Assembly: GCF_029392015.1 (NCBI RefSeq)
Contig: NZ_CP113925.1
Span: forward strand, 124,001-188,000
Source: Bifidobacterium sp. ESL0728
GTDB taxonomy: Bacteria; Actinomycetota; Actinomycetes; Actinomycetales; Bifidobacteriaceae
DNA length: 64,000 nt
Direction: 5' to 3'
A program made the translations under genes and the position numbers. The number at the start of each line of letters is the position of its first letter. Position 1 is the stretch's first letter. This document shows positions 1 through 64,000 of the stretch, piece by piece. The notes under the pieces are model-generated. The model had not been told where the DNA came from, did no database searches, and saw nothing but the letters and a program-made list of their open reading frames with translations.

Positions 1-2493
1 AGCGATGGGCCCAACGGCGTACGTCGTCAGCTCGGGGTGGGCGACCACTTGGGTATCGGCGCGTCCAAGCCCGCGACCTGCTTCCCGACTTCCGGCACCG
101 TGGCCAATTCCTGGGATCCGGCGCTCGCCGAGGAATTGGGCAAGGCGCTGGGGCGCGAGGCGCACGACCTCGATGTCAACGTGCTGCTTGGACCGGGTTT
201 GAACATCAAGCGCAGCCCGCTTTGTGGCAGGAATTTCGAGTATTATTCCGAGGATCCGCAGGTCGCCGGGCGTATGGCTGCCGGTCTGGTCAAAGGCATC
301 CAGAGCAATGGCGTTGCTTCCTGCCCCAAGCATTTCGCGGTCAACAGCCAGGAGCTGCGTCGGCAGGCATCCAATTCCGTGGTTGACGAACGCACGTTGC
401 GCGAACTGTATCTCACCGGTTTCGAGATTATGATCCGCGAGGCCCGTCCATGGGCCATCATGTCTTCCTACAACCAAATCAATGGCACGTATACCAACGA
501 AAACAAGCATCTACTGACTGAGATTTTGCGCCAGGAGTGGGGCTTCGACGGTGCTGTCATCTCCGATTGGGGCGGCTCGAATTCCGCCGTCGCCGCGGTG
601 AAAGCCGGCGGAACGCTTGAGATGCCTTCTCCTGGCTACACTTCCGTGCGTGAGCTGGTAGGCGCGGTGAAGGCTGGAACACTATCCGAAGCTGATATCA
701 ACGTGCGGGCTGGCGAAGTCGCCAAACTTGCGGAACGCACGCGTTTCGAAGGCGTCGGCCGTGACGATTTGCTGAGCGATGACATCGCGAAAAAGCATCA
801 CAAGATTGCGCGTCACGTAGCCGAAAATACCGCTGTGCTGCTCAAGAACGATGTTATAGCAGCTACGCAAGTCGGCAAGAGCGGAGGCACTGCGGATTCC
901 GTATCAAATTCCGATAATCGCGCAAAGCCGATTTCCGCCAATGGGACTGCGGCTACGGCTACGGATGCTGCGATAACAAACAAGTCGCGTAATACGTCTG
1001 TAGCAAATTCCCAAGAGTCCGGCACCCGCGTCTTGCCTCTCAAGCCCGGTACGCGCGTCGCGGTTATCGGCGACATGGCGAAAACCGCGCGTTATCAGGG
1101 TTCCGGTTCCTCCAAGGTCAACGCGACGCAGGAGGAAAACCTGCTTGACGAACTCAAAAAGATCGATGGCATCGAAGTCGCGGGCTATCAGCAGGGTTAC
1201 GAGCGCCACGGCGGCAAGAACAGCGTCTTGATTGAGGACGCCGTCGCGCTGGCCGCTGCCGACACCACCGATGTGGTCGTCGCCGTTGTGGGCCTTGACG
1301 AACGCAGCGAGTCCGAGGGTCTTGACCGTTCCACCATGGCCATTCCCGAAGGTCAAAACGAGCTGGTGAAGGCGTTGGCGGCCACCGGCAAGCCCGTGGT
1401 CATCGTTCTTGTGGCAGGCTCCCCCGTCGAGCTTCCTTGGTTCGACGATATTTCCGCACTCCTATACATAGGTCTTTCCGGTCAGGCCGGCGCCTCGGCC
1501 GCGGCTCGCGTGCTTACCGGCGCGGTCAATCCTTCCGGTCATCTCGCCGAAACCTGGCCACTCAAATACGAGGACTCCCCCAGCTCCAGCTGGTACCCGG
1601 CCATTGGCCGCGACGCCATCTACCGTGAAGGTCCGTTCGTCGGCTATCGCTATTACGAAACCGCCGGCGTGCCCGTGCGCTTCCCGTTCGGTTACGGACT
1701 GAGCTACAGCGCGTTCACATATTCTGGCCTGGCCAGCGACGAGAAGGGCGTTGCGTTCACGGTGACCAACGATTCCGACATTCCCGGTGCTACCGTCGCG
1801 CAGATGTACGTCCGCGGGCCGGTGGGCGGTGCGATGCGTCCCGACCGCGAGCTCAAAGGCTTCAGGAAGGTCTTCCTTGACGCTCACGAGACCAAGACGA
1901 TTACGATCCCATTCGACCGCTATACGTTCCGTCACTACGACGTCGTGCCCGGCACTTGGAAGACCGAGACCGGCGAACGCGAGATTCTGGTCGGCGACAG
2001 CGTTGAAAATCTGCCGCTTTCGACCACCCAGATGGTTCAGGGCGACATCGATCTCTGCCCGCCGAACCCGGTTCTCGGGCATTATCTCAAGGGTCAGGTC
2101 AAGGACGTCACCGACAACGAGATGACGGCTCTCTTTGGTCATGGTGTGGTTGCGCCCGGCAAGCCGACGGTTTTCGGAGAGAACGACCCGATTTCCTCGT
2201 GGGTTGATTCGCGTGGTTTTGTTGCGCGCACCGTTGCCAAGACGCTGAGCAAGCGCGAGGCCAAAATCCGCCAGAAGACCGGCCAGCCAGACCTCAATAC
2301 CCTCTTCATTCTGAACATGCCGCCGCGTGCGATGTGCAAGATGACGCAGGGCATCATCGATTCGGCGATGGTCCAGGCCGTCGTCAAGATCGCGAACGGC
2401 CATACTTTCCGTGGTTTGGGCTCGTTCGTCGTGGGCTATTTCCGCAATATCTCGGCCAACAAGCGTGTGGCGAAGGAGCTTGAAAAGAAATGA
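1..2493 (+). CDS. GH3 family beta-glucosidase, 5' end outside window
   Basis: Hydrolyses beta-linked glucosides or related oligosaccharides, probably in the cytoplasm, since no signal peptide is visible in what is present. The frame is open from the first base and begins with the typical GH3 motif SDGPNGVR, so the true start lies upstream; the internal GTG at 37 is not the start. The nucleophile Asp is in VISDWGG (near 565). The second GH3 domain carries GLDERSESEGLDR, which includes the usual acid/base Glu region. A fibronectin-III-like domain follows FGYGLSYSAF (from about 1690). About 60 residues of Ser/Thr/Asn/Ala-rich sequence (near 850-1020) are inserted between the two catalytic domains. 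A further C-terminal extension of about 130 residues follows the FnIII-like part. The stop overlaps the start of the next gene (ATGA), implying translational coupling. Substrate cannot be told from sequence. Confidence 0.93.
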   Translation, partial: SDGPNGVRRQLGVGDHLGIGASKPATCFPTSGTVANSWDPALAEELGKALGREAHDLDVNVLLGPGLNIKRSPLCGRNFEYYSEDPQVAGRMAAGLVKGIQSNGVASCPKHFAVNSQELRRQASNSVVDERTLRELYLTGFEIMIREARPWAIMSSYNQINGTYTNENKHLLTEILRQEWGFDGAVISDWGGSNSAVAAVKAGGTLEMPSPGYTSVRELVGAVKAGTLSEADINVRAGEVAKLAERTRFEGVGRDDLLSDDIAKKHHKIARHVAENTAVLLKNDVIAATQVGKSGGTADSVSNSDNRAKPISANGTAATATDAAITNKSRNTSVANSQESGTRVLPLKPGTRVAVIGDMAKTARYQGSGSSKVNATQEENLLDELKKIDGIEVAGYQQGYERHGGKNSVLIEDAVALAAADTTDVVVAVVGLDERSESEGLDRSTMAIPEGQNELVKALAATGKPVVIVLVAGSPVELPWFDDISALLYIGLSGQAGASAAARVLTGAVNPSGHLAETWPLKYEDSPSSSWYPAIGRDAIYREGPFVGYRYYETAGVPVRFPFGYGLSYSAFTYSGLASDEKGVAFTVTNDSDIPGATVAQMYVRGPVGGAMRPDRELKGFRKVFLDAHETKTITIPFDRYTFRHYDVVPGTWKTETGEREILVGDSVENLPLSTTQMVQGDIDLCPPNPVLGHYLKGQVKDVTDNEMTALFGHGVVAPGKPTVFGENDPISSWVDSRGFVARTVAKTLSKREAKIRQKTGQPDLNTLFILNMPPRAMCKMTQGIIDSAMVQAVVKIANGHTFRGLGSFVVGYFRNISANKRVAKELEKK

Positions 2494-3065
2494 GCAATAT
2501 TGGCGAGAACGAACCAGAACAGCAGGTCGAGGGCACGGGCTTCATCGCCGCCTGCAAGCGCCTGATCAACAAGTATCCGAATCTGTGGGAATTCATCAAA
2601 TTCAACGTGCTTTCAAACATCTCGACCATAACGCGCTTCGTGGCCGTGTGGATTCTGACCGCGCTGTTCGTACACGCCATGCACCTGACCCAGCCCTTCA
2701 GCTTCCTGATTTTCAACTATTCGAAGCCCAGCACCAACGGTCTCGGTGGCTTCCTCACCTTCCTTATCGCGGAAATCTGTGCGCAGGCCGTCAACTTTGT
2801 GGTGCAGATGAAGTGGGTCTTCAAGTCCGACGCGAGCTTCAAATCCGCCGCGTGGAAGTATGCGATCCTGGCCATCATCATCGTGGTCTGCGGCTTGCTG
2901 CTGCCGGGCTACATCACCACGCTTTGCAAGGGCTTCGGTTGGAATGACGCCGTTTCTTCCACCCTCGCCTCGGTGGTCAACACGGTTCTCGCGGTCATCA
3001 TCAGCTATCCGCTCCTGAAGTGGTGGATTGCCCCCGCCAAGAAAGCCGACAAAGCCGAAAAGTAA
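2490..3065 (+). CDS. GtrA-like membrane protein
   Basis: A 191-residue membrane protein with about four hydrophobic segments (roughly residues 46-66, 85-110, 125-147 and 155-175) and charged ends. The segment EFIKFNVLSNISTITRFV matches the start of the GtrA/DPMS_synth_C family, whose members are thought to help move lipid-linked sugars across the membrane. The start overlaps the stop of the GH3 gene by four bases, so the two are probably cotranscribed and coupled. Coupling to a glucosidase hints at glycan handling but does not prove it. The family call rests on pattern recognition. Confidence 0.75.
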   Translation: MSNIGENEPEQQVEGTGFIAACKRLINKYPNLWEFIKFNVLSNISTITRFVAVWILTALFVHAMHLTQPFSFLIFNYSKPSTNGLGGFLTFLIAEICAQAVNFVVQMKWVFKSDASFKSAAWKYAILAIIIVVCGLLLPGYITTLCKGFGWNDAVSSTLASVVNTVLAVIISYPLLKWWIAPAKKADKAEK

Positions 3066-3109
3066 ACAGGCTGTGGTGCCGCTAAGTACAGTGCCGACGT
3101 ATAAGCACA

Positions 3110-3181
3110 CACAAGTCGGTTAATGGGAAAATGAGATTGGCGGAATTCCGCCATTGTGGATAACCTATTGGCCGACTTGTG
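3110..3181. repeat. Nested inverted repeat after the GtrA gene
   Basis: An outer pair CACAAGTCGG (3110-3119) and CCGACTTGTG (3172-3181) encloses a perfect 16-bp palindrome TGGCGGAATTCCGCCA (3138-3153). There is no clean T-run after it, so an ordinary intrinsic terminator is not certain. It may be a terminator or a protein-binding element. Confidence 0.55.
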
Positions 3182-3225
3182 CGTTATCGGATATCCCGTC
3201 GGCGCCGTTTGTGGCGAATAGCGTC

Positions 3226-3500
3226 ACGGTCATTTGAGAATGCTGACGGTCACCTGGCTACGATGATGACGGTCATTTCACACAGTCATATAACCGTGTG
3301 AATCTGACTGTGTGGTCGTAATGTTACTGTGTGAATGTGCTCAGGGTAGATTGGCAGTGATCGTCAAGTTCTGAAAGCCTTGCAAAGTAGGTATGTCCGA
3401 AACGGCTTTGTTGATTGGCGAAGTCGTGTTCGGCGGTATTTTAGCGTTCACGCGGTCAACGTCACGGTCAAATGACTGTGTGAATGCGACCGGTTGAATG
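3226..3500. repeat. Cluster of repeated words CACACAGTCA / TGACTGTGTG
   Basis: This gap (3066-3734) holds no convincing gene. Variants of ACGGTCA occur at about 3226, 3245, 3269 and 3469. CACACAGTCA (3279-3288) and its exact reverse complement TGACTGTGTG (3305-3314) form a 10-bp stem with a 16-base loop. A further copy, ACTGTGTGAAT, lies near 3328 and TGACTGTGTGAAT near 3474. The words recur in both orientations, as in other gaps of this window. Confidence 0.6.
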
Positions 3501-3734
3501 CGATTGTGCGAATATGGCTAACGAACGAGGCCAGAACCGGAATACTAAGGTCTTACAAACTCTTCACTTCCGCTTTCTTGAATATGCCAGATAATTATCC
3601 ATCGTATGATAAAATATTCAAGCTTTCTGTTTTGTGCAATTAGAAAGAACTGTTGTACGGCAATAAAGTCCATCACGCGATAAGAGATTTATAGAAATCA
3701 CGCAATGAGGCGAGAAAAAGAAAGGTATTCAATA

Positions 3735-4757
3735 ATGCATCAAGGAATGAAAGCTGCCGGAATTGCGGCGTTTGTGTCTGCTTGCGTGCTGTTGTCAACC
3801 GCAAGTATTGCGAACGCGGATGAGACGCAGACGCAGACCGCTCCTGCTGCTCCGACCACCTCGCAGGTTGCTCCCGCTGCCGAAGGCAATGCGAAGCAGC
3901 CAGCAAGTCAGGATCTCGAAGAAGCCACTCCGACTCCGTCCGCTCAGGACGCTGAGACCGATCAGGCCAGGGCTGCGCTGAAAGCCGTTATCGATCAGGT
4001 AAGTAATAAGGTAGTGGATAAGGATTATTACCCGGCTTGGCGCACCTCCGGTGTTGAAGCTGAACTGACCACGGCGAAAAGCGTCTACGATGATCAGAGC
4101 GCGACTGCTGCCGACATCAACGATGAGGCTGCTACACTTACCACTGCGTTCAAAACTGCAACTGCCGTGTATTCGTATGAAGTGTGGATGTATATCAATA
4201 ATGCCCCTCATCTTATAAGGGATCCTTACACTGCGGAGTCATTGGCTGTTTATGATGCCGCAATCTCGAAGGGCCATACCGATGTCTGGGATTCCACTGT
4301 CACCCAGGCTACACTCGATGCCGATGCACAGGCTATTCAGAAGGCTCTCGACAATCTGAAATATACCGAAACTGCTTGGAAAGGCTTCCTGCAGACGGCT
4401 GTAAACAATGCGTATGGCAGCAACTACAAGCAGGGAGATTACACTCCCGATTCCTGGAAGGCCTTCGACGCGGCTCGCGCTGCGGGCAAGGCTGCGCTGC
4501 AATCGGGTCCGCAATCCGGCTCCAGCTATGAGGCTTTGGACAACCAGTTGAAGGCTGCCGTGGCTGGTCTCAAGAAGGCCGCTGCTCCTGCTCCTGGTCC
4601 GCAACAGACTCCCAATAAGGGTCAGCAGAACGCTGGAAACAAGGCCAAGGGCGGAAAGCTCGCGAATACCGGTTCCAACGTTGCCGTTGTGGCGCTGGTG
4701 ATGTTCGCGGCTCTTGCAGCGGCTGGTTCGCTGAGCCTGCTGCGCAAACGCGTTTGA
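3735..4757 (+). CDS. FIVAR-type LPXTG surface protein (LANTG anchor)
   Basis: A predicted cell-wall-anchored protein. The start is set at ATG 3735 because GAAAGG (3719-3725) is well spaced upstream; the more upstream ATG at 3705 lacks such a site. The product has a signal peptide (hydrophobic segment up to SIANA), a Pro/Thr/Gln-rich stalk and helical repeats of the FIVAR type, with motifs such as YYPAWRTSGVEAELTTA and YTPDSWKAFDAARAAGKAAL. It ends with a sorting signal: LANTG, a hydrophobic stretch and RKRV. FIVAR modules are common in adhesins and sugar-binding wall proteins. It has the same architecture as the protein encoded at 9573, so the two are probably paralogues. Ligand unknown. Confidence 0.85.
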   Translation: MHQGMKAAGIAAFVSACVLLSTASIANADETQTQTAPAAPTTSQVAPAAEGNAKQPASQDLEEATPTPSAQDAETDQARAALKAVIDQVSNKVVDKDYYPAWRTSGVEAELTTAKSVYDDQSATAADINDEAATLTTAFKTATAVYSYEVWMYINNAPHLIRDPYTAESLAVYDAAISKGHTDVWDSTVTQATLDADAQAIQKALDNLKYTETAWKGFLQTAVNNAYGSNYKQGDYTPDSWKAFDAARAAGKAALQSGPQSGSSYEALDNQLKAAVAGLKKAAAPAPGPQQTPNKGQQNAGNKAKGGKLANTGSNVAVVALVMFAALAAAGSLSLLRKRV

Positions 4758-4845
4758 GGCGAGTGGATTCTCTGCTCTTATTCCTATTTGTGTATAGCGT
4801 CGAAAATCCTCGAAATGCGTGAATAAAGAATAGAGAGAGCTGTAT

Positions 4846-4887
4846 AAGGTCGTTTCGTCGGATACATGTCCGGTGGAACGGCCTTTT
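4846..4887 (+). terminator. Intrinsic terminator of the LANTG gene
   Basis: A 16-bp stem with some G-U pairs runs from AAGGTCGTTTCGTCGG to CCGGTGGAACGGCCTT, with a short loop and then a T-run. It lies about 90 bases after the stop. Confidence 0.75.
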
Positions 4888-4978
4888 ACGTTGGTCTTTA
4901 ACTTTCAGCGTGAATTAATGAACGCAGTCTTTGGTTAGTCTCGGATTACAAAGATTTAATTCACTCAGTTCAAAGGAG

Positions 4979-5614
4979 TTATTTCAGTAAATCAGCGAGC
5001 ATAAAGTCGTTGTGTTGTTTCTTCCGGCTTGCTATGTGTTGATATTTCAGCAAGGTTTCCACGAGCTTGTCGCCATCTCGCCAATATTCTGCAAGGAAGC
5101 GTCGTTCTTTTACGTCACTCATTCCGAGTTCTTCCTTGCAGAAAAGACTCGGCTTTAGTTTGGTTTCTTTCTTATGTCGTTTGCTCTGTTTCCAGTGCTC
5201 ATATTGTTCTGTGGCGTTTTCACGGCAAATCACGAGCATTTCGATTTCGGGGTGAGTAGTGATATTCAAAGCGACTGATTGATGCACGGGTTGGGTGCCA
5301 GGACCCAAAGTCAACCCATTCCGTCGTGCCGGTCCTAGGCTGATTTTGTGATTGACTTGGTCCTGCACGCAAAGCACGAAGACGTCACTGCCGTAATCCT
5401 GATTAAGGTATTGCTGGACTATGCTGGAACCTTTGCGTTCCAAGGTATAGCAGGCATCCGTCAGTGGGTCGGTGATGATGTTATCGATGTCAAGGAATGT
5501 CAGGTCTTGTTCCACCAGCGCTGTAATGATGACGGATTCGGCCACACCTTCACAAGAGAACAGAACGTGGGAGTCGCCAATGCGGCGTGCAAGCTCATTT
5601 TGCCGGCTTTTCAT
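4979..5614 (-). CDS. TOPRIM-like partner protein of the AAA ATPase
   Basis: A 211-residue protein downstream of the ATPase gene and overlapping its end by 20 bases. The start at 5614 is supported by GGGAG seven bases upstream; a longer frame to 5677 lacks this. FSCEGVAES near residue 20 resembles the EGxxE motif that opens TOPRIM folds, and VFVLCVQDQ further on sits where an acidic DxD is usual, so the catalytic pattern is incomplete. The C-terminal half is rich in charged residues (KRHKKETKLK). AAA ATPases paired with TOPRIM-like or RloB-like partners occur in phage-defence cassettes such as PARIS and OLD-like systems. Assignment to one of those families is inference only. Confidence 0.5.
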   Translation of the reverse strand: MKSRQNELARRIGDSHVLFSCEGVAESVIITALVEQDLTFLDIDNIITDPLTDACYTLERKGSSIVQQYLNQDYGSDVFVLCVQDQVNHKISLGPARRNGLTLGPGTQPVHQSVALNITTHPEIEMLVICRENATEQYEHWKQSKRHKKETKLKPSLFCKEELGMSDVKERRFLAEYWRDGDKLVETLLKYQHIASRKKQHNDFMLADLLK

Positions 5615-6947
5615 GTCTTTCTCCCGTCTTTGGAAGTGCGTGGTGAGTGGACGATGGCTTGTTGACCTCTGTGGCAATATAATCGCGTATGGCTTTGAGG
5701 CTGCTGGCTTTGGGGGCTGTGCCGCCTATAAAATTCGACGCAAAGACTTCACTACGTTTGAGCTCTCCGCGCTTGACTGCCGAGGAATATTTCACCGCAT
5801 CGACTTTGTTGCCGTCTTGATTATTGCGTCGCAAGAAGTAGATGTTGTCTTTCCTGTTGAGTAGGTCGAGCAGCTCGGGATAGTGGGTAGTGAAAACGAG
5901 AGTTGCACCGTGTGGATTAGTCTTTCTGGACACAAAAAGATTGATGATCATGTGGACCAGCTCTTTGTTGATGCTGTTTTCGATTTCATCGACCAAGAGA
6001 TATCCGCCTTTTTGCAATACGGATAGCGCGTTTGCGACCATTCTTGAGCCGCGTTCAGTTCCGGAAGACAGTATTGAATGAGCTTCGCTGCGAGCCATGA
6101 CATATTCTTTTGGGTCTCCAGTGAAACGAATGTGTACTTGCTGACTGTCTTTGTCCAAGTGATAGTAATCTATGCTGTCATCGAAAACATGCAGAATTGG
6201 GTCTGCAATGGTTGTTACCGGGTTATGGTCATCGAGTGTAGCGGGCATAAAAATATCCGGATGTTGAAGAACTGGATTGGGTGCAATGTGAGTTAGTGAA
6301 GGCGAGGGTTTCGCTTCTTGTGCAATATTTACGATTGTGCTCATATATGGTGATAGATATGGAAGCACGATGTCTGGTAAACGCACAGTTGCATCGAAGT
6401 ATTTATCGTGTTTCCTGTTTTCCTCAGGCTCAAAGTCTCGCACTTGAGTGAGAGTTGCCGATCTCATGAAAGCTTCGAAATCTTTTAGCTGCGCTCGAGA
6501 TGGTTGTTTCTTGTCAAAACGCCAAAGTGCTTCAAAAGTGAAGGCAAATCTTTTGGTCTCATTTGAAATGCCGTCCTCTAAATCAGATACTGGTTGCAAC
6601 CTTGCCTCGTGTAGATAAAATATTCCTTTTGCTTCGAATATGGTTTCTATATGTATGGAGTTATCGCAAGTTGATAACGGATGTACTTGTTGGAAAAGGG
6701 CAATATTGTCCGTCAACGCAGAAATGACGAAGCTTAAGAGACGAAGTGCCGTGGTTTTGCCGGTTGCGTTGACGCCGGTAAGCGCGATGACGTTTTGGGA
6801 ATAAACCGAACTTGATTCCCCGCCGAGTCTGGTGATTCCGGAGGCTGGCCCATAGGAGCGTACTTGATCTTCCGCAAAGAAATCAAGATCTAGCGTTTTA
6901 TCGCTGTAAGGTTCTGAACCGCTTACAGAAACGTGTAGTAAACGCAT
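5595..6947 (-). CDS. AAA/ABC-type ATPase, probable defence or DNA-repair ATPase
   Basis: A 450-residue soluble ATPase of the SMC/OLD-like AAA class. Visible motifs are Walker A GVNATGKTT (residues 58-66), an ABC-signature-like LSSGTERG (293-300), Walker B GYLLVDEIEN (about 315-324) and a switch histidine in TTHYPELLD. The start at 6947 has AAGGA a few bases upstream. It is the first gene of a two-gene minus-strand unit with the TOPRIM-like gene and is preceded by an inverted-repeat operator candidate. It has no transport partner and no DNA-repair neighbours, which favours a stand-alone defence cassette. The exact family is not established. Confidence 0.75.
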   Translation of the reverse strand: MRLLHVSVSGSEPYSDKTLDLDFFAEDQVRSYGPASGITRLGGESSSVYSQNVIALTGVNATGKTTALRLLSFVISALTDNIALFQQVHPLSTCDNSIHIETIFEAKGIFYLHEARLQPVSDLEDGISNETKRFAFTFEALWRFDKKQPSRAQLKDFEAFMRSATLTQVRDFEPEENRKHDKYFDATVRLPDIVLPYLSPYMSTIVNIAQEAKPSPSLTHIAPNPVLQHPDIFMPATLDDHNPVTTIADPILHVFDDSIDYYHLDKDSQQVHIRFTGDPKEYVMARSEAHSILSSGTERGSRMVANALSVLQKGGYLLVDEIENSINKELVHMIINLFVSRKTNPHGATLVFTTHYPELLDLLNRKDNIYFLRRNNQDGNKVDAVKYSSAVKRGELKRSEVFASNFIGGTAPKASSLKAIRDYIATEVNKPSSTHHALPKTGERHEKPAK

Positions 6948-6967
6948 TTTACATCCTTTTTGATAGC

Positions 6968-6990
6968 TGTAAACATTTTTTCTGTTTACA
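6968..6990 (-). promoter_or_regulatory. Operator-like inverted repeat TGTAAAC-N9-GTTTACA
   Basis: Perfect 7-bp arms at 6968-6974 and 6984-6990, 21 bases from the ATPase start codon. TATACT on the minus strand (6990-6995) is a fair -10 box, so the repeat would sit at the start of the transcript. This suggests repression of the cassette. Confidence 0.5.
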
Positions 6991-7125
6991 GTATATCACA
7001 AAAGGTAAGTTCTCTTAGTGTGATGTTTGTGTTTGTCTCTTAGCTGACGGTAGATTTTTGGGCTACCTATAGGGGTTTGATTGCAAATCCTGTTTATTCT
7101 GATGGACTTTTCTGTATCTCAGACT

Positions 7126-8472
7126 TCACCGCGGCAGCAGCACAGTCAGGATGAACCAGTGGTCGCGGGCCTTGATGGTGACGTCGCCGTGGTAGAGATC
7201 GGCGATGTGCTTGATCGATTTCACGCCGTAACCGTGGGCGCGCTGGTCGGATTTGGTGGTGCGCAGGTCGCCTTGGTCGTCCGTCTGCAAAGCCGATTCG
7301 TAATAGTTTTCGACGCGGATGACCGTAAATTGACCGTGTTTGTAAAGCGCGAGCTTGATCAGCCGCCGTTCCGGTTCCGAGACCTTGGAAGCCGCCTCGA
7401 TGGCGTTGTCGAGCGCATTGCCGAAAAGCGTGGCGATATCCATCGAACTCATGTCGCTCAGCAACTTGCCGTCGGCCACCGTCGTCAACGTAATACCCTT
7501 CTTCGCGCAGGCATTCACTTTCGAGGTGAGAATGATGTCGAGCACGGAGTTGCCGGTGTGCTCCTGCGCGCTGTATTCCTTGACCGACGCCTCAAGCTGT
7601 TCGAAGCCGGCGGCCGCGTGCTCGGGGTCGACCTCGGCCCGAAGCGCCGTGATCTGGTGTTTCAGATCGTGCGAAATGCGCCCGAGCGATTCGATGTTTT
7701 CCTTGGATTGCAGGTATTCCTGGTGCTCGCTCTGCAGCTTCGCGTCGATGGAGGTGAGCTCGACGTTCGCCCGCGTCACCCTGGCCTGTTCCTGTTGCGC
7801 GCCGAGAATTGCGTATCCGCACAGATCGACCAGCGTGCGGATATAGAAGATTTCTTGCCCCACCGAGCCGGAGAAAGGTGTATTGGTCGAGACAAAGCTC
7901 AGGTTGCTCATTGCGAACGTGACGATGGTGATGATGATGGAACCGGCCACCGCGGTGCGGCTTGGGTTCATGGGCTTGTCGCATTCAAAATTGTGGCGTT
8001 CGATGGCCCAAGCCAGGCCGAAACCGATCAGGTAGATTATCGTGGCCAGTATCGCTGTGGGCAAGTCCAGGCCCGAAACCGAGGTGTGGCCGTGGCTGTG
8101 TTTGTCGAACCCGATGAACGTCGCAATCTGCCAGTGCAGCGATGCGACGAGTTCCGCGAGCACAAACGCGCGGGCAGTGATGTAAAGCCCCTCGCGCGGC
8201 GTGGTTTGTGCGCCGAGAAAAATAATAAGGTACATTCCGGCTACGGCAAGCAGCATACCCAGAATCCAGAAATCAATGCTCATCGCCCCGTCAAGGTATT
8301 GGATGCCGATAATCGCAGGCAAACCGATCGCGGCCGCAAGTACGCTACGCCATTTCGGCGCTCGCCGGTAGATGACCAGTAAGTAGACCACGCAGGCCAG
8401 CCATTCGCAGATGCCGGTGTAGAGCCGCGGAATGTTGGGCAGCGCGTTGGTGATGGTGTTCAGCGTGTTCAT
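7126..8472 (-). CDS. GHKL-type sensor histidine kinase
   Basis: A 448-residue membrane sensor kinase. The N-terminal half (about residues 1-220) has several hydrophobic segments. The phosphoacceptor region ISHDLKHQI has His268, and the ATP-binding domain shows an N box (LFGNALDNAIEAA) and a G box (GYGVKSI). This layout matches AgrC/LytS-like kinases of the HATPase_c_5 group, which sense peptides or envelope state. It overlaps the upstream LytTR regulator gene by four bases and is translated after it, so they form a two-component system. The LPXTG surface gene at 9573 is divergent from the regulator and is a plausible target. Confidence 0.9.
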   Translation of the reverse strand: MNTLNTITNALPNIPRLYTGICEWLACVVYLLVIYRRAPKWRSVLAAAIGLPAIIGIQYLDGAMSIDFWILGMLLAVAGMYLIIFLGAQTTPREGLYITARAFVLAELVASLHWQIATFIGFDKHSHGHTSVSGLDLPTAILATIIYLIGFGLAWAIERHNFECDKPMNPSRTAVAGSIIITIVTFAMSNLSFVSTNTPFSGSVGQEIFYIRTLVDLCGYAILGAQQEQARVTRANVELTSIDAKLQSEHQEYLQSKENIESLGRISHDLKHQITALRAEVDPEHAAAGFEQLEASVKEYSAQEHTGNSVLDIILTSKVNACAKKGITLTTVADGKLLSDMSSMDIATLFGNALDNAIEAASKVSEPERRLIKLALYKHGQFTVIRVENYYESALQTDDQGDLRTTKSDQRAHGYGVKSIKHIADLYHGDVTIKARDHWFILTVLLPR

Positions 8473-9188
8473 TGCAGCCCGCCGTTGATGTAGCCGGCCA
8501 GAGCGGCCACGAACGCCTTTTTGCGCGGGCGGCTGATGCGCAGGCGCTCGCCGTTGCTCATGATGCAGTCCTGGTCCTCGATGCCGGTGACGTGCCGCAG
8601 ATTGACTAGATAGCAGGAGTTGGAGCGGAAGAAGTCGTGCCCGTCCAGTTGCGCTTCCAGTTCCTTCAGCGTCGAGGTGATGGAAAGTTTGCCGTCGAGC
8701 GTATGAATGATGATTGTATGACGAATTGATTCGATGTAGACGATCGATTTGAGCTCGACGCGCGTACGCTGCGACCCGGCCTCGAAGAGCATCGAATCGT
8801 CGGCCTGACGCCGCACCGTCTCGATTGAGCGTTTGATTTCCTGGCTGAACGCGAAGTACGGCACCGGTTTCAGGAGGTAGGAGAGCGCCTGCACCTCGTA
8901 GCCGTTGATGGCATATTGTGAGGCGTTGGTGATGAACACGATGACGACGCTGCTGTCGACCTTGCGGATCCGCCGCGCGGCTTCCATGCCGTCCATCTGC
9001 TTCATTTCGATGTCGAGCAGGAGGATATCGTAAATGGGCCGGTAGCCTTCAACGATTTTCGCGCCGTCGTCGAAGACCGAAACCGTGAAGTTCTCGCTGT
9101 TTTCGCTTTGGTAACGGTTGAGATAATCGAGTACTTTCTGACATGCGGCGGGCTCGTCTTCCACTACTCCGATTCGTATGCTGCGCAT
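8469..9188 (-). CDS. LytTR family response regulator
   Basis: A 239-residue regulator with a receiver domain (residues about 4-125, phosphoacceptor Asp59 in LLLDIEM, acidic VVEDEP near the start, Lys in LLKPV). A LytTR DNA-binding domain follows (about 135-235, with FFRSNSCYLVNLRHV). LytTR regulators usually bind paired sites upstream of cell-envelope, bacteriocin or virulence genes. It is encoded first in the operon, with the kinase following in a four-base overlap. The start at 9188 was chosen because the receiver domain begins immediately after it. Confidence 0.92.
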   Translation of the reverse strand: MRSIRIGVVEDEPAACQKVLDYLNRYQSENSENFTVSVFDDGAKIVEGYRPIYDILLLDIEMKQMDGMEAARRIRKVDSSVVIVFITNASQYAINGYEVQALSYLLKPVPYFAFSQEIKRSIETVRRQADDSMLFEAGSQRTRVELKSIVYIESIRHTIIIHTLDGKLSITSTLKELEAQLDGHDFFRSNSCYLVNLRHVTGIEDQDCIMSNGERLRISRPRKKAFVAALAGYINGGLQ

Positions 9189-9424
9189 CGTCGCCGCCTT
9201 TCGCTTGAGGTTTTTGCCTCATAATATTTCTCTATAGCACAGTTTGATGGCATAGCCGGGCAGATTGCTATATTGTCGTTATGAGTTCCCAATTTGTTTT
9301 ATATCCATAATAAATAGTTAAATAATTCAGCTTTATCTTAATTATCGCATATCACAGTAGGGGTTTTGGTGTGAGTGAATAATTGTAGGTAAGAAAATTG
9401 ATGTAAGTCTAATTTGGGAAAAAT

Positions 9425-9446
9425 GTATGGCAACAGTTTGCCATAC
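9425..9446. promoter_or_regulatory. Perfect 9-bp inverted repeat between the LytTR gene and the LAKTG gene
   Basis: GTATGGCAA (9425-9433) and TTGCCATAC (9438-9446) are separated by CAGT. This AT-rich divergent gap (9189-9572) holds no gene. The repeat is a candidate binding site for a dimeric regulator, possibly the neighbouring LytTR protein, although LytTR sites are usually direct repeats. Confidence 0.45.
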
Positions 9447-9572
9447 GTATTTATGATTATTTTTTTACCGTTTATCGGCGTTATTGTGCCGATAATTGGA
9501 CAGGATTGGACAAATCGCAAAAAAGAGAGTAAAAAGTTTGACGTTAGGTTATTTTCCAACGGAGGTTGATAT

Positions 9573-11081
9573 ATGAAGAAGACGAAGAAGATGGTCGTTG
9601 TCGCGTCGTTTGCGGCAGCTTGCACCCTGTTTGCAGGTGTTGGTTTCGCATCGGCGGCCGAGACCCCGGCCCCGGGTTCAACTCCGTCGGTTTCGGCGCA
9701 GGCGTCTGATTTTGATAAGACGCAGCTTCAATCCGAATACAATAGGGTGCTTAATATCGCGAATACATATCCCGGTGGTAACTACACCCAGAGCTCTTGG
9801 GCAGTTATGTACAATGATTTGGATACTGCACAAGCCATGCTCAATGATGCCAACGACCACACCACACAGGGTGCCGGGCACCAAGGCGACGTTGACAATC
9901 AAACGGCAATACTTAAATCCTATCCTGGTAAGCTCCAGCCTGCCGTTGCCGGTCTGCCGACTGGCGCCGACTCATGGAAAACCAAGGATGACTTGCTTGC
10001 TTTCTACAACAAGGTCAAAGACGTACAGGAAAGCAGCTATCCCGGTAATGAAAATTGGACAAGCTTTAAGCTAAGCCGTACGTCGGCTAGTTGGATATTT
10101 GAGCCCACTAACCATAGTAATGTGCATGATATCACTTTAGCGTATGACCTTTTGTATAAGGCCACAAGGGATCTGGATCCCTCGCTGCTGCCGTCCGCTC
10201 CTGCGCCGGCTCCTGGTCAGGGTGGATCCTCAACCCCTGCACCTGCTCCGGCTCCCGCTCCTGTCGACAAGAAGGCCGGACTGCGCAGCGCCTATGACAA
10301 GGTGAAGAATTATCAGCAGAGCGATTTCACCGCCGCCTCCCCTTGGGCTGCGTTCACCACCGAGCGTGATAAGGCCAAGGCCATGCTCGATACCGACAAT
10401 ACCCAGGCCGCATTCGACGCCGAAGCCACCGCCCTCAACACGAAGGCAGGCGCTCTGATCAGCATCGCCGGACTCAAGGCCGACATCGCCAAGGTCGCCA
10501 CGTTGAAGCCTGCCGATTATACCGAGTTCACTTGGTACCTCGTCACTCTCGACGTCCCCTACGCTCAAAGCATCGTGAATGATGCAGACGCCACTCAAGA
10601 AGATGTCAGCACTGCCCAGAGCATTTTCGACGAGGATCTCGCCGGTTTGAAGACCCCGATTGCCGGTCAGAAGACCGGTGCGGATGTTCCCACTACTCCC
10701 AAGACCAAGGCCGACCTGAGTGGTTTGGTCGCCCAAGCCGAAAAGCTCAAGCAGGCCGATTACACCGAGGCTTCCTGGAAGGTCTTCGCCGAGGCATTGA
10801 AGGACGCCAAGGAAGCCCTCAACCCGGATGCACAGTCTCAGCTGCTGCGTGACAGCGGTGAGGATTACACCTACAACTACGTGGAGCTCGAGGACGCCCA
10901 GTCCGCTTTGGTCCGTAAGGCTTCCCCGACTCAAGGTAAGGGTGGAGCCGGTGGCGCAGCTGCCGGCAACAAGGCCGGTCTGGCAAAGACCGGTGCCGCG
11001 GTTTCCATCGTCGCAGGCATCATGGCGCTGCTCGCAGCCGCCGGTGCCGCTATCAAGCTCGTCGATCGCAAGCGTGCCTAG
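9573..11081 (+). CDS. FIVAR-repeat LPXTG surface protein (LAKTG anchor)
   Basis: A 502-residue wall-anchored protein. CGGAGG lies nine bases before the ATG. It has a signal peptide (KKTKK, a hydrophobic core, ASAAE), at least four helical FIVAR-like modules with motifs such as YPGGNYTQSSWAVMYNDL, FTAASPWAAFTTERDKAKAM and YTEASWKVFAEALKDAKEAL, and a Pro/Ala linker near residue 210. The sorting signal is LAKTG, hydrophobic stretch, DRKRA. It has the same architecture as the 3735 gene. It faces away from a LytTR/kinase pair, which may control it. FIVAR modules suggest adhesion or glycan binding; the ligand is unknown. Confidence 0.87.
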   Translation: MKKTKKMVVVASFAAACTLFAGVGFASAAETPAPGSTPSVSAQASDFDKTQLQSEYNRVLNIANTYPGGNYTQSSWAVMYNDLDTAQAMLNDANDHTTQGAGHQGDVDNQTAILKSYPGKLQPAVAGLPTGADSWKTKDDLLAFYNKVKDVQESSYPGNENWTSFKLSRTSASWIFEPTNHSNVHDITLAYDLLYKATRDLDPSLLPSAPAPAPGQGGSSTPAPAPAPAPVDKKAGLRSAYDKVKNYQQSDFTAASPWAAFTTERDKAKAMLDTDNTQAAFDAEATALNTKAGALISIAGLKADIAKVATLKPADYTEFTWYLVTLDVPYAQSIVNDADATQEDVSTAQSIFDEDLAGLKTPIAGQKTGADVPTTPKTKADLSGLVAQAEKLKQADYTEASWKVFAEALKDAKEALNPDAQSQLLRDSGEDYTYNYVELEDAQSALVRKASPTQGKGGAGGAAAGNKAGLAKTGAAVSIVAGIMALLAAAGAAIKLVDRKRA

Positions 11082-11122
11082 CAACCAGCACGCTCGTCGT
11101 TAACGACAGCTTCGCCATTTAG

Positions 11123-11192
11123 AAGGTCGGCCGACAGGTAATACGGATTTGGTATGGGTTTCACCATTTCCCGCAGCCTGTCGGCCGACCTT
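11123..11192 (+). terminator. Long inverted repeat after the LAKTG gene
   Basis: A 16-bp perfect stem AAGGTCGGCCGACAGG (11123-11138) pairs with its complement at 11177-11192 across a 38-base loop and ends in TTTA. The stem is strong but the loop is long for a standard terminator. Confidence 0.65.
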
Positions 11193-11347
11193 TATGCGTC
11201 TTAGGGTGCGGACGGAATATTAAAGACCGAACCTTCTAAATCAAGTCTTCAGCCTTTCGCCTGCACGTCCTCGTTTTTTTTCAGAGAAGTGGCGAATGGT
11301 TGCCTGATGGACGGTTGAGCTAGGTGTCGAACGGGTGGGTTTTATTT

Positions 11348-11373
11348 AATAATATAAATTATTATAATATAAT
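11348..11373 (+). promoter_or_regulatory. AT-rich promoter candidate for the LXG-calpain unit
   Basis: AATAAT-ATAA-ATTATT (11348-11363) runs into two overlapping TATAAT boxes (11363-11368 and 11368-11373), 22-27 bases before the first gene of the unit. No good -35 box is visible. Confidence 0.4.
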
Positions 11374-11394
11374 TTCTTGTGGTATCGTTTCTTC

Positions 11395-11670
11395 ATGGGT
11401 GAGATACGGAGTGCTTCGGCTACCGCGCAAAGTTGTGCTGACGCCTTGGAGCATGTTATGGATGCTGCGGAGGCTGGGCCTGTCTTCTATGCCGGTGCCA
11501 CGAATATCTGTGCGGTGGCAAGTGCGGCTTCGGCTTGTGCGGCCAGTTCACAAGCGGCGGGATTGCTGGCGGGTATGATGCGCGCACTGTCGGTTGGGAC
11601 GTCTTGGGCCCACGAGGGATTGTGTGAGGCGGATCAGACAGTAGCCGATGCCATCGAGGGTCTGAAATGA
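11395..11670 (+). CDS. Small Ala-rich helical protein, WXG100/T7SS-partner-like
   Basis: A 91-residue protein with no signal peptide and two alanine/small-residue-rich helical halves (SASATAQSCADALEHVMDAA and SAASACAASSQAAGLLAGMM) and the pattern SWAHEGL. Size and helical-hairpin look resemble small type VII secretion partners found upstream of LXG toxins, but no WXG motif is present. The start at 11395 (MGEIRSAS) is preferred over 11377 because the upstream residues look non-homologous; neither has a clear ribosome site. Its stop overlaps the next start (ATGA). It contains four or more Cys, unusual for this class. The role as a chaperone or co-secreted partner is inferred from position. Confidence 0.55.
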   Translation: MGEIRSASATAQSCADALEHVMDAAEAGPVFYAGATNICAVASAASACAASSQAAGLLAGMMRALSVGTSWAHEGLCEADQTVADAIEGLK

Positions 11671-12044
11671 GCGGCGAGCGTGGTGATACCGGAATTGACA
11701 GGCGTCTGCGCGCCGACAAGGAGAGAACGGACACGTTTCGCCGTGAGTGCGCGTCTTTGAATGATGCATCGGATACGGTTCGGCAGGCTCAGACTCTTCA
11801 TCACGATGTGTGGATGGGTCTGTCGGAAGGATTGCGGGGTAACGCTACATACGCGGAGTTTGGCAGGATTGAAGAGGAGTTTCAAGGTATTGTAAGCCAT
11901 CTTTCCGTCCAGATTGAGCAGGAAGCCGAGGATCGTGACGCAGAGGCTCGCAGGATACATGTTCGCGATGAGGAACTTGAACGAGGTCAGGCTGCGCTTA
12001 AGAAGCAGGGTGCCGCGAGGCGAGGCAAATTGGAGAGGCGGTAA
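11667..12044 (+). CDS. Coiled-coil protein of the LXG-calpain unit
   Basis: A 125-residue, highly charged protein with long predicted helices (residues about 55-125 look coiled-coil, ending in repeated Arg/Lys). It is coupled to the previous gene by a four-base overlap and is two bases from the next gene. It has no signal peptide or membrane segment. LXG toxin operons usually carry two small helical proteins before the toxin that act as targeting partners; this gene is in that position. Function is inferred from arrangement only. Confidence 0.6.
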   Translation: MSGERGDTGIDRRLRADKERTDTFRRECASLNDASDTVRQAQTLHHDVWMGLSEGLRGNATYAEFGRIEEEFQGIVSHLSVQIEQEAEDRDAEARRIHVRDEELERGQAALKKQGAARRGKLERR

Positions 12045-12046
12045 TA

Positions 12047-13447
12047 GTGGGTCTGATTGTAGACAAGGGCGCAATGCATGCGGCGCTCGCTACATCTGTT
12101 AGAACTATCACGGAACGTGACCAGCGGTTGGAAGAAGCTGCTCTCGCGTGTGACAGGTTGGCGAATGAAGGTCAGTTGACCGGTGAGGCGTGGCAAGCCG
12201 TCAAGCGGCAAGCTGAAACCACTGGACAGAAAATCAGCGCAACTCTTGATTATGACCGCGCCATACTTGGTGACCATGCCGCCCTGTCGCGCATGCTCGA
12301 CCAGTATATCGAGGACGATTTCATCGCAGAGGATGCTATCGTCCAAGCCCAGGATCGTCTTCGGCAGGTCGGCCGCATCATCGAAATAGCCCAAGAGCTT
12401 CTTCCCCCGGTTACGCGTGCTCTGCTCTCTCCCAATCTGAATAATCTACTTGCTCGGGATCGCAAGACCAATGCGTGGCTTCAACAAAAGATTGATCGCC
12501 TTCACGAATTTGACCAAGCCACTGCCGGCCTCTATGGAGGACAAAACGGTTATGGCGATACTGGGAATCTTCACGATCATCAATGGTGGCAATTCTGGGA
12601 ACATGATGACTCAAGCCTTGATTGGAGCGAAACTGTAGAATCAGGGATTGTGGCGAACGATCCACTAGTCGCTGGTGAGTTAAGACAGAGTGGTATTGGC
12701 GATTGTTGGTTGCTTTCCACAATCAATGCGATGATTGATGCTGGTATGGACGATGAGCTTAGGGCCGGTATCCAGGATCATACGGATGAAAAACCGCCGT
12801 ACTATCTTGTTAGGATTTATGATGATGGCAAACCTGTATGGGTGAAGGTGTCTCAAGTACCATTGAACGGTGTAGGCGTTATGGGACTTTCTGGTAACCA
12901 ATATATGCTGGACCGAAATGGCAATAAGTGGTTTAACGGTGGCCAATCAATTGCTTCATTGTATGAGGCCGCGATTGAGGACCAGTTTAAGAATGGTGCA
13001 CTGAATGGCAATAATCCGGATAGCGCTTGGGAAGCCATTACCGGCAGAAAACCGCTTAAAACGGGCGGTGATCCTGGTAACGAAGCGATGGAATCACAAG
13101 GCTCAATGCCTACGAATGTCGAACGACGCATCGGTAAGGGCGAAGGCACTATATCTGTCGCTGGCAGTAAGCCGGCACCCCTGTGTTGGCCGTGGCAGAA
13201 AACAGAAGAGTATTCTGGTTCCATTCAGGCCAAAATAAGTCCAGAAGCTTCAGGCAGCGGAACGGTCGAGATTGTTTATAACCACGCCTATGAGGTCGTG
13301 GATGCGAGAGGTGGCATGGTGGCTCTACGTAATCCTTGGGGGCAGGGCAATCAGGCAGATGGGAAGTTCAGCGACCAGAATAATGGTGTCTTCTGGATTA
13401 GCAAAAGTGACTTTGACCGGATGTTTGATAGTGAATCTCGGCAATAA
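12047..13447 (+). CDS. LXG-like N-terminal domain fused to calpain-family cysteine protease (putative T7SS toxin)
   Basis: A 466-residue protein starting at GTG 12047, with GGAG (12032-12035) upstream. Residues 1-135 are helical and begin GLIVDKG, like LXG domains that direct polymorphic toxins to type VII secretion. Residues about 190-460 form a calpain (C2) type peptidase domain with all three catalytic residues: Cys220 in GIGDCWLLS, His413 in NHAYEVVD and Asn429 in LRNPWG. The C-terminal part keeps other calpain signs (VKVSQVPL, SLYEAAIED). There are no calcium-binding EF hands. A protease domain with an intact triad suggests an antibacterial effector acting on cytosolic or membrane proteins. 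No type VII secretion machinery (EssC-like ATPase) is in the window. The downstream membrane protein begins one base after the stop. Confidence 0.8.
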   Translation: MGLIVDKGAMHAALATSVRTITERDQRLEEAALACDRLANEGQLTGEAWQAVKRQAETTGQKISATLDYDRAILGDHAALSRMLDQYIEDDFIAEDAIVQAQDRLRQVGRIIEIAQELLPPVTRALLSPNLNNLLARDRKTNAWLQQKIDRLHEFDQATAGLYGGQNGYGDTGNLHDHQWWQFWEHDDSSLDWSETVESGIVANDPLVAGELRQSGIGDCWLLSTINAMIDAGMDDELRAGIQDHTDEKPPYYLVRIYDDGKPVWVKVSQVPLNGVGVMGLSGNQYMLDRNGNKWFNGGQSIASLYEAAIEDQFKNGALNGNNPDSAWEAITGRKPLKTGGDPGNEAMESQGSMPTNVERRIGKGEGTISVAGSKPAPLCWPWQKTEEYSGSIQAKISPEASGSGTVEIVYNHAYEVVDARGGMVALRNPWGQGNQADGKFSDQNNGVFWISKSDFDRMFDSESRQ

Positions 13448-13448
13448 T

Positions 13449-14579
13449 ATGAAACAGGGAACCGATAATAGTCATGGAAGGCAAGAGATTAATAAGCGGT
13501 CGCGTCATCGGGGTTGGCTCATTGCCGGTATCGTCGTCTTAGTCGTTTCCTTGGTCGGCGGACTGTTATTCGGGTTTTTATATGTGACGTCGAAAGGACG
13601 GATAATGAACGCGTTTCTGCATCCAATCGTGAAACAATCAGCCAATATTCCACAGCAACGGCTTGATAACGGATATGTCGAGTCAACTCAGCTTGATGGA
13701 CAGATGAGATTCGGGGATCTCAGGATAGGCGTACAGAACGCCCTGTTCCAGGATAAGGATGGGTACAGCGTCGAACTCATGGTTGGCAATTCTAGCCACA
13801 AAGGAGGCTGGTCTGATGCACTGAAGGTTGGCGAAACGAAAAGTAGTGCTGAACTTGGCGTTTCGGTGACTTTGACTGCGCTTATCGACTTTGACGGTGT
13901 GCAGGGGGTGAAGGTCATGGTTGAGCCTTACCAAAAGGGGCCTGTCGTTGAGCGGAAAGCTGACATGTCGCAGAATCAAGCTGCGCTTGACATGGTTAAA
14001 AGTGCTTGTTTGGGGGAGACTATTGATTTTGGAAGAATGCGTATCAATGTTCCTTGGTCGTTAAACAAGTCTGGAAATGCGGAACCCACAGTATCGATAG
14101 ATGTATATGATACAAAGACAAACCTATCTGACGCCATGACATTGGAACTTGGACAGGCTAAAAAATCCGACAGAATTGGATGGGTCTTTACCCTTTCGGC
14201 TTTCATTAAGATTAAGGGACGGCAAGGCATAACTCTGCAAGCGGTTCCTGGGCGCCAAGCCATCTTTCGTCAGCAGGCCGATATTCCTCGGGAGAAGCTT
14301 GACCGCGGCCAGGTCTTTACGATGAAGATGGGTAACGATATCGACTTGGGATATGCCGACCTTCACGTATATCCCAACTTTTTGAATTACGATACGAGAA
14401 CAATCGGTTTGATTCTATGTAGTAATCCGAAAATCGGAAGCACTTATGATCACAACATAGGGCTGAAGATCGGAGAAACGAAGACGTCAGAAAAATACAA
14501 GTGTTCAGTGACATTGGTTGCGCTGACTGAAGTGGATGGCGAACAGGGCGTTACGTTGCTGGTTACACCGGTGAAATAA
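13449..14579 (+). CDS. Membrane-anchored three-repeat protein, candidate immunity protein
   Basis: A 376-residue protein with a basic cytoplasmic N-terminus (about 24 residues), one transmembrane helix (GWLIAGIVVLVVSLVGG) and an extracytoplasmic part. The latter is built of three repeats of about 95 residues. Each has a predicted beta-rich core ending in related patterns: GVQGVKVMVEP, GRQGITLQAVPG and GEQGVTLLVTPVK, each preceded by a SDALKVGETK-like segment. The repeats are introduced by ANIPQQRLDNG, ADMSQNQAALD and ADIPREKLDRG. The start at 13449 was chosen because it begins one base after the toxin stop; the longer frame to 13272 overlaps the protease gene. Position directly after an effector suggests immunity or export accessory function. 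No known family was recognised. Confidence 0.65.
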   Translation: MKQGTDNSHGRQEINKRSRHRGWLIAGIVVLVVSLVGGLLFGFLYVTSKGRIMNAFLHPIVKQSANIPQQRLDNGYVESTQLDGQMRFGDLRIGVQNALFQDKDGYSVELMVGNSSHKGGWSDALKVGETKSSAELGVSVTLTALIDFDGVQGVKVMVEPYQKGPVVERKADMSQNQAALDMVKSACLGETIDFGRMRINVPWSLNKSGNAEPTVSIDVYDTKTNLSDAMTLELGQAKKSDRIGWVFTLSAFIKIKGRQGITLQAVPGRQAIFRQQADIPREKLDRGQVFTMKMGNDIDLGYADLHVYPNFLNYDTRTIGLILCSNPKIGSTYDHNIGLKIGETKTSEKYKCSVTLVALTEVDGEQGVTLLVTPVK

Positions 14580-14584
14580 ACCGT

Positions 14585-14615
14585 TGTGCGCCGTGACAGG
14601 TGATTGCGGCGCACA
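14585..14615. terminator. Hairpin between convergent genes
   Basis: TGTGCGCCG (14585-14593) and CGGCGCACA (14607-14615) form a perfect 9-bp stem with a 13-base loop, six bases after the stop of the three-repeat protein. There is no long T-run. Confidence 0.5.
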
Positions 14616-14659
14616 GGAAATTTCGGGTTGTTGATTAGCAAGACCTAGACGGTACTGGA

Positions 14660-16357
14660 TTATTCGGCTTCGGCGTCCTTACTGTTGTTGGACGGACGAA
14701 GGCCGCACATGTCGTCGCCTTGGCCGTCTAGCGCGGCGGACGGGGAGAAGCTCAGCAGGTTGCTGGCGGCGGAGAGATGCAGCGGGCTGGCGGTTGCGGT
14801 TGAGGTTCTGGCGGCGTTCGCATCGACAGCGGGTTGTGCGTTGGGATTGTTCTGCGTTGCGTCGAGTTGAGCAGAGGTGTCGGCATCCGTATCCGTTCCA
14901 CTGCCGCTGGGCCCTGCAACCGCTTCTGCGTCTTCTGCGGTTGCGTCTCCGGTTGCTGCGGAAGCGCTGACGCCGGCCGGCACCTTGGCGGAATCCTGCT
15001 TGGCGCCTGCATCCAAGGCGTCTGTATCCAAGTCCGAATCGACGAATTCCTTGCGGCCGTCGTAGAGGTCACGGTCGAGCTGATGCTCGGTGGCGGCGAC
15101 GATGAAGGCGGTGTTGGTGGCGCCGGCCACGTTCAGGGCGGTGCGGCCCATGTCGACGATCTGCGAGATTGGCTGGGCGATGGCGATGAAGGCGATCGGC
15201 AGGCCGGTGGCCGCGAACAGGGAAGTCGCGGTGATGGTGGCGGTGCCGGGCACGCCAACAGTGCCGATGGAAACCAGCAGGGTCAGGGCGACGAGCAGCA
15301 GATACTGCAACGGAGTGTAATGCATATTCAGCGAGTTGACGGCGAACACAGCGAGCAGCGTCGGCCACACACCGGCGCATCCGGGCATGCCGAGGTTGGC
15401 GCCCAGCGAGGCGACGAATGAGGCGATGTCATCGGGGACTCCGCCCTTGCGCATTTGGCGCACGGTCACGGGAATGGTGCCGATGCTGGATTCGGAGGTA
15501 AAAGCGACAACGCCGGCGGGCCAGAAGAACTTGAAGAATCGTAGCGGATTGGTGCGCGTGGTCACGCCGAGGATGGCCGGCTGAACGACGAACATCTGCA
15601 GCGCGATGGCGATATAGGCCACCACAAGCACGAGCAGCAGTGGAAGCAAGGCGACGAGGTTGCTGTTGGAGATGGCGGCGGCGATCAGCACGAGCACGGC
15701 GTAAGGCGTGAAACCGACGACGATCTGCGTGGCCTTGGAGAGCACGACGTTGCCGGCGTCCACGAAAGTTTTGAACGGCTTGACTGCGGCCTCACCCTTG
15801 GGCGTCGAGGCGGCGGCGTTGTAGGCCAGCGCGACGAGAATGGCGAAGATAACGACCGGGACCACTTGGTTGGCGGCCCAGTTGGCCACGAGATTCGAGG
15901 GGAAAAGCCCGACGATGGTGTCGAGCACCGCCGGCACGTGCTTGGCTTGGTAGTGCTGTGGCATGGCCACGTCGAAGCCCTTGCCCACGCCGAATGCCAG
16001 CGCGAGCCCGAGCGTGATCAGCGAGGCCGTCAGTGTGTTCAGGAGCAAAAACACCACGGTTTTCACGCCGATATTTTTCAGTCTCAAAGATGAGCCGAGG
16101 TTGGTGATGCTGGCGATGACACTGAACAGCAGCAGCGGCACCACGATGGCCCCGATGGCGTTCGACCAGACGGTGCCGAACGCGGCGACGTAGTCGGTGT
16201 GGCCCTTGAAAATCAGGCCCATCGCGATGCCGAGCACGGTGGCGATGATGACGCGGGCGCTGAACCCGGCCTTTTTGGTGCGGCTCAGCACGGCCAGCCC
16301 GGCGAAAAGCAGAACGCTGACGCCGAGCGCCAGCCAGTTCCAAGTAATTGCGGTCAT
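14660..16357 (-). CDS. Dicarboxylate/amino-acid:cation symporter (TcyP-like)
   Basis: A 565-residue transporter of the DAACS/SDF family. It has about eight to ten hydrophobic segments over residues 1-440. Family motifs include SNAIGAIVVPLLLFSVIAS near residue 85, a Ser/Thr-rich segment AFTSESSIGTIPVTVRQM, and the GVPGTATITATSL and NVAGATNTAFIVAAT regions near residues 375-430. The sequence resembles L-cystine or dicarboxylate symporters such as B. subtilis TcyP; substrate is not certain. GAGAGGAAG lies a few bases before the ATG. The C-terminal 110 residues are a low-complexity Ala/Ser/Thr/Asp-rich cytoplasmic tail not typical of the family. Confidence 0.85.
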   Translation of the reverse strand: MTAITWNWLALGVSVLLFAGLAVLSRTKKAGFSARVIIATVLGIAMGLIFKGHTDYVAAFGTVWSNAIGAIVVPLLLFSVIASITNLGSSLRLKNIGVKTVVFLLLNTLTASLITLGLALAFGVGKGFDVAMPQHYQAKHVPAVLDTIVGLFPSNLVANWAANQVVPVVIFAILVALAYNAAASTPKGEAAVKPFKTFVDAGNVVLSKATQIVVGFTPYAVLVLIAAAISNSNLVALLPLLLVLVVAYIAIALQMFVVQPAILGVTTRTNPLRFFKFFWPAGVVAFTSESSIGTIPVTVRQMRKGGVPDDIASFVASLGANLGMPGCAGVWPTLLAVFAVNSLNMHYTPLQYLLLVALTLLVSIGTVGVPGTATITATSLFAATGLPIAFIAIAQPISQIVDMGRTALNVAGATNTAFIVAATEHQLDRDLYDGRKEFVDSDLDTDALDAGAKQDSAKVPAGVSASAATGDATAEDAEAVAGPSGSGTDTDADTSAQLDATQNNPNAQPAVDANAARTSTATASPLHLSAASNLLSFSPSAALDGQGDDMCGLRPSNNSKDAEAE

Positions 16358-16486
16358 GATCTTCCTCTCAATCAGTTTGTATAAAATTATGTATATATGT
16401 ACGAAATAAATGTGCTTTTGGTGGCGTGAAACTCTGCTTTTGCGGGTTCAGACCGGTGGGTTCGGCCTCGTTTGAATCCGTGCATC

Positions 16487-16505
16487 CGTTACGGAATACG
16501 TAACG
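16487..16505. promoter_or_regulatory. Inverted repeat CGTTACG-N5-CGTAACG upstream of the symporter
   Basis: Perfect 7-bp arms, 130 bases upstream of the symporter start. The rest of the gap 16358-16980 has AT-rich DNA with several ATTCATTCG/GAATGAAT words and no convincing gene. Confidence 0.4.
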
Positions 16506-16982
16506 TTCGGCAAGGTTTGGCGGTCTATGACAGAAGTCGGCTGGTCCCGTAGCTGAAACGTTGAGGGTTTGAATATATTCGTAATTCTCTGGAAACAGAT
16601 ATCAATTATTCATTCGATTGAATATCGATGACGAATCGATAGATCAACCGACGCAACAAGCGACGAATGAATGAATTCTAAAAAGAATACGAAAAATGCA
16701 GCGGCGGAATTATCGAAAATTCAGCGACAACAAGGCATCGTCATACAAGACATCATCATTTGCAGACGAGAATTACAGCTGGCGGCGGAGCGATAGAGTC
16801 CGTAGCCGTTGCTGCTGCCTGCAGAAGAAATTTGTGATGTCATGGATGCAACAATAACCGATGACGGCGATATTTGCAATAGTAAATCTTATGAAATTGG
16901 ATTTTTGTGCCAACAGAAAAGCATTTTGACGCAGTGTTCGGCAAGCAAAGTGGCGGCAGAGCAATGCCCAGATTGACGTGCG

Positions 16983-17116
16983 GAGTGACGCGAACGGTGT
17001 GCAAAGTGACGCGTGGCAGTGTGCTGAGTAGCCCTAGACAGTCTGCTGAGTAACCTTGGGGCGGCGCTGAGTGACGTGCGGAGTGCCGTGTAAGGCGGCG
17101 CAGGCGGAGTGAGTAG
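16983..17116. repeat. Degenerate array of about 22 bp downstream of HTH gene 1
   Basis: Units starting with GAGTGACG, AAGTGACG, GAGTAGCC, GAGTAACC and GAGTGACG occur at 16983, 17004, 17026, 17048 and 17069, that is every 21-22 bases. Less regular copies follow at 17081 and 17107. The same unit start and period occur in the array next to HTH gene 3 (36139-36340). Confidence 0.65.
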
Positions 17117-17175
17117 GGGGAAATAGGCTTGGAATGTCAGGCGGAGCAGCACGTGGAGTGCCGCGTGGCCGAAAG

Positions 17176-17216
17176 CCAAAATAAAAAAGGGCTGACGACT
17201 GATATGTCATCAACCC
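17176..17216 (-). terminator. Intrinsic terminator of HTH gene 1
   Basis: On the minus strand an 11-bp stem with G-U pairs (17206-17216 with 17189-17199) and a six-base loop is followed by TTTTTTATTTT. It begins 20 bases after the stop codon. Confidence 0.85.
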
Positions 17217-17236
17217 GATAGAATTTGCGAAAGTAT

Positions 17237-17617
17237 TCAGGCGGCCATCGTGTTGGCATCCTGTGCCTCGACGTCGCTCTTGTGCTTGTCGTTGCCCCTT
17301 GGCTGCGTCTTTTCGTTGTCGCGGCGGACGATTTCCTTGGCGATCGACTGGATGCTGCACAGACGCAAGGCGTTGTCCCCACGCACGCCTGAAGCCTCTT
17401 CGTTGCTGACGATGCCGGTTTTCACCAACGCGTCAACGGGGTTGATGCTGTAGCTTCGTGCGATGGCGACGATTTCGTCGGTCGCCAGCTCGCCTGACTT
17501 GAAGCGCTTGTAAAGGGTGGCATAAGGAATGCCGGCTTGTTGCGAGATTCTGTTGATGGAATCGTCGTGTGTGATTTCTCGTAGCCATTCAATATGATTA
17601 TGTCGAATTTTTTCCAT
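17237..17617 (-). CDS. Small HTH DNA-binding protein, paralogue 1
   Basis: A 126-residue protein. Residues 9-95 form a conserved core: IEWLREITHDDSI, a helix-turn-helix-like segment (SINRISQQAGIPYATLYKRF) and a second helical part ending ALRLCSIQSIAKEIVRR. The rest is a charged tail. It resembles small phage-type or XRE-like repressors, although no named family was recognised. Two close paralogues lie at 18241 and 36417. The leader just before its ATG (TTATCAGAAAATAAAAAC) is nearly the same as that of paralogue 3, and a motif containing TTTGACGTTT lies 57 bases upstream. It probably regulates the surface genes nearby, itself, or both. Confidence 0.75.
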   Translation of the reverse strand: MEKIRHNHIEWLREITHDDSINRISQQAGIPYATLYKRFKSGELATDEIVAIARSYSINPVDALVKTGIVSNEEASGVRGDNALRLCSIQSIAKEIVRRDNEKTQPRGNDKHKSDVEAQDANTMAA

Positions 17618-17668
17618 GTTTTTATTTTCTGATAATTCAGGTGAAAATGTGAGAGGGAAAAATTTGTT

Positions 17669-17683
17669 AAACGTTTGACGTTT
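17669..17683. promoter_or_regulatory. AAACGTTTGACGTTT motif upstream of HTH gene 1
   Basis: An inverted repeat AAACGT-TTG-ACGTTT. The 10-mer TTTGACGTTT (17674-17683) recurs exactly at 36824 (upstream of HTH gene 3) and at 56090 (upstream of the giant adhesin gene). The AT-rich gap 17684-18240 that follows holds no convincing gene. Confidence 0.6.
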
Positions 17684-18240
17684 GTAGCAACTTTATTTTG
17701 CGATATTTTACAGACGGGTTTATCTTTATATCGATTTGTCGAATATTTGGTTGCTAATCGTTGCAAAAACGGGAAATCTGAAGTCAAATTTAACCTGAAT
17801 TGGAATTCCGTTTTTTATAATTTGTCAACAAAAAACCGTTCATAAATTTTTTGACTTCAATCAAGCGTTTAAAAAAAAATTTGAAAAAAAATACGTAAAA
17901 CGTTCGCAATTGTTGAGATTCAGTTACTAGCGTAATTCGCGCTATTTGTCTAATGCAAAAATGCGTGTTTATCTTCGCCGTTGCATGAGGCGTTGTGCTG
18001 TGCCGAGTGTCTGCACTCCCGATTTCCCGATCCGATTGTTCGATGACGATTATTTCTAAATAAGCTCGCAACCCCAATGGGGTTTCTTAAGGCTTTGAGA
18101 TTTCTTGCGACCATCTTGCTTTTAGCACTCAGCTCTGTGGCCTTGCCGCGCATGCCAGGGATCTCCTGGCTCAGAGTTTTTCGTTAAAGTCGGCTTCGTG
18201 TTTTTGAGATTTCCCGGCACTGCTGGATTGTCGGTGTCGG

Positions 18241-18591
18241 TCAGCCCCTATTCGAGGTGTTTCGCCGCACGATTTCATGGGCGATGTCGGTGATGCTGGA
18301 GAGTCTCAGGGCGTTTTCCCCGCGTACGTCTGTGGCCTCGTCCGCGGTGATTACGTTGTTTTGGACCAATGCCTCCACGGGGTTCATGTTGTAACCGCGC
18401 GCAATCGCTATGATTTCGTCGGTGGAGAGCGTGTTGGATTTGAAGCGTTTGTAAAGGGTTGTGTAAGGAATGCCGCTCAGGTGTGAAATTTTGTTGATGG
18501 AGTCGTCATGCGTGATGCGTTTCAGCCATTCAATCGGATTGCCGGTCGGATTGTTACGCGTGTTTTCATTCATGCATTCATTATGCGACAT
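18241..18591 (-). CDS. Small HTH DNA-binding protein, paralogue 2
   Basis: A 116-residue (or 110-residue) paralogue with the same core as paralogue 1: IEWLKRITHDDSI, SINKISHLSGIPYTTLYKRF and ALRLSSITDIAHEIVRR. Start choice is open. ATG 18591 has AAGG four bases upstream. ATG 18573 gives an N-terminus closer to the other paralogues and places the GTTTGA motif at 18620 about 47 bases upstream, as at the other two loci. It lies 600 bp from the large adhesin gene and is divergent from it. Likely role: local regulator of surface gene expression (inferred). Confidence 0.72.
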   Translation of the reverse strand: MSHNECMNENTRNNPTGNPIEWLKRITHDDSINKISHLSGIPYTTLYKRFKSNTLSTDEIIAIARGYNMNPVEALVQNNVITADEATDVRGENALRLSSITDIAHEIVRRNTSNRG

Positions 18592-18619
18592 TTAGCCTTA
18601 AAAAGTAACCATTTAAACT

Positions 18620-18634
18620 GAAACGTTTGATGTG
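18620..18634. promoter_or_regulatory. Variant of the AACGTTTGA motif upstream of HTH gene 2
   Basis: GAAACGTTTGATGTG matches the start of the motif seen at 17669 and 36821 but diverges in the second half (ATGTG for ACGTT). Confidence 0.45.
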
Positions 18635-18946
18635 AAAGAGAGATATGCCATAAAATAAACAATATAGATAGATAATAATTAACATAAATCGATTACCGTC
18701 AAAACCGCCTTTACGGCCTGCCTCCAAAGGTCTTCTGCGCCATATCGTCGGAATTATGGGCTTTGTCCGTGTCCTAAATGCTCTGTTGGTAGGGTTTCCA
18801 ATCTGAATGTCATGCTGTACAAAAGTGTAGGAAATGTGAAGTTTATGAATTTGTGAGATTTTACATGTTTCGATAATAGCGTAAATTCGTGATTTTCCTG
18901 TGAATAAGTGCATCGTAGTTTAGGGACTCCAAAAGTTAGTAAATAT

Positions 18947-18956
18947 CAAACGTTTG
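18947..18956. promoter_or_regulatory. Palindrome CAAACGTTTG upstream of the large adhesin gene
   Basis: A perfect 10-bp palindrome sharing the AAACGTTTG core found upstream of the HTH genes. It sits in the gap between HTH gene 2 and the adhesin start, where a regulator could act on either gene. Confidence 0.5.
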
Positions 18957-19051
18957 CCTTAACAACAGAAAGAGGTTTCTGCCTCCGGGGACGCGGTTTT
19001 GTGGCTGGCTTTTGGCGGAGTGAAAGACATATCTGAAGACAGAATTAGATA

Positions 19052-19079
19052 ATAGTAATTATTACTATGTTATAGTAAT
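19052..19079 (+). promoter_or_regulatory. Three ATAGTAAT half-sites before the adhesin gene
   Basis: ATAGTAAT (19052-19059), its complement ATTACTAT (19061-19068) and a third copy ATAGTAAT (19072-19079) follow one another about 115-140 bases upstream of the start. A small hairpin TTCCGCA/TGCGGAA (19086-19109) lies next to them. This resembles an operator in the promoter zone. Confidence 0.5.
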
Positions 19080-19193
19080 TGTCAGTTCCGCAACGGGGTT
19101 GCTGCGGAAATATCAAAAACGACTTGCCGATTTGCATTTCTCTGCCGTAATAATTATCATCGAAAACTAATAACGTTGAGAGAAAGTCTGAAC

Positions 19194-22100
19194 ATGAAAA
19201 AAACTACGACAAGCTGGCGCAGCTTATCCGCCAAGCTTTTGGCTGCTGTAGTTGCAGTTGGAACTGTTATCGGGTTGGCGGTCGTAGGCGGCGCAAGTGC
19301 CCAGACCGCTACTTCGCAGGCGGATTCAGCGACCTCGAAGGCAGCCCAGCCCCTTTCCTCCGATGTCATCGGACACAAGCCCGGGTTGACAAAACTGATG
19401 GGCTATAACGCCAGCGCTTCCTGGACCACACAAGGTCTGCGAGCAGACCTTGTGTTGCGAGTGGGCCATGGCGATGTCTCGCCGCAGTGCGTTAAACTCG
19501 CCACCGGTGCCCAAGGCAAGGATGTGAAATCGGCGTCCGAAGCCGGACTCGATGAGCAGGGCAAATGTGGTTTGCAGCTCTTCGTCGGCGATGGGGCCGA
19601 TGCCAAGTCGAAGAACATGATGCGTCCGTTGGCTTATATGAACACCTTGCAAGCCGGCAAAGAGGCCGACAACACCGCGCAGGATCTTGCAGCGGCCAAG
19701 CAGGCGTTCGGTGATGCGAACGGCAATTTCTTCACTATTCATTCCGTTGCCGCTTCCGCCGAACAGGGTTATGACGACCTGACTATCGGCCTGAAGACCG
19801 ACGCGCTGAAAAGCTCTGACACCAATGCGCTGAGAATCTACGCGGTGGTCAATGACGGTGAGGCGCATGCCCCGGTCGCGCTCGATGACACGAGCATTGC
19901 TGGAGCCGACGCCGATGTGGCCGTCCCCGATGACCTTGAAAATTCCGGCTATGCCGCAGAACTCATCGAGGGGCAGGCCCTGAACGCCGATGGCATGTCT
20001 TGGTGCGGCGATCAGTCCTCCATCACCTGCGCCACGCCGGCCGCTCAGGCCCAGGGTTCGGCAAAGAATGATGCGGCTTCCAAGGCGAACAACGCCGAAG
20101 TGGGCGCACAATCTTCGAATTCCCAAATTTCGTTGAAGACGATGCTCAACTATGTCAGCCGCGTTGAGGTACCGGGCAGCTTCCTGCGTGCCGATTTCGT
20201 ATTGCGTGTTCCGCATCATTCCGTCAACGCCAGCCTTGATAAGCCGGGAATCTCGTTCCTGTTCTCGAAAGACGGCAAGAGGGATTCCGCGCTGGTGCCC
20301 ACCAAGTACGTTAAGTCGATGGGCACTTCGAAGGGTGCTGCGGACTGGGCCAAGACCCCGAATGTCGCCGGTGACGGCAGCTCCAACGCATTCACCATCC
20401 ACAGTGTCAACGTTGAGCCCGTGGCAAGCGGCGAACCGGAATTCGACGATGTCTCCGTTTCGATAAAGGGCAACCTTGACTATTCCTCTACTCCGGTCAA
20501 TGAGAGCACACCCGGCGGTGTGGACGCCCAGCTTTATCTTTACGCCACACAAAGCGACAATGTTGATTCGAATGCGACCGGCAGCACGCTTGATATGACC
20601 TATGCCGCAGAGATAGCCGAACCGCTAAAGCTCTATTCGAGTGCCACCTGCGCAGACACCACCAGCGGCTGCAACGGCCCGCGTCTGGGCGTCGGCAAGG
20701 AAGGCGCCGTAGACACTTGGTGGGATATCAGCAAGTCCGGTTCATGGAAATCCAATAACTCCCAAGATACCCCGGGGACCAAGGGCGATTCCGCCAACTG
20801 GGGCCTGGATACCTCTTCAGGGCTGGCGACGGCGGGTCGCGGCTTCTCCGGCGATACTGCAGCAGGTATTGCTCCTAGCACGACGTTCATGAACCTTTGG
20901 TACAACCCCGCAAGCCCCTCCGATCCGCACAATAACGTGCCCAAGGCAGCAGGCAAGCATGATTGCTCGCAAGTCGGCAAGTACTTCTTCCAGTGGGTGG
21001 GCCTCAACAGAGACAACAACTGGGTGCCTGTCAAAGATCTGACCCCAACGGCTCAAGAGAACAACCAAGTTGTCGTCTCTTCGCCCGACAACAACGAGTA
21101 CGGCTACTTCACCGCGTTCAACAAGACGAATACTTCCCCGTCCTTCGATGGTCGTACCACCGATCCCTTGGTTGCCAAAAAACAGGGAAGTTCGGACCCT
21201 GCCCCGGCTCAGTTACAAGACGGTTCCATCGACTTCGCCATGGCGCGCATCGACCAGCCGGAACTCACCGGTTACTTCAAGCTGGTTGCCTGGCCTGAAA
21301 CGACGAACCCGAACAATTCGGCCTGCTCCGCCAACCAGGATGTCTACAACCCGCTGGCAGCTCAGAGCACCGGCAGCAAGGGCATTCTTTCGAGCATGCA
21401 GCCCTCTGAGGCCAATGAGTGGCTGGCCAAGGGCTGGTCGGTCAACTCGGCGTTCTATAACTTCAACACTTTCACGGAGATTCCGACCATCGACACCCCT
21501 GCCGATAACGCCAAGCTCCCCGAGGTCTACAAGCCGTCCCTGACCGGGCACGGCACTCCCGGCGACAAAGTCCTGATTTACCGTCAGATTGACGGCAAGG
21601 GCTTCACTGAGCAGGACACTAAGGATGTGATAGTGGGCTCGAACGGGATCTGGCAGTTCAAAGACACCAATACCCCAGCCGCAGACGGCAACCAACACAC
21701 CTATCAATACCGCGTGCAGCAGGTTCCCACAACGCTGGGCGGCGGTCGCGATATGCCATCCGATTTCTCGGCGATCAAGACCTTGACCATCACGCCGGTG
21801 GACCACAAGCCGATGCTCTTCAAGATGCTCAATTACTTCAACCGCATGGACACCGGCAACGACAAGCTTCGTATGGACTTTGTGATTCGCGTGGCCCACG
21901 GTGACGTCGATTACACCACCGATACGGGCTACCATGTCGAAACCGATAAAAACGGCAATCAGACCAATGTTCCCGATCCGAGCAGCAAGCAGAAAACAAT
22001 CGGTGTGTATTACGACTTTAACGGTGGCTCGGGTCATGACGATGCGATGAGGAAGGCCCTATACACCAGAACCATCGACGACTATCCAGCGGCGCAGTAC

Positions 22101-24668
22101 TGGGCCAACGCACAGAGCAGCGACCCTCGCTTCACCATCAACAGTGTGCTGAATTCCGGCGTCTACGATTACCTGAACGTTTCGATCAAAGCCGACGTCG
22201 ATTACACCAACGATGAACTTGAATGCTCCGGCAGCAAGATAGATCCGGGTTGCGCGAATCCTACGCCCGACCAGATCAGCAAGGATACCCCTGGCGGCAC
22301 GGATTACATGCAGTATGTCTATGTCACCACCGGTGAGAAGGCCGTGGCTGCGGCGGATGCCAACCATACCCACGCCGCGCTCAACAGTTCCGCCAGAACC
22401 GTGGATGTCGCGAACACGTTCGACGCCGATCAGGACGAGGCCGGCGATCACACCGTGCATCATTACACCACCAAGCTTTACGCCTCCGATGACTGCGACG
22501 ACCAAACGTCCGGCTGCAATGGTCCGAGAATCGCTGCAGGTCCAATCGCCAAGACTGGACAATCGGTAAATGTCGATCAAACATGGAATCACGGTGAAAG
22601 CAACTGGGCATTGGTTACCGACAACGGCTATAGCCAGTCGCCGCAGAACCAACTGCCTAAAGGCGTCGCTCCCATGAATTCGTTCTGGTCGATGTGGTAC
22701 GACATGTCATTGCCTTCAAGCCGTGACCCTGAACATGATGGTGCAAGATCCAAAAAAGATAATAGACAACGCAACCATCCCTGCTCTGAAGTCGATGACT
22801 TCTACTTCCAATGGCTTGGCCTGGATCACAACAACAATTGGGTGCCTGTCAAGGATCTGACCCCGACGGCGCAGTTGCGTTCCCAGCAGCAGCTTTCGCA
22901 CTGGAGCAACGATAAGATCGCTAGGTATTCGTCAATGAACGGCGAGCTCAATTCAGGTAACTTCACACTTGGCACTAACAACATGCCTTACCAGTTGAGC
23001 CAGAACCTTCTTTCGGTAAGCGACACCCCGAATACGCTTTCCCCAGTTGGCAAGGATCCTGCAGATGGCAATGGCGGCGGCGGACATAAAGATCACCGCA
23101 ACCCTACGAATTATCCAAACATGTATGCTCCTGCCCAACTGCAGAATCGTTTCGGTGGCCCGTTGGCGAACACCGCAAGCGGTGACATCGACTTCGCCAA
23201 GGCGAAAGCCGACCAGCCTGAGCTGACCGGCTACTTCAAGATGGTGACCTGGCCGGTGACCACGAACCCACAGGGCGTCAAGCAGCAAGACAACTCCTCC
23301 TGCAGCACCCAGACCCAAGCGGCGCAGGACATCTACAACCCGATCGATCGGATCGGCGACCCCAGCGACAAGGGCATCACCTTGGACAAGGTGAAGAACC
23401 ATCCCGATCAGGTCAACAAGCTGCTTGATGAGAGCTGGACCAATAATTCGGCCTACTTCCGCTACGATGTGCCGCGTCCGAACGCCCTTACCGTCAATAA
23501 GATCGACGGCAGCCCGTTCGAGAGCCCGAGCGTCGCGAGGACCATTACCGGTTCTGGAGCCGCAAAGGACTCCACTGTGATGGTTTACCGCGAGCGCAAC
23601 GGAGCTACCGGAGAGGACGTCTCTGGCGACGACTTGGTTGGAGAAGCGACGGTGAACGCCGACGGCACGTGGTCGATTGTCGATGCCGATGCCAACTTGG
23701 ACATCACCAATGCGGCAAACAGGACGATTCAGTACCGTGCCCGGCAGACCCAGAACAGCGGGTACCACCTCACTTCGGCCATGTCGAATGCGCAGACCGT
23801 CACCTTCAAGTCGCCTAAGCCCAGCGAACCGCCGACCTTCAATGGTGAGAACGTGGTCGGCTCGATCACCTACACGCACACGGTCAACGGCAAGCTGCCG
23901 CAGAATGCAAAGCTCCACGTTTCGGGAACATACTCCTGGAACGAGGACGGTGCCTCCGTCAAGCTTTGTGCCCAAGCGGCCGATGCCGGCTACCAGCCTG
24001 TCGATAAGCCGGGGACCAGCACCCCCGTAGCTCCGGTATGCAATACGGTACCGGTTACCGGCGGAACATGGTCCGTTGATCTCGACGAGAACCAGTTCAA
24101 CAACGGTGTCGGCACCAACGGCAACGTCACCGACAAACGCACGCACTATGTGCTCACCGCCGTGCTCGTCAACAAGGACGGCGTGGAATCCGACCCGGCC
24201 ACCAAGAACGCGGTCCTCGACATGCGTGCCCCGAACCCTGGCACTTCCTCCGCAGGGTGGAACGGCCTGAGCGGTACCGCCTGGCATGCTTCCGACACGT
24301 CGGACAATGAACCATTGCCTGATGGGTTCACCGTGCAGGTGACCTGGCCCAGCGGTTCAACCACGCAGACGAGCAGCAAGACCTTCACCGGCACCAACGG
24401 CAAATGGTCCTTCGACATTCCGAAGGGCACGACCCAAGGCGACGTGAAGATCCAGGTCACCGACAAGGAGACCAACCAGTCCGGTGTCGAAACCAAGAAG
24501 CTCAACCTGACGCGCACCAAGAACCTGCCGATCACCGGCGGATGGTGGGCCCTCGTAGCCGCTCTCCTGGCAGCAGCCGCGCTTGCCTTTGCATACTTCA
24601 TGAGCCAAAAGCGGCCTCAGAAGAAGCATTCAATGAAATCCATCGGTTCAGAAGGGTCTTCGCACTGA
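19194..24668 (+). CDS. Large LPITG-anchored adhesin, probable pilus tip or shaft-associated protein
   Basis: A 1,824-residue wall protein. The ATG at 19194 is preferred (GAGAGAAAG upstream; KKTTTSW, hydrophobic core, ASAQT signal peptide). It has three copies of a large module that opens with LxxMxxYxxxxxxxxxLRADxVLRVxHxDV-like sequence near 19390, 20135 and 21815. The two longer copies contain FQW-GL-NWVPVKDLTPTAQ and end with DQPELTGYFKxVxWPxTTNP. Bacterial Ig-like domains follow (about 21490-21800 and 23480-24510). The sorting signal is LPITG, hydrophobic stretch, SQKRPQKK. A pilin and a class C sortase follow in order, so this is probably the tip or minor pilin of a sortase-assembled pilus. 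Three-gene tip-pilin-sortase sets are typical of bifidobacteria. The repeated module was not recognised as a known family. Confidence 0.85.
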   Translation: MKKTTTSWRSLSAKLLAAVVAVGTVIGLAVVGGASAQTATSQADSATSKAAQPLSSDVIGHKPGLTKLMGYNASASWTTQGLRADLVLRVGHGDVSPQCVKLATGAQGKDVKSASEAGLDEQGKCGLQLFVGDGADAKSKNMMRPLAYMNTLQAGKEADNTAQDLAAAKQAFGDANGNFFTIHSVAASAEQGYDDLTIGLKTDALKSSDTNALRIYAVVNDGEAHAPVALDDTSIAGADADVAVPDDLENSGYAAELIEGQALNADGMSWCGDQSSITCATPAAQAQGSAKNDAASKANNAEVGAQSSNSQISLKTMLNYVSRVEVPGSFLRADFVLRVPHHSVNASLDKPGISFLFSKDGKRDSALVPTKYVKSMGTSKGAADWAKTPNVAGDGSSNAFTIHSVNVEPVASGEPEFDDVSVSIKGNLDYSSTPVNESTPGGVDAQLYLYATQSDNVDSNATGSTLDMTYAAEIAEPLKLYSSATCADTTSGCNGPRLGVGKEGAVDTWWDISKSGSWKSNNSQDTPGTKGDSANWGLDTSSGLATAGRGFSGDTAAGIAPSTTFMNLWYNPASPSDPHNNVPKAAGKHDCSQVGKYFFQWVGLNRDNNWVPVKDLTPTAQENNQVVVSSPDNNEYGYFTAFNKTNTSPSFDGRTTDPLVAKKQGSSDPAPAQLQDGSIDFAMARIDQPELTGYFKLVAWPETTNPNNSACSANQDVYNPLAAQSTGSKGILSSMQPSEANEWLAKGWSVNSAFYNFNTFTEIPTIDTPADNAKLPEVYKPSLTGHGTPGDKVLIYRQIDGKGFTEQDTKDVIVGSNGIWQFKDTNTPAADGNQHTYQYRVQQVPTTLGGGRDMPSDFSAIKTLTITPVDHKPMLFKMLNYFNRMDTGNDKLRMDFVIRVAHGDVDYTTDTGYHVETDKNGNQTNVPDPSSKQKTIGVYYDFNGGSGHDDAMRKALYTRTIDDYPAAQYWANAQSSDPRFTINSVLNSGVYDYLNVSIKADVDYTNDELECSGSKIDPGCANPTPDQISKDTPGGTDYMQYVYVTTGEKAVAAADANHTHAALNSSARTVDVANTFDADQDEAGDHTVHHYTTKLYASDDCDDQTSGCNGPRIAAGPIAKTGQSVNVDQTWNHGESNWALVTDNGYSQSPQNQLPKGVAPMNSFWSMWYDMSLPSSRDPEHDGARSKKDNRQRNHPCSEVDDFYFQWLGLDHNNNWVPVKDLTPTAQLRSQQQLSHWSNDKIARYSSMNGELNSGNFTLGTNNMPYQLSQNLLSVSDTPNTLSPVGKDPADGNGGGGHKDHRNPTNYPNMYAPAQLQNRFGGPLANTASGDIDFAKAKADQPELTGYFKMVTWPVTTNPQGVKQQDNSSCSTQTQAAQDIYNPIDRIGDPSDKGITLDKVKNHPDQVNKLLDESWTNNSAYFRYDVPRPNALTVNKIDGSPFESPSVARTITGSGAAKDSTVMVYRERNGATGEDVSGDDLVGEATVNADGTWSIVDADANLDITNAANRTIQYRARQTQNSGYHLTSAMSNAQTVTFKSPKPSEPPTFNGENVVGSITYTHTVNGKLPQNAKLHVSGTYSWNEDGASVKLCAQAADAGYQPVDKPGTSTPVAPVCNTVPVTGGTWSVDLDENQFNNGVGTNGNVTDKRTHYVLTAVLVNKDGVESDPATKNAVLDMRAPNPGTSSAGWNGLSGTAWHASDTSDNEPLPDGFTVQVTWPSGSTTQTSSKTFTGTNGKWSFDIPKGTTQGDVKIQVTDKETNQSGVETKKLNLTRTKNLPITGGWWALVAALLAAAALAFAYFMSQKRPQKKHSMKSIGSEGSSH

Positions 24669-24766
24669 TGAAGAAACCGCAAATCGTTGAATGTTGTACA
24701 GCGCTGGGGCCTTGAGACCTCCGTGTTGTGGGAATGCAAACAATCACAAGAAGTAAAGGATAAATA

Positions 24767-26749
24767 ATGAATAAGAAGAAAAAGCTGAGCGCAATCGTGG
24801 GAGCGGTCGTCTCCGCAGCCACCTTGCTAGCGTTCGCGCCTTTCGGTGTGGCGAACGCAGGTCCCGCAACCGGTGGTGACAACGACGGTTCAACGCCGCT
24901 CACCCTGGTCGATCCGGGTGCGAACGTAGGGGCGACCATCAAGGTGATGGCTTCTCCCAAGTACATCTCCGGGCACACTTTCGCGGCCGTCCGCGTTGGA
25001 ACCTACAAGGCGGCTTCCGCTGATAGCAGTTCTTTGACCGGTTTCGTGCTCGACACCGATCCTGGTGTGCTCACAGGTTCGAAGACCGCGCTGAACAGCA
25101 TCTCCAGTTTCCAGCACGACAACAACTATTCCCTGAACAATCCTGTCGGTGAGCTGGCTTCGAAGTATCTTGGTTTCACCCCTACAGACAATTCGATGAA
25201 CAAGGATACGACCTCCTACGATCCGACCGTTCCGGACAACAAGACCTCGATGTGGGCCGGTGGCGTCCGTCAGTTCGTCACTACCCTGACCCAGCAAACC
25301 GATTTCGTAGCAAGGCAGCAAGCTGCTGCGGCAAACGCCAATACTCCGAATTCGGGCATGACGGCTCCGGTGAACAACACCAGCTCCTCCTTCGAGGTTC
25401 CAGTTGGTGAGCCTGGCCTGTATGTGATTGAGGATGTAACTGGTGGCAGCACCAACGGTGGCACGAATTCCATCCCGATGCTTGTGGGCACCGCTGTGTA
25501 CTCGGATCTCGGCTCAGGCAGTACAAAGGCCTATACCGCTGTCGCCAACGGAGGTCAGTTGGGCCAAGTGAGCATGAAGAACGATCTGCCCACGGTCACC
25601 AAGGAACGTGTGGATAAGAAGCCTTTGGGCGCTGATGGCGGCTATATCCATTATTACATCAAGACTCAGGTGCCGCTGACGACAGGTTTCCAGCATTATG
25701 TCTTCAATGTTCAGGATGATTCCACCACTCCGTTGACCTATGTCAACGACGGCAACCATAAGACCAAGGTCTTCGTCAAGAATGTGGATGTGGACAACGA
25801 TGCAGAAATCCCGTCCAATTCCTATAACATCACCAACAGCGACATCGATAGCACTGAGGTGACCGGTATGCCGAGCACGAATTATGCTCATCGCATCGTT
25901 TTCAACTTCTACGATACGTTCGTGGGCCATTACACCCATGGTGATCCGATCGTCATCTCCTATTGGATGAAGTACGATCTGAACGGTGATCGCAACAACG
26001 TCAAGAACAAGGCAATGCTGGAATATTCTGACGATGTGAACAATCAGGCGAACATGATGGGCAACGGCAACGCCAACAACGCTCCCAACAACGGTCATAC
26101 AAGCGGTTCCGGCAGTGCCACCAGCAATAATGGCAACAACTCTAACGGTACCAGCGGTAGCATTTCTGTAGTCGACAACACGCTCTATGGCGTCTCTCTG
26201 CTCAACAAGCTCTACGGTGACGACGGGGCCAAATTGGTCGGTTCGGAATTCAGGCTCTTCAGGTCCGATGACTTGACCACGCCGCTTCATTTCGCAGCTG
26301 ATCCCAGCAACCCCGGCGTCTACTCGCTGTCGACCAAGCCTGCTGACACGTTGACCAACTTGACGCCTGCCGCTAGCGGCGACAACCTGGGCAAGATTCA
26401 GCTCAAGGATCTTGACGGCGGCGATTATGTCGTCAAGCAGGTCAAGGGCGCGACCAACGTGCGCAATCTGTTCCTGCCGCAGTTCACGCTTACCGTTGGC
26501 TCCGATGCCGCCGGCGCTCCGTTCGTCAAGAACGGTGGCGACAACTGGAACCTGAACCTGGTTACTGCAAGCAACAATGCCACCAACGGCACCGTCACCG
26601 TCAACAACGTGGCCGCCATCTCCCAGCTGCCTCTCACCGGCAGCGCCGGAATCGCGCTGATCGTCCTCGCGGTCGTTGCGCTTTCGATGGTTGCAGCAGG
26701 CACTACGGTGCTCAAGCGTCGTCACAATGCGGCTCGCCAAGCCAAGTGA
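24767..26749 (+). CDS. Major pilin with isopeptide-type domains (LPLTG)
   Basis: A 660-residue predicted pilus backbone subunit. AAAGGA precedes the ATG at 24767. It has a signal peptide (KKKKLS, hydrophobic core, GVANAG) and several beta-rich domains. An Asn/Gly/Ser-rich linker lies near residues 430-460. A SpaA/FimA-like domain follows, with LxDGGDYVVKQVKGATNV occupying the position of an E-box. The sorting signal is LPLTG, hydrophobic stretch, KRRHNAARQAK. The classical pilin YPK motif was not found; TVTKERVDKKPLG is a possible region for the linking lysine. It lies 98 bp after the adhesin gene and before a class C sortase, which would polymerise it. Confidence 0.85.
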   Translation: MNKKKKLSAIVGAVVSAATLLAFAPFGVANAGPATGGDNDGSTPLTLVDPGANVGATIKVMASPKYISGHTFAAVRVGTYKAASADSSSLTGFVLDTDPGVLTGSKTALNSISSFQHDNNYSLNNPVGELASKYLGFTPTDNSMNKDTTSYDPTVPDNKTSMWAGGVRQFVTTLTQQTDFVARQQAAAANANTPNSGMTAPVNNTSSSFEVPVGEPGLYVIEDVTGGSTNGGTNSIPMLVGTAVYSDLGSGSTKAYTAVANGGQLGQVSMKNDLPTVTKERVDKKPLGADGGYIHYYIKTQVPLTTGFQHYVFNVQDDSTTPLTYVNDGNHKTKVFVKNVDVDNDAEIPSNSYNITNSDIDSTEVTGMPSTNYAHRIVFNFYDTFVGHYTHGDPIVISYWMKYDLNGDRNNVKNKAMLEYSDDVNNQANMMGNGNANNAPNNGHTSGSGSATSNNGNNSNGTSGSISVVDNTLYGVSLLNKLYGDDGAKLVGSEFRLFRSDDLTTPLHFAADPSNPGVYSLSTKPADTLTNLTPAASGDNLGKIQLKDLDGGDYVVKQVKGATNVRNLFLPQFTLTVGSDAAGAPFVKNGGDNWNLNLVTASNNATNGTVTVNNVAAISQLPLTGSAGIALIVLAVVALSMVAAGTTVLKRRHNAARQAK

Positions 26750-26831
26750 TTGCTGATTTCTCCGCAGATGAATGTCACGTTGATGTTTCCGGCATTCGTC
26801 GCGAGAGAATGAGGTAAGAACCTTGATATCA

Positions 26832-26876
26832 CGTCTGCCGGAATGGGTTAGTCCCCGTCCCGGCAGACGCTTTCTT
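26832..26876 (+). terminator. Terminator after the pilin gene
   Basis: CGTCTGCCGG (26832-26841) and CCGGCAGACG (26860-26869) form a perfect 10-bp stem, followed by CTTTCTTG. Reading through it to the sortase gene may be partial, which would keep sortase levels below pilin levels. Confidence 0.75.
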
Positions 26877-26965
26877 GTTATATATATTGATATAATTTAA
26901 CAGAATAGAAATTATCCGTGGGTTTGAAGCCGCTCACTGATTTCATACTTCCAGGCGAATAGGGA

Positions 26966-27997
26966 ATGGCACACGTTAGATTGACTGAAACCTCGCACTT
27001 TGGAGACGATTCAACGCTGAACCCTGTCTCAACTAAGCCATCTGACGATGGTGCCTACCATTTTCCGCAATTTCAGGAATTTATCGACAATGCCAAAGAA
27101 AACGACAAAGATGTCTATGGGATGGTCATTCAGATTATTCACGACGTCGTCGTTCTTGCGCTGATCGTCGCCGTGCTCTGGATACCCATCAACCGTGTCT
27201 ACAGCTCTCAGCAGGAGAGCAAGGCCATCGCCATGTCGGAACGTGAGGTTGGCAAATGGCCCCAGAGCAGTATTGTAGGCGAACTCAATGCGGACCAGCA
27301 GTACAACGCCAAAATCGCGCAGTCCGGCCAGCCGTTGCTGGGCGACAAGATCGATCCCTTTTCCAACGACGACTCCCATAAGGACCTTCAATCGGCCAAT
27401 GACAAGGATTATCAGGCCAGGCTCAACACCGTCGAAGGCATTATGGGAACCATCAGGATTCCCAAGATATCGGTGAAACTGCCGATCTATCACGGCACCT
27501 CCGATACGGCTCTTGCGCAAGGTGCCGGTCATCTTTATGGCACCAGCCTGCCGGTGGGAGGAGCGTCCACCAACGCGGTGATCTCAGGGCATCGTGGGCT
27601 AGCCAACGCCACGATGTTCACGCGTCTCGACGAGCTGCGGGTACACGACATCATCTATATCGATTCGCTTCAGCACACGATGGGTTATAGGGTCATCGGC
27701 ATTCATGTGATCTTGCCTGACGACACGCACCTTTATAAGGTGGTTCCCGGCAAAGATCTGATCACACTGATGACCTGCACCCCCTATGGCGTCAATTCGC
27801 ACCGTCTCGTCATCACCGCCGAGCGTGGCAGGATTCCCGAAGACATCCCTTCGTCGACGGCCGGCGACGCGTTGCTGCTGGGGCTCTTGACGACGGCTGC
27901 CGTGCTGCTTGGCGGGGTGGCCATCGTCATGGTGCGCCATGCCCGTTATAACTTCTCGCCGGTTCCCTGGCACTTCTCCGGCGAGTTCTCGCGCTGA
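26966..27997 (+). CDS. srtC: Class C sortase (pilus polymerase)
   Basis: A 343-residue transpeptidase that joins pilin subunits. Catalytic residues are His209 in SGHRG, Cys271 in LMTCTP and Arg280 in NSHR. The DPF sequence at residues 130-132 is the lid motif of class C sortases. One membrane helix lies near residues 58-76 and a second hydrophobic stretch near residues 307-325, as usual for this class. AGGG sits just before the ATG, with very short spacing, so the start is a little uncertain. Position after the adhesin and pilin genes completes a standard pilus operon. Confidence 0.92.
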   Translation: MAHVRLTETSHFGDDSTLNPVSTKPSDDGAYHFPQFQEFIDNAKENDKDVYGMVIQIIHDVVVLALIVAVLWIPINRVYSSQQESKAIAMSEREVGKWPQSSIVGELNADQQYNAKIAQSGQPLLGDKIDPFSNDDSHKDLQSANDKDYQARLNTVEGIMGTIRIPKISVKLPIYHGTSDTALAQGAGHLYGTSLPVGGASTNAVISGHRGLANATMFTRLDELRVHDIIYIDSLQHTMGYRVIGIHVILPDDTHLYKVVPGKDLITLMTCTPYGVNSHRLVITAERGRIPEDIPSSTAGDALLLGLLTTAAVLLGGVAIVMVRHARYNFSPVPWHFSGEFSR

Positions 27998-28179
27998 CGG
28001 GTCGTCGAGCCCTCTGAATCGCAGGCCGGATCTTTCTTTTACATTCGGTTTCACACGCGAGCCTGCTGAAATGCGGGAGATGGTTCATTGAGTAGCTGCC
28101 GGTAAGTGTGTTAAGCATAAGCATGCAGGCCGAACCGTTTATGTTTACCGGCTCTGGTTCTGACTTGTTTGGGCATTGT

Positions 28180-28216
28180 AAAAGGCCGGTCGCTGTTGGA
28201 AGGCGACCGGCCTTTT
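28180..28216. terminator. Bidirectional terminator between sortase and LRR genes
   Basis: A perfect 14-bp stem (28180-28193 with 28203-28216), loop TGTTGGAAG, with A-run before and T-run after, so it works on both strands for the converging genes. Confidence 0.85.
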
Positions 28217-28254
28217 ACTTATTTCAGGGTAGGAGAGAAACCCTGGTGCTTGGC

Positions 28255-31200
28255 TCAGTAGGCCACGTGCTGAGAACCTTCAGGCTGTTCGTCCTCCTCT
28301 TTGTTCTTCTCGTAACGGTGGTATGCATACAACGCCACTAGCACAAGAAGGAGCAGGAGCAGCAGCCACCAGAGCCACATGAAGGAGTGGTGTTGCTTGG
28401 CCTGCGTGGTGGTCTGGTTGGCGAGAACGCACTTGGGGTTGATCTTGGCCATCTCCACGCTGCCGTCGGTGTTCTCGAAGTAGGAGGACTGCTCCAGGAC
28501 GTAGCCCTCTGGGCACACGGGTAGAGGCTTCTTCTTGGGTTGCTTGCTCTTGGAGCTGTTGTCCTGGCTCTGGTCATTCTGCTGCTGAGCAGGAACCGGA
28601 GCTGGAGTCGTGGCTGCGTTGGGGGCGGCACCGATGTAAGTGTTCCGAGTGACGTTCAGCACGCGAACGCGGGGATTGCCGAGTACACGGGTGCGTGATG
28701 CGAAGGCTGATCCAGCAGGGCCCATGGGGCCAGGCCGGCCGGCAGGGCCGGGAATTCCACCATTGTTGTTGGTGTTATTTCCATTGTTATTGCCGTTGCC
28801 GTTGTTGGAGCCTCCGCCGTTGTTGTTACCGGAGCCTCCGCCGTTGTTGGAGTTTCCACCATTGTTGTTGCCGTTGTTGGAGCCTCCGTTGTTGTTGTTG
28901 TTGCCGTTGTTGTTGTTACCGGAGCCTCCGCCGTTGTTTTGGTTTTGAGTCCAGTGCTCGTAGACGGTGACGTCGCGGGTGATGGTCTGGGTGCCAAAAT
29001 CGAATGGGGTGGTTGCACCCTGTTCGTACCAGCCGTCGAACTTGTAGCCGTCCTTCTTTCCGGGGTTGGGCACATTTGTCGCTTTCTCGCCTTCATAGAC
29101 GGTCTCGCTGCTGATCTGTGAACCGGATTCGGAAAGGTATCTCACCGTGTAGGTGGTCGTAATCCCTTCCCACCTGGCGTGCAGCGTGATGGGTTCCTTT
29201 ACCGGCTGGGTGAAATCATATTTGCTGCCGTTGGACGTATACCATCCGAGCAGGGCATGGGTGTTGCCCTTGCCGTCGGTGAAGACCGGAGCATTGCCTT
29301 TGGAGTCCGTGGGCTCTGTGGCCGTCTTGAAGCGCATGATATGCTGTTTGGCAATGGCCGGCCCGCCTTGTGAATCGAACGTCACGTCATAGCTGTCGCT
29401 GCTCCACAGTGCGAAGAGCGTCCAGTCATGCGTCATCACGGTATTCGTGTAGTCGAAGGGTTCGGCCTTCTCGAAGGTGCATCCGTCTGTATATGGCGTT
29501 CCACGATTCTGGCTGAAATCATAATCCGTATTGATTGATCTGTCAGTGGGGCAGGCGACCCATCCCTGGAACAGGTTGTTCGTCTCGTCCCTGGACCCAT
29601 CTGCGTTGAACATCCACGGATGCCACATCGCTGGCAGTTTTTGGCCGTATGGTGTATTTCTGGGCGCGGTCGTGGTGTTGTATCCGTTCGGGGTTCTGCC
29701 CCCGCGAAAATCGAAAGTGACCTGCGGATTATGGAAGTCATGGTTGAGGATGATCTGAAGAGAACCCAGATTCTTGCCGTTGTGGATAATGGAGCCGAGG
29801 AGCGTAATGCAAGCTTCATCCTTATTCTGATTGATGCTCGGTATCGTGATGATGTGGTTGACGGTGTCATTCGTGTATTGGTTTTGTGGGATGAGTTCAT
29901 TCATCAAGCCGAATGCCCCGTACTCTATCGAGTTCAAGGCAGGCACCGTTCCGTCGATGTTGTAGTTTTTGCTGTAGTCGAACCTGGCGGTTCCCCCTGC
30001 GTCGATTATGGAGGCGTCGGGTACGCGAGGTATCTCATTAACCGCCTGAACGTGCTCAAGATTCGACAAAGACACGAGGGGTCTCAGATCGGTTATCTCA
30101 TTGTCGTTGATATTCAGGGTCTTGAGATTGGTCATGCCTGACAGGAAGCTGAGGTCGAAGATGCTGTCGGAACTCAGATCGAGATCGGTGACATACGGAA
30201 GCTGTGCGATGTAATTGAGAATAGTGTTCTGATAAAGGAACAGCGCAACGAATCCGAACGACGTCAGATGCTTGAGGTTCTTCAGCGGCAGCACGCTTTC
30301 CGGTTTGGCTTTCATGTGGTAGGCATTACTGAACGACAGGCTTTCCAAATCGGGGAAATGGTCGACGATTGCCTGGACGTCCGACGCGCCATTCAGGCCG
30401 ACATTGGTGTTGCCCAGCGACAACGTCTTGAGTTGTGGGAGGCCGTAGAACATGCTCACGTCGGAGAAAGCGTGGTCGACATCGTAAGTATAGATATTGG
30501 CCAGCTTTGGCGCCTTGGCTGCTGTGAAATTCCTGCAGCTCTGCGCTACGGCACCGTTGAAGTTATTAAGTTTCAGGGTCTCCAGATTGGGCATGTTGGC
30601 CGAAGCAAGGGGACTGTAATCAGTGAGTGCGTAAAAGCCGGCCGAGTAATGCTTCGTCTCTTGCGGGTCTGTGCTGTCGAAATCCGTATTGAAGGATTTG
30701 AGGTTCCGGAAAAGCTCTATACCTCTCACATCCGTTATCTCAACGCCTTCATTGGGCCCGTTCGGAATTCCATCGCTGGAGATGGCGGTTATCGAGTCGA
30801 GCCACGATTGCGTCACGGGGAAATCCTCGGCGAAATCCTTGTTTTCAATACCCCAGCCGGTCTGACCGGTGGGATTTGGGTACTGCGTCGTATTGATGAA
30901 CTTCTTAAGGTATTTGCGGAAGTTCTGGTTGGGGAAGCAGCTACGGAGCGTTCCGCAGGGAACGGTAGCTTCGCCGCCCTGGGCTGCGGGCTGCGGGGCG
31001 CTTTGTGCGCTTGGCGCTTGCGGCTCGGCGTTTTTGCTGTCCTTGCTTTCAGATTGCCCCTGGCCGGTTGTTTCCTTCGAGGCCGCACCCGTCTTGGCGG
31101 CATCTGCAGAAGTTGCCGTCTCTTTTGAGCCCGAAGCCGGGTTGCCGGTTGCGGGAATTTGTGTGGCCGGTGCTGCAGGTCCATTAGTGCTTGGCGTTTG

Positions 31201-31392
31201 CGAAGTCTGCGAAGGCTTGCTGGCCTCGGCGCCCTGCTGTTGAGCGCTTTGTGCTTGGGCGCTTTCGGCAGAGGAGTTCTCTGGCGTTGCGTTGGCGACT
31301 ATTGATGGGCCCATTACCATACAAACCGAAGTCATTAATGTTGTTAGTGTAACGATTAACTTTTTATACGGAGGCCGTATTGGTTTTCTCAT
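28255..31392 (-). CDS. Surface protein with leucine-rich and InlB-type repeats, C-terminal membrane anchor
   Basis: A 1,045-residue protein. It has a signal peptide (KKLIVTLTTLMTSVCMVMG), then an Ala/Gln/Ser/Pro-rich stretch. Leucine-rich repeats follow (residues about 190-470, with patterns such as LPQLKTLSLGNTNV and LKTLNINDNEITDLRPL). Two or three Listeria-Bacteroides InlB-type repeats follow (about 660-830, with LLGWYTSNGSKYDF and YKFDGWYEQGATTPFDF). A long Asn/Gly linker and a collagen-like GIPGPAGRPGPMGPAG segment come next, then a Cys-containing segment. The anchor is one C-terminal helix (FMWLWWLLLLLLLVLVALYAY) with a charged tail, not LPXTG, so it would remain in the membrane. Internalin-like design suggests host or cell contact. 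It converges on the pilus operon. Confidence 0.85.
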   Translation of the reverse strand: MRKPIRPPYKKLIVTLTTLMTSVCMVMGPSIVANATPENSSAESAQAQSAQQQGAEASKPSQTSQTPSTNGPAAPATQIPATGNPASGSKETATSADAAKTGAASKETTGQGQSESKDSKNAEPQAPSAQSAPQPAAQGGEATVPCGTLRSCFPNQNFRKYLKKFINTTQYPNPTGQTGWGIENKDFAEDFPVTQSWLDSITAISSDGIPNGPNEGVEITDVRGIELFRNLKSFNTDFDSTDPQETKHYSAGFYALTDYSPLASANMPNLETLKLNNFNGAVAQSCRNFTAAKAPKLANIYTYDVDHAFSDVSMFYGLPQLKTLSLGNTNVGLNGASDVQAIVDHFPDLESLSFSNAYHMKAKPESVLPLKNLKHLTSFGFVALFLYQNTILNYIAQLPYVTDLDLSSDSIFDLSFLSGMTNLKTLNINDNEITDLRPLVSLSNLEHVQAVNEIPRVPDASIIDAGGTARFDYSKNYNIDGTVPALNSIEYGAFGLMNELIPQNQYTNDTVNHIITIPSINQNKDEACITLLGSIIHNGKNLGSLQIILNHDFHNPQVTFDFRGGRTPNGYNTTTAPRNTPYGQKLPAMWHPWMFNADGSRDETNNLFQGWVACPTDRSINTDYDFSQNRGTPYTDGCTFEKAEPFDYTNTVMTHDWTLFALWSSDSYDVTFDSQGGPAIAKQHIMRFKTATEPTDSKGNAPVFTDGKGNTHALLGWYTSNGSKYDFTQPVKEPITLHARWEGITTTYTVRYLSESGSQISSETVYEGEKATNVPNPGKKDGYKFDGWYEQGATTPFDFGTQTITRDVTVYEHWTQNQNNGGGSGNNNNGNNNNNGGSNNGNNNGGNSNNGGGSGNNNGGGSNNGNGNNNGNNTNNNGGIPGPAGRPGPMGPAGSAFASRTRVLGNPRVRVLNVTRNTYIGAAPNAATTPAPVPAQQQNDQSQDNSSKSKQPKKKPLPVCPEGYVLEQSSYFENTDGSVEMAKINPKCVLANQTTTQAKQHHSFMWLWWLLLLLLLVLVALYAYHRYEKNKEEDEQPEGSQHVAY

Positions 31393-31521
31393 TTTTTCTC
31401 TTTCCTGGCTACACTTTTGGTTGAATGCATTACGCAGCCATGAGTATAATTTCCTCTTTCTTTATTATGGTATGTATTATAATATCACGAAGTAATAACT
31501 ATTTCGCAGAGCGAGATGTTT

Positions 31522-31542
31522 TTGTATTTAATCATGATACAA
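31522..31542 (+). promoter_or_regulatory. TTGTAT-N9-ATACAA inverted repeat before the ABC genes
   Basis: Perfect 6-bp arms (31522-31527 and 31537-31542) in the divergent gap, about 60 bases before the ABC ATPase start. TATAAA (31557-31562) could be the -10 box. On the other strand TATAAT (31476-31481) could serve the LRR gene. Confidence 0.4.
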
Positions 31543-31600
31543 TTTAGCCAGTTTGCTATAAAAATAGGTAGGGGCCGGACTTTTCGGGAAAGAACAGGGA

Positions 31601-32302
31601 ATGGGCTATATTGACGTAATTCATGAAGTCAAACGATATAAAAGTGGCGGTGCTAGTCTGGTTGCAAATAACGATGTCACTTTTTCCATTCTGCAAGGTG
31701 AGCTGGTGGTGATTCTTGGCGCCTCCGGCACCGGTAAGTCGACATTGCTCAATGTCATCGGAGGCATGGATGGCTGCGATGAAGGCGATGTGATTGTCGA
31801 CGGGGAGAACATCGCCAAATACAACGCCAAGGAACTCACCGAATATCGCCGCCTCGATGTCGGCTTTGTTTTCCAGTTCTACAATCTCGTTCCGAATCTG
31901 ACCGCGCTGGAAAATGTCGAAATGGCCTCCGAAATCGTCCCCTATTCCAACGACCCCATGGAAGTGCTGGCCAGCGTCGGCCTGTCCAATCGCTGCGACA
32001 ATTTCCCATCCCAGCTTTCCGGCGGTGAGCAGCAGCGTGTGGCCATCGCGCGTGCCGTGGCAAAAAGGCCAAAAATCCTATTATGCGACGAACCTACCGG
32101 TGCCCTTGATTACAAAACAGGCAAGCAAGTGCTACATATCCTTCAGAACATGAGTCGTAAGCACGGCGCCACGGTCCTCATCGTGACCCATAATTCAGCC
32201 ATCGCCCCCATTGCCGACCGCGTTATACGGATGCGTGATGCACGTATCGCCAGCGTCAATCGCAATGCCAACCCTCGTAATGTCGATCAATTGGAGTGGT
32301 GA
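31601..32302 (+). CDS. ABC transporter ATP-binding protein (MacB/LolD type)
   Basis: A 233-residue ATPase. Motifs: Walker [11 protein letters not shown]-loop VFQFYNLV, signature [14 protein letters not shown], Walker [13 protein letters not shown] and switch His in VTHNS. The FQFYNLVP pattern and the adjacent FtsX-type permease place it in the MacB/LolD/SalX group, which handles peptides, lipids or envelope stress rather than bulk import. It overlaps the permease start by several bases, so they are coupled. AGGG lies directly before the ATG. Confidence 0.93.
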
Positions 32303-35300
32303 TCTTGCAATTCCTGATTTCGCGCAGTTCCAAAGCACATTCTTCGGCTTCCGCTGACTCAAATACCAATGAAAATGCGTCTGATGCCGTGGCAGAGCCT
32401 GTGGACACTGCAGCCCAGGGATCCGCGCCTTCTGAAAATGGCGCCAAGCCGGAACCTTCAAAACAGCGTGACCGGGAGGCGAAATCTGTCCTGAAGCCGG
32501 AAGCCGGAAAAAAGGAAGAGAAGAACAAGAAAGAAAAAGGAGAAAAGAACAAGCAGGGAGAAGGGGAAAAGAAAGAAAAAGAAGTCGGAGAAAAGGAAAA
32601 GAACAAGCAAGAAGAGGAGGGAAAGAAAGAAGTCGGAGAAAAAGGGGAAAAGGAAGAAAAGGGCGAAAAGAAAAAGAATGAACCTGACAATTCTCAATCC
32701 GAATTTCGGGTCACGCCGACCATCCCCCATTTGCCGGCGAAGTCGGGAGCATCGCGGAAGTCTAGTCCAGACTTCGATCAAACCGTCATTCTTCCCCAGC
32801 GCCCACAATCGGACGGCAAAGATTCTGTGCAAAACTCCGCGCATAACCAAGGGGAACTCCCCAGATTCGCGCCGCAGGGCATACAGCGGGTGCAGGGCCA
32901 ACCCCAGCAGGCTCATGCCGTGCATACATGGGCGGAGTACGATCCGTGGGCTTTGACCGGCGGTGAGGTTGCCGGCGGTTCGGTTCCCCTGCCGCAACGC
33001 CACCATTTCTTTGCCGCGCATCAGGTTCCTCAGGCTACTACGGTGGGTGCGTCTCAGCCGTGGCAGCAGCAGGCTTCACCGAGCGTGCGGCAGGTACAAA
33101 GCCGGTCACCACAGTCACCGCAGTCTCAGCCGTCGCAGGCCCAGCCTCAGCAGGCTCATGCCGTGCATACATGGGCGGAGTACGATCCGTGGGCTTTGAC
33201 CGGCGGTGAGGTCGCTGGCGGTTCGGTTCCGCTGCCCCGTCCCAAGCGGATGTCGCCAGTGTCGGGATTCACCAACCAGCATTCGCCGGCGCAAGGGTCG
33301 TCAAGAGCACAACGTCAGTCGTATGACAATCAGAATGATTCCTTCTCCTTCCATACCCCGGAAGATGACACATCGCTATCGTGGTCGGTTTCGGCCCCGC
33401 CCGTCCAACGCCGTGTCGTTCCGGCCCGACGCGAGGGCGCTCCCTCCACTTTGCCGCCCACCCCCGCGCAGCCTTACTCTGCCGGCGTCTCCGACGATTC
33501 TACTGTCGCGGCGCTTCCATCTTCCAGACCTCATGTTGAGCCCTGGGATGATTTCGAGTCAAGCGGCAAACACAAGATCTCGCACCGCATGCTTTGGCGT
33601 GATACGCGTCGTTCGCTGGGCAAATCGCTGGGCCGTTTCATCTCGATTGTGTGCATGGTGGCGTTGGGTTCGTTTGCGCTCGTCGGTTTGAACGTCACCG
33701 GTCCGGATATGCGCAGCACCGCCGACCAGTATTTCGAAGAACACCAGCTCGCCGATATCTCCGTGATGAGCAAAATCGGTTTGGACTCCTCCCAGCTCGA
33801 AGCGATCAGAAACGCCTCCGGGGTCACGAAGGTCGAATACGGCTTTTTCAAGGATGTCGCCGTCAACCAGCGCGATGAGAGCATGCGTATCTTTTCGGAA
33901 ACCGGCAGTATTTCCACCTATGAATTGCGCAGCGGTTCGATGCCGAAGAAATCCAATGAGATCGCCATCGACGCACAGCAGGCCCAAAAGCACCCGGTCG
34001 GTTCCACCATCTCCTTCCTGGAGAAGTCCGGTGCCGACGGACGCACCATGCTTAAAAGCACACAATTTAAGGTAACCGGTGTGGTCGATTCCGTCGAAAT
34101 CGTCAGTTCGGTCAATCGTGGTCCTTCGGATTCGGGCTCGGGCTCTCTTGACGGCTATGGGGTGGTCACTCCGCAGGCGTTCGTTTCTCCGTCATACAAT
34201 ATTGCAAGGTTGCGGTACAAGGTCCTTGACGATATGCCCGATCATATTTCGAACGATTACGACAAAAAGGTCCAACAGGAAAAGGACCTGCTTGCCGACT
34301 CGCTCGAAAACCGCGATACGGGTGTCTCGCCGACTTCTTCCACGCTTGCCGAGCCTTCCGCCAGTCCCGCCTCCGCTTCCTTCAATGGCGGCCCAGCGGC
34401 GCAGGCTCAGGCTCAAACCCAATCTGTGGCCCAGACTGAACCACTATCTATGCTCCCCACCTACACCATCAATTCAAGGCGCGATATCCCCGGTAGCTCC
34501 GGATATGTGACCTATGATTCCATCTCAAGGATCATCGGCTCGTTGGGCAGCATCTTCCCCATATTCATGTACCTGATAGCCGCGCTTCTGACCTTCACCT
34601 CCATGACTCGTTTCGTCGACGAGGAACGCGTTGGTGTGGGCACGCTCAAGGCGTTCGGCTATTCGGACTGGGATGTGATGAAGAAATTCATCGTCTATGG
34701 TTTCATCGCAGGACTGTTCGGCGGCATCATCGGTGCCGTGGCGGGGCAGTTGCTTATGCCCCAGATCGTCTATCGCGCCTACTGCTTTGCCTTTGACGTG
34801 CCGCCCGCGCATCTGCGACTTGGGGTGATAGCCACTGTGGTCGCGCTCGTCCTCGCGTTTGCTGCTACGGTGCTGCCGGCGTATGTCGCGGCTCATCGTC
34901 AGCTGAAAGAAAAAACCAGTGCCCTACTTGCTCCGAAACCTCCCAAAGGAGGGGCTTCCATCGCTTTGGAGAAGGTCGGTTGGTTCTGGAACAAGCTTAA
35001 TTTCAAAAACAAGATCACCTTGCGCAACGTTTTCCGTTATAAGATTCGTACCTTCACCACGATAATCGGCGTCGCCGGGGCGCTTGCATTGCTCGTGGCA
35101 GGCGTCGGTGTGCAGCGTTCGATTGATTCGATCAATGATCTGCAATATAACAATGTCATCCAATATGATCTCATCGCCGGGCAGAAAGACGGGGTGACCA
35201 GCGATGAACAAGAACAAATATCTCAGGAATTGCACGGCAACAATGTCAAGCGTTTCGCCCCCATTCATTATGAGCAAAGCACCATGGAGGCCGGCCCCTA

Positions 35301-36144
35301 CCGCAACAAACAGAGCCTGACGGTTATCGCCGCAAGGAGCGCAAAGTCCTTTGACGGTTACGTGAACCTGCACGAGAGGGCCGGCGGCCGTCATCTTGAC
35401 CTTGATAATTATGGCGCCGTGATTTCCGAACGGCTTGCGAAGCTCAACAAGGTCAAGGCGGGCGACAACATTGTCATCCAGGATTCCGGCGGCCACGATC
35501 GCGTCGTCCCCATCAGCGGGGTTTGCGAGATGTATATCGGCCATTTCGTCTTCATGAATTCGCAATCGTACGAAAAGATATTCCATCAGAGTTACGTTCC
35601 CAACGCGGATATGGTCGGGCTGAAAGACCGCAGCTCTTCCAATGCCAAGCGTGAAGCGGCAAGGTTCATGGCGCTCGACGGCATTACGCAGGTCTCGCAG
35701 AATTCGATGCTCATCGACCAGACCGATATGCTTGTGCGCTCGCTGAACCTTTTGATGGAGCTGTTGATTGCCGTCTCGGTTCTGCTCAGTGTCGTCATTC
35801 TTTATAATCTGAACAATCTCGACATTTCCGAACGCGTGCGTGAGCTGAGTACCATCAAGGTGCTTGGATATTTCAATCGCGAGGCCACTATGTATGTCTA
35901 TCGCGAAACCCTTGGGCTCACCGCCGTCGGCGTCCTGCTGGGTGCTGGTGTCGGCATTCTGCTGCACGAACGCATCATCAGGAAGGTTGCCCCCGAGAGC
36001 ATGATGTTCAGCCCGAGCCTCACCATCGGGCAATTCGGCTTCCCGATACTCCTGATCGTGGCGGTCACGCTTGTCCTCGCTTTCTACGTGTCGGCGAGAA
36101 TAGCGAGGATCAACATGCTCAAGGCCCTGCAGGCCAGGGAGTAG
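32296..36144 (+). CDS. Very large FtsX/MacB-type ABC permease with repetitive cytoplasmic extension
   Basis: About 1,280 residues. The C-terminal two thirds hold two FtsX-type domains, with hydrophobic segments near residues 440, 755, 805, 855, 920, 1155, 1210 and 1245. The first 430 residues are unusual: a Lys/Glu-rich run (residues about 70-130) and a Gln/Pro-rich stretch. Both precede the first membrane helix and so should be cytoplasmic. A 28-residue segment (HAVHTWAEYDPWALTGGE and flanks) occurs twice in near-identical form within it. The start is GTG 32296, GTG 32299 or TTG 32305; GGAG at 32293-32296 would best fit TTG. It is coupled to the ATPase gene. Substrate is unknown; the size and neighbourhood suggest an envelope role. 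Confidence 0.88.
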   Translation: MVILQFLISRSSKAHSSASADSNTNENASDAVAEPVDTAAQGSAPSENGAKPEPSKQRDREAKSVLKPEAGKKEEKNKKEKGEKNKQGEGEKKEKEVGEKEKNKQEEEGKKEVGEKGEKEEKGEKKKNEPDNSQSEFRVTPTIPHLPAKSGASRKSSPDFDQTVILPQRPQSDGKDSVQNSAHNQGELPRFAPQGIQRVQGQPQQAHAVHTWAEYDPWALTGGEVAGGSVPLPQRHHFFAAHQVPQATTVGASQPWQQQASPSVRQVQSRSPQSPQSQPSQAQPQQAHAVHTWAEYDPWALTGGEVAGGSVPLPRPKRMSPVSGFTNQHSPAQGSSRAQRQSYDNQNDSFSFHTPEDDTSLSWSVSAPPVQRRVVPARREGAPSTLPPTPAQPYSAGVSDDSTVAALPSSRPHVEPWDDFESSGKHKISHRMLWRDTRRSLGKSLGRFISIVCMVALGSFALVGLNVTGPDMRSTADQYFEEHQLADISVMSKIGLDSSQLEAIRNASGVTKVEYGFFKDVAVNQRDESMRIFSETGSISTYELRSGSMPKKSNEIAIDAQQAQKHPVGSTISFLEKSGADGRTMLKSTQFKVTGVVDSVEIVSSVNRGPSDSGSGSLDGYGVVTPQAFVSPSYNIARLRYKVLDDMPDHISNDYDKKVQQEKDLLADSLENRDTGVSPTSSTLAEPSASPASASFNGGPAAQAQAQTQSVAQTEPLSMLPTYTINSRRDIPGSSGYVTYDSISRIIGSLGSIFPIFMYLIAALLTFTSMTRFVDEERVGVGTLKAFGYSDWDVMKKFIVYGFIAGLFGGIIGAVAGQLLMPQIVYRAYCFAFDVPPAHLRLGVIATVVALVLAFAATVLPAYVAAHRQLKEKTSALLAPKPPKGGASIALEKVGWFWNKLNFKNKITLRNVFRYKIRTFTTIIGVAGALALLVAGVGVQRSIDSINDLQYNNVIQYDLIAGQKDGVTSDEQEQISQELHGNNVKRFAPIHYEQSTMEAGPYRNKQSLTVIAARSAKSFDGYVNLHERAGGRHLDLDNYGAVISERLAKLNKVKAGDNIVIQDSGGHDRVVPISGVCEMYIGHFVFMNSQSYEKIFHQSYVPNADMVGLKDRSSSNAKREAARFMALDGITQVSQNSMLIDQTDMLVRSLNLLMELLIAVSVLLSVVILYNLNNLDISERVRELSTIKVLGYFNREATMYVYRETLGLTAVGVLLGAGVGILLHERIIRKVAPESMMFSPSLTIGQFGFPILLIVAVTLVLAFYVSARIARINMLKALQARE
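32905..33212 (+). repeat. 65-bp exact duplication inside the FtsX permease gene
   Basis: The segment 32905-32969 is repeated without change at 33148-33212, 243 bases (81 codons) apart and in frame. Identity at base level means recent duplication or selection to keep the DNA the same. Confidence 0.9.
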
Positions 36145-36340
36145 CCGGGCTTTTTCGTGGGGAGTGACCGGGCTTGCGCCGGGAGTGGCCGGGGTTTCGC
36201 CGGGGAGTGACCTGGCTTGCGTCGGGGATAGCCGAGCCTTTCGGCAGAGGTAACCGGGGCTTCCGCCGGGGAGTAACCGTGCTTTTCGACACGGGGTAAC
36301 CGGGGTTTCGCCGGGGAGTAACTGGGCTCTTCGGCCGTGC
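36139..36340. repeat. Nine-unit array of about 22 bp downstream of HTH gene 3
   Basis: Units starting GAGTAGCC, GAGTGACC, GAGTGGCC, GAGTGACC, GATAGCC, GGTAACC, GAGTAACC, GGGTAACC and GAGTAACT run from 36139 every 21-23 bases. The first overlaps the stop codon of the FtsX gene. Many units read CCGGG-CTT-TCG-CCGGGG, giving weak hairpins. The unit start matches the array at 16983 beside HTH gene 1. Confidence 0.75.
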
Positions 36341-36416
36341 TTTTTCTGGAAGCCTGCTTTTCCGTTGCTTCCTTGAAGCCGTTTCCCTTTAAGCCGCTGC
36401 GCCTGCAGCCTACTTT

Positions 36417-36767
36417 TCAGTCGGCGCTGACGGTGTTCAGCGGGGCGGCGGCACCTTCACCGCTGCGCCGCACGATTTCATCCGCGAGGGACTCGATGCT
36501 GCACAGCCTCAGCGAGTTGTTGCCGCGCACGCCGGAAGCCTCGTCGGTGCTGATGACCTTGGTGTCCACCAAGGCGTTGATTGGGTTGATCCCGTAGCAA
36601 CGCGCGATGGTGATGATCTCGTTGGTCGTCAGCTCGTCGGACTGGAACCGCTTGTAAAGCGTGGCGTATGGGATGTTTGTGCGCCTCGCGATGCTGTTGA
36701 TGGAGTCGTCGTGGGTGATTCTGCGTAACCAAGCAATCCGGTTGCCTGCTGTATTTGTTTTTGTCAT
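36417..36767 (-). CDS. Small HTH DNA-binding protein, paralogue 3
   Basis: A 116-residue paralogue of the proteins at 17237 and 18241. It keeps IAWLRRITHDDSI, SINSIARRTNIPYATLYKRF, the segment NEIITIARCYGINPINALV and SLRLCSIESLADEIVRR. The leader before its ATG (TTATCAGAAAATAAGAAC) is almost the same as that of paralogue 1, and TTTGACGTTT lies 57 bases upstream in both. It converges on the FtsX gene across the 22-bp array. The three copies probably arose by duplication of a cassette of regulator, operator and array. Confidence 0.75.
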   Translation of the reverse strand: MTKTNTAGNRIAWLRRITHDDSINSIARRTNIPYATLYKRFQSDELTTNEIITIARCYGINPINALVDTKVISTDEASGVRGNNSLRLCSIESLADEIVRRSGEGAAAPLNTVSAD

Positions 36768-36820
36768 GTTCTTATTTTCTGATAATTACTTGAAAAATGT
36801 AAGACCCTAAAAAAGTGATT

Positions 36821-36833
36821 ACGTTTGACGTTT
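36821..36833. promoter_or_regulatory. ACGTTTGACGTTT motif upstream of HTH gene 3
   Basis: Contains the exact 10-mer TTTGACGTTT (36824-36833). A related reverse-orientation sequence TTTACGTCAAAAG lies at 37012-37024. A separate inverted repeat GTTGTA-N4-TACAAC lies at 36964-36979. The AT-rich gap 36834-37387 otherwise holds no convincing gene; it supplies the promoter region of the next gene. Confidence 0.6.
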
Positions 36834-37387
36834 ACGTGTATCACGATTCGGCTGATTGAAGCCTTGATTTCTTTAGTGATAATTGTTATTCTATTGAGTT
36901 AAAAACTCAATTGGCAGTTAGGCTTACTGCCGCTTGTGTTGCAAAAAAAATATCGTTGACTTGGTTGTAAATGTACAACGTAAAATCGGAATGCGAAATT
37001 GCGAATAAAAGTTTACGTCAAAAGATTTTTAAAAATTTGTCAAAAAAATTATTAAAAAAGAATAACGACTTGATTTTTTCGTTGACAGCATAAAATCGGC
37101 GGTTCCTGTGCCGTTTTATCACGCATCGACGTGTTTCCTACCGTGTGCCGAGCATCTGATGACCACTCCATCGCGCTTGTGCGTTATGTGGCGTGTTGTC
37201 GCGATATTGTGCCGCTGACCGTGTATAGTGGGCCTTGAGCTCACGGGGGAGGAACCTCGGAAGGCTCCACTCATAATGGAATGAAAGTGCGGAAGTTCGC
37301 TTGCCGAAGTTGGCTTGCGGGTGGATGCAGAACCCCTTCACTACGGATCGTTCGGCACGTACCTGCCGATGAAAGGAAATATTAATT

Positions 37388-38515
37388 ATGGCAAAAGTCG
37401 TATTTGACCATGTCACTCGTATCTACCCGGGCAACACGGAGCCCTCGGTATCCGATCTCTCACTTGACATTAAAGATGGTGAATTCCTCGTGCTCGTCGG
37501 CCCTTCCGGCTGCGGCAAGTCAACGACCCTGCGTATGCTCGCGGGCCTCGAGGAAGTCAACAAAGGCAAGATTTTCATTGGCGATAAGGACGTCACGACG
37601 ATGCAGCCGAAAGACCGCGATATCGCTATGGTCTTCCAGAATTACGCACTGTATCCGCACATGACCGTCGCCGACAACATGGGCTTCGCCCTGAAGATTG
37701 CAGGCGTTCCGAAGGCCGAGATTCGCCAGCGCGTCGAGGAGGCCGCCAAGGTCCTCGATCTGACCGAGTTCCTCGACCGCAAGCCGAAGGCACTTTCCGG
37801 TGGTCAGCGTCAGCGCGTCGCCATGGGCCGCGCAATCGTTCGTAAGCCTAAGGTCTTCCTGATGGACGAGCCGCTTTCCAACTTGGATGCGAAGCTCCGT
37901 GTGCAGACCCGTACCCAGATCGCCGCACTGCAGCGTCAGCTCGGCGTCACTACCCTCTACGTCACCCACGATCAGACCGAGGCTCTGACGATGGGCGACC
38001 GCATCGCCGTCATCAAGCTGGGCATCCTCCAGCAGGTCGGCGCTCCGACCGATCTCTATGACAAGCCGCAGAACGTCTTCGTCGCCGGCTTCATCGGCTC
38101 GCCTTCCATGAACATCAACACCCACCCGGTGGAGAACGGCAAGGCGAAGATCGGCAGCGATACCGTCGATCTCGATCCTGCCGCCGTCGACAAGCTCACC
38201 CCGGAAGACAAGGGCCGCATCGTTGTCGGCTTCCGTCCTGAGGACGCTTCGCTCGCCGCTCCTGACGAGGCCAACGCCTTCTCGCTCAAGGTCCAGAACG
38301 TTGAGGATCTGGGAAGCGACGGCTATATCTACGGCGATATCATCACCGACGGTTCCGCAGCCGAGTCCGCCGCCACGATGTCAGATCAGAACAAGCTGAC
38401 CACGATTCGCGTCAACCCGCGTGATCTGCCGAAGGTCGGCGAGACCGTCAAGATCAAGATCGATCCGTCCAAGATGCACCTGTTCTCCCCGGCTTCCGAG
38501 CTGCGCCTGAACTGA
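37388..38515 (+). CDS. ugpC: Sugar ABC transporter ATPase, MsmK/UgpC type
   Basis: A 375-residue ATPase that drives carbohydrate importers; in bifidobacteria and streptococci one such protein can serve several sugar transporters. Motifs: Walker [10 protein letters not shown], signature [14 protein letters not shown], Walker [13 protein letters not shown], switch His in [12 protein letters not shown]-terminal TOBE/OB region from about residue 245 ([12 protein letters not shown]) gives the typical length. AAAGGA lies ten bases before the ATG. It stands alone, with its own terminator and no permease genes nearby, consistent with a shared ATPase. Symbol given by family resemblance. Confidence 0.92.
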
Positions 38516-38552
38516 TTCGCTGACATTTCAGCGTTTAGCGTCGTTTAAAAAG

Positions 38553-38580
38553 GGCCCGCACATTCGTGTGCGGGTCTTTT
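38553..38580 (+). terminator. Terminator of the UgpC-type gene
   Basis: A 10-bp stem (GGCCCGCACA, 38553-38562, with TGTGCGGGTC, 38567-38576; one G-U pair), loop TTCG and then a T-run. Confidence 0.9.
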
Positions 38581-38653
38581 TGCGTTTCGGCGCAATCGCA
38601 ATCGCAGTGCCGAAATTGCGTTTGCGACGCAAATGGCGCCTATAGCGTCCCAT

Positions 38654-38857
38654 GTGCAATGTGGGGTTGCGGATGTGTCGCAATGGGTGTCGGTTGCGTC
38701 GTGTGTGCAAGGTGGGGTTGCGGATGTGTCGCAATGGGTGTCGGTTGCGTCGTGTGTGCAATGTGGGGTTGCGGATGTGTCGCTGGTGGTGTCGGTTGCG
38801 TCGTGTGTGCAAGGTGGGGTTGCGGATGTGTTGCAATGGGCCTCAGTTGCGTCGTAT
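38654..38857. repeat. Four tandem copies of a 51-bp minisatellite
   Basis: Units start at 38654, 38705, 38756 and 38807 with GTGCAATGTGG or GTGCAAGGTGG and are almost identical; the last one diverges. Each contains TTGCG-N7-CGCAA. Several frames are open across it only because 51 is a multiple of three. Confidence 0.9.
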
Positions 38858-38967
38858 CTGCAATTGTCGGTTTGTGTTGCGGGCGGGGCTAGCTACTGTG
38901 AATAAGTGATGTGTGATTGGGTTTGCGTCGCTGATGGTGTTTATGGTGTCGTATGTGCAATGTGGGG

Positions 38968-39011
38968 TTGCGTTTGCGACGGGTTTGGCTGCTGTGGCGT
39001 CGCAAACGCAA
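38968..39011. repeat. 14-bp hairpin and outer 15-bp inverted repeats around the minisatellite
   Basis: TTGCGTTTGCGACG (38968-38981) and CGTCGCAAACGCAA (38998-39011) form a perfect stem with a 16-base loop. The same word with one more base lies at 38616-38630, so 38616-39011 is bounded by 15-bp inverted repeats. Confidence 0.75.
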
Positions 39012-39126
39012 TATGACGGCACGCGGGTGTGCCTATCTGCTACCGGTCCGCAACGATGCTGGACTATCCTACGCGGGCGGTAGATTGAGAGGTATGAAAA
39101 TAAGTGGTGGGATGCAAGGAATGCAA

Positions 39127-41046
39127 ATGGACCCCAGGGCGCTGAAGGCGACGTCCGTGACGGCCGCCGAGGCCGGCGATGAAGATGTCGCCGAACCCCA
39201 CGCGCTGCAGATCACTGCCGCGAGCTCGAACCCGAAGATGTTCACCCTGCCATGGGAAAAGCCGCTGGCGACATGGCCCAAGGAGCTTCTTGCGAATCTG
39301 CCGCGAGGCATCTCCCGGCACGTCGTGCGTTTCGTACACGTCGGCGACGAGATCTACGCGATGAAGGAAATCACCAGTCGCGTGGCAGCGCACGAATACG
39401 AGCTGTTGCGGCGTCTGCAGAAGCTGGAACTGCCCACCGTCACGCCGATTGCCGTGGTCACCGGCCGGCATACCCGCGAGGGCGAGCCGCTGGAATCGAT
39501 TCTGGTGACCAAGCAGCTCAAGTTCTCGCTGCCGTATCGTGCGCTGTTCGCCGGAAATCTCCGGCCCGATACCGCCGACCGTTTGATCGACGCGCTCGCC
39601 GTCTTGATGGTCCGTCTGCACCTTTCCGGTTTCTATTGGGGCGACGTCTCGCTTTCCAATGTGCTCTTCCTGCGCGACGCCGACGCGTTTTCGGCTTTCC
39701 TGGTTGACGCGGAAACCGGCGCGCTTTATACAACGCTTACCGAGGGCCAGCGCAATTATGACATGGACCTGGCGCGCACCAATATCATCGGCGAGCTCAT
39801 GGATCTGAGCTCCGGCAAGCTGCTGCCCGATGAGGTGGACGAGGTCGAGGTCGGCGACCGGTTGATCGAGCGCTACGACTCGCTGTGGGGTGCGCTGACC
39901 GATCAGGAGGACTTCGGCCCCGACGAGATGTGGAAGATCGAGAAGCGCGTCAACAAGCTCAACGACTTGGGCTTCGACGTCGACGAGCTTGAGGTCAAAA
40001 CCGTCGACGATGGCAAGCGCGTGCTGGTCCGTCCGCGCGTGGTCGATGCCGGTTATGCCTCCCGCAAGCTGCTGCGGCTCACGGGCCTCGACGTTCAGGA
40101 GAACCAGGCACGCCGGCTTTTGAACGATTTGGATGCCTACCGCGCCTCCACTTGGCGTGACGGCGAGGAGCTGGAAATCGTGGCGACCGACTGGATGCGC
40201 GAGGTCTTCGAGCCCGTCGTGCGCATGATCCCCAAGGAATACCGCTCCAAGATCGAGCCGGCGCAGTTCTTCCACGAGGTTTTGCAAAATCGTTGGTATA
40301 TGGCCGAAAAGGCCGGGCACGACGTGTCCACGGCCGTGGCCGCGAGCGATTACATCAAGCACAATCTGCCAAAGTACAACCTTGACTCCAAGGCGCTCGC
40401 CGAGATCAATGCGGACGCAGATTCCGGCGTGGTCGACGACAGCTCGACCTACGACCAGGCCGCAGAGGGTGCGGACGATACGGATAGCGAGGACGCTGCG
40501 GACACCGTGGGTTCCGACAACGATGATGTCGACAGCATCGGGCGTGGCGATTACAGCGCGCTTGGCGACGGTCTGGGCAATCTAGGCGCAACGCAAACCA
40601 CCGGCGAGGATTTCAATAACCTAGATACCGATTCGGACGTGTCGGAAGACATCTGGCCGACTCAGCCCGACCCGGCCACGGCTGCTGCGCGTAATGCAAA
40701 TAGCGGGCCCATGACGGACGCCGGCTCAGAAACCGGCCACGCAAAGAAAAGCGCCGGCGGTGGGAATGGTGCTGGTGCCAAAGTTTCCGACGCCGCTGGC
40801 GCCGACGTTTCTGGTGTCGCTGGGGATGACGTTTCCGACGCTGACGTTTCCGGCGCCGCTGGGGATGGTGCTGGTGCTGCTCTGAATGATGCGAATGCCA
40901 ATGCTTCTGACGCTTCTGACGCTGGCGTTTCTGATGCCACTGGGGATGGTGTTGGCGTCGACGCTTCTGATATCGGCGATTCCGACGATGACGACGATTA
41001 TGATCCGGCCGAATACGACCAGGACGCCGCCGTCTGGAGCCACTGA
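39127..41046 (+). CDS. DUF4032 protein with kinase-like N-terminal fold
   Basis: About 639 residues. The N-terminal 220 residues look like the LPS-kinase/WaaP-type fold (FVHVGDEIYAMKEIT with a Lys, YWGDVSLSNVLF resembling a catalytic loop, FLVDAETG resembling DFG). The middle region (about 225-430) matches the DUF4032 family known from actinobacteria. The last 200 residues are low-complexity Asp/Ala/Ser/Gly, with repeated DVSGAAGD-like pieces. ATG 39127 is preferred because AAGGA (39116-39120) precedes it by six bases; ATG 39094 and a longer frame to 38953 are alternatives, and the longer one runs into the repeat region. Substrate of the kinase-like domain is unknown. Confidence 0.8.
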   Translation: MDPRALKATSVTAAEAGDEDVAEPHALQITAASSNPKMFTLPWEKPLATWPKELLANLPRGISRHVVRFVHVGDEIYAMKEITSRVAAHEYELLRRLQKLELPTVTPIAVVTGRHTREGEPLESILVTKQLKFSLPYRALFAGNLRPDTADRLIDALAVLMVRLHLSGFYWGDVSLSNVLFLRDADAFSAFLVDAETGALYTTLTEGQRNYDMDLARTNIIGELMDLSSGKLLPDEVDEVEVGDRLIERYDSLWGALTDQEDFGPDEMWKIEKRVNKLNDLGFDVDELEVKTVDDGKRVLVRPRVVDAGYASRKLLRLTGLDVQENQARRLLNDLDAYRASTWRDGEELEIVATDWMREVFEPVVRMIPKEYRSKIEPAQFFHEVLQNRWYMAEKAGHDVSTAVAASDYIKHNLPKYNLDSKALAEINADADSGVVDDSSTYDQAAEGADDTDSEDAADTVGSDNDDVDSIGRGDYSALGDGLGNLGATQTTGEDFNNLDTDSDVSEDIWPTQPDPATAAARNANSGPMTDAGSETGHAKKSAGGGNGAGAKVSDAAGADVSGVAGDDVSDADVSGAAGDGAGAALNDANANASDASDAGVSDATGDGVGVDASDIGDSDDDDDYDPAEYDQDAAVWSH

Positions 41047-41080
41047 GCGATCCCGAAGGTCCGAAGCTCGAGATTTCTGC

Positions 41081-41204
41081 GCTAACTGTGTTTTTTTACT
41101 TGCGATAAGAGGGTTACTAAGTAAAAAGACACATTTGAGCACGCTAATTGTGTCTTTTTACTTAGTCGGTACGAGCAAGCAAGTAAAAAGACACAAATAC
41201 GAAG
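41081..41204. repeat. Two tandem 62-bp units with GTAAAAAGACACA palindromes
   Basis: Units 41081-41142 and 41143-41204. Each has TGTGT(C/T)TTTTTAC near its start and GTAAAAAGACACA near its end with a variable middle. ACTAAGTAAAAAGACACA (41116-41133) and its exact complement (41149-41166) make an 18-bp stem with a 15-base loop across the unit border. An outer 17-bp pair with one mismatch encloses it (41087-41103 and 41179-41195). The hairpin may end the DUF4032 transcript. No gene was found in 41047-41607. Confidence 0.85.
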
Positions 41205-41528
41205 TGGTGGGCAGGCATAAACGTGGACTTGAACTGAATCCGAGAGCCTGCGAACCCTTTATCCACCGTACGGCTGCATTCGGTATTGCCATGTGAAAGG
41301 CCAAATCTTCCAATCCGGATTTTACCTTTCGGGCTTGCGGCCTTTAGATCTGAGGCTATTGCCGAAATACGCGTCCGGAATCAGCCCTAGGCATTGAAAG
41401 AGTAGCGGAAGAAGGGGTCGAATCTTTCTGACCCAATCTTAAACAGCTTTGATACCATATGGCAGAACGTTTTAAAGCTGAGTTCGATGCATGTCTTAGC
41501 CGATAGCCCAAAATCTGGGTTCGAAATT

Positions 41529-41578
41529 TGCAAAAATAAACCCGAACCACATCTCGTGAATGGGGATGAGATTCGGGC
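41529..41578 (-). terminator. Intrinsic terminator of rlmB
   Basis: On the minus strand CCCGAATCTC pairs with GAGA and TTCGGG (41542-41578, with a bulge), followed by TTTATTTTTGC. It lies 30 bases after the stop. Confidence 0.7.
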
Positions 41579-41607
41579 GTAAGCGGATAAGCGTGTTGTC
41601 GCCGGTT

Positions 41608-42612
41608 TTATTTGCTGCTGTCGGCCTGTTCCCCGGCCTTGCTGCGGGCGCGGGAGACGGCGTAGAGGCTGATGCCCGCCGCCACGGAGGCGTTGAGCGA
41701 CTCGACTTCGCTGGAAATCGGAATGCCGGCGATGGAATCGCAAGCCTCGCGCACCAGGCGGCTCAGGCCCTTGCCTTCCGAGCCCAGCACGACCACCAGC
41801 GGGTCGGTCTCGAAGCCGCTTTCGCCGACAATCGCGTTGCCGCCACCGTCAAGTCCGACCACGTAATAGCCGCGTTCCTTCATCGCCTCGATGGCTTTGG
41901 TCAGATTGACCACGCGGGCCACGGGCAGGTGAGCGGCCGCGCCGGCCGAGACCTTCCAGGCTGCGGCGTTGACTGAGGCCGAACGTCGTTCCGGAAGAAT
42001 GACGCCGTTGGCGCCGAATGCCGCCGCCGAACGGATGACAGCGCCGAGGTTCTGCGGGTCGGTGACGCCATCCAGTGCGATAAAGAGCGGGCGGGCATTG
42101 ATGCGGGCGCTTTGCGAATCGGCCTCTTCCATGGCGTGCGATTTCTTATCCGCGCGATCGGCGAGCTCCGCCAGTGTGTGATACTGGTAAGGCTGCACCT
42201 TCAGAATGATGCCCTGATGGTTGCGCGAGTGCGCAATGCGGTCCATCTCCAGCCGGTCGGCCTCAAGCAGGTTCAGCCCTTGCATACCGGCGAGCTTCAC
42301 GATTTCGCGGGTGCGATCGTCGTGCTCGATGCGATTGGCGATATAAAGCTGCGTGCTCGGCACCCCAACGCGCAGCGCCTCAAGCACCGCGTTGCGGCCG
42401 ACCACCAGATCGTCGGATTCGGAGGTGTACCTTGCCGCGCGCCGACGTGCCGCCAGCCGCGGATCGGCGAAACGGCGCTTCTCGTTCTGCTTCTTCGCGC
42501 GATACGCTTTGTGATACACACGATCCTCGGCCTTGGGCGTCGGCCCGCGGCCTTTCAACGCGTTGCGATGTTTTCCGCCCGAACCTTTGACCGGGCCCTT
42601 CTTGTTAGTCAT
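41608..42612 (-). CDS. rlmB: 23S rRNA (guanosine-2'-O-)-methyltransferase RlmB
   Basis: A 334-residue SpoU/TrmH-family enzyme that methylates the 2'-OH of a guanosine in 23S rRNA with SAM. It has a basic N-terminal extension (about 65 residues), a substrate-binding domain (VVGRNAVLEAL) and the SPOUT domain. Motifs in the latter: LDGVTDPQNLGAVIRSA, VVLGSEGKGLSRLV and IPISSEVESLNASVAAGISLYA, forming the trefoil knot. The bases around the start lie about 80 bases from the 62-bp repeat cluster. The family is clear; the exact target site is by family resemblance. Confidence 0.93.
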   Translation of the reverse strand: MTNKKGPVKGSGGKHRNALKGRGPTPKAEDRVYHKAYRAKKQNEKRRFADPRLAARRRAARYTSESDDLVVGRNAVLEALRVGVPSTQLYIANRIEHDDRTREIVKLAGMQGLNLLEADRLEMDRIAHSRNHQGIILKVQPYQYHTLAELADRADKKSHAMEEADSQSARINARPLFIALDGVTDPQNLGAVIRSAAAFGANGVILPERRSASVNAAAWKVSAGAAAHLPVARVVNLTKAIEAMKERGYYVVGLDGGGNAIVGESGFETDPLVVVLGSEGKGLSRLVREACDSIAGIPISSEVESLNASVAAGISLYAVSRARSKAGEQADSSK

Positions 42613-42694
42613 GCCCCAATTGTCCCAGCACCCCGCGCCAACCTTGCCAGCAGTCCGCGCGTGTCAGCTCAGCTGCTGTCCCTCTTCTATCCGC

Positions 42695-42901
42695 AAAAGG
42701 TGCTTTTCTCCTCAGTAAAAGCGCCAATCAGTGCGAAAAGCACTAAAAATGCCCCGAAAAGGTGCTTTTCTCCTCGGTAAAAGCGCCAATCAGTGCGAAA
42801 AGCACCAAAAATGCCCTGAAAAGGTGCTTTTCGCCTCGACAAGAGCTGGTTCCAGTGAGAAAAGCACCATTATGGGTCGATTTTGGTGCTTTTCTCACTG
42901 G
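42695..42901. repeat. Three tandem 62-bp units with GGTGCTTTTC palindromes plus a terminal hairpin
   Basis: Units start at 42695, 42757 and 42819 (the last is 61 long). Each has GGTGCTTTTC near its start and GAAAAGCAC about 40 bases in. A fourth GGTGCTTTTC is at 42885, again 62 from the previous one. CCAGTGAGAAAAGCACC (42852-42868) and its exact complement (42885-42901) form a 17-bp stem with a 16-base loop. The array lies between dcd (its end at 42966) and rlmB (start 42612), so the last hairpin may end the dcd transcript. Confidence 0.9.
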
Positions 42902-42965
42902 CTTGACGTGACGGCGATAGCAAAGCAAGCGATGGCGGGAACGGCGAGCATTGCCGCGCCCGCTT

Positions 42966-43547
42966 TCAGTCCTTGATCTCGGCCTTGTAGAAGTTGACGT
43001 AGGAACGCGACGGGGTGGGGCCGCGCTGGCCCTGATAGTGCGAGCCGACGCCGGTCGAACCGTAGGGGTGCGCGGCGGGGGAGCTGAGCTCGAAGAAGCA
43101 CATCTGTCCGATTTTCATGCCCGGCCAGAGTTTCACCGGCAGCGTGCTGACGTTGGAAAGTTCCAGCGTGATGTGCCCCTCAAAGCCAGGGTCGATGAAA
43201 CCGGCGGTGGAGTGCGTCAGAATGCCGAGCCGCCCGAGCGAGCTCTTGCCCTCAAGCCGCGCCGCGATGGTGCCGTCGAGCTTGACGTACTCCCAAGTGG
43301 AGGCCAGTGCGAACTCGCCGGGGTGCATGATCCACGGCTCGTCCGGCCCGACCTCGAACTGCTCGGTCAGGTCGCCTTGGTTCTCTGCCGGATCGACGTA
43401 GGTATAGGCATGGTTGTTGAAAAGCCTGAAATACCGGTCGAGCCGCACATCGATGGAGGCGGGCTGCACCATCTCGGGCGTCCACGGATCCAGCGAGATA
43501 TGGCCGTCGGCCTGGGCGGCGAGGATGTCACGATCTGACAGCAGCAT
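42966..43547 (-). CDS. dcd: dCTP deaminase
   Basis: A 193-residue enzyme of the dCTP deaminase/dUTPase family supplying dUMP or dUTP for thymidylate synthesis. Key segments: [11 protein letters not shown] (phosphate binding), [22 protein letters not shown] (with the catalytic Glu) and a C-terminal [15 protein letters not shown] that closes on the nucleotide. Length and motifs match the family well. In many actinobacteria the enzyme is bifunctional (deaminase plus pyrophosphatase); this cannot be settled by eye here. Confidence 0.95.
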
Positions 43548-44133
43548 ACGTTCCTCCAGATTGGGTTATGTGCCCAACGGTCGATCAGGCAGAGCCGCGG
43601 AAATCAGCGATAGTGCCTGCCGACGTTAGATTATTTCCTGCTTTCAAGTGTAGACGTTACCGGCGTCGAAGTTGGCGGGAGATCAACGGCCGTTCCATGA
43701 AGGCGCTCGGCGGGCTCAGTCTCGCTCATACCTCGCTATCGAAACGGACAGGATACAATCAAGGGAAACAACAGTGTTGCGCTTCTGGCTTGAACTCGGG
43801 TGGGGGTTGGACATAGCTGTTGTGTGGGCGGGACATTCGCGGGATGCTCGCTTTAATCCCGTTCGATATCGGTTTTGGTTATGCTGAGAACTTGTGTCGG
43901 CCAGTTGTATTTGACACTTGTTTTTGCCGGATAACATGTATTCGGCCTTGATTCGATTCGCGGCGTTTGCCGTTCAGTGTTTGAGCTCTGGAGTTTGGTG
44001 TTTGTGTTTGATGTCTGGCGCTTGGTTTGGTGCTTGGCTTTGATCGTTGAGGTGTGCGATGCCTTTGTGTTGGTGCTTTTGCTGCTGTGTCACGAAAGTT
44101 TTACACTGACCACGACCTGTTCGGAGGTTTCGT

Positions 44134-44202
44134 ATGCTCGTTCGTCCGAAATTCCGCAGGAAAACCGAAAAAAATGGTCAAAAAACCAAAATTTTCAGGT
44201 AA
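44134..44202 (+). CDS. Possible 22-residue basic peptide
   Basis: ATG 44134 has a strong GGAGG (44123-44127) six bases upstream and reads 22 codons rich in Lys and Arg (MLVRPKFRRKTEKNG and on) to TAA. TTTTCAGGTAA is repeated around the stop. A terminator lies downstream at 44331. It could be a leader peptide, a small protein or chance. The rest of 43548-44759 holds no gene that can be supported. TTGACA at 43911-43916 is a possible -35 box, with no good -10 partner at normal spacing. Confidence 0.3.
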   Translation: MLVRPKFRRKTEKNGQKTKIFR

Positions 44203-44330
44203 TTTTCAGGTAATCCGATTCTTGCGTCAAGGATTGTGGAGTTATATAAGAGTTGTCAGCAAGAGCTGGCCGGTGATCTTGAGGTTTGGATTTTCCGATA
44301 ATTGAACCCTTTCTTCTTCTCTCTTCTCTT

Positions 44331-44364
44331 CCCCGGTGCGTTCTAGCACCGGGGTTTCTCTTTT
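44331..44364 (+). terminator. Terminator in the gap before the 44760 gene
   Basis: CCCCGGTGC (44331-44339), loop GTTCTA and GCACCGGGG (44346-44354), followed by TTTCTCTTTT. No annotated gene ends close upstream, so it points to a transcript in 43900-44330, such as the small ORF or a non-coding RNA. Confidence 0.7.
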
Positions 44365-44759
44365 CCGCGGGCTTTGCAGGTCTCGACGCGGGTTGCCGCG
44401 TGTGCGGTATGGCGGAAGCGGGATTATTGGGGGTTATAGGCCAATAATCCCGGAAACGGGCAATGTTATGCTACGCAAAAAATTTGCATTCAGACATGTA
44501 ACTCGACATTTAACCCACGCATAATAAATACATTTGGCGTAAGTTGTGCAGTGTAAGTCGTGCGGCGTGCAGTGTGTGGCGTGCAGCGTGCGGCGCGCAA
44601 TGTGACCGTGTCGCGTACGCTATCCGGCATATCGCGTTCGCGCGAGGTAAACTAAAACAAACAGTTCGTTTCGCAGACGGATGACGCCATAAATCCGTTG
44701 TATGGAATCGTGAGTTTATATCACGGATACGGATTCGGGCAGACGGGACAAACGAGGAT

Positions 44760-45425
44760 ATGAAGGATTCCGACCATCGCGACAATCGGGGCAGTGTTTC
44801 GCGCCCGGACCCCCACAACGGTTCCCGGCCCGACAATGCGCATGTTTACAGCGTCAACGAGCTACGTCACGATAGGCCCGAGGAGCTGCGCAAAGCCCGT
44901 CGCCGCAAGTCTTTTATTATCAGCGCGATCGTCGTTATCGTCGTTATCATTGCGATTGTCGTGGCGCTGTTGGTGTCGCTCAAAACGCTCAAACATAACA
45001 CAAGTTCGTTGACCGGAGACGATACGTCCACGGTGGTCAAGGGCAAGACCAAGGCTCCGCAAAACGACGCCAACCAAATGAAGCAGGGCATCGAACAATT
45101 CGCCGGAACCTGCTCAAGCGGTTGGATGGACGTGGATGTTTCCGGCCAACTGCCCGGGGCCGGCCCCGCGTCGTTCTGCACTTCGACCCAGGTCGCGTTC
45201 ATCACGTTCCAGACCAAGGCCGCGGCTTCGATGGACGGAGACATGGTTCGCTCGCAGGCTCCGAACCTCATCGACCAGTACGCCGGCAGCAAGGTCGACC
45301 AGAACGATTTGCGTGTGTTGAGCAACGACCAGTGGATGGCCGTTGGCAAGACCGACGCGATGAAGGCATTGCAGCAGCAGTGGGGTGGCAAGCTGGAGGA
45401 GATCGGGTCTGGCGATTCCGACTGA
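44760..45425 (+). CDS. Single-helix membrane protein of unknown function
   Basis: A 221-residue protein with a hydrophilic cytoplasmic N-terminus (about 50 residues, with RKARRRKS just before the membrane). One transmembrane helix follows (SFIISAIVVIVVIIAIVVALLV), then an extracytoplasmic domain of about 145 residues with two Cys (CSSGWMDV and FCTST) that could form a disulphide. The positive-inside rule supports this orientation. The C-terminal GDSD codons lie in a tandem 30-bp repeat that contains the stop. The extracytoplasmic part resembles actinobacterial DUF4245-like proteins in layout, but this was not confirmed. GAGG is close to the ATG. Confidence 0.7.
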   Translation: MKDSDHRDNRGSVSRPDPHNGSRPDNAHVYSVNELRHDRPEELRKARRRKSFIISAIVVIVVIIAIVVALLVSLKTLKHNTSSLTGDDTSTVVKGKTKAPQNDANQMKQGIEQFAGTCSSGWMDVDVSGQLPGAGPASFCTSTQVAFITFQTKAAASMDGDMVRSQAPNLIDQYAGSKVDQNDLRVLSNDQWMAVGKTDAMKALQQQWGGKLEEIGSGDSD

Positions 45426-45480
45426 GGACTGGCTTATTCTGGCGATTCCGACTGAGGACTGGCTTATTCTGGCGATTCTG
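45410..45480 (+). repeat. 30-bp tandem repeat across the stop codon
   Basis: Units at 45410-45439 and 45440-45469 are identical (TGGCGATTCCGACTGAGGAC and ten more bases), with a partial third copy. The first unit contains the stop TGA of the 44760 gene, and the second carries a spare in-phase copy of the end, so expansion or loss would not change the protein. Confidence 0.9.
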
Positions 45481-45780
45481 ACCGATTCTAACTGGGGAAT
45501 GGCGCTATCTATGCTTTAGCGACGAGTACGGCTTCCCGAACCTTTCAGCGAGAATTCGCGACTATATTGGCATGATTGGCATGATTGGCATGAAGCATGT
45601 CTTCAACCAGAGCGTACCGGTTCTGAGAATGCGGTCAATCCGAACGAAACTTGTGCGCCTGTCCTCTTATTACCGCCCCTTATCAGTTGACGTTTAGTCA
45701 GTATGTTGTCGTCGGTTTGTTCCGAATCCGCGAGTGAACATTTTGGGCTGCTGTAACACTTGCCGTTTATCATGGTGTCT

Positions 45781-46668
45781 ATGAGCGATGAAGCAGTGAA
45801 CAGCGAATATTCCGGCGAACCAGACGAACCGAACGAGAAAATCGGCGGTAACGCGGGCAGCGGGAATGGTAATGGTAACGGCAGCAACAGTAATGCGGGC
45901 AGTGGGAGTGACAACGGTAACGGCGGCAACGGCCTGATTGGCCGCGAATCCGATGCCATTGAAGGCCGCTTCGGCGACCCGATGGAGATTGCCCACGTCA
46001 TTTATTCACAGGGCGGCGGCAAGGCTCGCCCGACGCGGCCGATGTTCCTGTGCCTGCATGGCTGGGGTTCCAACGAGCAGGATCTGGCGCAGATGATGCG
46101 CTACGTCGCGCCCGGCAATGATTACGTTTCGCTGCGCGCGCCGCTGGTGCTGCAGGCCGAGGGGCCGGGGGAGTTCGGCAGCGGGTCCGGCGCGTATAGC
46201 TGGTTCCACGACGGCGTGCCCACCGGCGAGGATTTGGACAGGGACATTTTTGCGGCGGCCACTGCGGTCGATAATTGGGTCGGCGAGCACATCGATCCTG
46301 AGCGCGAGCTTGTGCCGATCGGCTTCTCGCAGGGTGCGGCGCTCGCGATTCATCTTTTGCGCGTTCACCCAGAGCGTTACCGCGCGGTTGCGGCGCTTTC
46401 CGGGTTCGTGGCCCCTGCGCAGGTTCCGGGCACGGCTCCGGCCGATGACCGGCTTGCGGATATGGAAAAGCCGGTTTTCTACGGTTACGGCGACCGCGAC
46501 AACGTCCTGCCGAAATACGAGATTTACGGCGCGACCGCATGGCTTGAGGAGCACACGTGGCTGACGGTGAAGAACTATCACCAGCTCGATCACGCCGTGA
46601 GCCCGGCAGAATTCACCGACCTCACCCAGTGGCTCCTCCTCAACGACATTTCCTCCGGCGTCGTCTGA
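45781..46668 (+). CDS. Alpha/beta hydrolase, phospholipase/carboxylesterase type
   Basis: A 295-residue serine hydrolase. The catalytic Ser is in GFSQGAALAIHL, an Asp in YGDRDNVLP and a His in NYHQLDHAVSP; LHGWGSNEQDL provides the oxyanion side. This order matches the PF02230 esterase group. The N-terminal 60 residues are Gly/Asn/Ser-rich and not part of the fold. The start is uncertain: ATG 45781 follows TATCAT (45768-45773) at the distance expected for a leaderless transcript; ATG 45772 and TTG 45760 are alternatives; none has a ribosome site. Confidence 0.85.
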   Translation: MSDEAVNSEYSGEPDEPNEKIGGNAGSGNGNGNGSNSNAGSGSDNGNGGNGLIGRESDAIEGRFGDPMEIAHVIYSQGGGKARPTRPMFLCLHGWGSNEQDLAQMMRYVAPGNDYVSLRAPLVLQAEGPGEFGSGSGAYSWFHDGVPTGEDLDRDIFAAATAVDNWVGEHIDPERELVPIGFSQGAALAIHLLRVHPERYRAVAALSGFVAPAQVPGTAPADDRLADMEKPVFYGYGDRDNVLPKYEIYGATAWLEEHTWLTVKNYHQLDHAVSPAEFTDLTQWLLLNDISSGVV

Positions 46669-46910
46669 GCTCTACAGTTCCGCTTCCGCATCAACTTGCT
46701 GAACCGCTGAGCCGTTAAGCAGAAAGTCCAGTGGACTTTCTGTAGGCGATGAGAGCGCGATTTTCGAGCGCGAAAGAGCGATGAGAACCCAACCGAAGTC
46801 TGTTTTTTCAACGCCACTAGCCCTGTGGGCTCCGCGTAGGCGAGGTGAGCACGCGCTAAGCGTGCGAAGGATGCAGGTCGAAATTAGTGTGGTTGTAGAA
46901 TTGGAAACCT
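46669..46910. other. Gap with short hairpins between converging genes
   Basis: AGAAAGTCCA and TGGACTTTCT (46721-46741) form an almost continuous palindrome. The words TAGGCGATGAGAGCGCG (near 46744) and TAGGCGAGGTGAGCACGCG (near 46838) are related. No gene is supported. It separates the esterase from the antiporter. Confidence 0.4.
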
Positions 46911-48989
46911 TTATAATTCGGCCTCAGCATCGACCTGCATCACATACACGTTCCTGCGCAAGTGCTTCGCCTGATTACGCGTAATCTCGCCGGAGTCGAG
47001 CATGTCCTGAATCACTCCGAGCTCGATGGAATAGCTCTCGTGCTTGACCTCGTCGATTTGCGGCGCGGCCTTAGCGGCGGCGGCGATGTCCTTGCGGCTG
47101 CGCAGTTCCGCCCGTGCGCGCTGGTAGTCGCGCAGCAGCAGCGTGCAGTATTCGGATTTGTAGGTGTCGCCGCGCATTTCCTCATACAGCCGGTTGATGA
47201 CGTGGTCGATGGCGTCGATCTGTGTGGCTCGCAGATAATAGTAAATTTCATTCTCATTGAGCATCGGCGCGGTGCGACGGAACTTGTTGTTGGCACGTCG
47301 CGCAAGCGTAAGGATTTGCCGGCGCAGCGCGTGCGCCCGTCCGCGAATCTGCGAAACCGCGCGATGATGCGTTTTCTTGTCGGCCGTGTGCCGCAGCGTG
47401 TTCATGATCTGGTCGAGCATGCGTTCGCACGCCTCGATCTGCAGCTGACGATTGTGCTCGTTCATTTCCGTGTCGGCCTGAGTGTCCGCCAACCGCTGCC
47501 GCACGTAGTCCTTCTCCCAGTGCAGTGCGTCGATCTGCAGCGTCTCGAATTCCTCCACATTGAAGCCGCTGATGCGTTGGCGCAGGCGGGTGATGCGGTT
47601 GTTGTATGAATCGATGACCGGCAGAATCACACGGCGATTGCTATCGTTGACGCGCTCGGAAAGTTCCTGTACGGTGCGTGTGAGTTCTTCGATGGTGATT
47701 TCCGTGAGCTTTTCGGATTCCTCGGCATCGTCCTTGGCCGGCGCGAGCAATGGCAGCATGAAATTGGCCAGCAGCAGCGTCAGGACGATGACACCGGAAG
47801 CGATGAAAATAAGTTCGTTGCGCATTGGGAACGCGTCGCCGGAAGCGACGGTGTAAGGAATGGTGAACATCAACGCGAGAGTGATGGTGCCCTTCGGCCC
47901 GCCGAACGTCATAACCGCCGCGTCGCGTAGTGAGCGCCGCTTCAGAGTAATACGTTTGCCGGTTTCGGGGTCACGGGTTGGCGCGGCGATAAGCCAGACC
48001 CACAGGAACCGAATGGCGATGGCCACGATGGTGACCAGAAGAATGATGCAGACCAGCGCGGTGTTGCTGACATGGTGGTCGTTCCAGCTGGCCAGCATGG
48101 CGTCGGGCAGCTGCATGCCGAGCAAAATGAATACGGTGCCGTTCAACACGAACGAAAGCACCGTCCACACGCTGTTCGAGACGATATTGGTGCGCGCGAC
48201 GTTGGGTCGGCCGGTGCCGTTGCGGTCGAAATGGACGGTCAGGCCGAAGGCGACCACCGCGAGAATGCCGGAAATATGCAGTTCTTCGGCACCCAGGAAG
48301 ACGAGGAACGGCAGGAACAGTTCCATTAGAATGCGCGTGGTCATCGTCTCCCAGCCCAGTTGCCGGGCCAAAGTGAAGACCCAGTTGGCGAGGAAGCCCA
48401 TCAGAACGCCGACGATGATGCCGCCGAAGAACGAAAGCAGGAAATCCTTGGTGGCGTTGGCCATCGAGAACGAGCCGGTGACGGCCGCGAGAATCGAGAA
48501 CTGGAAGCCGATGACGCCGGAAGCGTCGTTGAACAGCGATTCTCCGGTCAGTATTCCGGCCTGTTCCTTGGTAAACGAGGCTTCGCTGGAAAGCGAGGAG
48601 ACCGCCACCGCGTCGGTCGGCCCGAGCGCCGCGCCCAACGCAAACGCCGCCGCCAACGGAATCACCGGCCACACCGCGTGCAGCATGAAGCCCACGACGG
48701 CCATCGTTCCCAGCGCCAGTCCGATGGCCATGGGCAGCGAGAATTTCAGCGTTTTGAAGAGCATCCGCTTGTCGATTTCGTGCGCTTCGACGTAAAGCAG
48801 CGGTGCGATGAAGAGCACCATAAAAAGTTCAGGGTCGAGCTTTACGTGCGGGAACGCGGGCAGGAAGGCAAGCGCGACGCCGAGCGCGATTTGCACGAGT
48901 GGGGTCGATATTCGCGGAATGAACCGGCTGATGAACGATGAGAGCACGACGGCCCCCAGGATGCAGAGAATCAGCTCGAAAATTGCCAC
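46911..48989 (-). CDS. Na+/H+ antiporter, CPA1/NhaP type
   Basis: A 692-residue ion exchanger. About 12 hydrophobic segments cover residues 1-420. FALGAALGPTDAVAVSSL and ILTGESLFNDASGVIGFQ (with the ion-binding Asp) are CPA1 hallmarks. A long cytoplasmic tail (about 420-692) is rich in charged helices. The start is GTG 48989, with AAAGGA well placed upstream; a longer frame to 49052 lacks this and adds a hydrophilic stretch. It helps sodium and pH homeostasis. Monocistronic. Confidence 0.92.
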   Translation of the reverse strand: MAIFELILCILGAVVLSSFISRFIPRISTPLVQIALGVALAFLPAFPHVKLDPELFMVLFIAPLLYVEAHEIDKRMLFKTLKFSLPMAIGLALGTMAVVGFMLHAVWPVIPLAAAFALGAALGPTDAVAVSSLSSEASFTKEQAGILTGESLFNDASGVIGFQFSILAAVTGSFSMANATKDFLLSFFGGIIVGVLMGFLANWVFTLARQLGWETMTTRILMELFLPFLVFLGAEELHISGILAVVAFGLTVHFDRNGTGRPNVARTNIVSNSVWTVLSFVLNGTVFILLGMQLPDAMLASWNDHHVSNTALVCIILLVTIVAIAIRFLWVWLIAAPTRDPETGKRITLKRRSLRDAAVMTFGGPKGTITLALMFTIPYTVASGDAFPMRNELIFIASGVIVLTLLLANFMLPLLAPAKDDAEESEKLTEITIEELTRTVQELSERVNDSNRRVILPVIDSYNNRITRLRQRISGFNVEEFETLQIDALHWEKDYVRQRLADTQADTEMNEHNRQLQIEACERMLDQIMNTLRHTADKKTHHRAVSQIRGRAHALRRQILTLARRANNKFRRTAPMLNENEIYYYLRATQIDAIDHVINRLYEEMRGDTYKSEYCTLLLRDYQRARAELRSRKDIAAAAKAAPQIDEVKHESYSIELGVIQDMLDSGEITRNQAKHLRRNVYVMQVDAEAEL

Positions 48990-49360
48990 GGATTTCGATT
49001 CCTTTCTTGGTCCGGCTTCGTTGCGTTTTGCTCGTCGGTTCGGACATTTCAAAGATTTCGGACACTATATATATTCACTATATCGAATCGTTATTTCGGC
49101 ATTATGCCGCGAGCTTTGCGGTTTTAAAGGAACGCGGGGTCTGCGCCCGCACGTTTGAGGATTCTTTTGAAAACAGTCCTGATTTTCTGCGTTAAACGTT
49201 GTGAGGCTAATGTTTCTTGACTCAAGAAGTAATACGATATTCTGTACAATTTTCACACTTTTGCAATCATTACCAATGACATCCCCGAAATCGGCCGCCG
49301 GCTTTAATCGAACCCGCTTGTTTTCGTATTTGGTTGCCGATTGCTTTTAGACTGGGAGTC

Positions 49361-49981
49361 ATGGACACTGCGAGTTTGCGTTGCGCGATGGATGCCGCGC
49401 TGGATTTGGCGCGCGAGGCGGGAGGTGCCGGCGAGGTGCCGGTGGGCGCTCTCGTGCTCGACGCCGACGGCAGGATTATCGGACGCGGCCGCAACCGGCG
49501 TGAGGCTGACGGCGATCCGCTCGCCCATGCCGAGGTGATGGCGATGCGCGATGCGGCGGCAAGCCGCAGAAAGCTGCCGAATAATCTCCGGAAAACTCAT
49601 GTAATGCGTATCGATGATTCTCATGTCTCGGATAATGAAATTGATGAAAGAATCAATGCGGATAATGCCGATATCGATGATTCTGCAGATTCGAAACCTG
49701 TGGGCGAAAATCGAAATATACCGGTGCAGAACGCTTGGAATCTCGCCGATTGCACGCTGGTGGTCACCCTTGAGCCGTGCCCGATGTGCGCCGGAGCTGC
49801 ATTACAAACTCACATCGGCCGAATCGTTTTCGGTGCGTGGGACGCCAAACTGGGCGCGTGCGGCTCGGTGTGGGATATTCCGCGTGACCCGCATGTCGGC
49901 GCTCGCCCCGAGGTCATCGGTGGCGTGCGAGAGAGCGAGTGTGCGCAGCTGCTCGCGGGGTTTTTCTCTGTAAAACGGTAG
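49361..49981 (+). CDS. tadA: tRNA adenosine(34) deaminase with an acidic insertion
   Basis: A 206-residue enzyme that converts A34 to inosine in tRNA-Arg. Zinc site: His56 and the catalytic Glu58 in PLAHAEVMAM, and Cys140/Cys143 in EPCPMCAGA. The spacing between these two motifs is about 84 residues because of an acidic Asp/Asn/Ser-rich insertion (about residues 79-122) not typical of the family. The C-terminus keeps GAWDAKLGACGS. ATG 49361 begins with the conserved helix; GGGAG two bases before it is unusually close. TTG 49334 is an alternative start. Confidence 0.9.
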   Translation: MDTASLRCAMDAALDLAREAGGAGEVPVGALVLDADGRIIGRGRNRREADGDPLAHAEVMAMRDAAASRRKLPNNLRKTHVMRIDDSHVSDNEIDERINADNADIDDSADSKPVGENRNIPVQNAWNLADCTLVVTLEPCPMCAGAALQTHIGRIVFGAWDAKLGACGSVWDIPRDPHVGARPEVIGGVRESECAQLLAGFFSVKR

Positions 49982-50090
49982 CGGTGGTGTCTTCATTCAT
50001 CAAGTATGTGATGAATTTGTGAAGAGCAAGTCGTTTTTACAGCACTGAATGAACGATATGAATCTTTTGCCGCTCCCTGCTACGTCGGAC

Positions 50091-50108
50091 TTGATAGTGA
50101 ACTATCAA
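50091..50108. promoter_or_regulatory. Palindrome TTGATAGT-GA-ACTATCAA in a convergent gap
   Basis: Perfect 8-bp arms around GA, similar in look to MarR-type operators. It lies between two gene ends (49981 and 50277), with no gene start nearby. The rest of 49982-50276 holds no supported gene. Confidence 0.5.
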
Positions 50109-50276
50109 ATCGTTGAAATTATGCCGTTTCGAAATTTTCGGTTTCAATAATTGTCATACAAATGCAGCAGCGAACCCCTGTTTTGAGTATTTTAGCTTTT
50201 AGTGCTGCGTACTACGTACAGTCGTACTTACCGATTGCTCGTGCTTCTTCATTGCCAAAATAAACAGCCGGATATT

Positions 50277-51197
50277 CTATTTGTTCGGCAGCTTCGGGCC
50301 GATGCCGGGCGTGATCTTCAGAGCTGTCCAAGCGGAACGCAGCATAATAATAAAGAGGTAGGCCGCGAGCAGGTACGAGCCCACTTTCGCGGAGACGAAC
50401 GCGGCGACCCAAGCGCCCAGCGGTGTGCCGCAAGCAGCCGCGATGCCAATGATCAGGCCGTTTTTGAGATGTACCAGCCCACGCTTCCAGTTGGCGATGG
50501 TGCCGGTGATGGCGCTGGGGAACATAGCCAAAAGCGAGGTGCCGCGCGCGACCAGATCGCTCGCCCCGAACAGCAGCGAAAGCGCCGGAACGGTGACGGC
50601 CCCGCCGCCGATGCCGAGCAGCGCCGAAAGCATACCGATGAATATGCCGAGCAGCACCAGCAGAATGCCTTTGATGACGGTCAAGTGAATGCTGGAATTG
50701 CGCGAAGGTGTCAAGATCAGTTGGCTGACCACGACGAATGCGAGGAACGCGACGAAGAACCAGCGCAGGAAGACTTCGGAAAGCCGCGAGAGCAGCCAGC
50801 TGCCGATTTGCGAGCCGATAATCGTGCCGACCACCATCAGCAGCGCCGCGATCCAATCGACGTGCCCGCTCATCGCGTAGGAAACCACGCCGGAAATCGA
50901 AAGCGGAATAATCGCCGCCAGCGAGGTCGCCGCCGCATGCCGCTGGGTCATGCCGAGCCAAACGAGCGCCGGCACGATGATCGATCCGCCGCCGATGCCG
51001 AAAAGCCCCGAGAAGAAACCGGCGATAAGCCCGACCACGATCATGATGACAATCTGCTGCACCGGCCCGCGCGTAACAGGCAATTCCTCCTGAACTTCCT
51101 CATCGGCCCCGACTTCCTTCTCAGCCCCGGCTTCCGTTTCGCGGCTTTTCTTCCCGGCCTTCGCTTCGTCGTCCGCCGCGCGTTCCTGCTCGCCCAT
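50277..51197 (-). CDS. TauE/SafE-family sulfite or organic anion exporter
   Basis: A 306-residue membrane protein with about eight helices. It has the duplicated family pattern GFFSGLFGIGGGSIIVPALV (near residue 62) and GMLSALLGIGGGAVTVPALS (near residue 205), typical of TSUP transporters. A hydrophilic acidic N-terminus of about 45 residues precedes the first helix. The substrate is not clear; family members export sulfite, sulfoacetate or similar anions. The start at 51197 is the first in frame with GGGAAGG close upstream; an internal start is possible. Confidence 0.85.
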   Translation of the reverse strand: MGEQERAADDEAKAGKKSRETEAGAEKEVGADEEVQEELPVTRGPVQQIVIMIVVGLIAGFFSGLFGIGGGSIIVPALVWLGMTQRHAAATSLAAIIPLSISGVVSYAMSGHVDWIAALLMVVGTIIGSQIGSWLLSRLSEVFLRWFFVAFLAFVVVSQLILTPSRNSSIHLTVIKGILLVLLGIFIGMLSALLGIGGGAVTVPALSLLFGASDLVARGTSLLAMFPSAITGTIANWKRGLVHLKNGLIIGIAAACGTPLGAWVAAFVSAKVGSYLLAAYLFIIMLRSAWTALKITPGIGPKLPNK

Positions 51198-51225
51198 ACC
51201 TTCCCGCTTCTTTCTGCTCTTTCGG

Positions 51226-51270
51226 TGCTATCGGCCTTTATGCTACGGCCTTTTATGCTATCGGCCTGTA
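51226..51270. repeat. Three tandem 15-bp units upstream of the TauE/SafE gene
   Basis: TGCTATCGGCCTTTA, TGCTACGGCCTTTTA and TGCTATCGGCCTGTA follow directly. They lie within 75 bases of the start codon, in the likely promoter or leader region. Confidence 0.8.
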
Positions 51271-51592
51271 GTCTTGCTCGTAGTTCGTACTTTCGATTTT
51301 CGTTGTTCCAAGCCGATAACTGTTACCGATAACCGTTGCCTTATATTCTATGGATATTCTATGGAGTGCCGCAAAGTTTCTGCCCCGATTACCGCATAAA
51401 AATCATGATGTGGTCAAATAAGTTTTGTTATTTCCGTTTCGTGCCGGGTGCTGACGGGTTATGCCTTTGCTCGAACAATTCTCCTGTAAGGGCTTTGTGA
51501 GTTAGAATACAAATATAAGCAACATGCCTGTATGAGGGCGAGCTCGTCATTGCTTTCTCACATACAAGGGTTTCAGTGACGAAGGAGTATTC

Positions 51593-54298
51593 ATGGCGCG
51601 TTTGATCATCGTTTCCAATAGACTACCTATGTCTTTGCACGCAAAAGCAGATGGCACATACGCCCTGAGCCAGAATGTTGGCGGCCTTGCCACGGCCATC
51701 GGCCCCTACCACAAGTCCCACAACGATTGCCTGTGGGTCGGCTGGAGCGGCATCAATCCCCAAACCCGCAGCAAAGCCGAGATCGACAAGATCAGCGACG
51801 AATTTGTCAATAATCGTTGTATTCCGGTTTTCCTCGACCAAAGGGAGATCGACGGTTACTACGCCGGTTATTCCAACGATACGTTGTGGCCGCTGTTCCA
51901 CGATTTCGCGCACGAGGCCAAATTCGATTCGTCTACGTGGAAGATCTATCAGGAGGTCAACCAGAAATTCGCCGACGCTATCGCCGAGCTGGTTAATCCC
52001 GACGACACCGTATGGATTCAGGACTATCACCTCATGCTCCTGCCGGCCATGTTGCGCTCGCGTTTCCCCAAGCTTAAAATCGGCTGGTTCCTTCATATTC
52101 CGTTCCCGAGCCCCGAGATATTCCACCAGCTTCCCAACGGCAAGGAGCTTTTGGAAGGTTTGATGGGTGCCGATCTGCTCGGTTTCCATACCGAGGATTT
52201 CTGCATGAATTTCCTTGCCTCGGTACGCGCGTTGCTGCATGTCGAAGTCGATAAGGACGGCCGCATCCCGGTTCAGAGCGGCGAGACTCAACGATTCGTC
52301 ACCGTGGACGCCTTCCCCATCGGCATCGATTATGGCCTCTACCGCCGCAACGCCCATTCCAGCCTTGCGCAGGCCATGCGCCACGGCATCGAGGCCGTCA
52401 GCGGCAAACGTACGAGGCGTTTGAGCACTTCTCTTACCGCAGAATCCGAAGCTGCCGCCGAAGTCAGCGAGAATTGGAGCGCCTATACCGAAGACGATCT
52501 CTCCGAGGTCAAGCTGGCGCAGTCCGCGGCGGCCAAGCGCGGTACCAAAGACAACAAGGTCGTCGTCTCCGTTGATCGCCTCGATTACACGAAGGGCCTT
52601 CCGGAGCGTCTGCGCGCCTTCGCCCTGATGCTCAGCCGCTACCCGGAATGGGTCGGCCATGTCACGTATTACCTGCTGGCCACGCCCTCGCGTGAAGATG
52701 TCGAAACATATCGCCAGCTCAAGAATCAGGTCGATCAGCTCGTCGGCGAGATCAACGGCAAATATTCGCTGCTTTCGTGGACGCCTATCCATTACATCAC
52801 CCGTTCCCTGCCGATCAAGCCGGTTTGCGGCATCTATACCGCGGGCGACGTGGCGCTGGTCACCCCGCTTCGCGACGGCATGAACCTGGTCGCCAAGGAA
52901 TACCTGGCTTCGCGCGACGGCTCCGACGGTGCGTTGGTGCTTTCCGACGAGTGCGGCGCGGCCCGCGAGCTGACGGATGCGTTCATCGTCAATCCTTACG
53001 ACATCGAAGCGGTCTGCGAGGCCCTGCACTCGGCCTTGGAGATCGGCTCGGGCGAGGCCAAGCGCCGCAACGCCGCCATGCAGGCCAGGCTCAAGTATCG
53101 CACCGCTGGCCTGTGGAGCGCCGAGTTCCTGAGCACGTTGCGTCAGGTCAGCGACCCGCGCATGGCCGACCGCCGCCTGCAGAGCGCCCAGCGCGACCGC
53201 TTGGTTCACGAATGGGGTGTTTCCAAGCACAAGTTGGTGTTGTGCGATTACGACGGCACCTTGACGCAGATCGTCCGTACGCCCGGCCGCGCAAAGCCGA
53301 CGCGACGCCTGCGTGATTTGCTGCGTGAAGTCGGCTCCATTCCCGATGTCGATCTGTATCTTGTTTCCGGCCGTATGCGCGAGACGATGGACGAATGGTT
53401 CGGCGATTTGCCGGTTGGTCTCATCGCCGAACACGGTGCGTGGCACAGCAAGCCGCTTGGGGACGGCACCGCCAAATCCGCAGACGGCAAGACGGTTGAG
53501 CCCAAGCGTTACTGGCGTCGTGCCAGTGATCTTCCCGACCCCGACGAATGGCGCCCGATCATCGAGACCATTATGAACAAGTTCGTCTCCCGTGTTCCGC
53601 AGTCGTTCATCGAATACAAGTCCACGGATTTGGCTTGGCATTATCGTATGAGCGACCCGAAGCTTGCCAAGGAGCAGCGTGAGCGTCTGGTGACGGAGCT
53701 GCAGAAGGTCTGCCCGCAGTACGGCCTGATGGTCATGCGCAACGCCAAGGTCATCGAGGTTTGCCCGGCCAACGTCAGCAAGGGCGAGTCCGTCAAGCCG
53801 TTGCTGGATAGCGGCCGTTACGATTTCGCGCTTGCGTTGGGCGACGATACCACCGACGAGACCATGTTCGCCGCCGTCTCCAGTTGTGATTCCGCTCGTG
53901 ATGGTGAGAATTTGCTCGATGAGCGCGATGTCGAGAACGTTGGTGTGTCCAAGACGGCCGATTCCGCGCAGACCTCAGCCGCAGATGGCGGCGCAGCGTC
54001 TGAAGCCGATGGCTCGAAGCCTGCGAAGAAGTCCGCAAAGCCTTCCGTTGCGTGGACCATCAAGGTCGGCGCCGGAGATACGAACGCCCGTTCGCGCATT
54101 GCCACCCCGACCGATACGGCCCGCCTGCTGGGCTACCTGGTAGCCGAGTCCGAGGCCGTAGCCGCCGGCACCGCTCCTGATGAAGTTCCCGAGGCTCCCA
54201 AGTCCAAGCCCAAGACGAAGCGCGCGTCAAAGTCCAAAGCCAAGTCAAAGACTTCCGCCAAGTCTAAGGCCAAGGCCGCTTCAAAGTCCCAAAAGTAG
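51593..54298 (+). CDS. otsAB: Fused trehalose-6-phosphate synthase and phosphatase
   Basis: A 901-residue bifunctional enzyme. Residues 1-505 are a GT20 glycosyltransferase ([46 protein letters not shown]) that joins UDP-glucose to glucose-6-phosphate. Residues about 545-830 are a HAD-type phosphatase (CDYDGTLT with the nucleophile Asp, [10 protein letters not shown]) that removes the phosphate to yield trehalose. An Ala/Ser/Asp-rich insertion sits inside the phosphatase near residues 768-820. The C-terminus is a Lys/Ser/Ala-rich tail (about 35 residues). GAAGGAG lies before the ATG. The fusion implies channelled trehalose synthesis for stress protection. The promoter gap 51271-51592 shows no other feature. 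Confidence 0.95.
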
Positions 54299-54344
54299 TA
54301 TTCGTATTTTGGAACATTGAGCTGGATGCCGCGCGGCGCGGCCG

Positions 54345-54350
54345 TAGAAT
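54345..54350 (+). promoter_or_regulatory. -10 box placed for a leaderless ilvA transcript
   Basis: TAGAAT ends six bases before the ATG at 54357, with no ribosome binding site between. A -35 box is not clear; TTGAGC at 54317-54322 is too far by standard spacing. Confidence 0.45.
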
Positions 54351-54356
54351 CGGCGT

Positions 54357-55622
54357 ATGAAACAAGTTGACGTTGTCAAAGCGCTGCAGCACGATCATGC
54401 GGCCGAGTTGAAGAAGGCCGCCGAAAGACTGAAAGGGACCGCGCGCCATACGCGTATTATCCCTTCGCCCGCCCTTTCCGAGGCCACGGGCCACGAGGTT
54501 CTTCTGAAGCCGGAGAACCTTCAGGTCACGGGTTCCTTCAAGATTCGCGGCGCGTACAACAAAATCGCCTCGCTGTCAGACGAGGAGTTGGACAGGGGCA
54601 TCGTCACGGCCTCGGCCGGCAACCACGCGCAGGGTGTCGCCTACGCGGCCCGCGAGCGCGGCGCGAAAGCGACGATCGTCATGCCCGAGAGCACTCCGCC
54701 GCTGAAGGTCGACGCGACGAAGTCCTACGGAGCCGACGTCGTCCTGCACGGCAATCTCTTCGACGACGCGGCCGAATACGCCTCCGAGCTTTCCGAGCGC
54801 GACGGCCTGGTCTACGTCCGTCCGTTCGACGATTACGAGGTGCTTTGCGGCCAGGGCACCATCGGCTTGGAGATCCTCGAGGACGTCCCGAACGTCACCG
54901 ACGTCGTCGTTCCCTTGGGTGGGGGCGGCCTGGGCTCAGGTGTGGCGCTCGCCATCAAGACGTTCAAGCCGGAGGTTCGCGTCATCGGCGCGATTCCGGA
55001 GGGCTCGCCCGCTTTCAAGAATTCGTTCGCGGCCGGCATGGTCGTTCCGGCCGATAAGGTGGTCACTTCCGCCGAAGGCGTCGCGGTCGGCCATCCCGGC
55101 GATCTCACTTTCGCGATTTTGAACGAATACCTTGATGATCTGATCACCGTCACCGAACGCGACATCAACGAGATGATCCTTCTGATGATGGAGAAGCACA
55201 AGCTCGTGGTCGAGGCCGCCGGCGCCGTTTCGCTGGCCGCGCTTGAGCACCTGAGCCTGCGCTCGCGGGTTTTCGCCTCGGCCAAGGGCAAGCACGTCAT
55301 CGTTCCGATCATTTCCGGCGGCAACATTGACACGGTCACCATCGGCGCCGTCATACAAAAAGGCATGATCGCCCGCGGCCGCATCATGAACTTCGAGGTC
55401 GAGCTGCCCGATACCCCCGGCCAGCTGGTCAAGGTCGCGCAGGTGCTCGCCGAGGCCCGCGCCAACGTCATCGAGCTCAACCACGACCAGTTCAAGGCTT
55501 CCAGCCACTATACGGATTCCGTCTCATTGGGCGTCACCGTCGAAACGAACGGCCCCGACCACATTGCCCAGGTCTTGAAGGCCCTTAAAGAAGCCGGTTT
55601 CGACCCGAAGCGCATCTACTGA
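54357..55622 (+). CDS. ilvA: Threonine ammonia-lyase
   Basis: A 421-residue PLP enzyme that converts threonine to 2-oxobutanoate, the first step of isoleucine synthesis. The PLP lysine is Lys62 in TGSFKIRGAYN and the phosphate loop is PLGGGGLGSG (near residue 185). A single ACT domain follows (about 335-421; MNFEVELPDTPGQLVKVAQV), a layout of short biosynthetic or TdcB-like forms that may respond to amino acids. The start codon fits a leaderless message (see 54345). It lies directly after the trehalose gene but has its own promoter. Confidence 0.92.
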   Translation: MKQVDVVKALQHDHAAELKKAAERLKGTARHTRIIPSPALSEATGHEVLLKPENLQVTGSFKIRGAYNKIASLSDEELDRGIVTASAGNHAQGVAYAARERGAKATIVMPESTPPLKVDATKSYGADVVLHGNLFDDAAEYASELSERDGLVYVRPFDDYEVLCGQGTIGLEILEDVPNVTDVVVPLGGGGLGSGVALAIKTFKPEVRVIGAIPEGSPAFKNSFAAGMVVPADKVVTSAEGVAVGHPGDLTFAILNEYLDDLITVTERDINEMILLMMEKHKLVVEAAGAVSLAALEHLSLRSRVFASAKGKHVIVPIISGGNIDTVTIGAVIQKGMIARGRIMNFEVELPDTPGQLVKVAQVLAEARANVIELNHDQFKASSHYTDSVSLGVTVETNGPDHIAQVLKALKEAGFDPKRIY

Positions 55623-55672
55623 CCGAGTTTCCGCCCAGCTGAGTTTCGTTCGCCCGCGTCCATATTTGCGCT

Positions 55673-55769
55673 TTGCGGTCGTTTTGCGGCGCATTTACAG
55701 TTTTTCAGTCGCATTTCGGTCGCGAATCGGCCGCGTGCGACCGATAACGCGACCGCAAGCGACCGATAA
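55673..55769. repeat. Cluster of GCGGTCG / GCGACCG words
   Basis: TTGCGGTCG (55673-55681) and CGACCGCAA (55750-55758) are inverted. GCGACCGATAA is repeated at 55737-55747 and 55759-55769. TTTCGGTCGCG occurs in between. No gene is present in 55623-56476 apart from the elements listed here. Confidence 0.65.
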
Positions 55770-56089
55770 ATATTCCTTGGCATCAAGGTAGGGAAGCGGG
55801 AAGAAGTACAAAAATACGTTGCATCCTGAGGCCCGGTTTGCGACAGTTTTGAGCGCGGATGGCGCTTCAATGGGAAACCGTCACAGAAATATCACGCAAT
55901 ATTGTGCAAAAATTCCGAAATGTTTGATTTAATAAATGAATCTGTCGGACACGGGCAAGAACGGCTTAGTTTGAGGCGTGTCGTGCTTTTTGTCACAAAT
56001 ATCAACGGTGTAATTTAATCTGCTTAGACAAATATGCATCAAACAATAAACTGCAATATTTTCAACAGTATAACATTTTTATTAAAACC

Positions 56090-56099
56090 TTTGACGTTT
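56090..56099 (+). promoter_or_regulatory. TTTGACGTTT motif upstream of the giant adhesin gene
   Basis: The exact 10-mer found upstream of HTH genes 1 and 3, here in an AT-rich zone 380 bases before the start. This points to shared control of the giant adhesin by the HTH family. Confidence 0.5.
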
Positions 56100-56341
56100 T
56101 AAAATTAGATTTTAAAAATGACGGAATATCAACGATTTAGGCGTTTGAAGCCGCGTCAAACGGTGTTATGTCTGGATTTTATTGTCCCTTGCGATGGATT
56201 AAATAATAATAAAGTATGCGTATTGTCATACCTTTCTTTGGATTGATGTGACAAGCAGCAGTCGTGCCGAGCCGATGCAGTAGCGGTCCGACAGCGGTGC
56301 CGAAGCCGCAGAGTAGTTGTGCGGTGCGCAGTTTCGGCGTC

Positions 56342-56450
56342 GTAGCAGTTGAGCAGTTAGCAGTACGAGCAGTTGAGCAGTGAAGCAGTAAGCGGAGCGT
56401 GCGGTTGGCCCCGTGGCAGTTTGTAGTTGCAGTTGAGAAGTTGCGGTTAG
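56342..56450. repeat. GAGCAGT word cluster before the giant adhesin gene
   Basis: GAGCAGT at 56351, 56367 and 56375, with related GCAGTT/GTAGCAG/GAGAAG words on both sides. It lies in the likely 5' leader, upstream of the GGGAGG site, and could affect spacing or expression. Confidence 0.55.
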
Positions 56451-56476
56451 AAGTGAAAAAGATTGGGAGGCAGCCC

Positions 56477-59400
56477 ATGTCTGACGTCGAAGGTGTGTCG
56501 CGCGACAAGCAGGTGCATGGTGACGACGGCAAGGTTGTCCCCGGTCAGGGTAGAGGTGCGGCCATGTCTGGAGAGAAGAAGTCGTTGAGCGGGGACGACT
56601 ATGCGTTCAAAAAGGCTGAAACGAAACATTCCGGCAAGGCCAAGCGCCACATCCTTGATTATTGGTGCCATTTGGACAGCAAAGACGGCGACGATGTGGA
56701 GTCGATCAAGCTGAGGAACCGCGTGCGCGGCGCGAAGGCCGCCGAGGGCGACGTGCAGAAGAAGGGTCTCGGAGACCGTCTTTACGCCATGATTTTGGGA
56801 CCTCCGGCAGTTGCCGAAGAAATCACCAACGCTAACGAAAAAATGACCACGACACCAGATATGCACACTGGCCGTATCGGCAACGATGCCGAAGGGACTT
56901 TCACGAAAGCGGCTGCAACGGAGCAGCGAAGCAACACGAAGATTCCGAAAACGGGATCCGGTATGAAACCGAAACCTCAATCTGTAATACAAGATATATC
57001 GAACAATTCTTTGAATGAAGTCGTCTCGGATTTAAACAGCAGTGAAAGTGACAGGGGCATGAACGCCACGGATATGAACAGCATCGATAAGGGCTCCACG
57101 CACGCTTCAGGTGCATCGGGCACCAAGCCGAGTATGGCGCGTCTGGGGAAGGCGGTGTCCGGCTGGTTCGCGCGCGTCGGCGCCACCGTGATGGGCTGGT
57201 TCGGCCGAGGCTCGAAGTCCGATTCGCACTCGAAGTATGCCCGCAGACTGGGCCTCTTCGGCAACCTGGTGTGCATTGTGGCCGCCGCGTCCATGGCGTT
57301 GCCGGGCATGGCTTCGGCCACCGAGGTGGAGCAGAACGGCGGGCCCGACGCGGTGCAGGCGCAGGCCGACGCGATGCGTAAGCAGCAGAAGCAGCAGCAG
57401 GAGCAGCAGGCTCAGCAGGCGAATAACCAGATTTCCGGGCTCACCAAGGTCATGGTCGACAAGAACGGCAAGGTCACGCAGGTGCCGATGAACGCCAGCG
57501 AGCAGCAGCAGGCGGCCAAGGCCGTCAATGCGCAATCCGGCAAGTCTGCCAAGGCTACTAAATCCACGAAGTCAGCCAAGGTAGCGAAGGCCGGTCAGAA
57601 GCCTTCGGCGCAGTCGGGCAACGGCCCGGCGTTGAAGACGATGCTTGGCTACACCAACAAGGTGCAGGGCGGCAAAGGCCAGACCGCGTACTTCAGCTAC
57701 GACTTCATCATGACCGTGCCCAAGGGCCAGGTCACCACCCAGATGCTCAGCGATCGGAGCCTGACCAAAGACGGCGAGACTCCCGCTCCCAGCAATCCGT
57801 TGGCGAGCAAGCCCACGGTCTCCACGAAACTACGATTCATTGTGCAGACCCACGTTGCGGCCACCCCATGGTGGTCTTTGCCGTATGTGAGCATGATTCC
57901 CGATGGCGCCGGCTCGGAGCAGAAGGGCGCCATGAACTACGCCAACTGCAAGAACGGCTGGACCATCCAGAAGACCATCGATGACAAGGAAGATTCCTCG
58001 CTCACCGATCTGTATGTGAGCCTGAAATACACGATTGCGGCTGCGGATGACAATACGGTTGCCTTGACCGATGTCACGCCGAAAACGACCGAGGGCGGCA
58101 CCTCGGTGTCGAACAAGATTTTGGCCTACATGGGGGCAGGCGACGCGATTACCGCGCCTTCCGACAACAACCTCTTCCCTGATACGCAAGAACTGCGCGA
58201 CGATGCTACGGTTCCCACCGATGCTCCCGCTGCTGGTCTTGACGGCGATGCGCTGCTGAGCGGTCACCCCGATGTGGTCGCCAACATGGCTTCTGGCCCG
58301 GTGAGCGTGTATTTCAACGGCCAAAATGGACCGAGTGCGACGCATAATGAGAAAGGCATTAATGCAGCAACATCAGGCTATATCGCATATGGGGCATGGG
58401 GAAGAGTCGCCGCTTATAATTCTCCTTCCATAAAAGATGCAAAAGAAAATTTTGGATTCGGATTGGGCCTGACTGGAGGAATGCCTGGGTTGCAAGGCGG
58501 CAAAGGCGAGTACGCTATTGGCGGTAATGACAGAAGGTGGGACTCTTGGGGTGTATATCGGTATTACGATGAGGGCGATTTTGATTTAGCTGCTTCGGCT
58601 TGGACCACTAACCCCGCGAAGCCAGGCATTGCACCACCTGCTTCTTTTAACTTTGTTTGGAACGCAGGTGATTCTGTAGCCGTAAAATCGGTATATTATC
58701 AATGGATGGGACTAAAAGACGGAAAATGGGTTCCCGTTACGTCTTTAACGAAGAAGCCCAGTCAAATCGAGTTTAATCATGATTTCACCATGGTGCCATT
58801 CTATAATCATATCGGTCATTTTGCTGCAGCTGATCATAGTGCCCGTTATTGGGGATGCTGGTCCAGATTAAGTTGTGATTATACGGCAGGCCATTTTACG
58901 CGGACCGCTACAGGAGACTATGATTTATCTTCTCCTGGCCCCGCTCAGAACTCTGATGGCTCCATCGACTTTGGTAAAGCAACTGCTGACCAAGGGCTTG
59001 ACGGCTACTTCAAACTGGTAACATGGCCTGGTACCGGTCGTAGCTCTGATCCGGTCAATTCGTCGGTACAAATCACTGACGGTATGAGCCAGTCCCAGAT
59101 GCAGGATCTTATCAATAAAGGTTGGGTTGCCGGCACCGCCTTCTATGATCAGGATCGCACGCTCGATAAGCCGACCATCACTTCCCCGGTGGACAGTACC
59201 GCTGAAGTCAAGACGAATGTCGTGTATAACACCACCGTTACCGGGCCGAGCAATCAGGCCGGCAATTGGGAGCTGTGGGCTGAGGACCCGAAGCATCCAT
59301 GGGGTGCCAAGGGCAGCGCCACCGATCCCGAGAAGATGATTGCGGCTTGCGACGACGAAAACAAGGAATCCGATGGCGAGATGCCGGTTGATGCGGATGG

Positions 59401-62400
59401 CAATCCGAAGACGGAAGATGTCAAGGGCAGAGCTGGGTGCAAGGTCTACCGTTCGTCGACCACGACGACGACTGGTTCCGATGACGCGTATACGTTCCTG
59501 GACAAGGGCGCGAACTCGCAGTTCACAACCCGTCGCGACGGCACGCGTCGCTACATCGTGCGTGTGAATCACAACGGCAAGCAGTGGCTCTACACCGACC
59601 CGATTACGGTGCATGTCACCGACGCCATACCTTCGATTGATTCTCCGAAGCACGGGGAAGGCAAGACCGGCACTTACAACACTTACAGCACGCCATTGAG
59701 CGGCAAGGGTGTGCCTGGATCCACCGTCACCATCCTGCGTACCACCGAGCGTCGCATCACCGATGCCGATGGCGACAAGACCGATGATTCCGATGCGGCT
59801 TTCACGGCCGCCAATCGTGACCCGAACAGCAGTGATCTCAACGCCACATGGAACGTCGATGGCGTGGATGCCGAAGGCGAGGACGAAGGCAACAAGGGCC
59901 CGGCCGAAGAAGCCGGAGGCCAGATGCTGCCTGAACCCGCTTCACCGTTGGTCAAGTCCAAAGCGGCATTCGCCGCACCGGCAAGTGCCGTTTCCGGGGA
60001 GAACTCTGCCCAAAATCAGGGTGCCGCTGCCAAAACGGTGAGTGTCACCATGGGCAAGGATCTGAAGGCCAAGGATGAGTCCGGCGTTTTCAATGATGCT
60101 GCAACCCTCTCCGCCGCGCCCAAGGCTGGCTTTTTCTCCACTGTGAAGAAGAAAGTGCTTTCCCTCTTCGGTGCCAAGTCGGCGCAGACCCGTGGCGCCC
60201 CCACCTTCCACACCGAAGTGCTCGGCACCGCCACCGTCGAGGGCGATCCCACCGCTCCTGACACGACAGGCACATGGACATTTACCGACAAGCAGGGCAA
60301 GACCCGCTATGAGGACGGCCAGCGCTGGTATTGGGTGCGCACCACTTACAAGAACGGCGACGTGGACACCGAACAACACCACGCCAACTCCCGTTCCAAC
60401 TATTCTTTGATGAGTTCTATCGTCCCAAAGTATTACATTCCTTCCATCGACACTGCCGATGGCACCAAGTTCGACTGGGGTAACGGCACCACCGGTCCGA
60501 AGCGCACCACCATCACCGGCCATGGCGTGCCTGGACAGTGGGTCGATCTCTATGAGACCGGCGACGAAAGCCATAAGCTCGCTGCAAAGGGTGAGACGGA
60601 TCCGACCAAGTACACCGATCCCAACGCTCTTACCCCTAACCGGATGCATCCTGAGGATGTCGTCGCCACCACCGAACCAAACGCCGGTGATGATGTGCCC
60701 TCCACGTATGCCACACGCGTCGGTCGTACACAGGTCGGTAACGACGGCACTTGGACAATCAACGATGACGCCCAGGATGAGAGCGATACCGCCGACGGCC
60801 ACTCGGCCGGCAACACCCGTGCCGAGGACGGCACCCGTTGGTACTTCGCACGTCAGGAGGTTATCGCTGATCCGGAGAACCCTGACACGACGACGGTGAA
60901 GACGCCTTACTCCAAGGCCATGCATACGGAAATGAACAATTTCACGCCGACCCTGACCGATGTGCTCACCGGCAAGGACCAGTCCAACAACGATGTGTAT
61001 ACACACTTCGATAACGGCATGCACGTCAAGGGTTGGAAGCAGACCATCAAGGGCCTCGGCGTGCCTGGCAGCACTGTGACGCTCTACGCGGCCGATCCCA
61101 GTCAGGCCAATGGTTTCGACGCTGGGTTGTCTGGCGACGACTCGAAGGTCCACCTCATCGAGGTGGGCAAAGGCCAGGTACAGGACGACAGCACATGGGT
61201 GGCCGTGGACTCCGGCAAGCACGCCAACACCCGTATCAAGGATGCCAACCGTGTCTACTATGCCAAGCAGACTCTGCCCGACAAAACCATCTCGCACTAT
61301 TCTCCCGGCATGGCCGTGGTGATTGACGAGACGGTGGCTACCATTACCACTCCAGCCAGCGGCGACTCGGTGACCAATTGGCAGCGTAATCTCGCCGGCC
61401 GTGGTGTGCCCGGAGGCCACATCGACCTCTATTCCGTCAATCCGAAGGCTCCTTGCAAGGCCGACGCCGACCATGAGGCCACTGAAGTGGGCGAGAACTG
61501 CCTCATCCTCGTCGGCTCCGGCGACGTGGACGACAATGGCGACTGGCAGGCGATGGACAACGGCAGCCACAACACCACCGACAAGAACGGCAACCGTTGG
61601 TATTTCGCCCAGCAGACCTTGCCTGATACCGACGACATCGCCGATGGTACCAAGACCGCTTACAGCGCCAAGGGCTATTACCTGAACGTCAAGGACGTCA
61701 AACCCACCATCAACGCCCCTGCGGACGGTGCACACGACGCCGGCTGGAAGAAGGCTCTCTCCGGCAAGGCCACGCCCGGCATGACGCTCTACCTCTATCA
61801 GGAGGACCCGAGTGGTGTCATCAACACCACGGACCCCGAGGCCGAAGGCGTCAAGAAGATTCTGCTCGACACGGTCACCGTCTCCGACGGCACCGATGGC
61901 AGAGCTGCCGGCGCATGGAACGCCACCGATGACGGCACTAAGTCCAAGACCCCGAACAAGGGCGACGGCAAGTACCTGCGTTACTACTACGTCGATCAGA
62001 AGATGCCCGATGGCTCCATCTCCGCACCTTCGAATGTCGTCTCGCTCAAGGTCGACAACATGGAGCCCAAGATCACCACGCCGACAGGCAAGACCACGCC
62101 GAGCTGGGAATACACCATCGAAGGCACCGGTGTTGCCGGATCCGACGTCACCATCTGGGCCGCCGATCCGAGCGGCAAGGTGATTGACGGTGCCGAAGCC
62201 ACCGATTCGAAGGTGCACCTGCGCGACATCGGCCATGCCACCGTGGGCAGCGACTCCAGCAAGCCCGACTTCGGCAAGTGGACCTTCACCGATGACGGTT
62301 CGCACAACAACACGGTGCTCACCAACGGCCGCCGTGCCTACTACGTGAGCCAGAAGCGTCCCGACGACAGCATCTCCGGTTATTCGGAGAACATCACCGT

Positions 62401-64000
62401 CACCGTGGCCGGCTACATTCCCACCATCGACACCCCCACCAAGGGCAGCACCGTCAACGGCTGGAAGCAGACCGTAGGCGGCACCGGCATCGCGGGCGCG
62501 ACAATCACGCTCTACACCGCGCGTGCCGACCAGGGCTGCAAGGCCGATCCGAACGCTTCCGCCACTGATGAGGACGTGTGCCTGCGCAAGATCGGCACCG
62601 GCGTCGTCGGTTCCGATTCGACCAATGCCGCCACCTACCATCGGTGGAGCATCGATGACCCCGGCACGTTCAGGGACGAGGACGACCATGACCAGATCAA
62701 CACCGACGAGAACGGCCGGCGTATCTACTATGTCAGGCAGACCCTGCCCAAGGCCACTGAAGCGAACGCCGAGAGCCAGACCACGGCCTATTCCGGCAGC
62801 CATTACATCTACATCAACGGCGCGGTGCCTACGATCGACACCCCTACCGAGAACCAGGCCGTCAACCAGTGGGCGCAGACCATCACCGGCCATGGCGTGC
62901 CCGGTGCCAAGATTCAGCTTTACGGCGCCGACCCGAAGTACAAGTTCGTCAAAGACAACCAGAAGGGCACCGACCTTCAGGCCACCGACCCGGATGTGGA
63001 GCCCCACCTCATCACCATCGGCGACCCGGTGACCGTCAGCGACGGCACCGGCGAGGGCGCATTGCCTTCCGGCCAGTGGCAGAGCGTCTCCACCGACAAG
63101 GGCTGCCCCAACGAGGCGGAAAACAACGGCTGCGAGGTCGACAAGAAGACCATGAAGCGTGTGCTCTACGTCAAGGAGACCTTGCCTGACAACCGTGTGA
63201 CCGCGTACTCGCCTGGCCGCATGACCCGCGTCTCCGACATGGATCCCGCCATCACCGCGCCTACCAACAACTGGATCACCGCTCCGTGGACCTACACGGT
63301 CAAGGGCACCGGTGTGGCCGGCGCGAAGGTCTTCGTCTATGAGACCCCTGACGACGCCAACCATGATCCGTACAACCCGAACTCCTTCGCCAGCGCGAAG
63401 AAGACCAAGGCCAACGGCGACTTCGACGATGATGCCATCGATCAGGAGGCCAAAGACAAGCTCGACGCCAAGAATATTGGCTCGGTTACGGTACAGAACG
63501 ATGGTACATGGTCGTTCGATGACACCGCCATGGAGAAAGGCCGCACCCGCCTGGATGAGGGCTCGCGTTGGTACTTCGCCCGCCAGACCCTCCCCAACGG
63601 CGTACATTCCAACTACTCCGGCGCCAAATTCATGGGCTTCAACTACTGGAAGCCGAGTATCAACAGCGTGGATGACGACTACTACAACCGTCCGTGGGAG
63701 CGCACTCTCTCCGGCTATGGTGTGCCAGGCTCCAAGATGACGCTGTATGTCGAACTGCCCACCAACAAGGCTGACGGTACCGGCCGAGTCTTCGACGCCA
63801 GCAGCGACGACAAGATTGCCGACTCCATCGCCCACGCCCATAAGATCGGTACAGTCACCGTCTCTGACGGCACTGATGGCAAGAGAGCCGGCACGTGGAG
63901 CATGGTTGATCCAGGCGACCACGACGGCACCTATAAGCTCAACGACGTGAACGGACGGCGTACCTACTTCGTGCGTCAGCAGTACCCGGATACCAACCAG
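56477..64000 (+). CDS. Giant surface adhesin, 3' end outside window
   Basis: At least 2,508 residues, open to the window end. ATG 56477 has GGGAGG six bases upstream. Residues 1-255 are hydrophilic and Lys/Ser/Thr-rich, and only then comes a signal-like segment (RRLGLFGNLVCIVAAASMALPGMASA), so the pre-signal region is very long. Residues about 300-330 are Gln-rich. Residues about 385-890 are one copy of the large module seen three times in the 19194 protein (MLGYTNK, YYQWMGLKDGKWVPVTSL, DQGLDGYFKLVTWP). From about residue 895, at least ten Ig-like repeats of 120-140 residues run to the end, each with GVPGSTVTLY-like sequence (for example near 59700, 60510, 61050, 61395, 62115, 62883, 63300 and 63705) and an RxYFVRQxxP-like end. 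The anchor is not seen. A role in adhesion is inferred. Confidence 0.85.
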   Translation, partial: MSDVEGVSRDKQVHGDDGKVVPGQGRGAAMSGEKKSLSGDDYAFKKAETKHSGKAKRHILDYWCHLDSKDGDDVESIKLRNRVRGAKAAEGDVQKKGLGDRLYAMILGPPAVAEEITNANEKMTTTPDMHTGRIGNDAEGTFTKAAATEQRSNTKIPKTGSGMKPKPQSVIQDISNNSLNEVVSDLNSSESDRGMNATDMNSIDKGSTHASGASGTKPSMARLGKAVSGWFARVGATVMGWFGRGSKSDSHSKYARRLGLFGNLVCIVAAASMALPGMASATEVEQNGGPDAVQAQADAMRKQQKQQQEQQAQQANNQISGLTKVMVDKNGKVTQVPMNASEQQQAAKAVNAQSGKSAKATKSTKSAKVAKAGQKPSAQSGNGPALKTMLGYTNKVQGGKGQTAYFSYDFIMTVPKGQVTTQMLSDRSLTKDGETPAPSNPLASKPTVSTKLRFIVQTHVAATPWWSLPYVSMIPDGAGSEQKGAMNYANCKNGWTIQKTIDDKEDSSLTDLYVSLKYTIAAADDNTVALTDVTPKTTEGGTSVSNKILAYMGAGDAITAPSDNNLFPDTQELRDDATVPTDAPAAGLDGDALLSGHPDVVANMASGPVSVYFNGQNGPSATHNEKGINAATSGYIAYGAWGRVAAYNSPSIKDAKENFGFGLGLTGGMPGLQGGKGEYAIGGNDRRWDSWGVYRYYDEGDFDLAASAWTTNPAKPGIAPPASFNFVWNAGDSVAVKSVYYQWMGLKDGKWVPVTSLTKKPSQIEFNHDFTMVPFYNHIGHFAAADHSARYWGCWSRLSCDYTAGHFTRTATGDYDLSSPGPAQNSDGSIDFGKATADQGLDGYFKLVTWPGTGRSSDPVNSSVQITDGMSQSQMQDLINKGWVAGTAFYDQDRTLDKPTITSPVDSTAEVKTNVVYNTTVTGPSNQAGNWELWAEDPKHPWGAKGSATDPEKMIAACDDENKESDGEMPVDADGNPKTEDVKGRAGCKVYRSSTTTTTGSDDAYTFLDKGANSQFTTRRDGTRRYIVRVNHNGKQWLYTDPITVHVTDAIPSIDSPKHGEGKTGTYNTYSTPLSGKGVPGSTVTILRTTERRITDADGDKTDDSDAAFTAANRDPNSSDLNATWNVDGVDAEGEDEGNKGPAEEAGGQMLPEPASPLVKSKAAFAAPASAVSGENSAQNQGAAAKTVSVTMGKDLKAKDESGVFNDAATLSAAPKAGFFSTVKKKVLSLFGAKSAQTRGAPTFHTEVLGTATVEGDPTAPDTTGTWTFTDKQGKTRYEDGQRWYWVRTTYKNGDVDTEQHHANSRSNYSLMSSIVPKYYIPSIDTADGTKFDWGNGTTGPKRTTITGHGVPGQWVDLYETGDESHKLAAKGETDPTKYTDPNALTPNRMHPEDVVATTEPNAGDDVPSTYATRVGRTQVGNDGTWTINDDAQDESDTADGHSAGNTRAEDGTRWYFARQEVIADPENPDTTTVKTPYSKAMHTEMNNFTPTLTDVLTGKDQSNNDVYTHFDNGMHVKGWKQTIKGLGVPGSTVTLYAADPSQANGFDAGLSGDDSKVHLIEVGKGQVQDDSTWVAVDSGKHANTRIKDANRVYYAKQTLPDKTISHYSPGMAVVIDETVATITTPASGDSVTNWQRNLAGRGVPGGHIDLYSVNPKAPCKADADHEATEVGENCLILVGSGDVDDNGDWQAMDNGSHNTTDKNGNRWYFAQQTLPDTDDIADGTKTAYSAKGYYLNVKDVKPTINAPADGAHDAGWKKALSGKATPGMTLYLYQEDPSGVINTTDPEAEGVKKILLDTVTVSDGTDGRAAGAWNATDDGTKSKTPNKGDGKYLRYYYVDQKMPDGSISAPSNVVSLKVDNMEPKITTPTGKTTPSWEYTIEGTGVAGSDVTIWAADPSGKVIDGAEATDSKVHLRDIGHATVGSDSSKPDFGKWTFTDDGSHNNTVLTNGRRAYYVSQKRPDDSISGYSENITVTVAGYIPTIDTPTKGSTVNGWKQTVGGTGIAGATITLYTARADQGCKADPNASATDEDVCLRKIGTGVVGSDSTNAATYHRWSIDDPGTFRDEDDHDQINTDENGRRIYYVRQTLPKATEANAESQTTAYSGSHYIYINGAVPTIDTPTENQAVNQWAQTITGHGVPGAKIQLYGADPKYKFVKDNQKGTDLQATDPDVEPHLITIGDPVTVSDGTGEGALPSGQWQSVSTDKGCPNEAENNGCEVDKKTMKRVLYVKETLPDNRVTAYSPGRMTRVSDMDPAITAPTNNWITAPWTYTVKGTGVAGAKVFVYETPDDANHDPYNPNSFASAKKTKANGDFDDDAIDQEAKDKLDAKNIGSVTVQNDGTWSFDDTAMEKGRTRLDEGSRWYFARQTLPNGVHSNYSGAKFMGFNYWKPSINSVDDDYYNRPWERTLSGYGVPGSKMTLYVELPTNKADGTGRVFDASSDDKIADSIAHAHKIGTVTVSDGTDGKRAGTWSMVDPGDHDGTYKLNDVNGRRTYFVRQQYPDTNQ

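Follow-up and report, generated by a model that had tools for sequence, protein, structure and literature searches.

We examined a window of 64,000 nucleotides (the whole stretch of DNA that was analysed) from Bifidobacterium sp. ESL0728, in which two clusters of short inverted repeats lie on either side of rlmB. The genes and features of this region are listed below, with coordinates counted from the first letter of the window.

38953 to 41046, plus strand: DUF4032 / Kdo-kinase-like gene (PF13224, PF06293)
41080 to 41200, no strand: array 1, arm family B (GTGTCTTTTTACTT / AAGTAAAAAGACAC), dyads at 41110, 41141 and 41172, 31.0 bp spacing
41608 to 42612, minus strand: rlmB, 23S rRNA 2'-O-methyltransferase (TIGR00186)
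42695 to 42901, no strand: array 2, arm family A, alternating arms, dyads every 31.0 bp
42699 to 42708, plus strand: forward arm F1 of array 2, GGTGCTTTTC
42735 to 42744, minus strand: inverted arm R1 of array 2, GAAAAGCACT, one mismatch against the arm
42761 to 42770, plus strand: forward arm F2 of array 2
42797 to 42806, minus strand: inverted arm R2 of array 2, GAAAAGCACC
42823 to 42832, plus strand: forward arm F3 of array 2
42859 to 42868, minus strand: inverted arm R3 of array 2
42885 to 42894, plus strand: forward arm F4 of array 2
42852 to 42901, no strand: terminal hairpin, perfect arms of 18 bp (42852-42869 / 42884-42901) with 14 nt between them
42966 to 43547, minus strand: dcd, dCTP deaminase (TIGR02274)

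The first arm of array 2 lies 87 bp from the start of rlmB, and its last arm 71 bp from the dcd stop. Array 1 occupies the convergent gap between the DUF4032 / Kdo-kinase-like gene and rlmB, and has the same 62-bp period with different arms. An earlier note on this DNA had described four GGTGCTTTTC arms in 62-bp steps with opposite-strand arms between them, and this is what we measured: the former start at 42699, 42761, 42823 and 42885 (spacings of 62, 62 and 62 bp), the latter, GAAAAGCAC(C/T), at 42735, 42797 and 42859, and the dyad axes at 42721.5, 42752.5, 42783.5, 42814.5, 42845.5 and 42876.5 are 31.0 bp apart. The note was also right that clusters representing two versions of one 62-bp palindromic unit stand on both sides of rlmB, and many more versions exist than its reader could see. 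The perfect hairpin that it placed at the end of array 2 is present, with arms of 18 bp rather than the 17 bp given and a 14-nt loop. The deviating middle that it saw in unit 3 is reflected in an identity to unit 1 of 66%, compared with 95% for unit 2; since whole 62-bp units align at these values, with no unrelated spacers, we dropped a CRISPR array as an explanation. Array 2 is a real feature, and assembly error behind it is unlikely because the same architecture recurs at about 20 loci of a one-contig genome and in the genomes of other species. Two further repeats were seen in the window, namely a 102-bp tandem repeat at 38645-38864, made up of two halves of 51 bp and matching at 88-89%, directly upstream of the DUF4032 gene, and nested inverted repeats CACACAGT/ACTGTGTG at 3277-3335, upstream of a gene at 3705, which resemble the operator of a regulator.

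When the genome of this strain (G000; 2.59 Mb, one contig) was searched with array 2, the matches grouped into 20 loci, array 2 among them; the 10-mer arm was counted 63 times, whereas the reversed control sequence gave a count of 10. Intact family A arms alternate as R-16-F and F-26-R with a 62-bp period. The tie to rlmB implied by the earlier note is not specific, and we rejected an rlmB-specific function because about 20 loci carry family A arms, which adjoin other genes there. Across 112 genomes of the genus, a core pattern of F-N25..27-R had matches in nine, G000 included, and all nine fall in the group with an RlmB at least 91% identical to that of the window. Matches to this core with family E flanks occur in G004 and G112, and partly in G111 and G002, because families A and E share the core; a family D pattern was found in 5 of the 112 genomes, within that same RlmB group. 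A scan of a species-genome collection with the N26 pattern, from which records of our own genome were possibly excluded, returned 21 matching stretches. Chains of dyads 31 bp apart were present in five of these, all from Bifidobacterium: four from MAG B-bin1, whose fifth stretch failed the rule and which, its array being identical, is very probably G104, and one from strain ESL0784, which we take to be of bee origin. The 15 other stretches had no 31-bp dyad chain; among them are one of Bifidobacterium pluvialisilvae and one of Clostridiales, the latter matched twice within a tandem repeat of unrelated kind. Judged from this sequence distribution, the element family would be special to one Bifidobacterium clade, and its elements look confined there. 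A repeat of other appearance was met in G000 at L119 5146-5241 (G000:C1 about 2195146), where copies of TGTTATGTTATTTATAAATAACATAA form A+T-rich perfect palindromes with dyads 61.5 bp apart.

We also ran a motif-free dyad scan on blocks of 20 kb, covering 1.8 Mb from eight genomes of the group and spacings of 10-80 bp. Consecutive spacings rounding to 30-32 bp made up 36 of 65, and 14 of 36 when blocks chosen for a known match were excluded. An outgroup control (G015, G024 and G048; 0.6 Mb) gave 0 of 9 spacings in this range, a shuffled control yielded two spacings in all with neither at 30-32 bp, and an earlier dyad scan with other settings had the same outcome. The scan overlooks degenerate arrays, because no array was found under the strict dyad rule in the 200 kb of G002, a known array carrier. 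The de novo arrays include arms as unlike as GAAAAGCACC, CAGAGATAATCAC, TCTAAGCCAATA and GCTTGTTGACGCG, and we recognized 13 arm families (A to M, labels assigned in the present analysis) to which dyads about 31 bp apart are common; families A, D, E, F, L and M are partly related and have an AAAA-x-CA-like core in common. In family D the loop was 20 nt long in all 20 matches, where 18-22 nt were allowed, and the loop sequences differ. The family A linker (n = 72, with 25-27 nt allowed) was 26 nt long in 54 cases, 25 in 16 and 27 in two.

The gap between rlmB and dcd in related species revealed extensive turnover of arm sequence. Family A is carried there by G000, G104, G106, G108 and G109, families C with D by G105, G107 and G112, family E by G004 and G111, family F by G110 and a D-like hairpin by G002, and the gaps of G015 and G057 have no array. 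Replacement of one family by another was found also beside rpsO, between smc and folC, where G109 has a hybrid with E-type and A-type flanks on its arms, and beside leuS. Sequences were read by eye at these four loci in 13 relatives, the automatic 'A-like' label being crude (it tags some C and F arrays as A-like). Among the resulting 52 site-species there were 13 with family A, 2 with an A/E mixture, 16 with a hairpin or array of some other family that passed the detection rule, 5 with a D-like hairpin falling short of it, 1 with another hairpin and 15 with none; the loci were chosen for their array in G000 and the related species are not independent, so no probability is drawn from these counts. 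Whole units come and go as well. An alignment of rlmB-dcd between the sister species G105 and G107 has one gap of 183 nt (3 x 61 bp units) and two gaps of 1 nt, with 91% identity outside the gaps, and the rpsO gap measures 35-41 bp in G015, G106 and G110 compared with 165-291 bp in nine species with an array or hairpin, G000 included. Family replacement together with the unit-sized gap indicates that arms are rewritten in concert and units gained and lost with the layout mostly kept. Two other repeats were noted at these sites: in the smc-folC gap of G105 (L226), where G000 has family A, a hairpin around TAAAGTGGTCATGT lies off the 31-bp rule, and in the rlmB-dcd gap of G110 (L074) about eleven near-identical 11-nt units, GGTTGGAAAGC, form an unrelated minisatellite beside the family F array.

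Spacing at the four orthologous loci was scored with a looser rule in 14 genomes. The earlier note would have counted loss of the period in close relatives against its reading, and such loss was found in part: relatives swap the arm sequence or are without an array, and among 122 consecutive spacings between the dyads that remain, 75 measure 30-31.5 bp and eight measure 25.5 bp (family E, G004 and G111). An equal 31-bp rule is therefore not valid for every family. Family E arrays at rlmB-dcd in G004 and G111 have 25.5-bp dyads throughout (a 51-bp period), and those at rpsO in the same two genomes have dyads at 30.5 and then 25.5 bp. Alternating palindromes with 25.5-bp dyads were noted at the following places.

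L070 1324-1434, G004: family E, rlmB-dcd
L071 2615-2696, G111: family E, rlmB-dcd
L253 5987-6097, G107: other arm, AAAGTGCGTTAT / AAAACGCACTTT

Because 51 bp is one helical turn below 61-62 bp, a whole-turn rule between direct repeats survives, and the 51-bp variants of family E and others would be a five-turn form of the six-turn rule of 61-62 bp. A/T phasing near 10.2 bp is weak in the 51-bp family E arrays, and in G004 another of the periods tried was stronger. Three 25.5-bp chains of an outgroup genome (L161, G024) consist of short-loop palindromes in pairs and show little A/T phasing at 10.2 bp.

Averaged over families, the A/T content is highest at distances of 4-7 and 14-15 bp from the dyads and lowest at 0-3 and about 9-13 bp. 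A dihedral period of 31 bp pushes any signal into harmonics of 31, and we therefore compared these harmonics with one another. The third (10.33 bp) has a negative sign in every one of the 13 families, and in ten of them it exceeds the other five harmonics, the sixth being larger in H and K and the first tying in B; as the families are partly related, the agreement in sign does not amount to 13 independent trials. A stronger test of phasing is provided by loops and linkers of free sequence, and all of these were phased: the observed value was reached in 0 of 2000 permutations for 78 distinct family A loops, in 0 of 2000 for 52 family A linkers and in 0 of 5000 for the D loops (n = 20). At the tract positions A and T are interchangeable. 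With Bolshoy-type wedge values, array 2 is predicted to bend by 103 or 119 degrees per 93 bp (two parameter sets), about the 99.9th percentile of a 400-kb genome sample. The 95th percentile is exceeded by 15 of 26 arrays with one parameter set and 21 of 26 with the other; under the first set ordinary values were obtained for C (percentiles 52 and 76), for one array each of D (56) and G (71), and for H (72).

With respect to genes, 28 of the 29 arrays of three or more dyads that were found de novo are intergenic and one lies inside a predicted ORF; the 29 are 31 chains minus two with a spacing under 29.5 bp, and 14 of them are in blocks chosen for a known match. The intergenic arrays comprise 18 in co-directional, 10 in convergent and none in divergent gaps, where the background of gaps of 100-900 bp has 482, 119 and 113, respectively. 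If placement tracked gap counts, finding none of 28 in divergent gaps would have a probability of about 0.008, a value to be read in the light of related species not being independent. One array (L244 2375) lies 1347 bp past the upstream stop, and a gene was possibly missed there. Scoring by hand of 21 loci of G000 (20 of family A, one of family B) gave 6 convergent, 14 co-directional, 1 single-flank and no divergent sites; L047 and L063 were scored co-directional through a tRNA-Thr and a minus-strand ORF, and L053 has one flanking gene only, with its 3' end toward the array. By eye, about eight arrays are oriented one way relative to gene direction, three the opposite way and one is mixed.

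The closest known kind is the BIME-2/REP repeat of Escherichia coli. The arrays share with BIME-2 the oppositely oriented tandem units, extragenic position and variable length described in PMC2817692, and the two flanking flavours of BIME-2 have a counterpart in family A arms; alternately oriented arms in tandem between genes, which define a BIME, are what we found. REPs, as characterized in PMC8266576, are palindromes of 20-50 nt after a tetranucleotide, mostly GTAG, whereas single family A arms (CAGTGnGAAAAGCACC or CTGAGGAGAAAAGCACC) are neither palindromic nor GTAG-headed. For BIMEs of the E. coli type, mobility through RAYTs has been proposed and gyrase binding found (PMC2817692); unlike them, the present arrays occur in a genome without a RAYT and have one spacing common to many arm sequences. 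Lacking both a GTAG-headed palindromic arm and a RAYT, the arrays are filed as BIME-like but outside the RAYT-linked REP/BIME class. Among the matches listed by a limited search, which took in few subscription journals, there was no description of such repeats in Bifidobacterium or of like phased repeats.

The reading we lean toward, tentatively and at somewhat less than an even chance, is that such a BIME-like bent palindromic array is a putative docking site for a DNA-wrapping protein, with gyrase as first candidate. Tandem, alternately inverted arms set the dyads mostly 31 bp, or three turns of the helix, apart, and A/T tracts that recur on one helical face at ~10.3 bp would produce a bent segment 3' of genes, on which the protein may dock, largely by indirect readout of the dyad-symmetric shape. 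Gyrase bound there could absorb positive supercoils that arise in front of transcription units and between them; HU, encoded by one gene copy in the genome (PF00216), would be the second candidate. Arm sequences could drift or be swapped with the layout kept, because shape would be recognised more than wording, and recombination or slippage between direct repeats may lengthen or shorten arrays by whole units. Gyrase is placed first because its E. coli motif is symmetric and phased and because the enzyme itself is enriched past highly transcribed operons and over-represented in BIME-2. According to PMC6379681, that motif spans 130 bp, is symmetric with phased ~10-bp G/C variation and has a period of 10.75 bp in its two flanks of 47 bp, which enclose a centre of 36 bp; gyrase is enriched downstream of highly transcribed operons; and its cleavage sites are over-represented in BIME-2, where the gyrase signal rises under blocked transcription. 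Our arrays resemble these strong sites in dyad symmetry, in helix-phased G/C-A/T variation and in their position downstream of genes. The E. coli sites, as described there, differ in having no inverted arms of set sequence and in not being a repeat family, and since 10.75 bp in flanks stands against a uniform period near 10.33 bp here, the fit to gyrase is qualitative. That gyrase is universal and the elements look confined to one clade counts against the wrapping-protein reading. The layout is well supported, its geometry and exceptions, the A/T phasing, the predicted curvature of most families, the 3' location, arm turnover and unit gain and loss all having been computed; we infer the partner and the spreading mechanism.

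Their strong folding raises the alternative that the arrays act as RNA. The plus strand of array 2 folds at -96.3 kcal/mol, compared with -55.8 (sd 4.8) for dinucleotide shuffles, none of 200 being as low, and terminators or 3'-end stabilising hairpins, doubled or tripled in tandem and active on both strands, would account for folding that is strong on either strand, for the position 3' of genes (the nearest stop codon is a median of about 46 bp off for the 28 de novo arrays) and for the A-tract and T-tract held by family A arms. The details of the hairpins fit this poorly, and we consider it improbable. Loops are long (14-16 nt in array 2, 20 in family D) and no U-tract directly follows the stem; ordinary short-loop hairpins coexist with the arrays, in 48 of 97 convergent gaps; and a consensus terminator scan of 40900-43600 gave one site, inside the array, against 2.7 in shuffles. 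The R-F hairpins of array 2 lack the short loop and the U-tract that, with a G+C-rich stem, mark an ordinary intrinsic terminator; we dropped this candidate, as we did a known RNA family, all three matches to Rfam 15 at E up to 1 in window positions 40500-44500 being below gathering scores. In 80 family A R-16-F hairpins, collected with a motif allowing at most one mismatch per arm, flanks and loops are without covariation: core-adjacent positions pair in 31 of 80, where 27.6 are expected from column make-up, and the flanks inside the loop are the reverse of complementary (AAAA..AAAA or TTTT..TTTT), as are the linker flanks in 52 F-26-R pairs. One F-26-R position does pair above expectation (51 of 52 against 47.2, 2 of 2000 shuffles), so the statement on covariation is valid for the whole hairpin and not for every column. 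G-U against A-C mismatches gave no clear strand bias, with 84 sense and 67 antisense when arms are counted repeatedly and L047 and L063 are excluded (102 and 87 with both added). The absent covariation and anti-complementary loop flanks speak against RNA folding as the selected property in family A, and RNA leaves dyad spacing, loop length and A/T phase unexplained. Within the group, long-loop hairpins as such were present in 17 of 97 gaps between convergent genes, 49 of 437 between co-directional and 3 of 94 between divergent ones; the corresponding counts for G015, G024 and G048 are 0 of 33, 9 of 145 and 2 of 41. At 28178-28218 and 38548-38581 the window has usual short-loop hairpins with A/T-flanked G+C stems, which are probably bidirectional terminators.

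REPINs are inverted arm pairs around a loop that are dispersed between genes and form a population inside a genome. The present elements are alike in all three respects, and unlike them in having no RAYT in the genome and in forming tandem arrays with helical spacing rather than doublets. The main rival to a docking site is accordingly that the arrays are REPIN-like selfish palindromes copied to intergenic sites by a trans-acting enzyme other than a RAYT, the geometry being that enzyme's requirement and each arm family having its own enzyme variant. We regard this as possible, if on the unlikely side. It would explain near-identical arms dispersed over about 20 loci, the coexistence of several families in one genome, orthologous sites that are filled in some species and empty in others (as in the rpsO gap lengths) and the tight family A core, which is in part a product of sampling, because the hairpins were gathered with a one-mismatch motif; REP/BIME families with cognate RAYTs act alike (PMC2817692). 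No PF01797 protein was found in G000, G002 or G004, the array-bearing genomes that this search covered, nor in G015; 5 of 14 control genomes match, as do 2 of 39 relatives searched (G017 and G038), and RAYT-driven REPs were dropped for want of PF01797 in G000. The flanking proteins at 21 loci, inspected by eye, include a single mobile-element-like one, a phage-type integrase beside the single hairpin L065. Searches of plasmid records (72,556) and phage records (50,697) gave no match at E 0.001, and a plasmid or phage origin was dropped. Filled and empty rpsO sites, compared by eye with a MITE or insertion sequence in mind, revealed no target-site duplication, though the flanks are so divergent as to be too unlike for one to be called. 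Enzymes that recognise hairpins are, moreover, not expected to give A/T phasing inside free loops. Dispersal is better accounted for by this selfish origin than by the gyrase model, and the two are compatible. A neutral minisatellite without function, in which a palindromic unit, once present, would have its arms homogenised and its copy number shifted through template switching and unequal crossing-over, has in its favour that unit number moves in whole steps (183 nt, 3 x 61, between G105 and G107) and that the 25.5-bp variants prove the spacing changeable; it leaves unexplained the similar spacing of other families, the phased A/T in free-sequence loops and the absence from divergent gaps, and we hold it to be very unlikely.

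REP and BIME repeats were described decades ago, and it is still debated whether they bind gyrase and lie 3' of genes by function or as a by-product. In the arrays described here the letters vary among families while spacing and helical A/T patches are mostly kept, which suggests that DNA shape rather than wording matters; the near-invariant core of family A, an invariance partly due to the way the hairpins were collected, suggests that there may be recognition of sequence as well. Returning to the docking-site reading, it is conceivable, if rather doubtful, that selection fixes mainly a mechanical layout of whole-turn direct repeats with dyads between them and A/T on one face, in other words a shape-coded docking array. 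If so, the arm 'word' could be rewritten freely, in step across an array, and arrays would be remade repeatedly at the same gene ends. A REP-like population without the usual RAYT in the genome implies that another copying enzyme or another route exists. Since sequence changes repeatedly among close relatives with spacing and phase mostly constant, shape and sequence have been separated by evolution, and orthologous loci with family A, C, D, E, F or no array form a natural series that permits their direct comparison.
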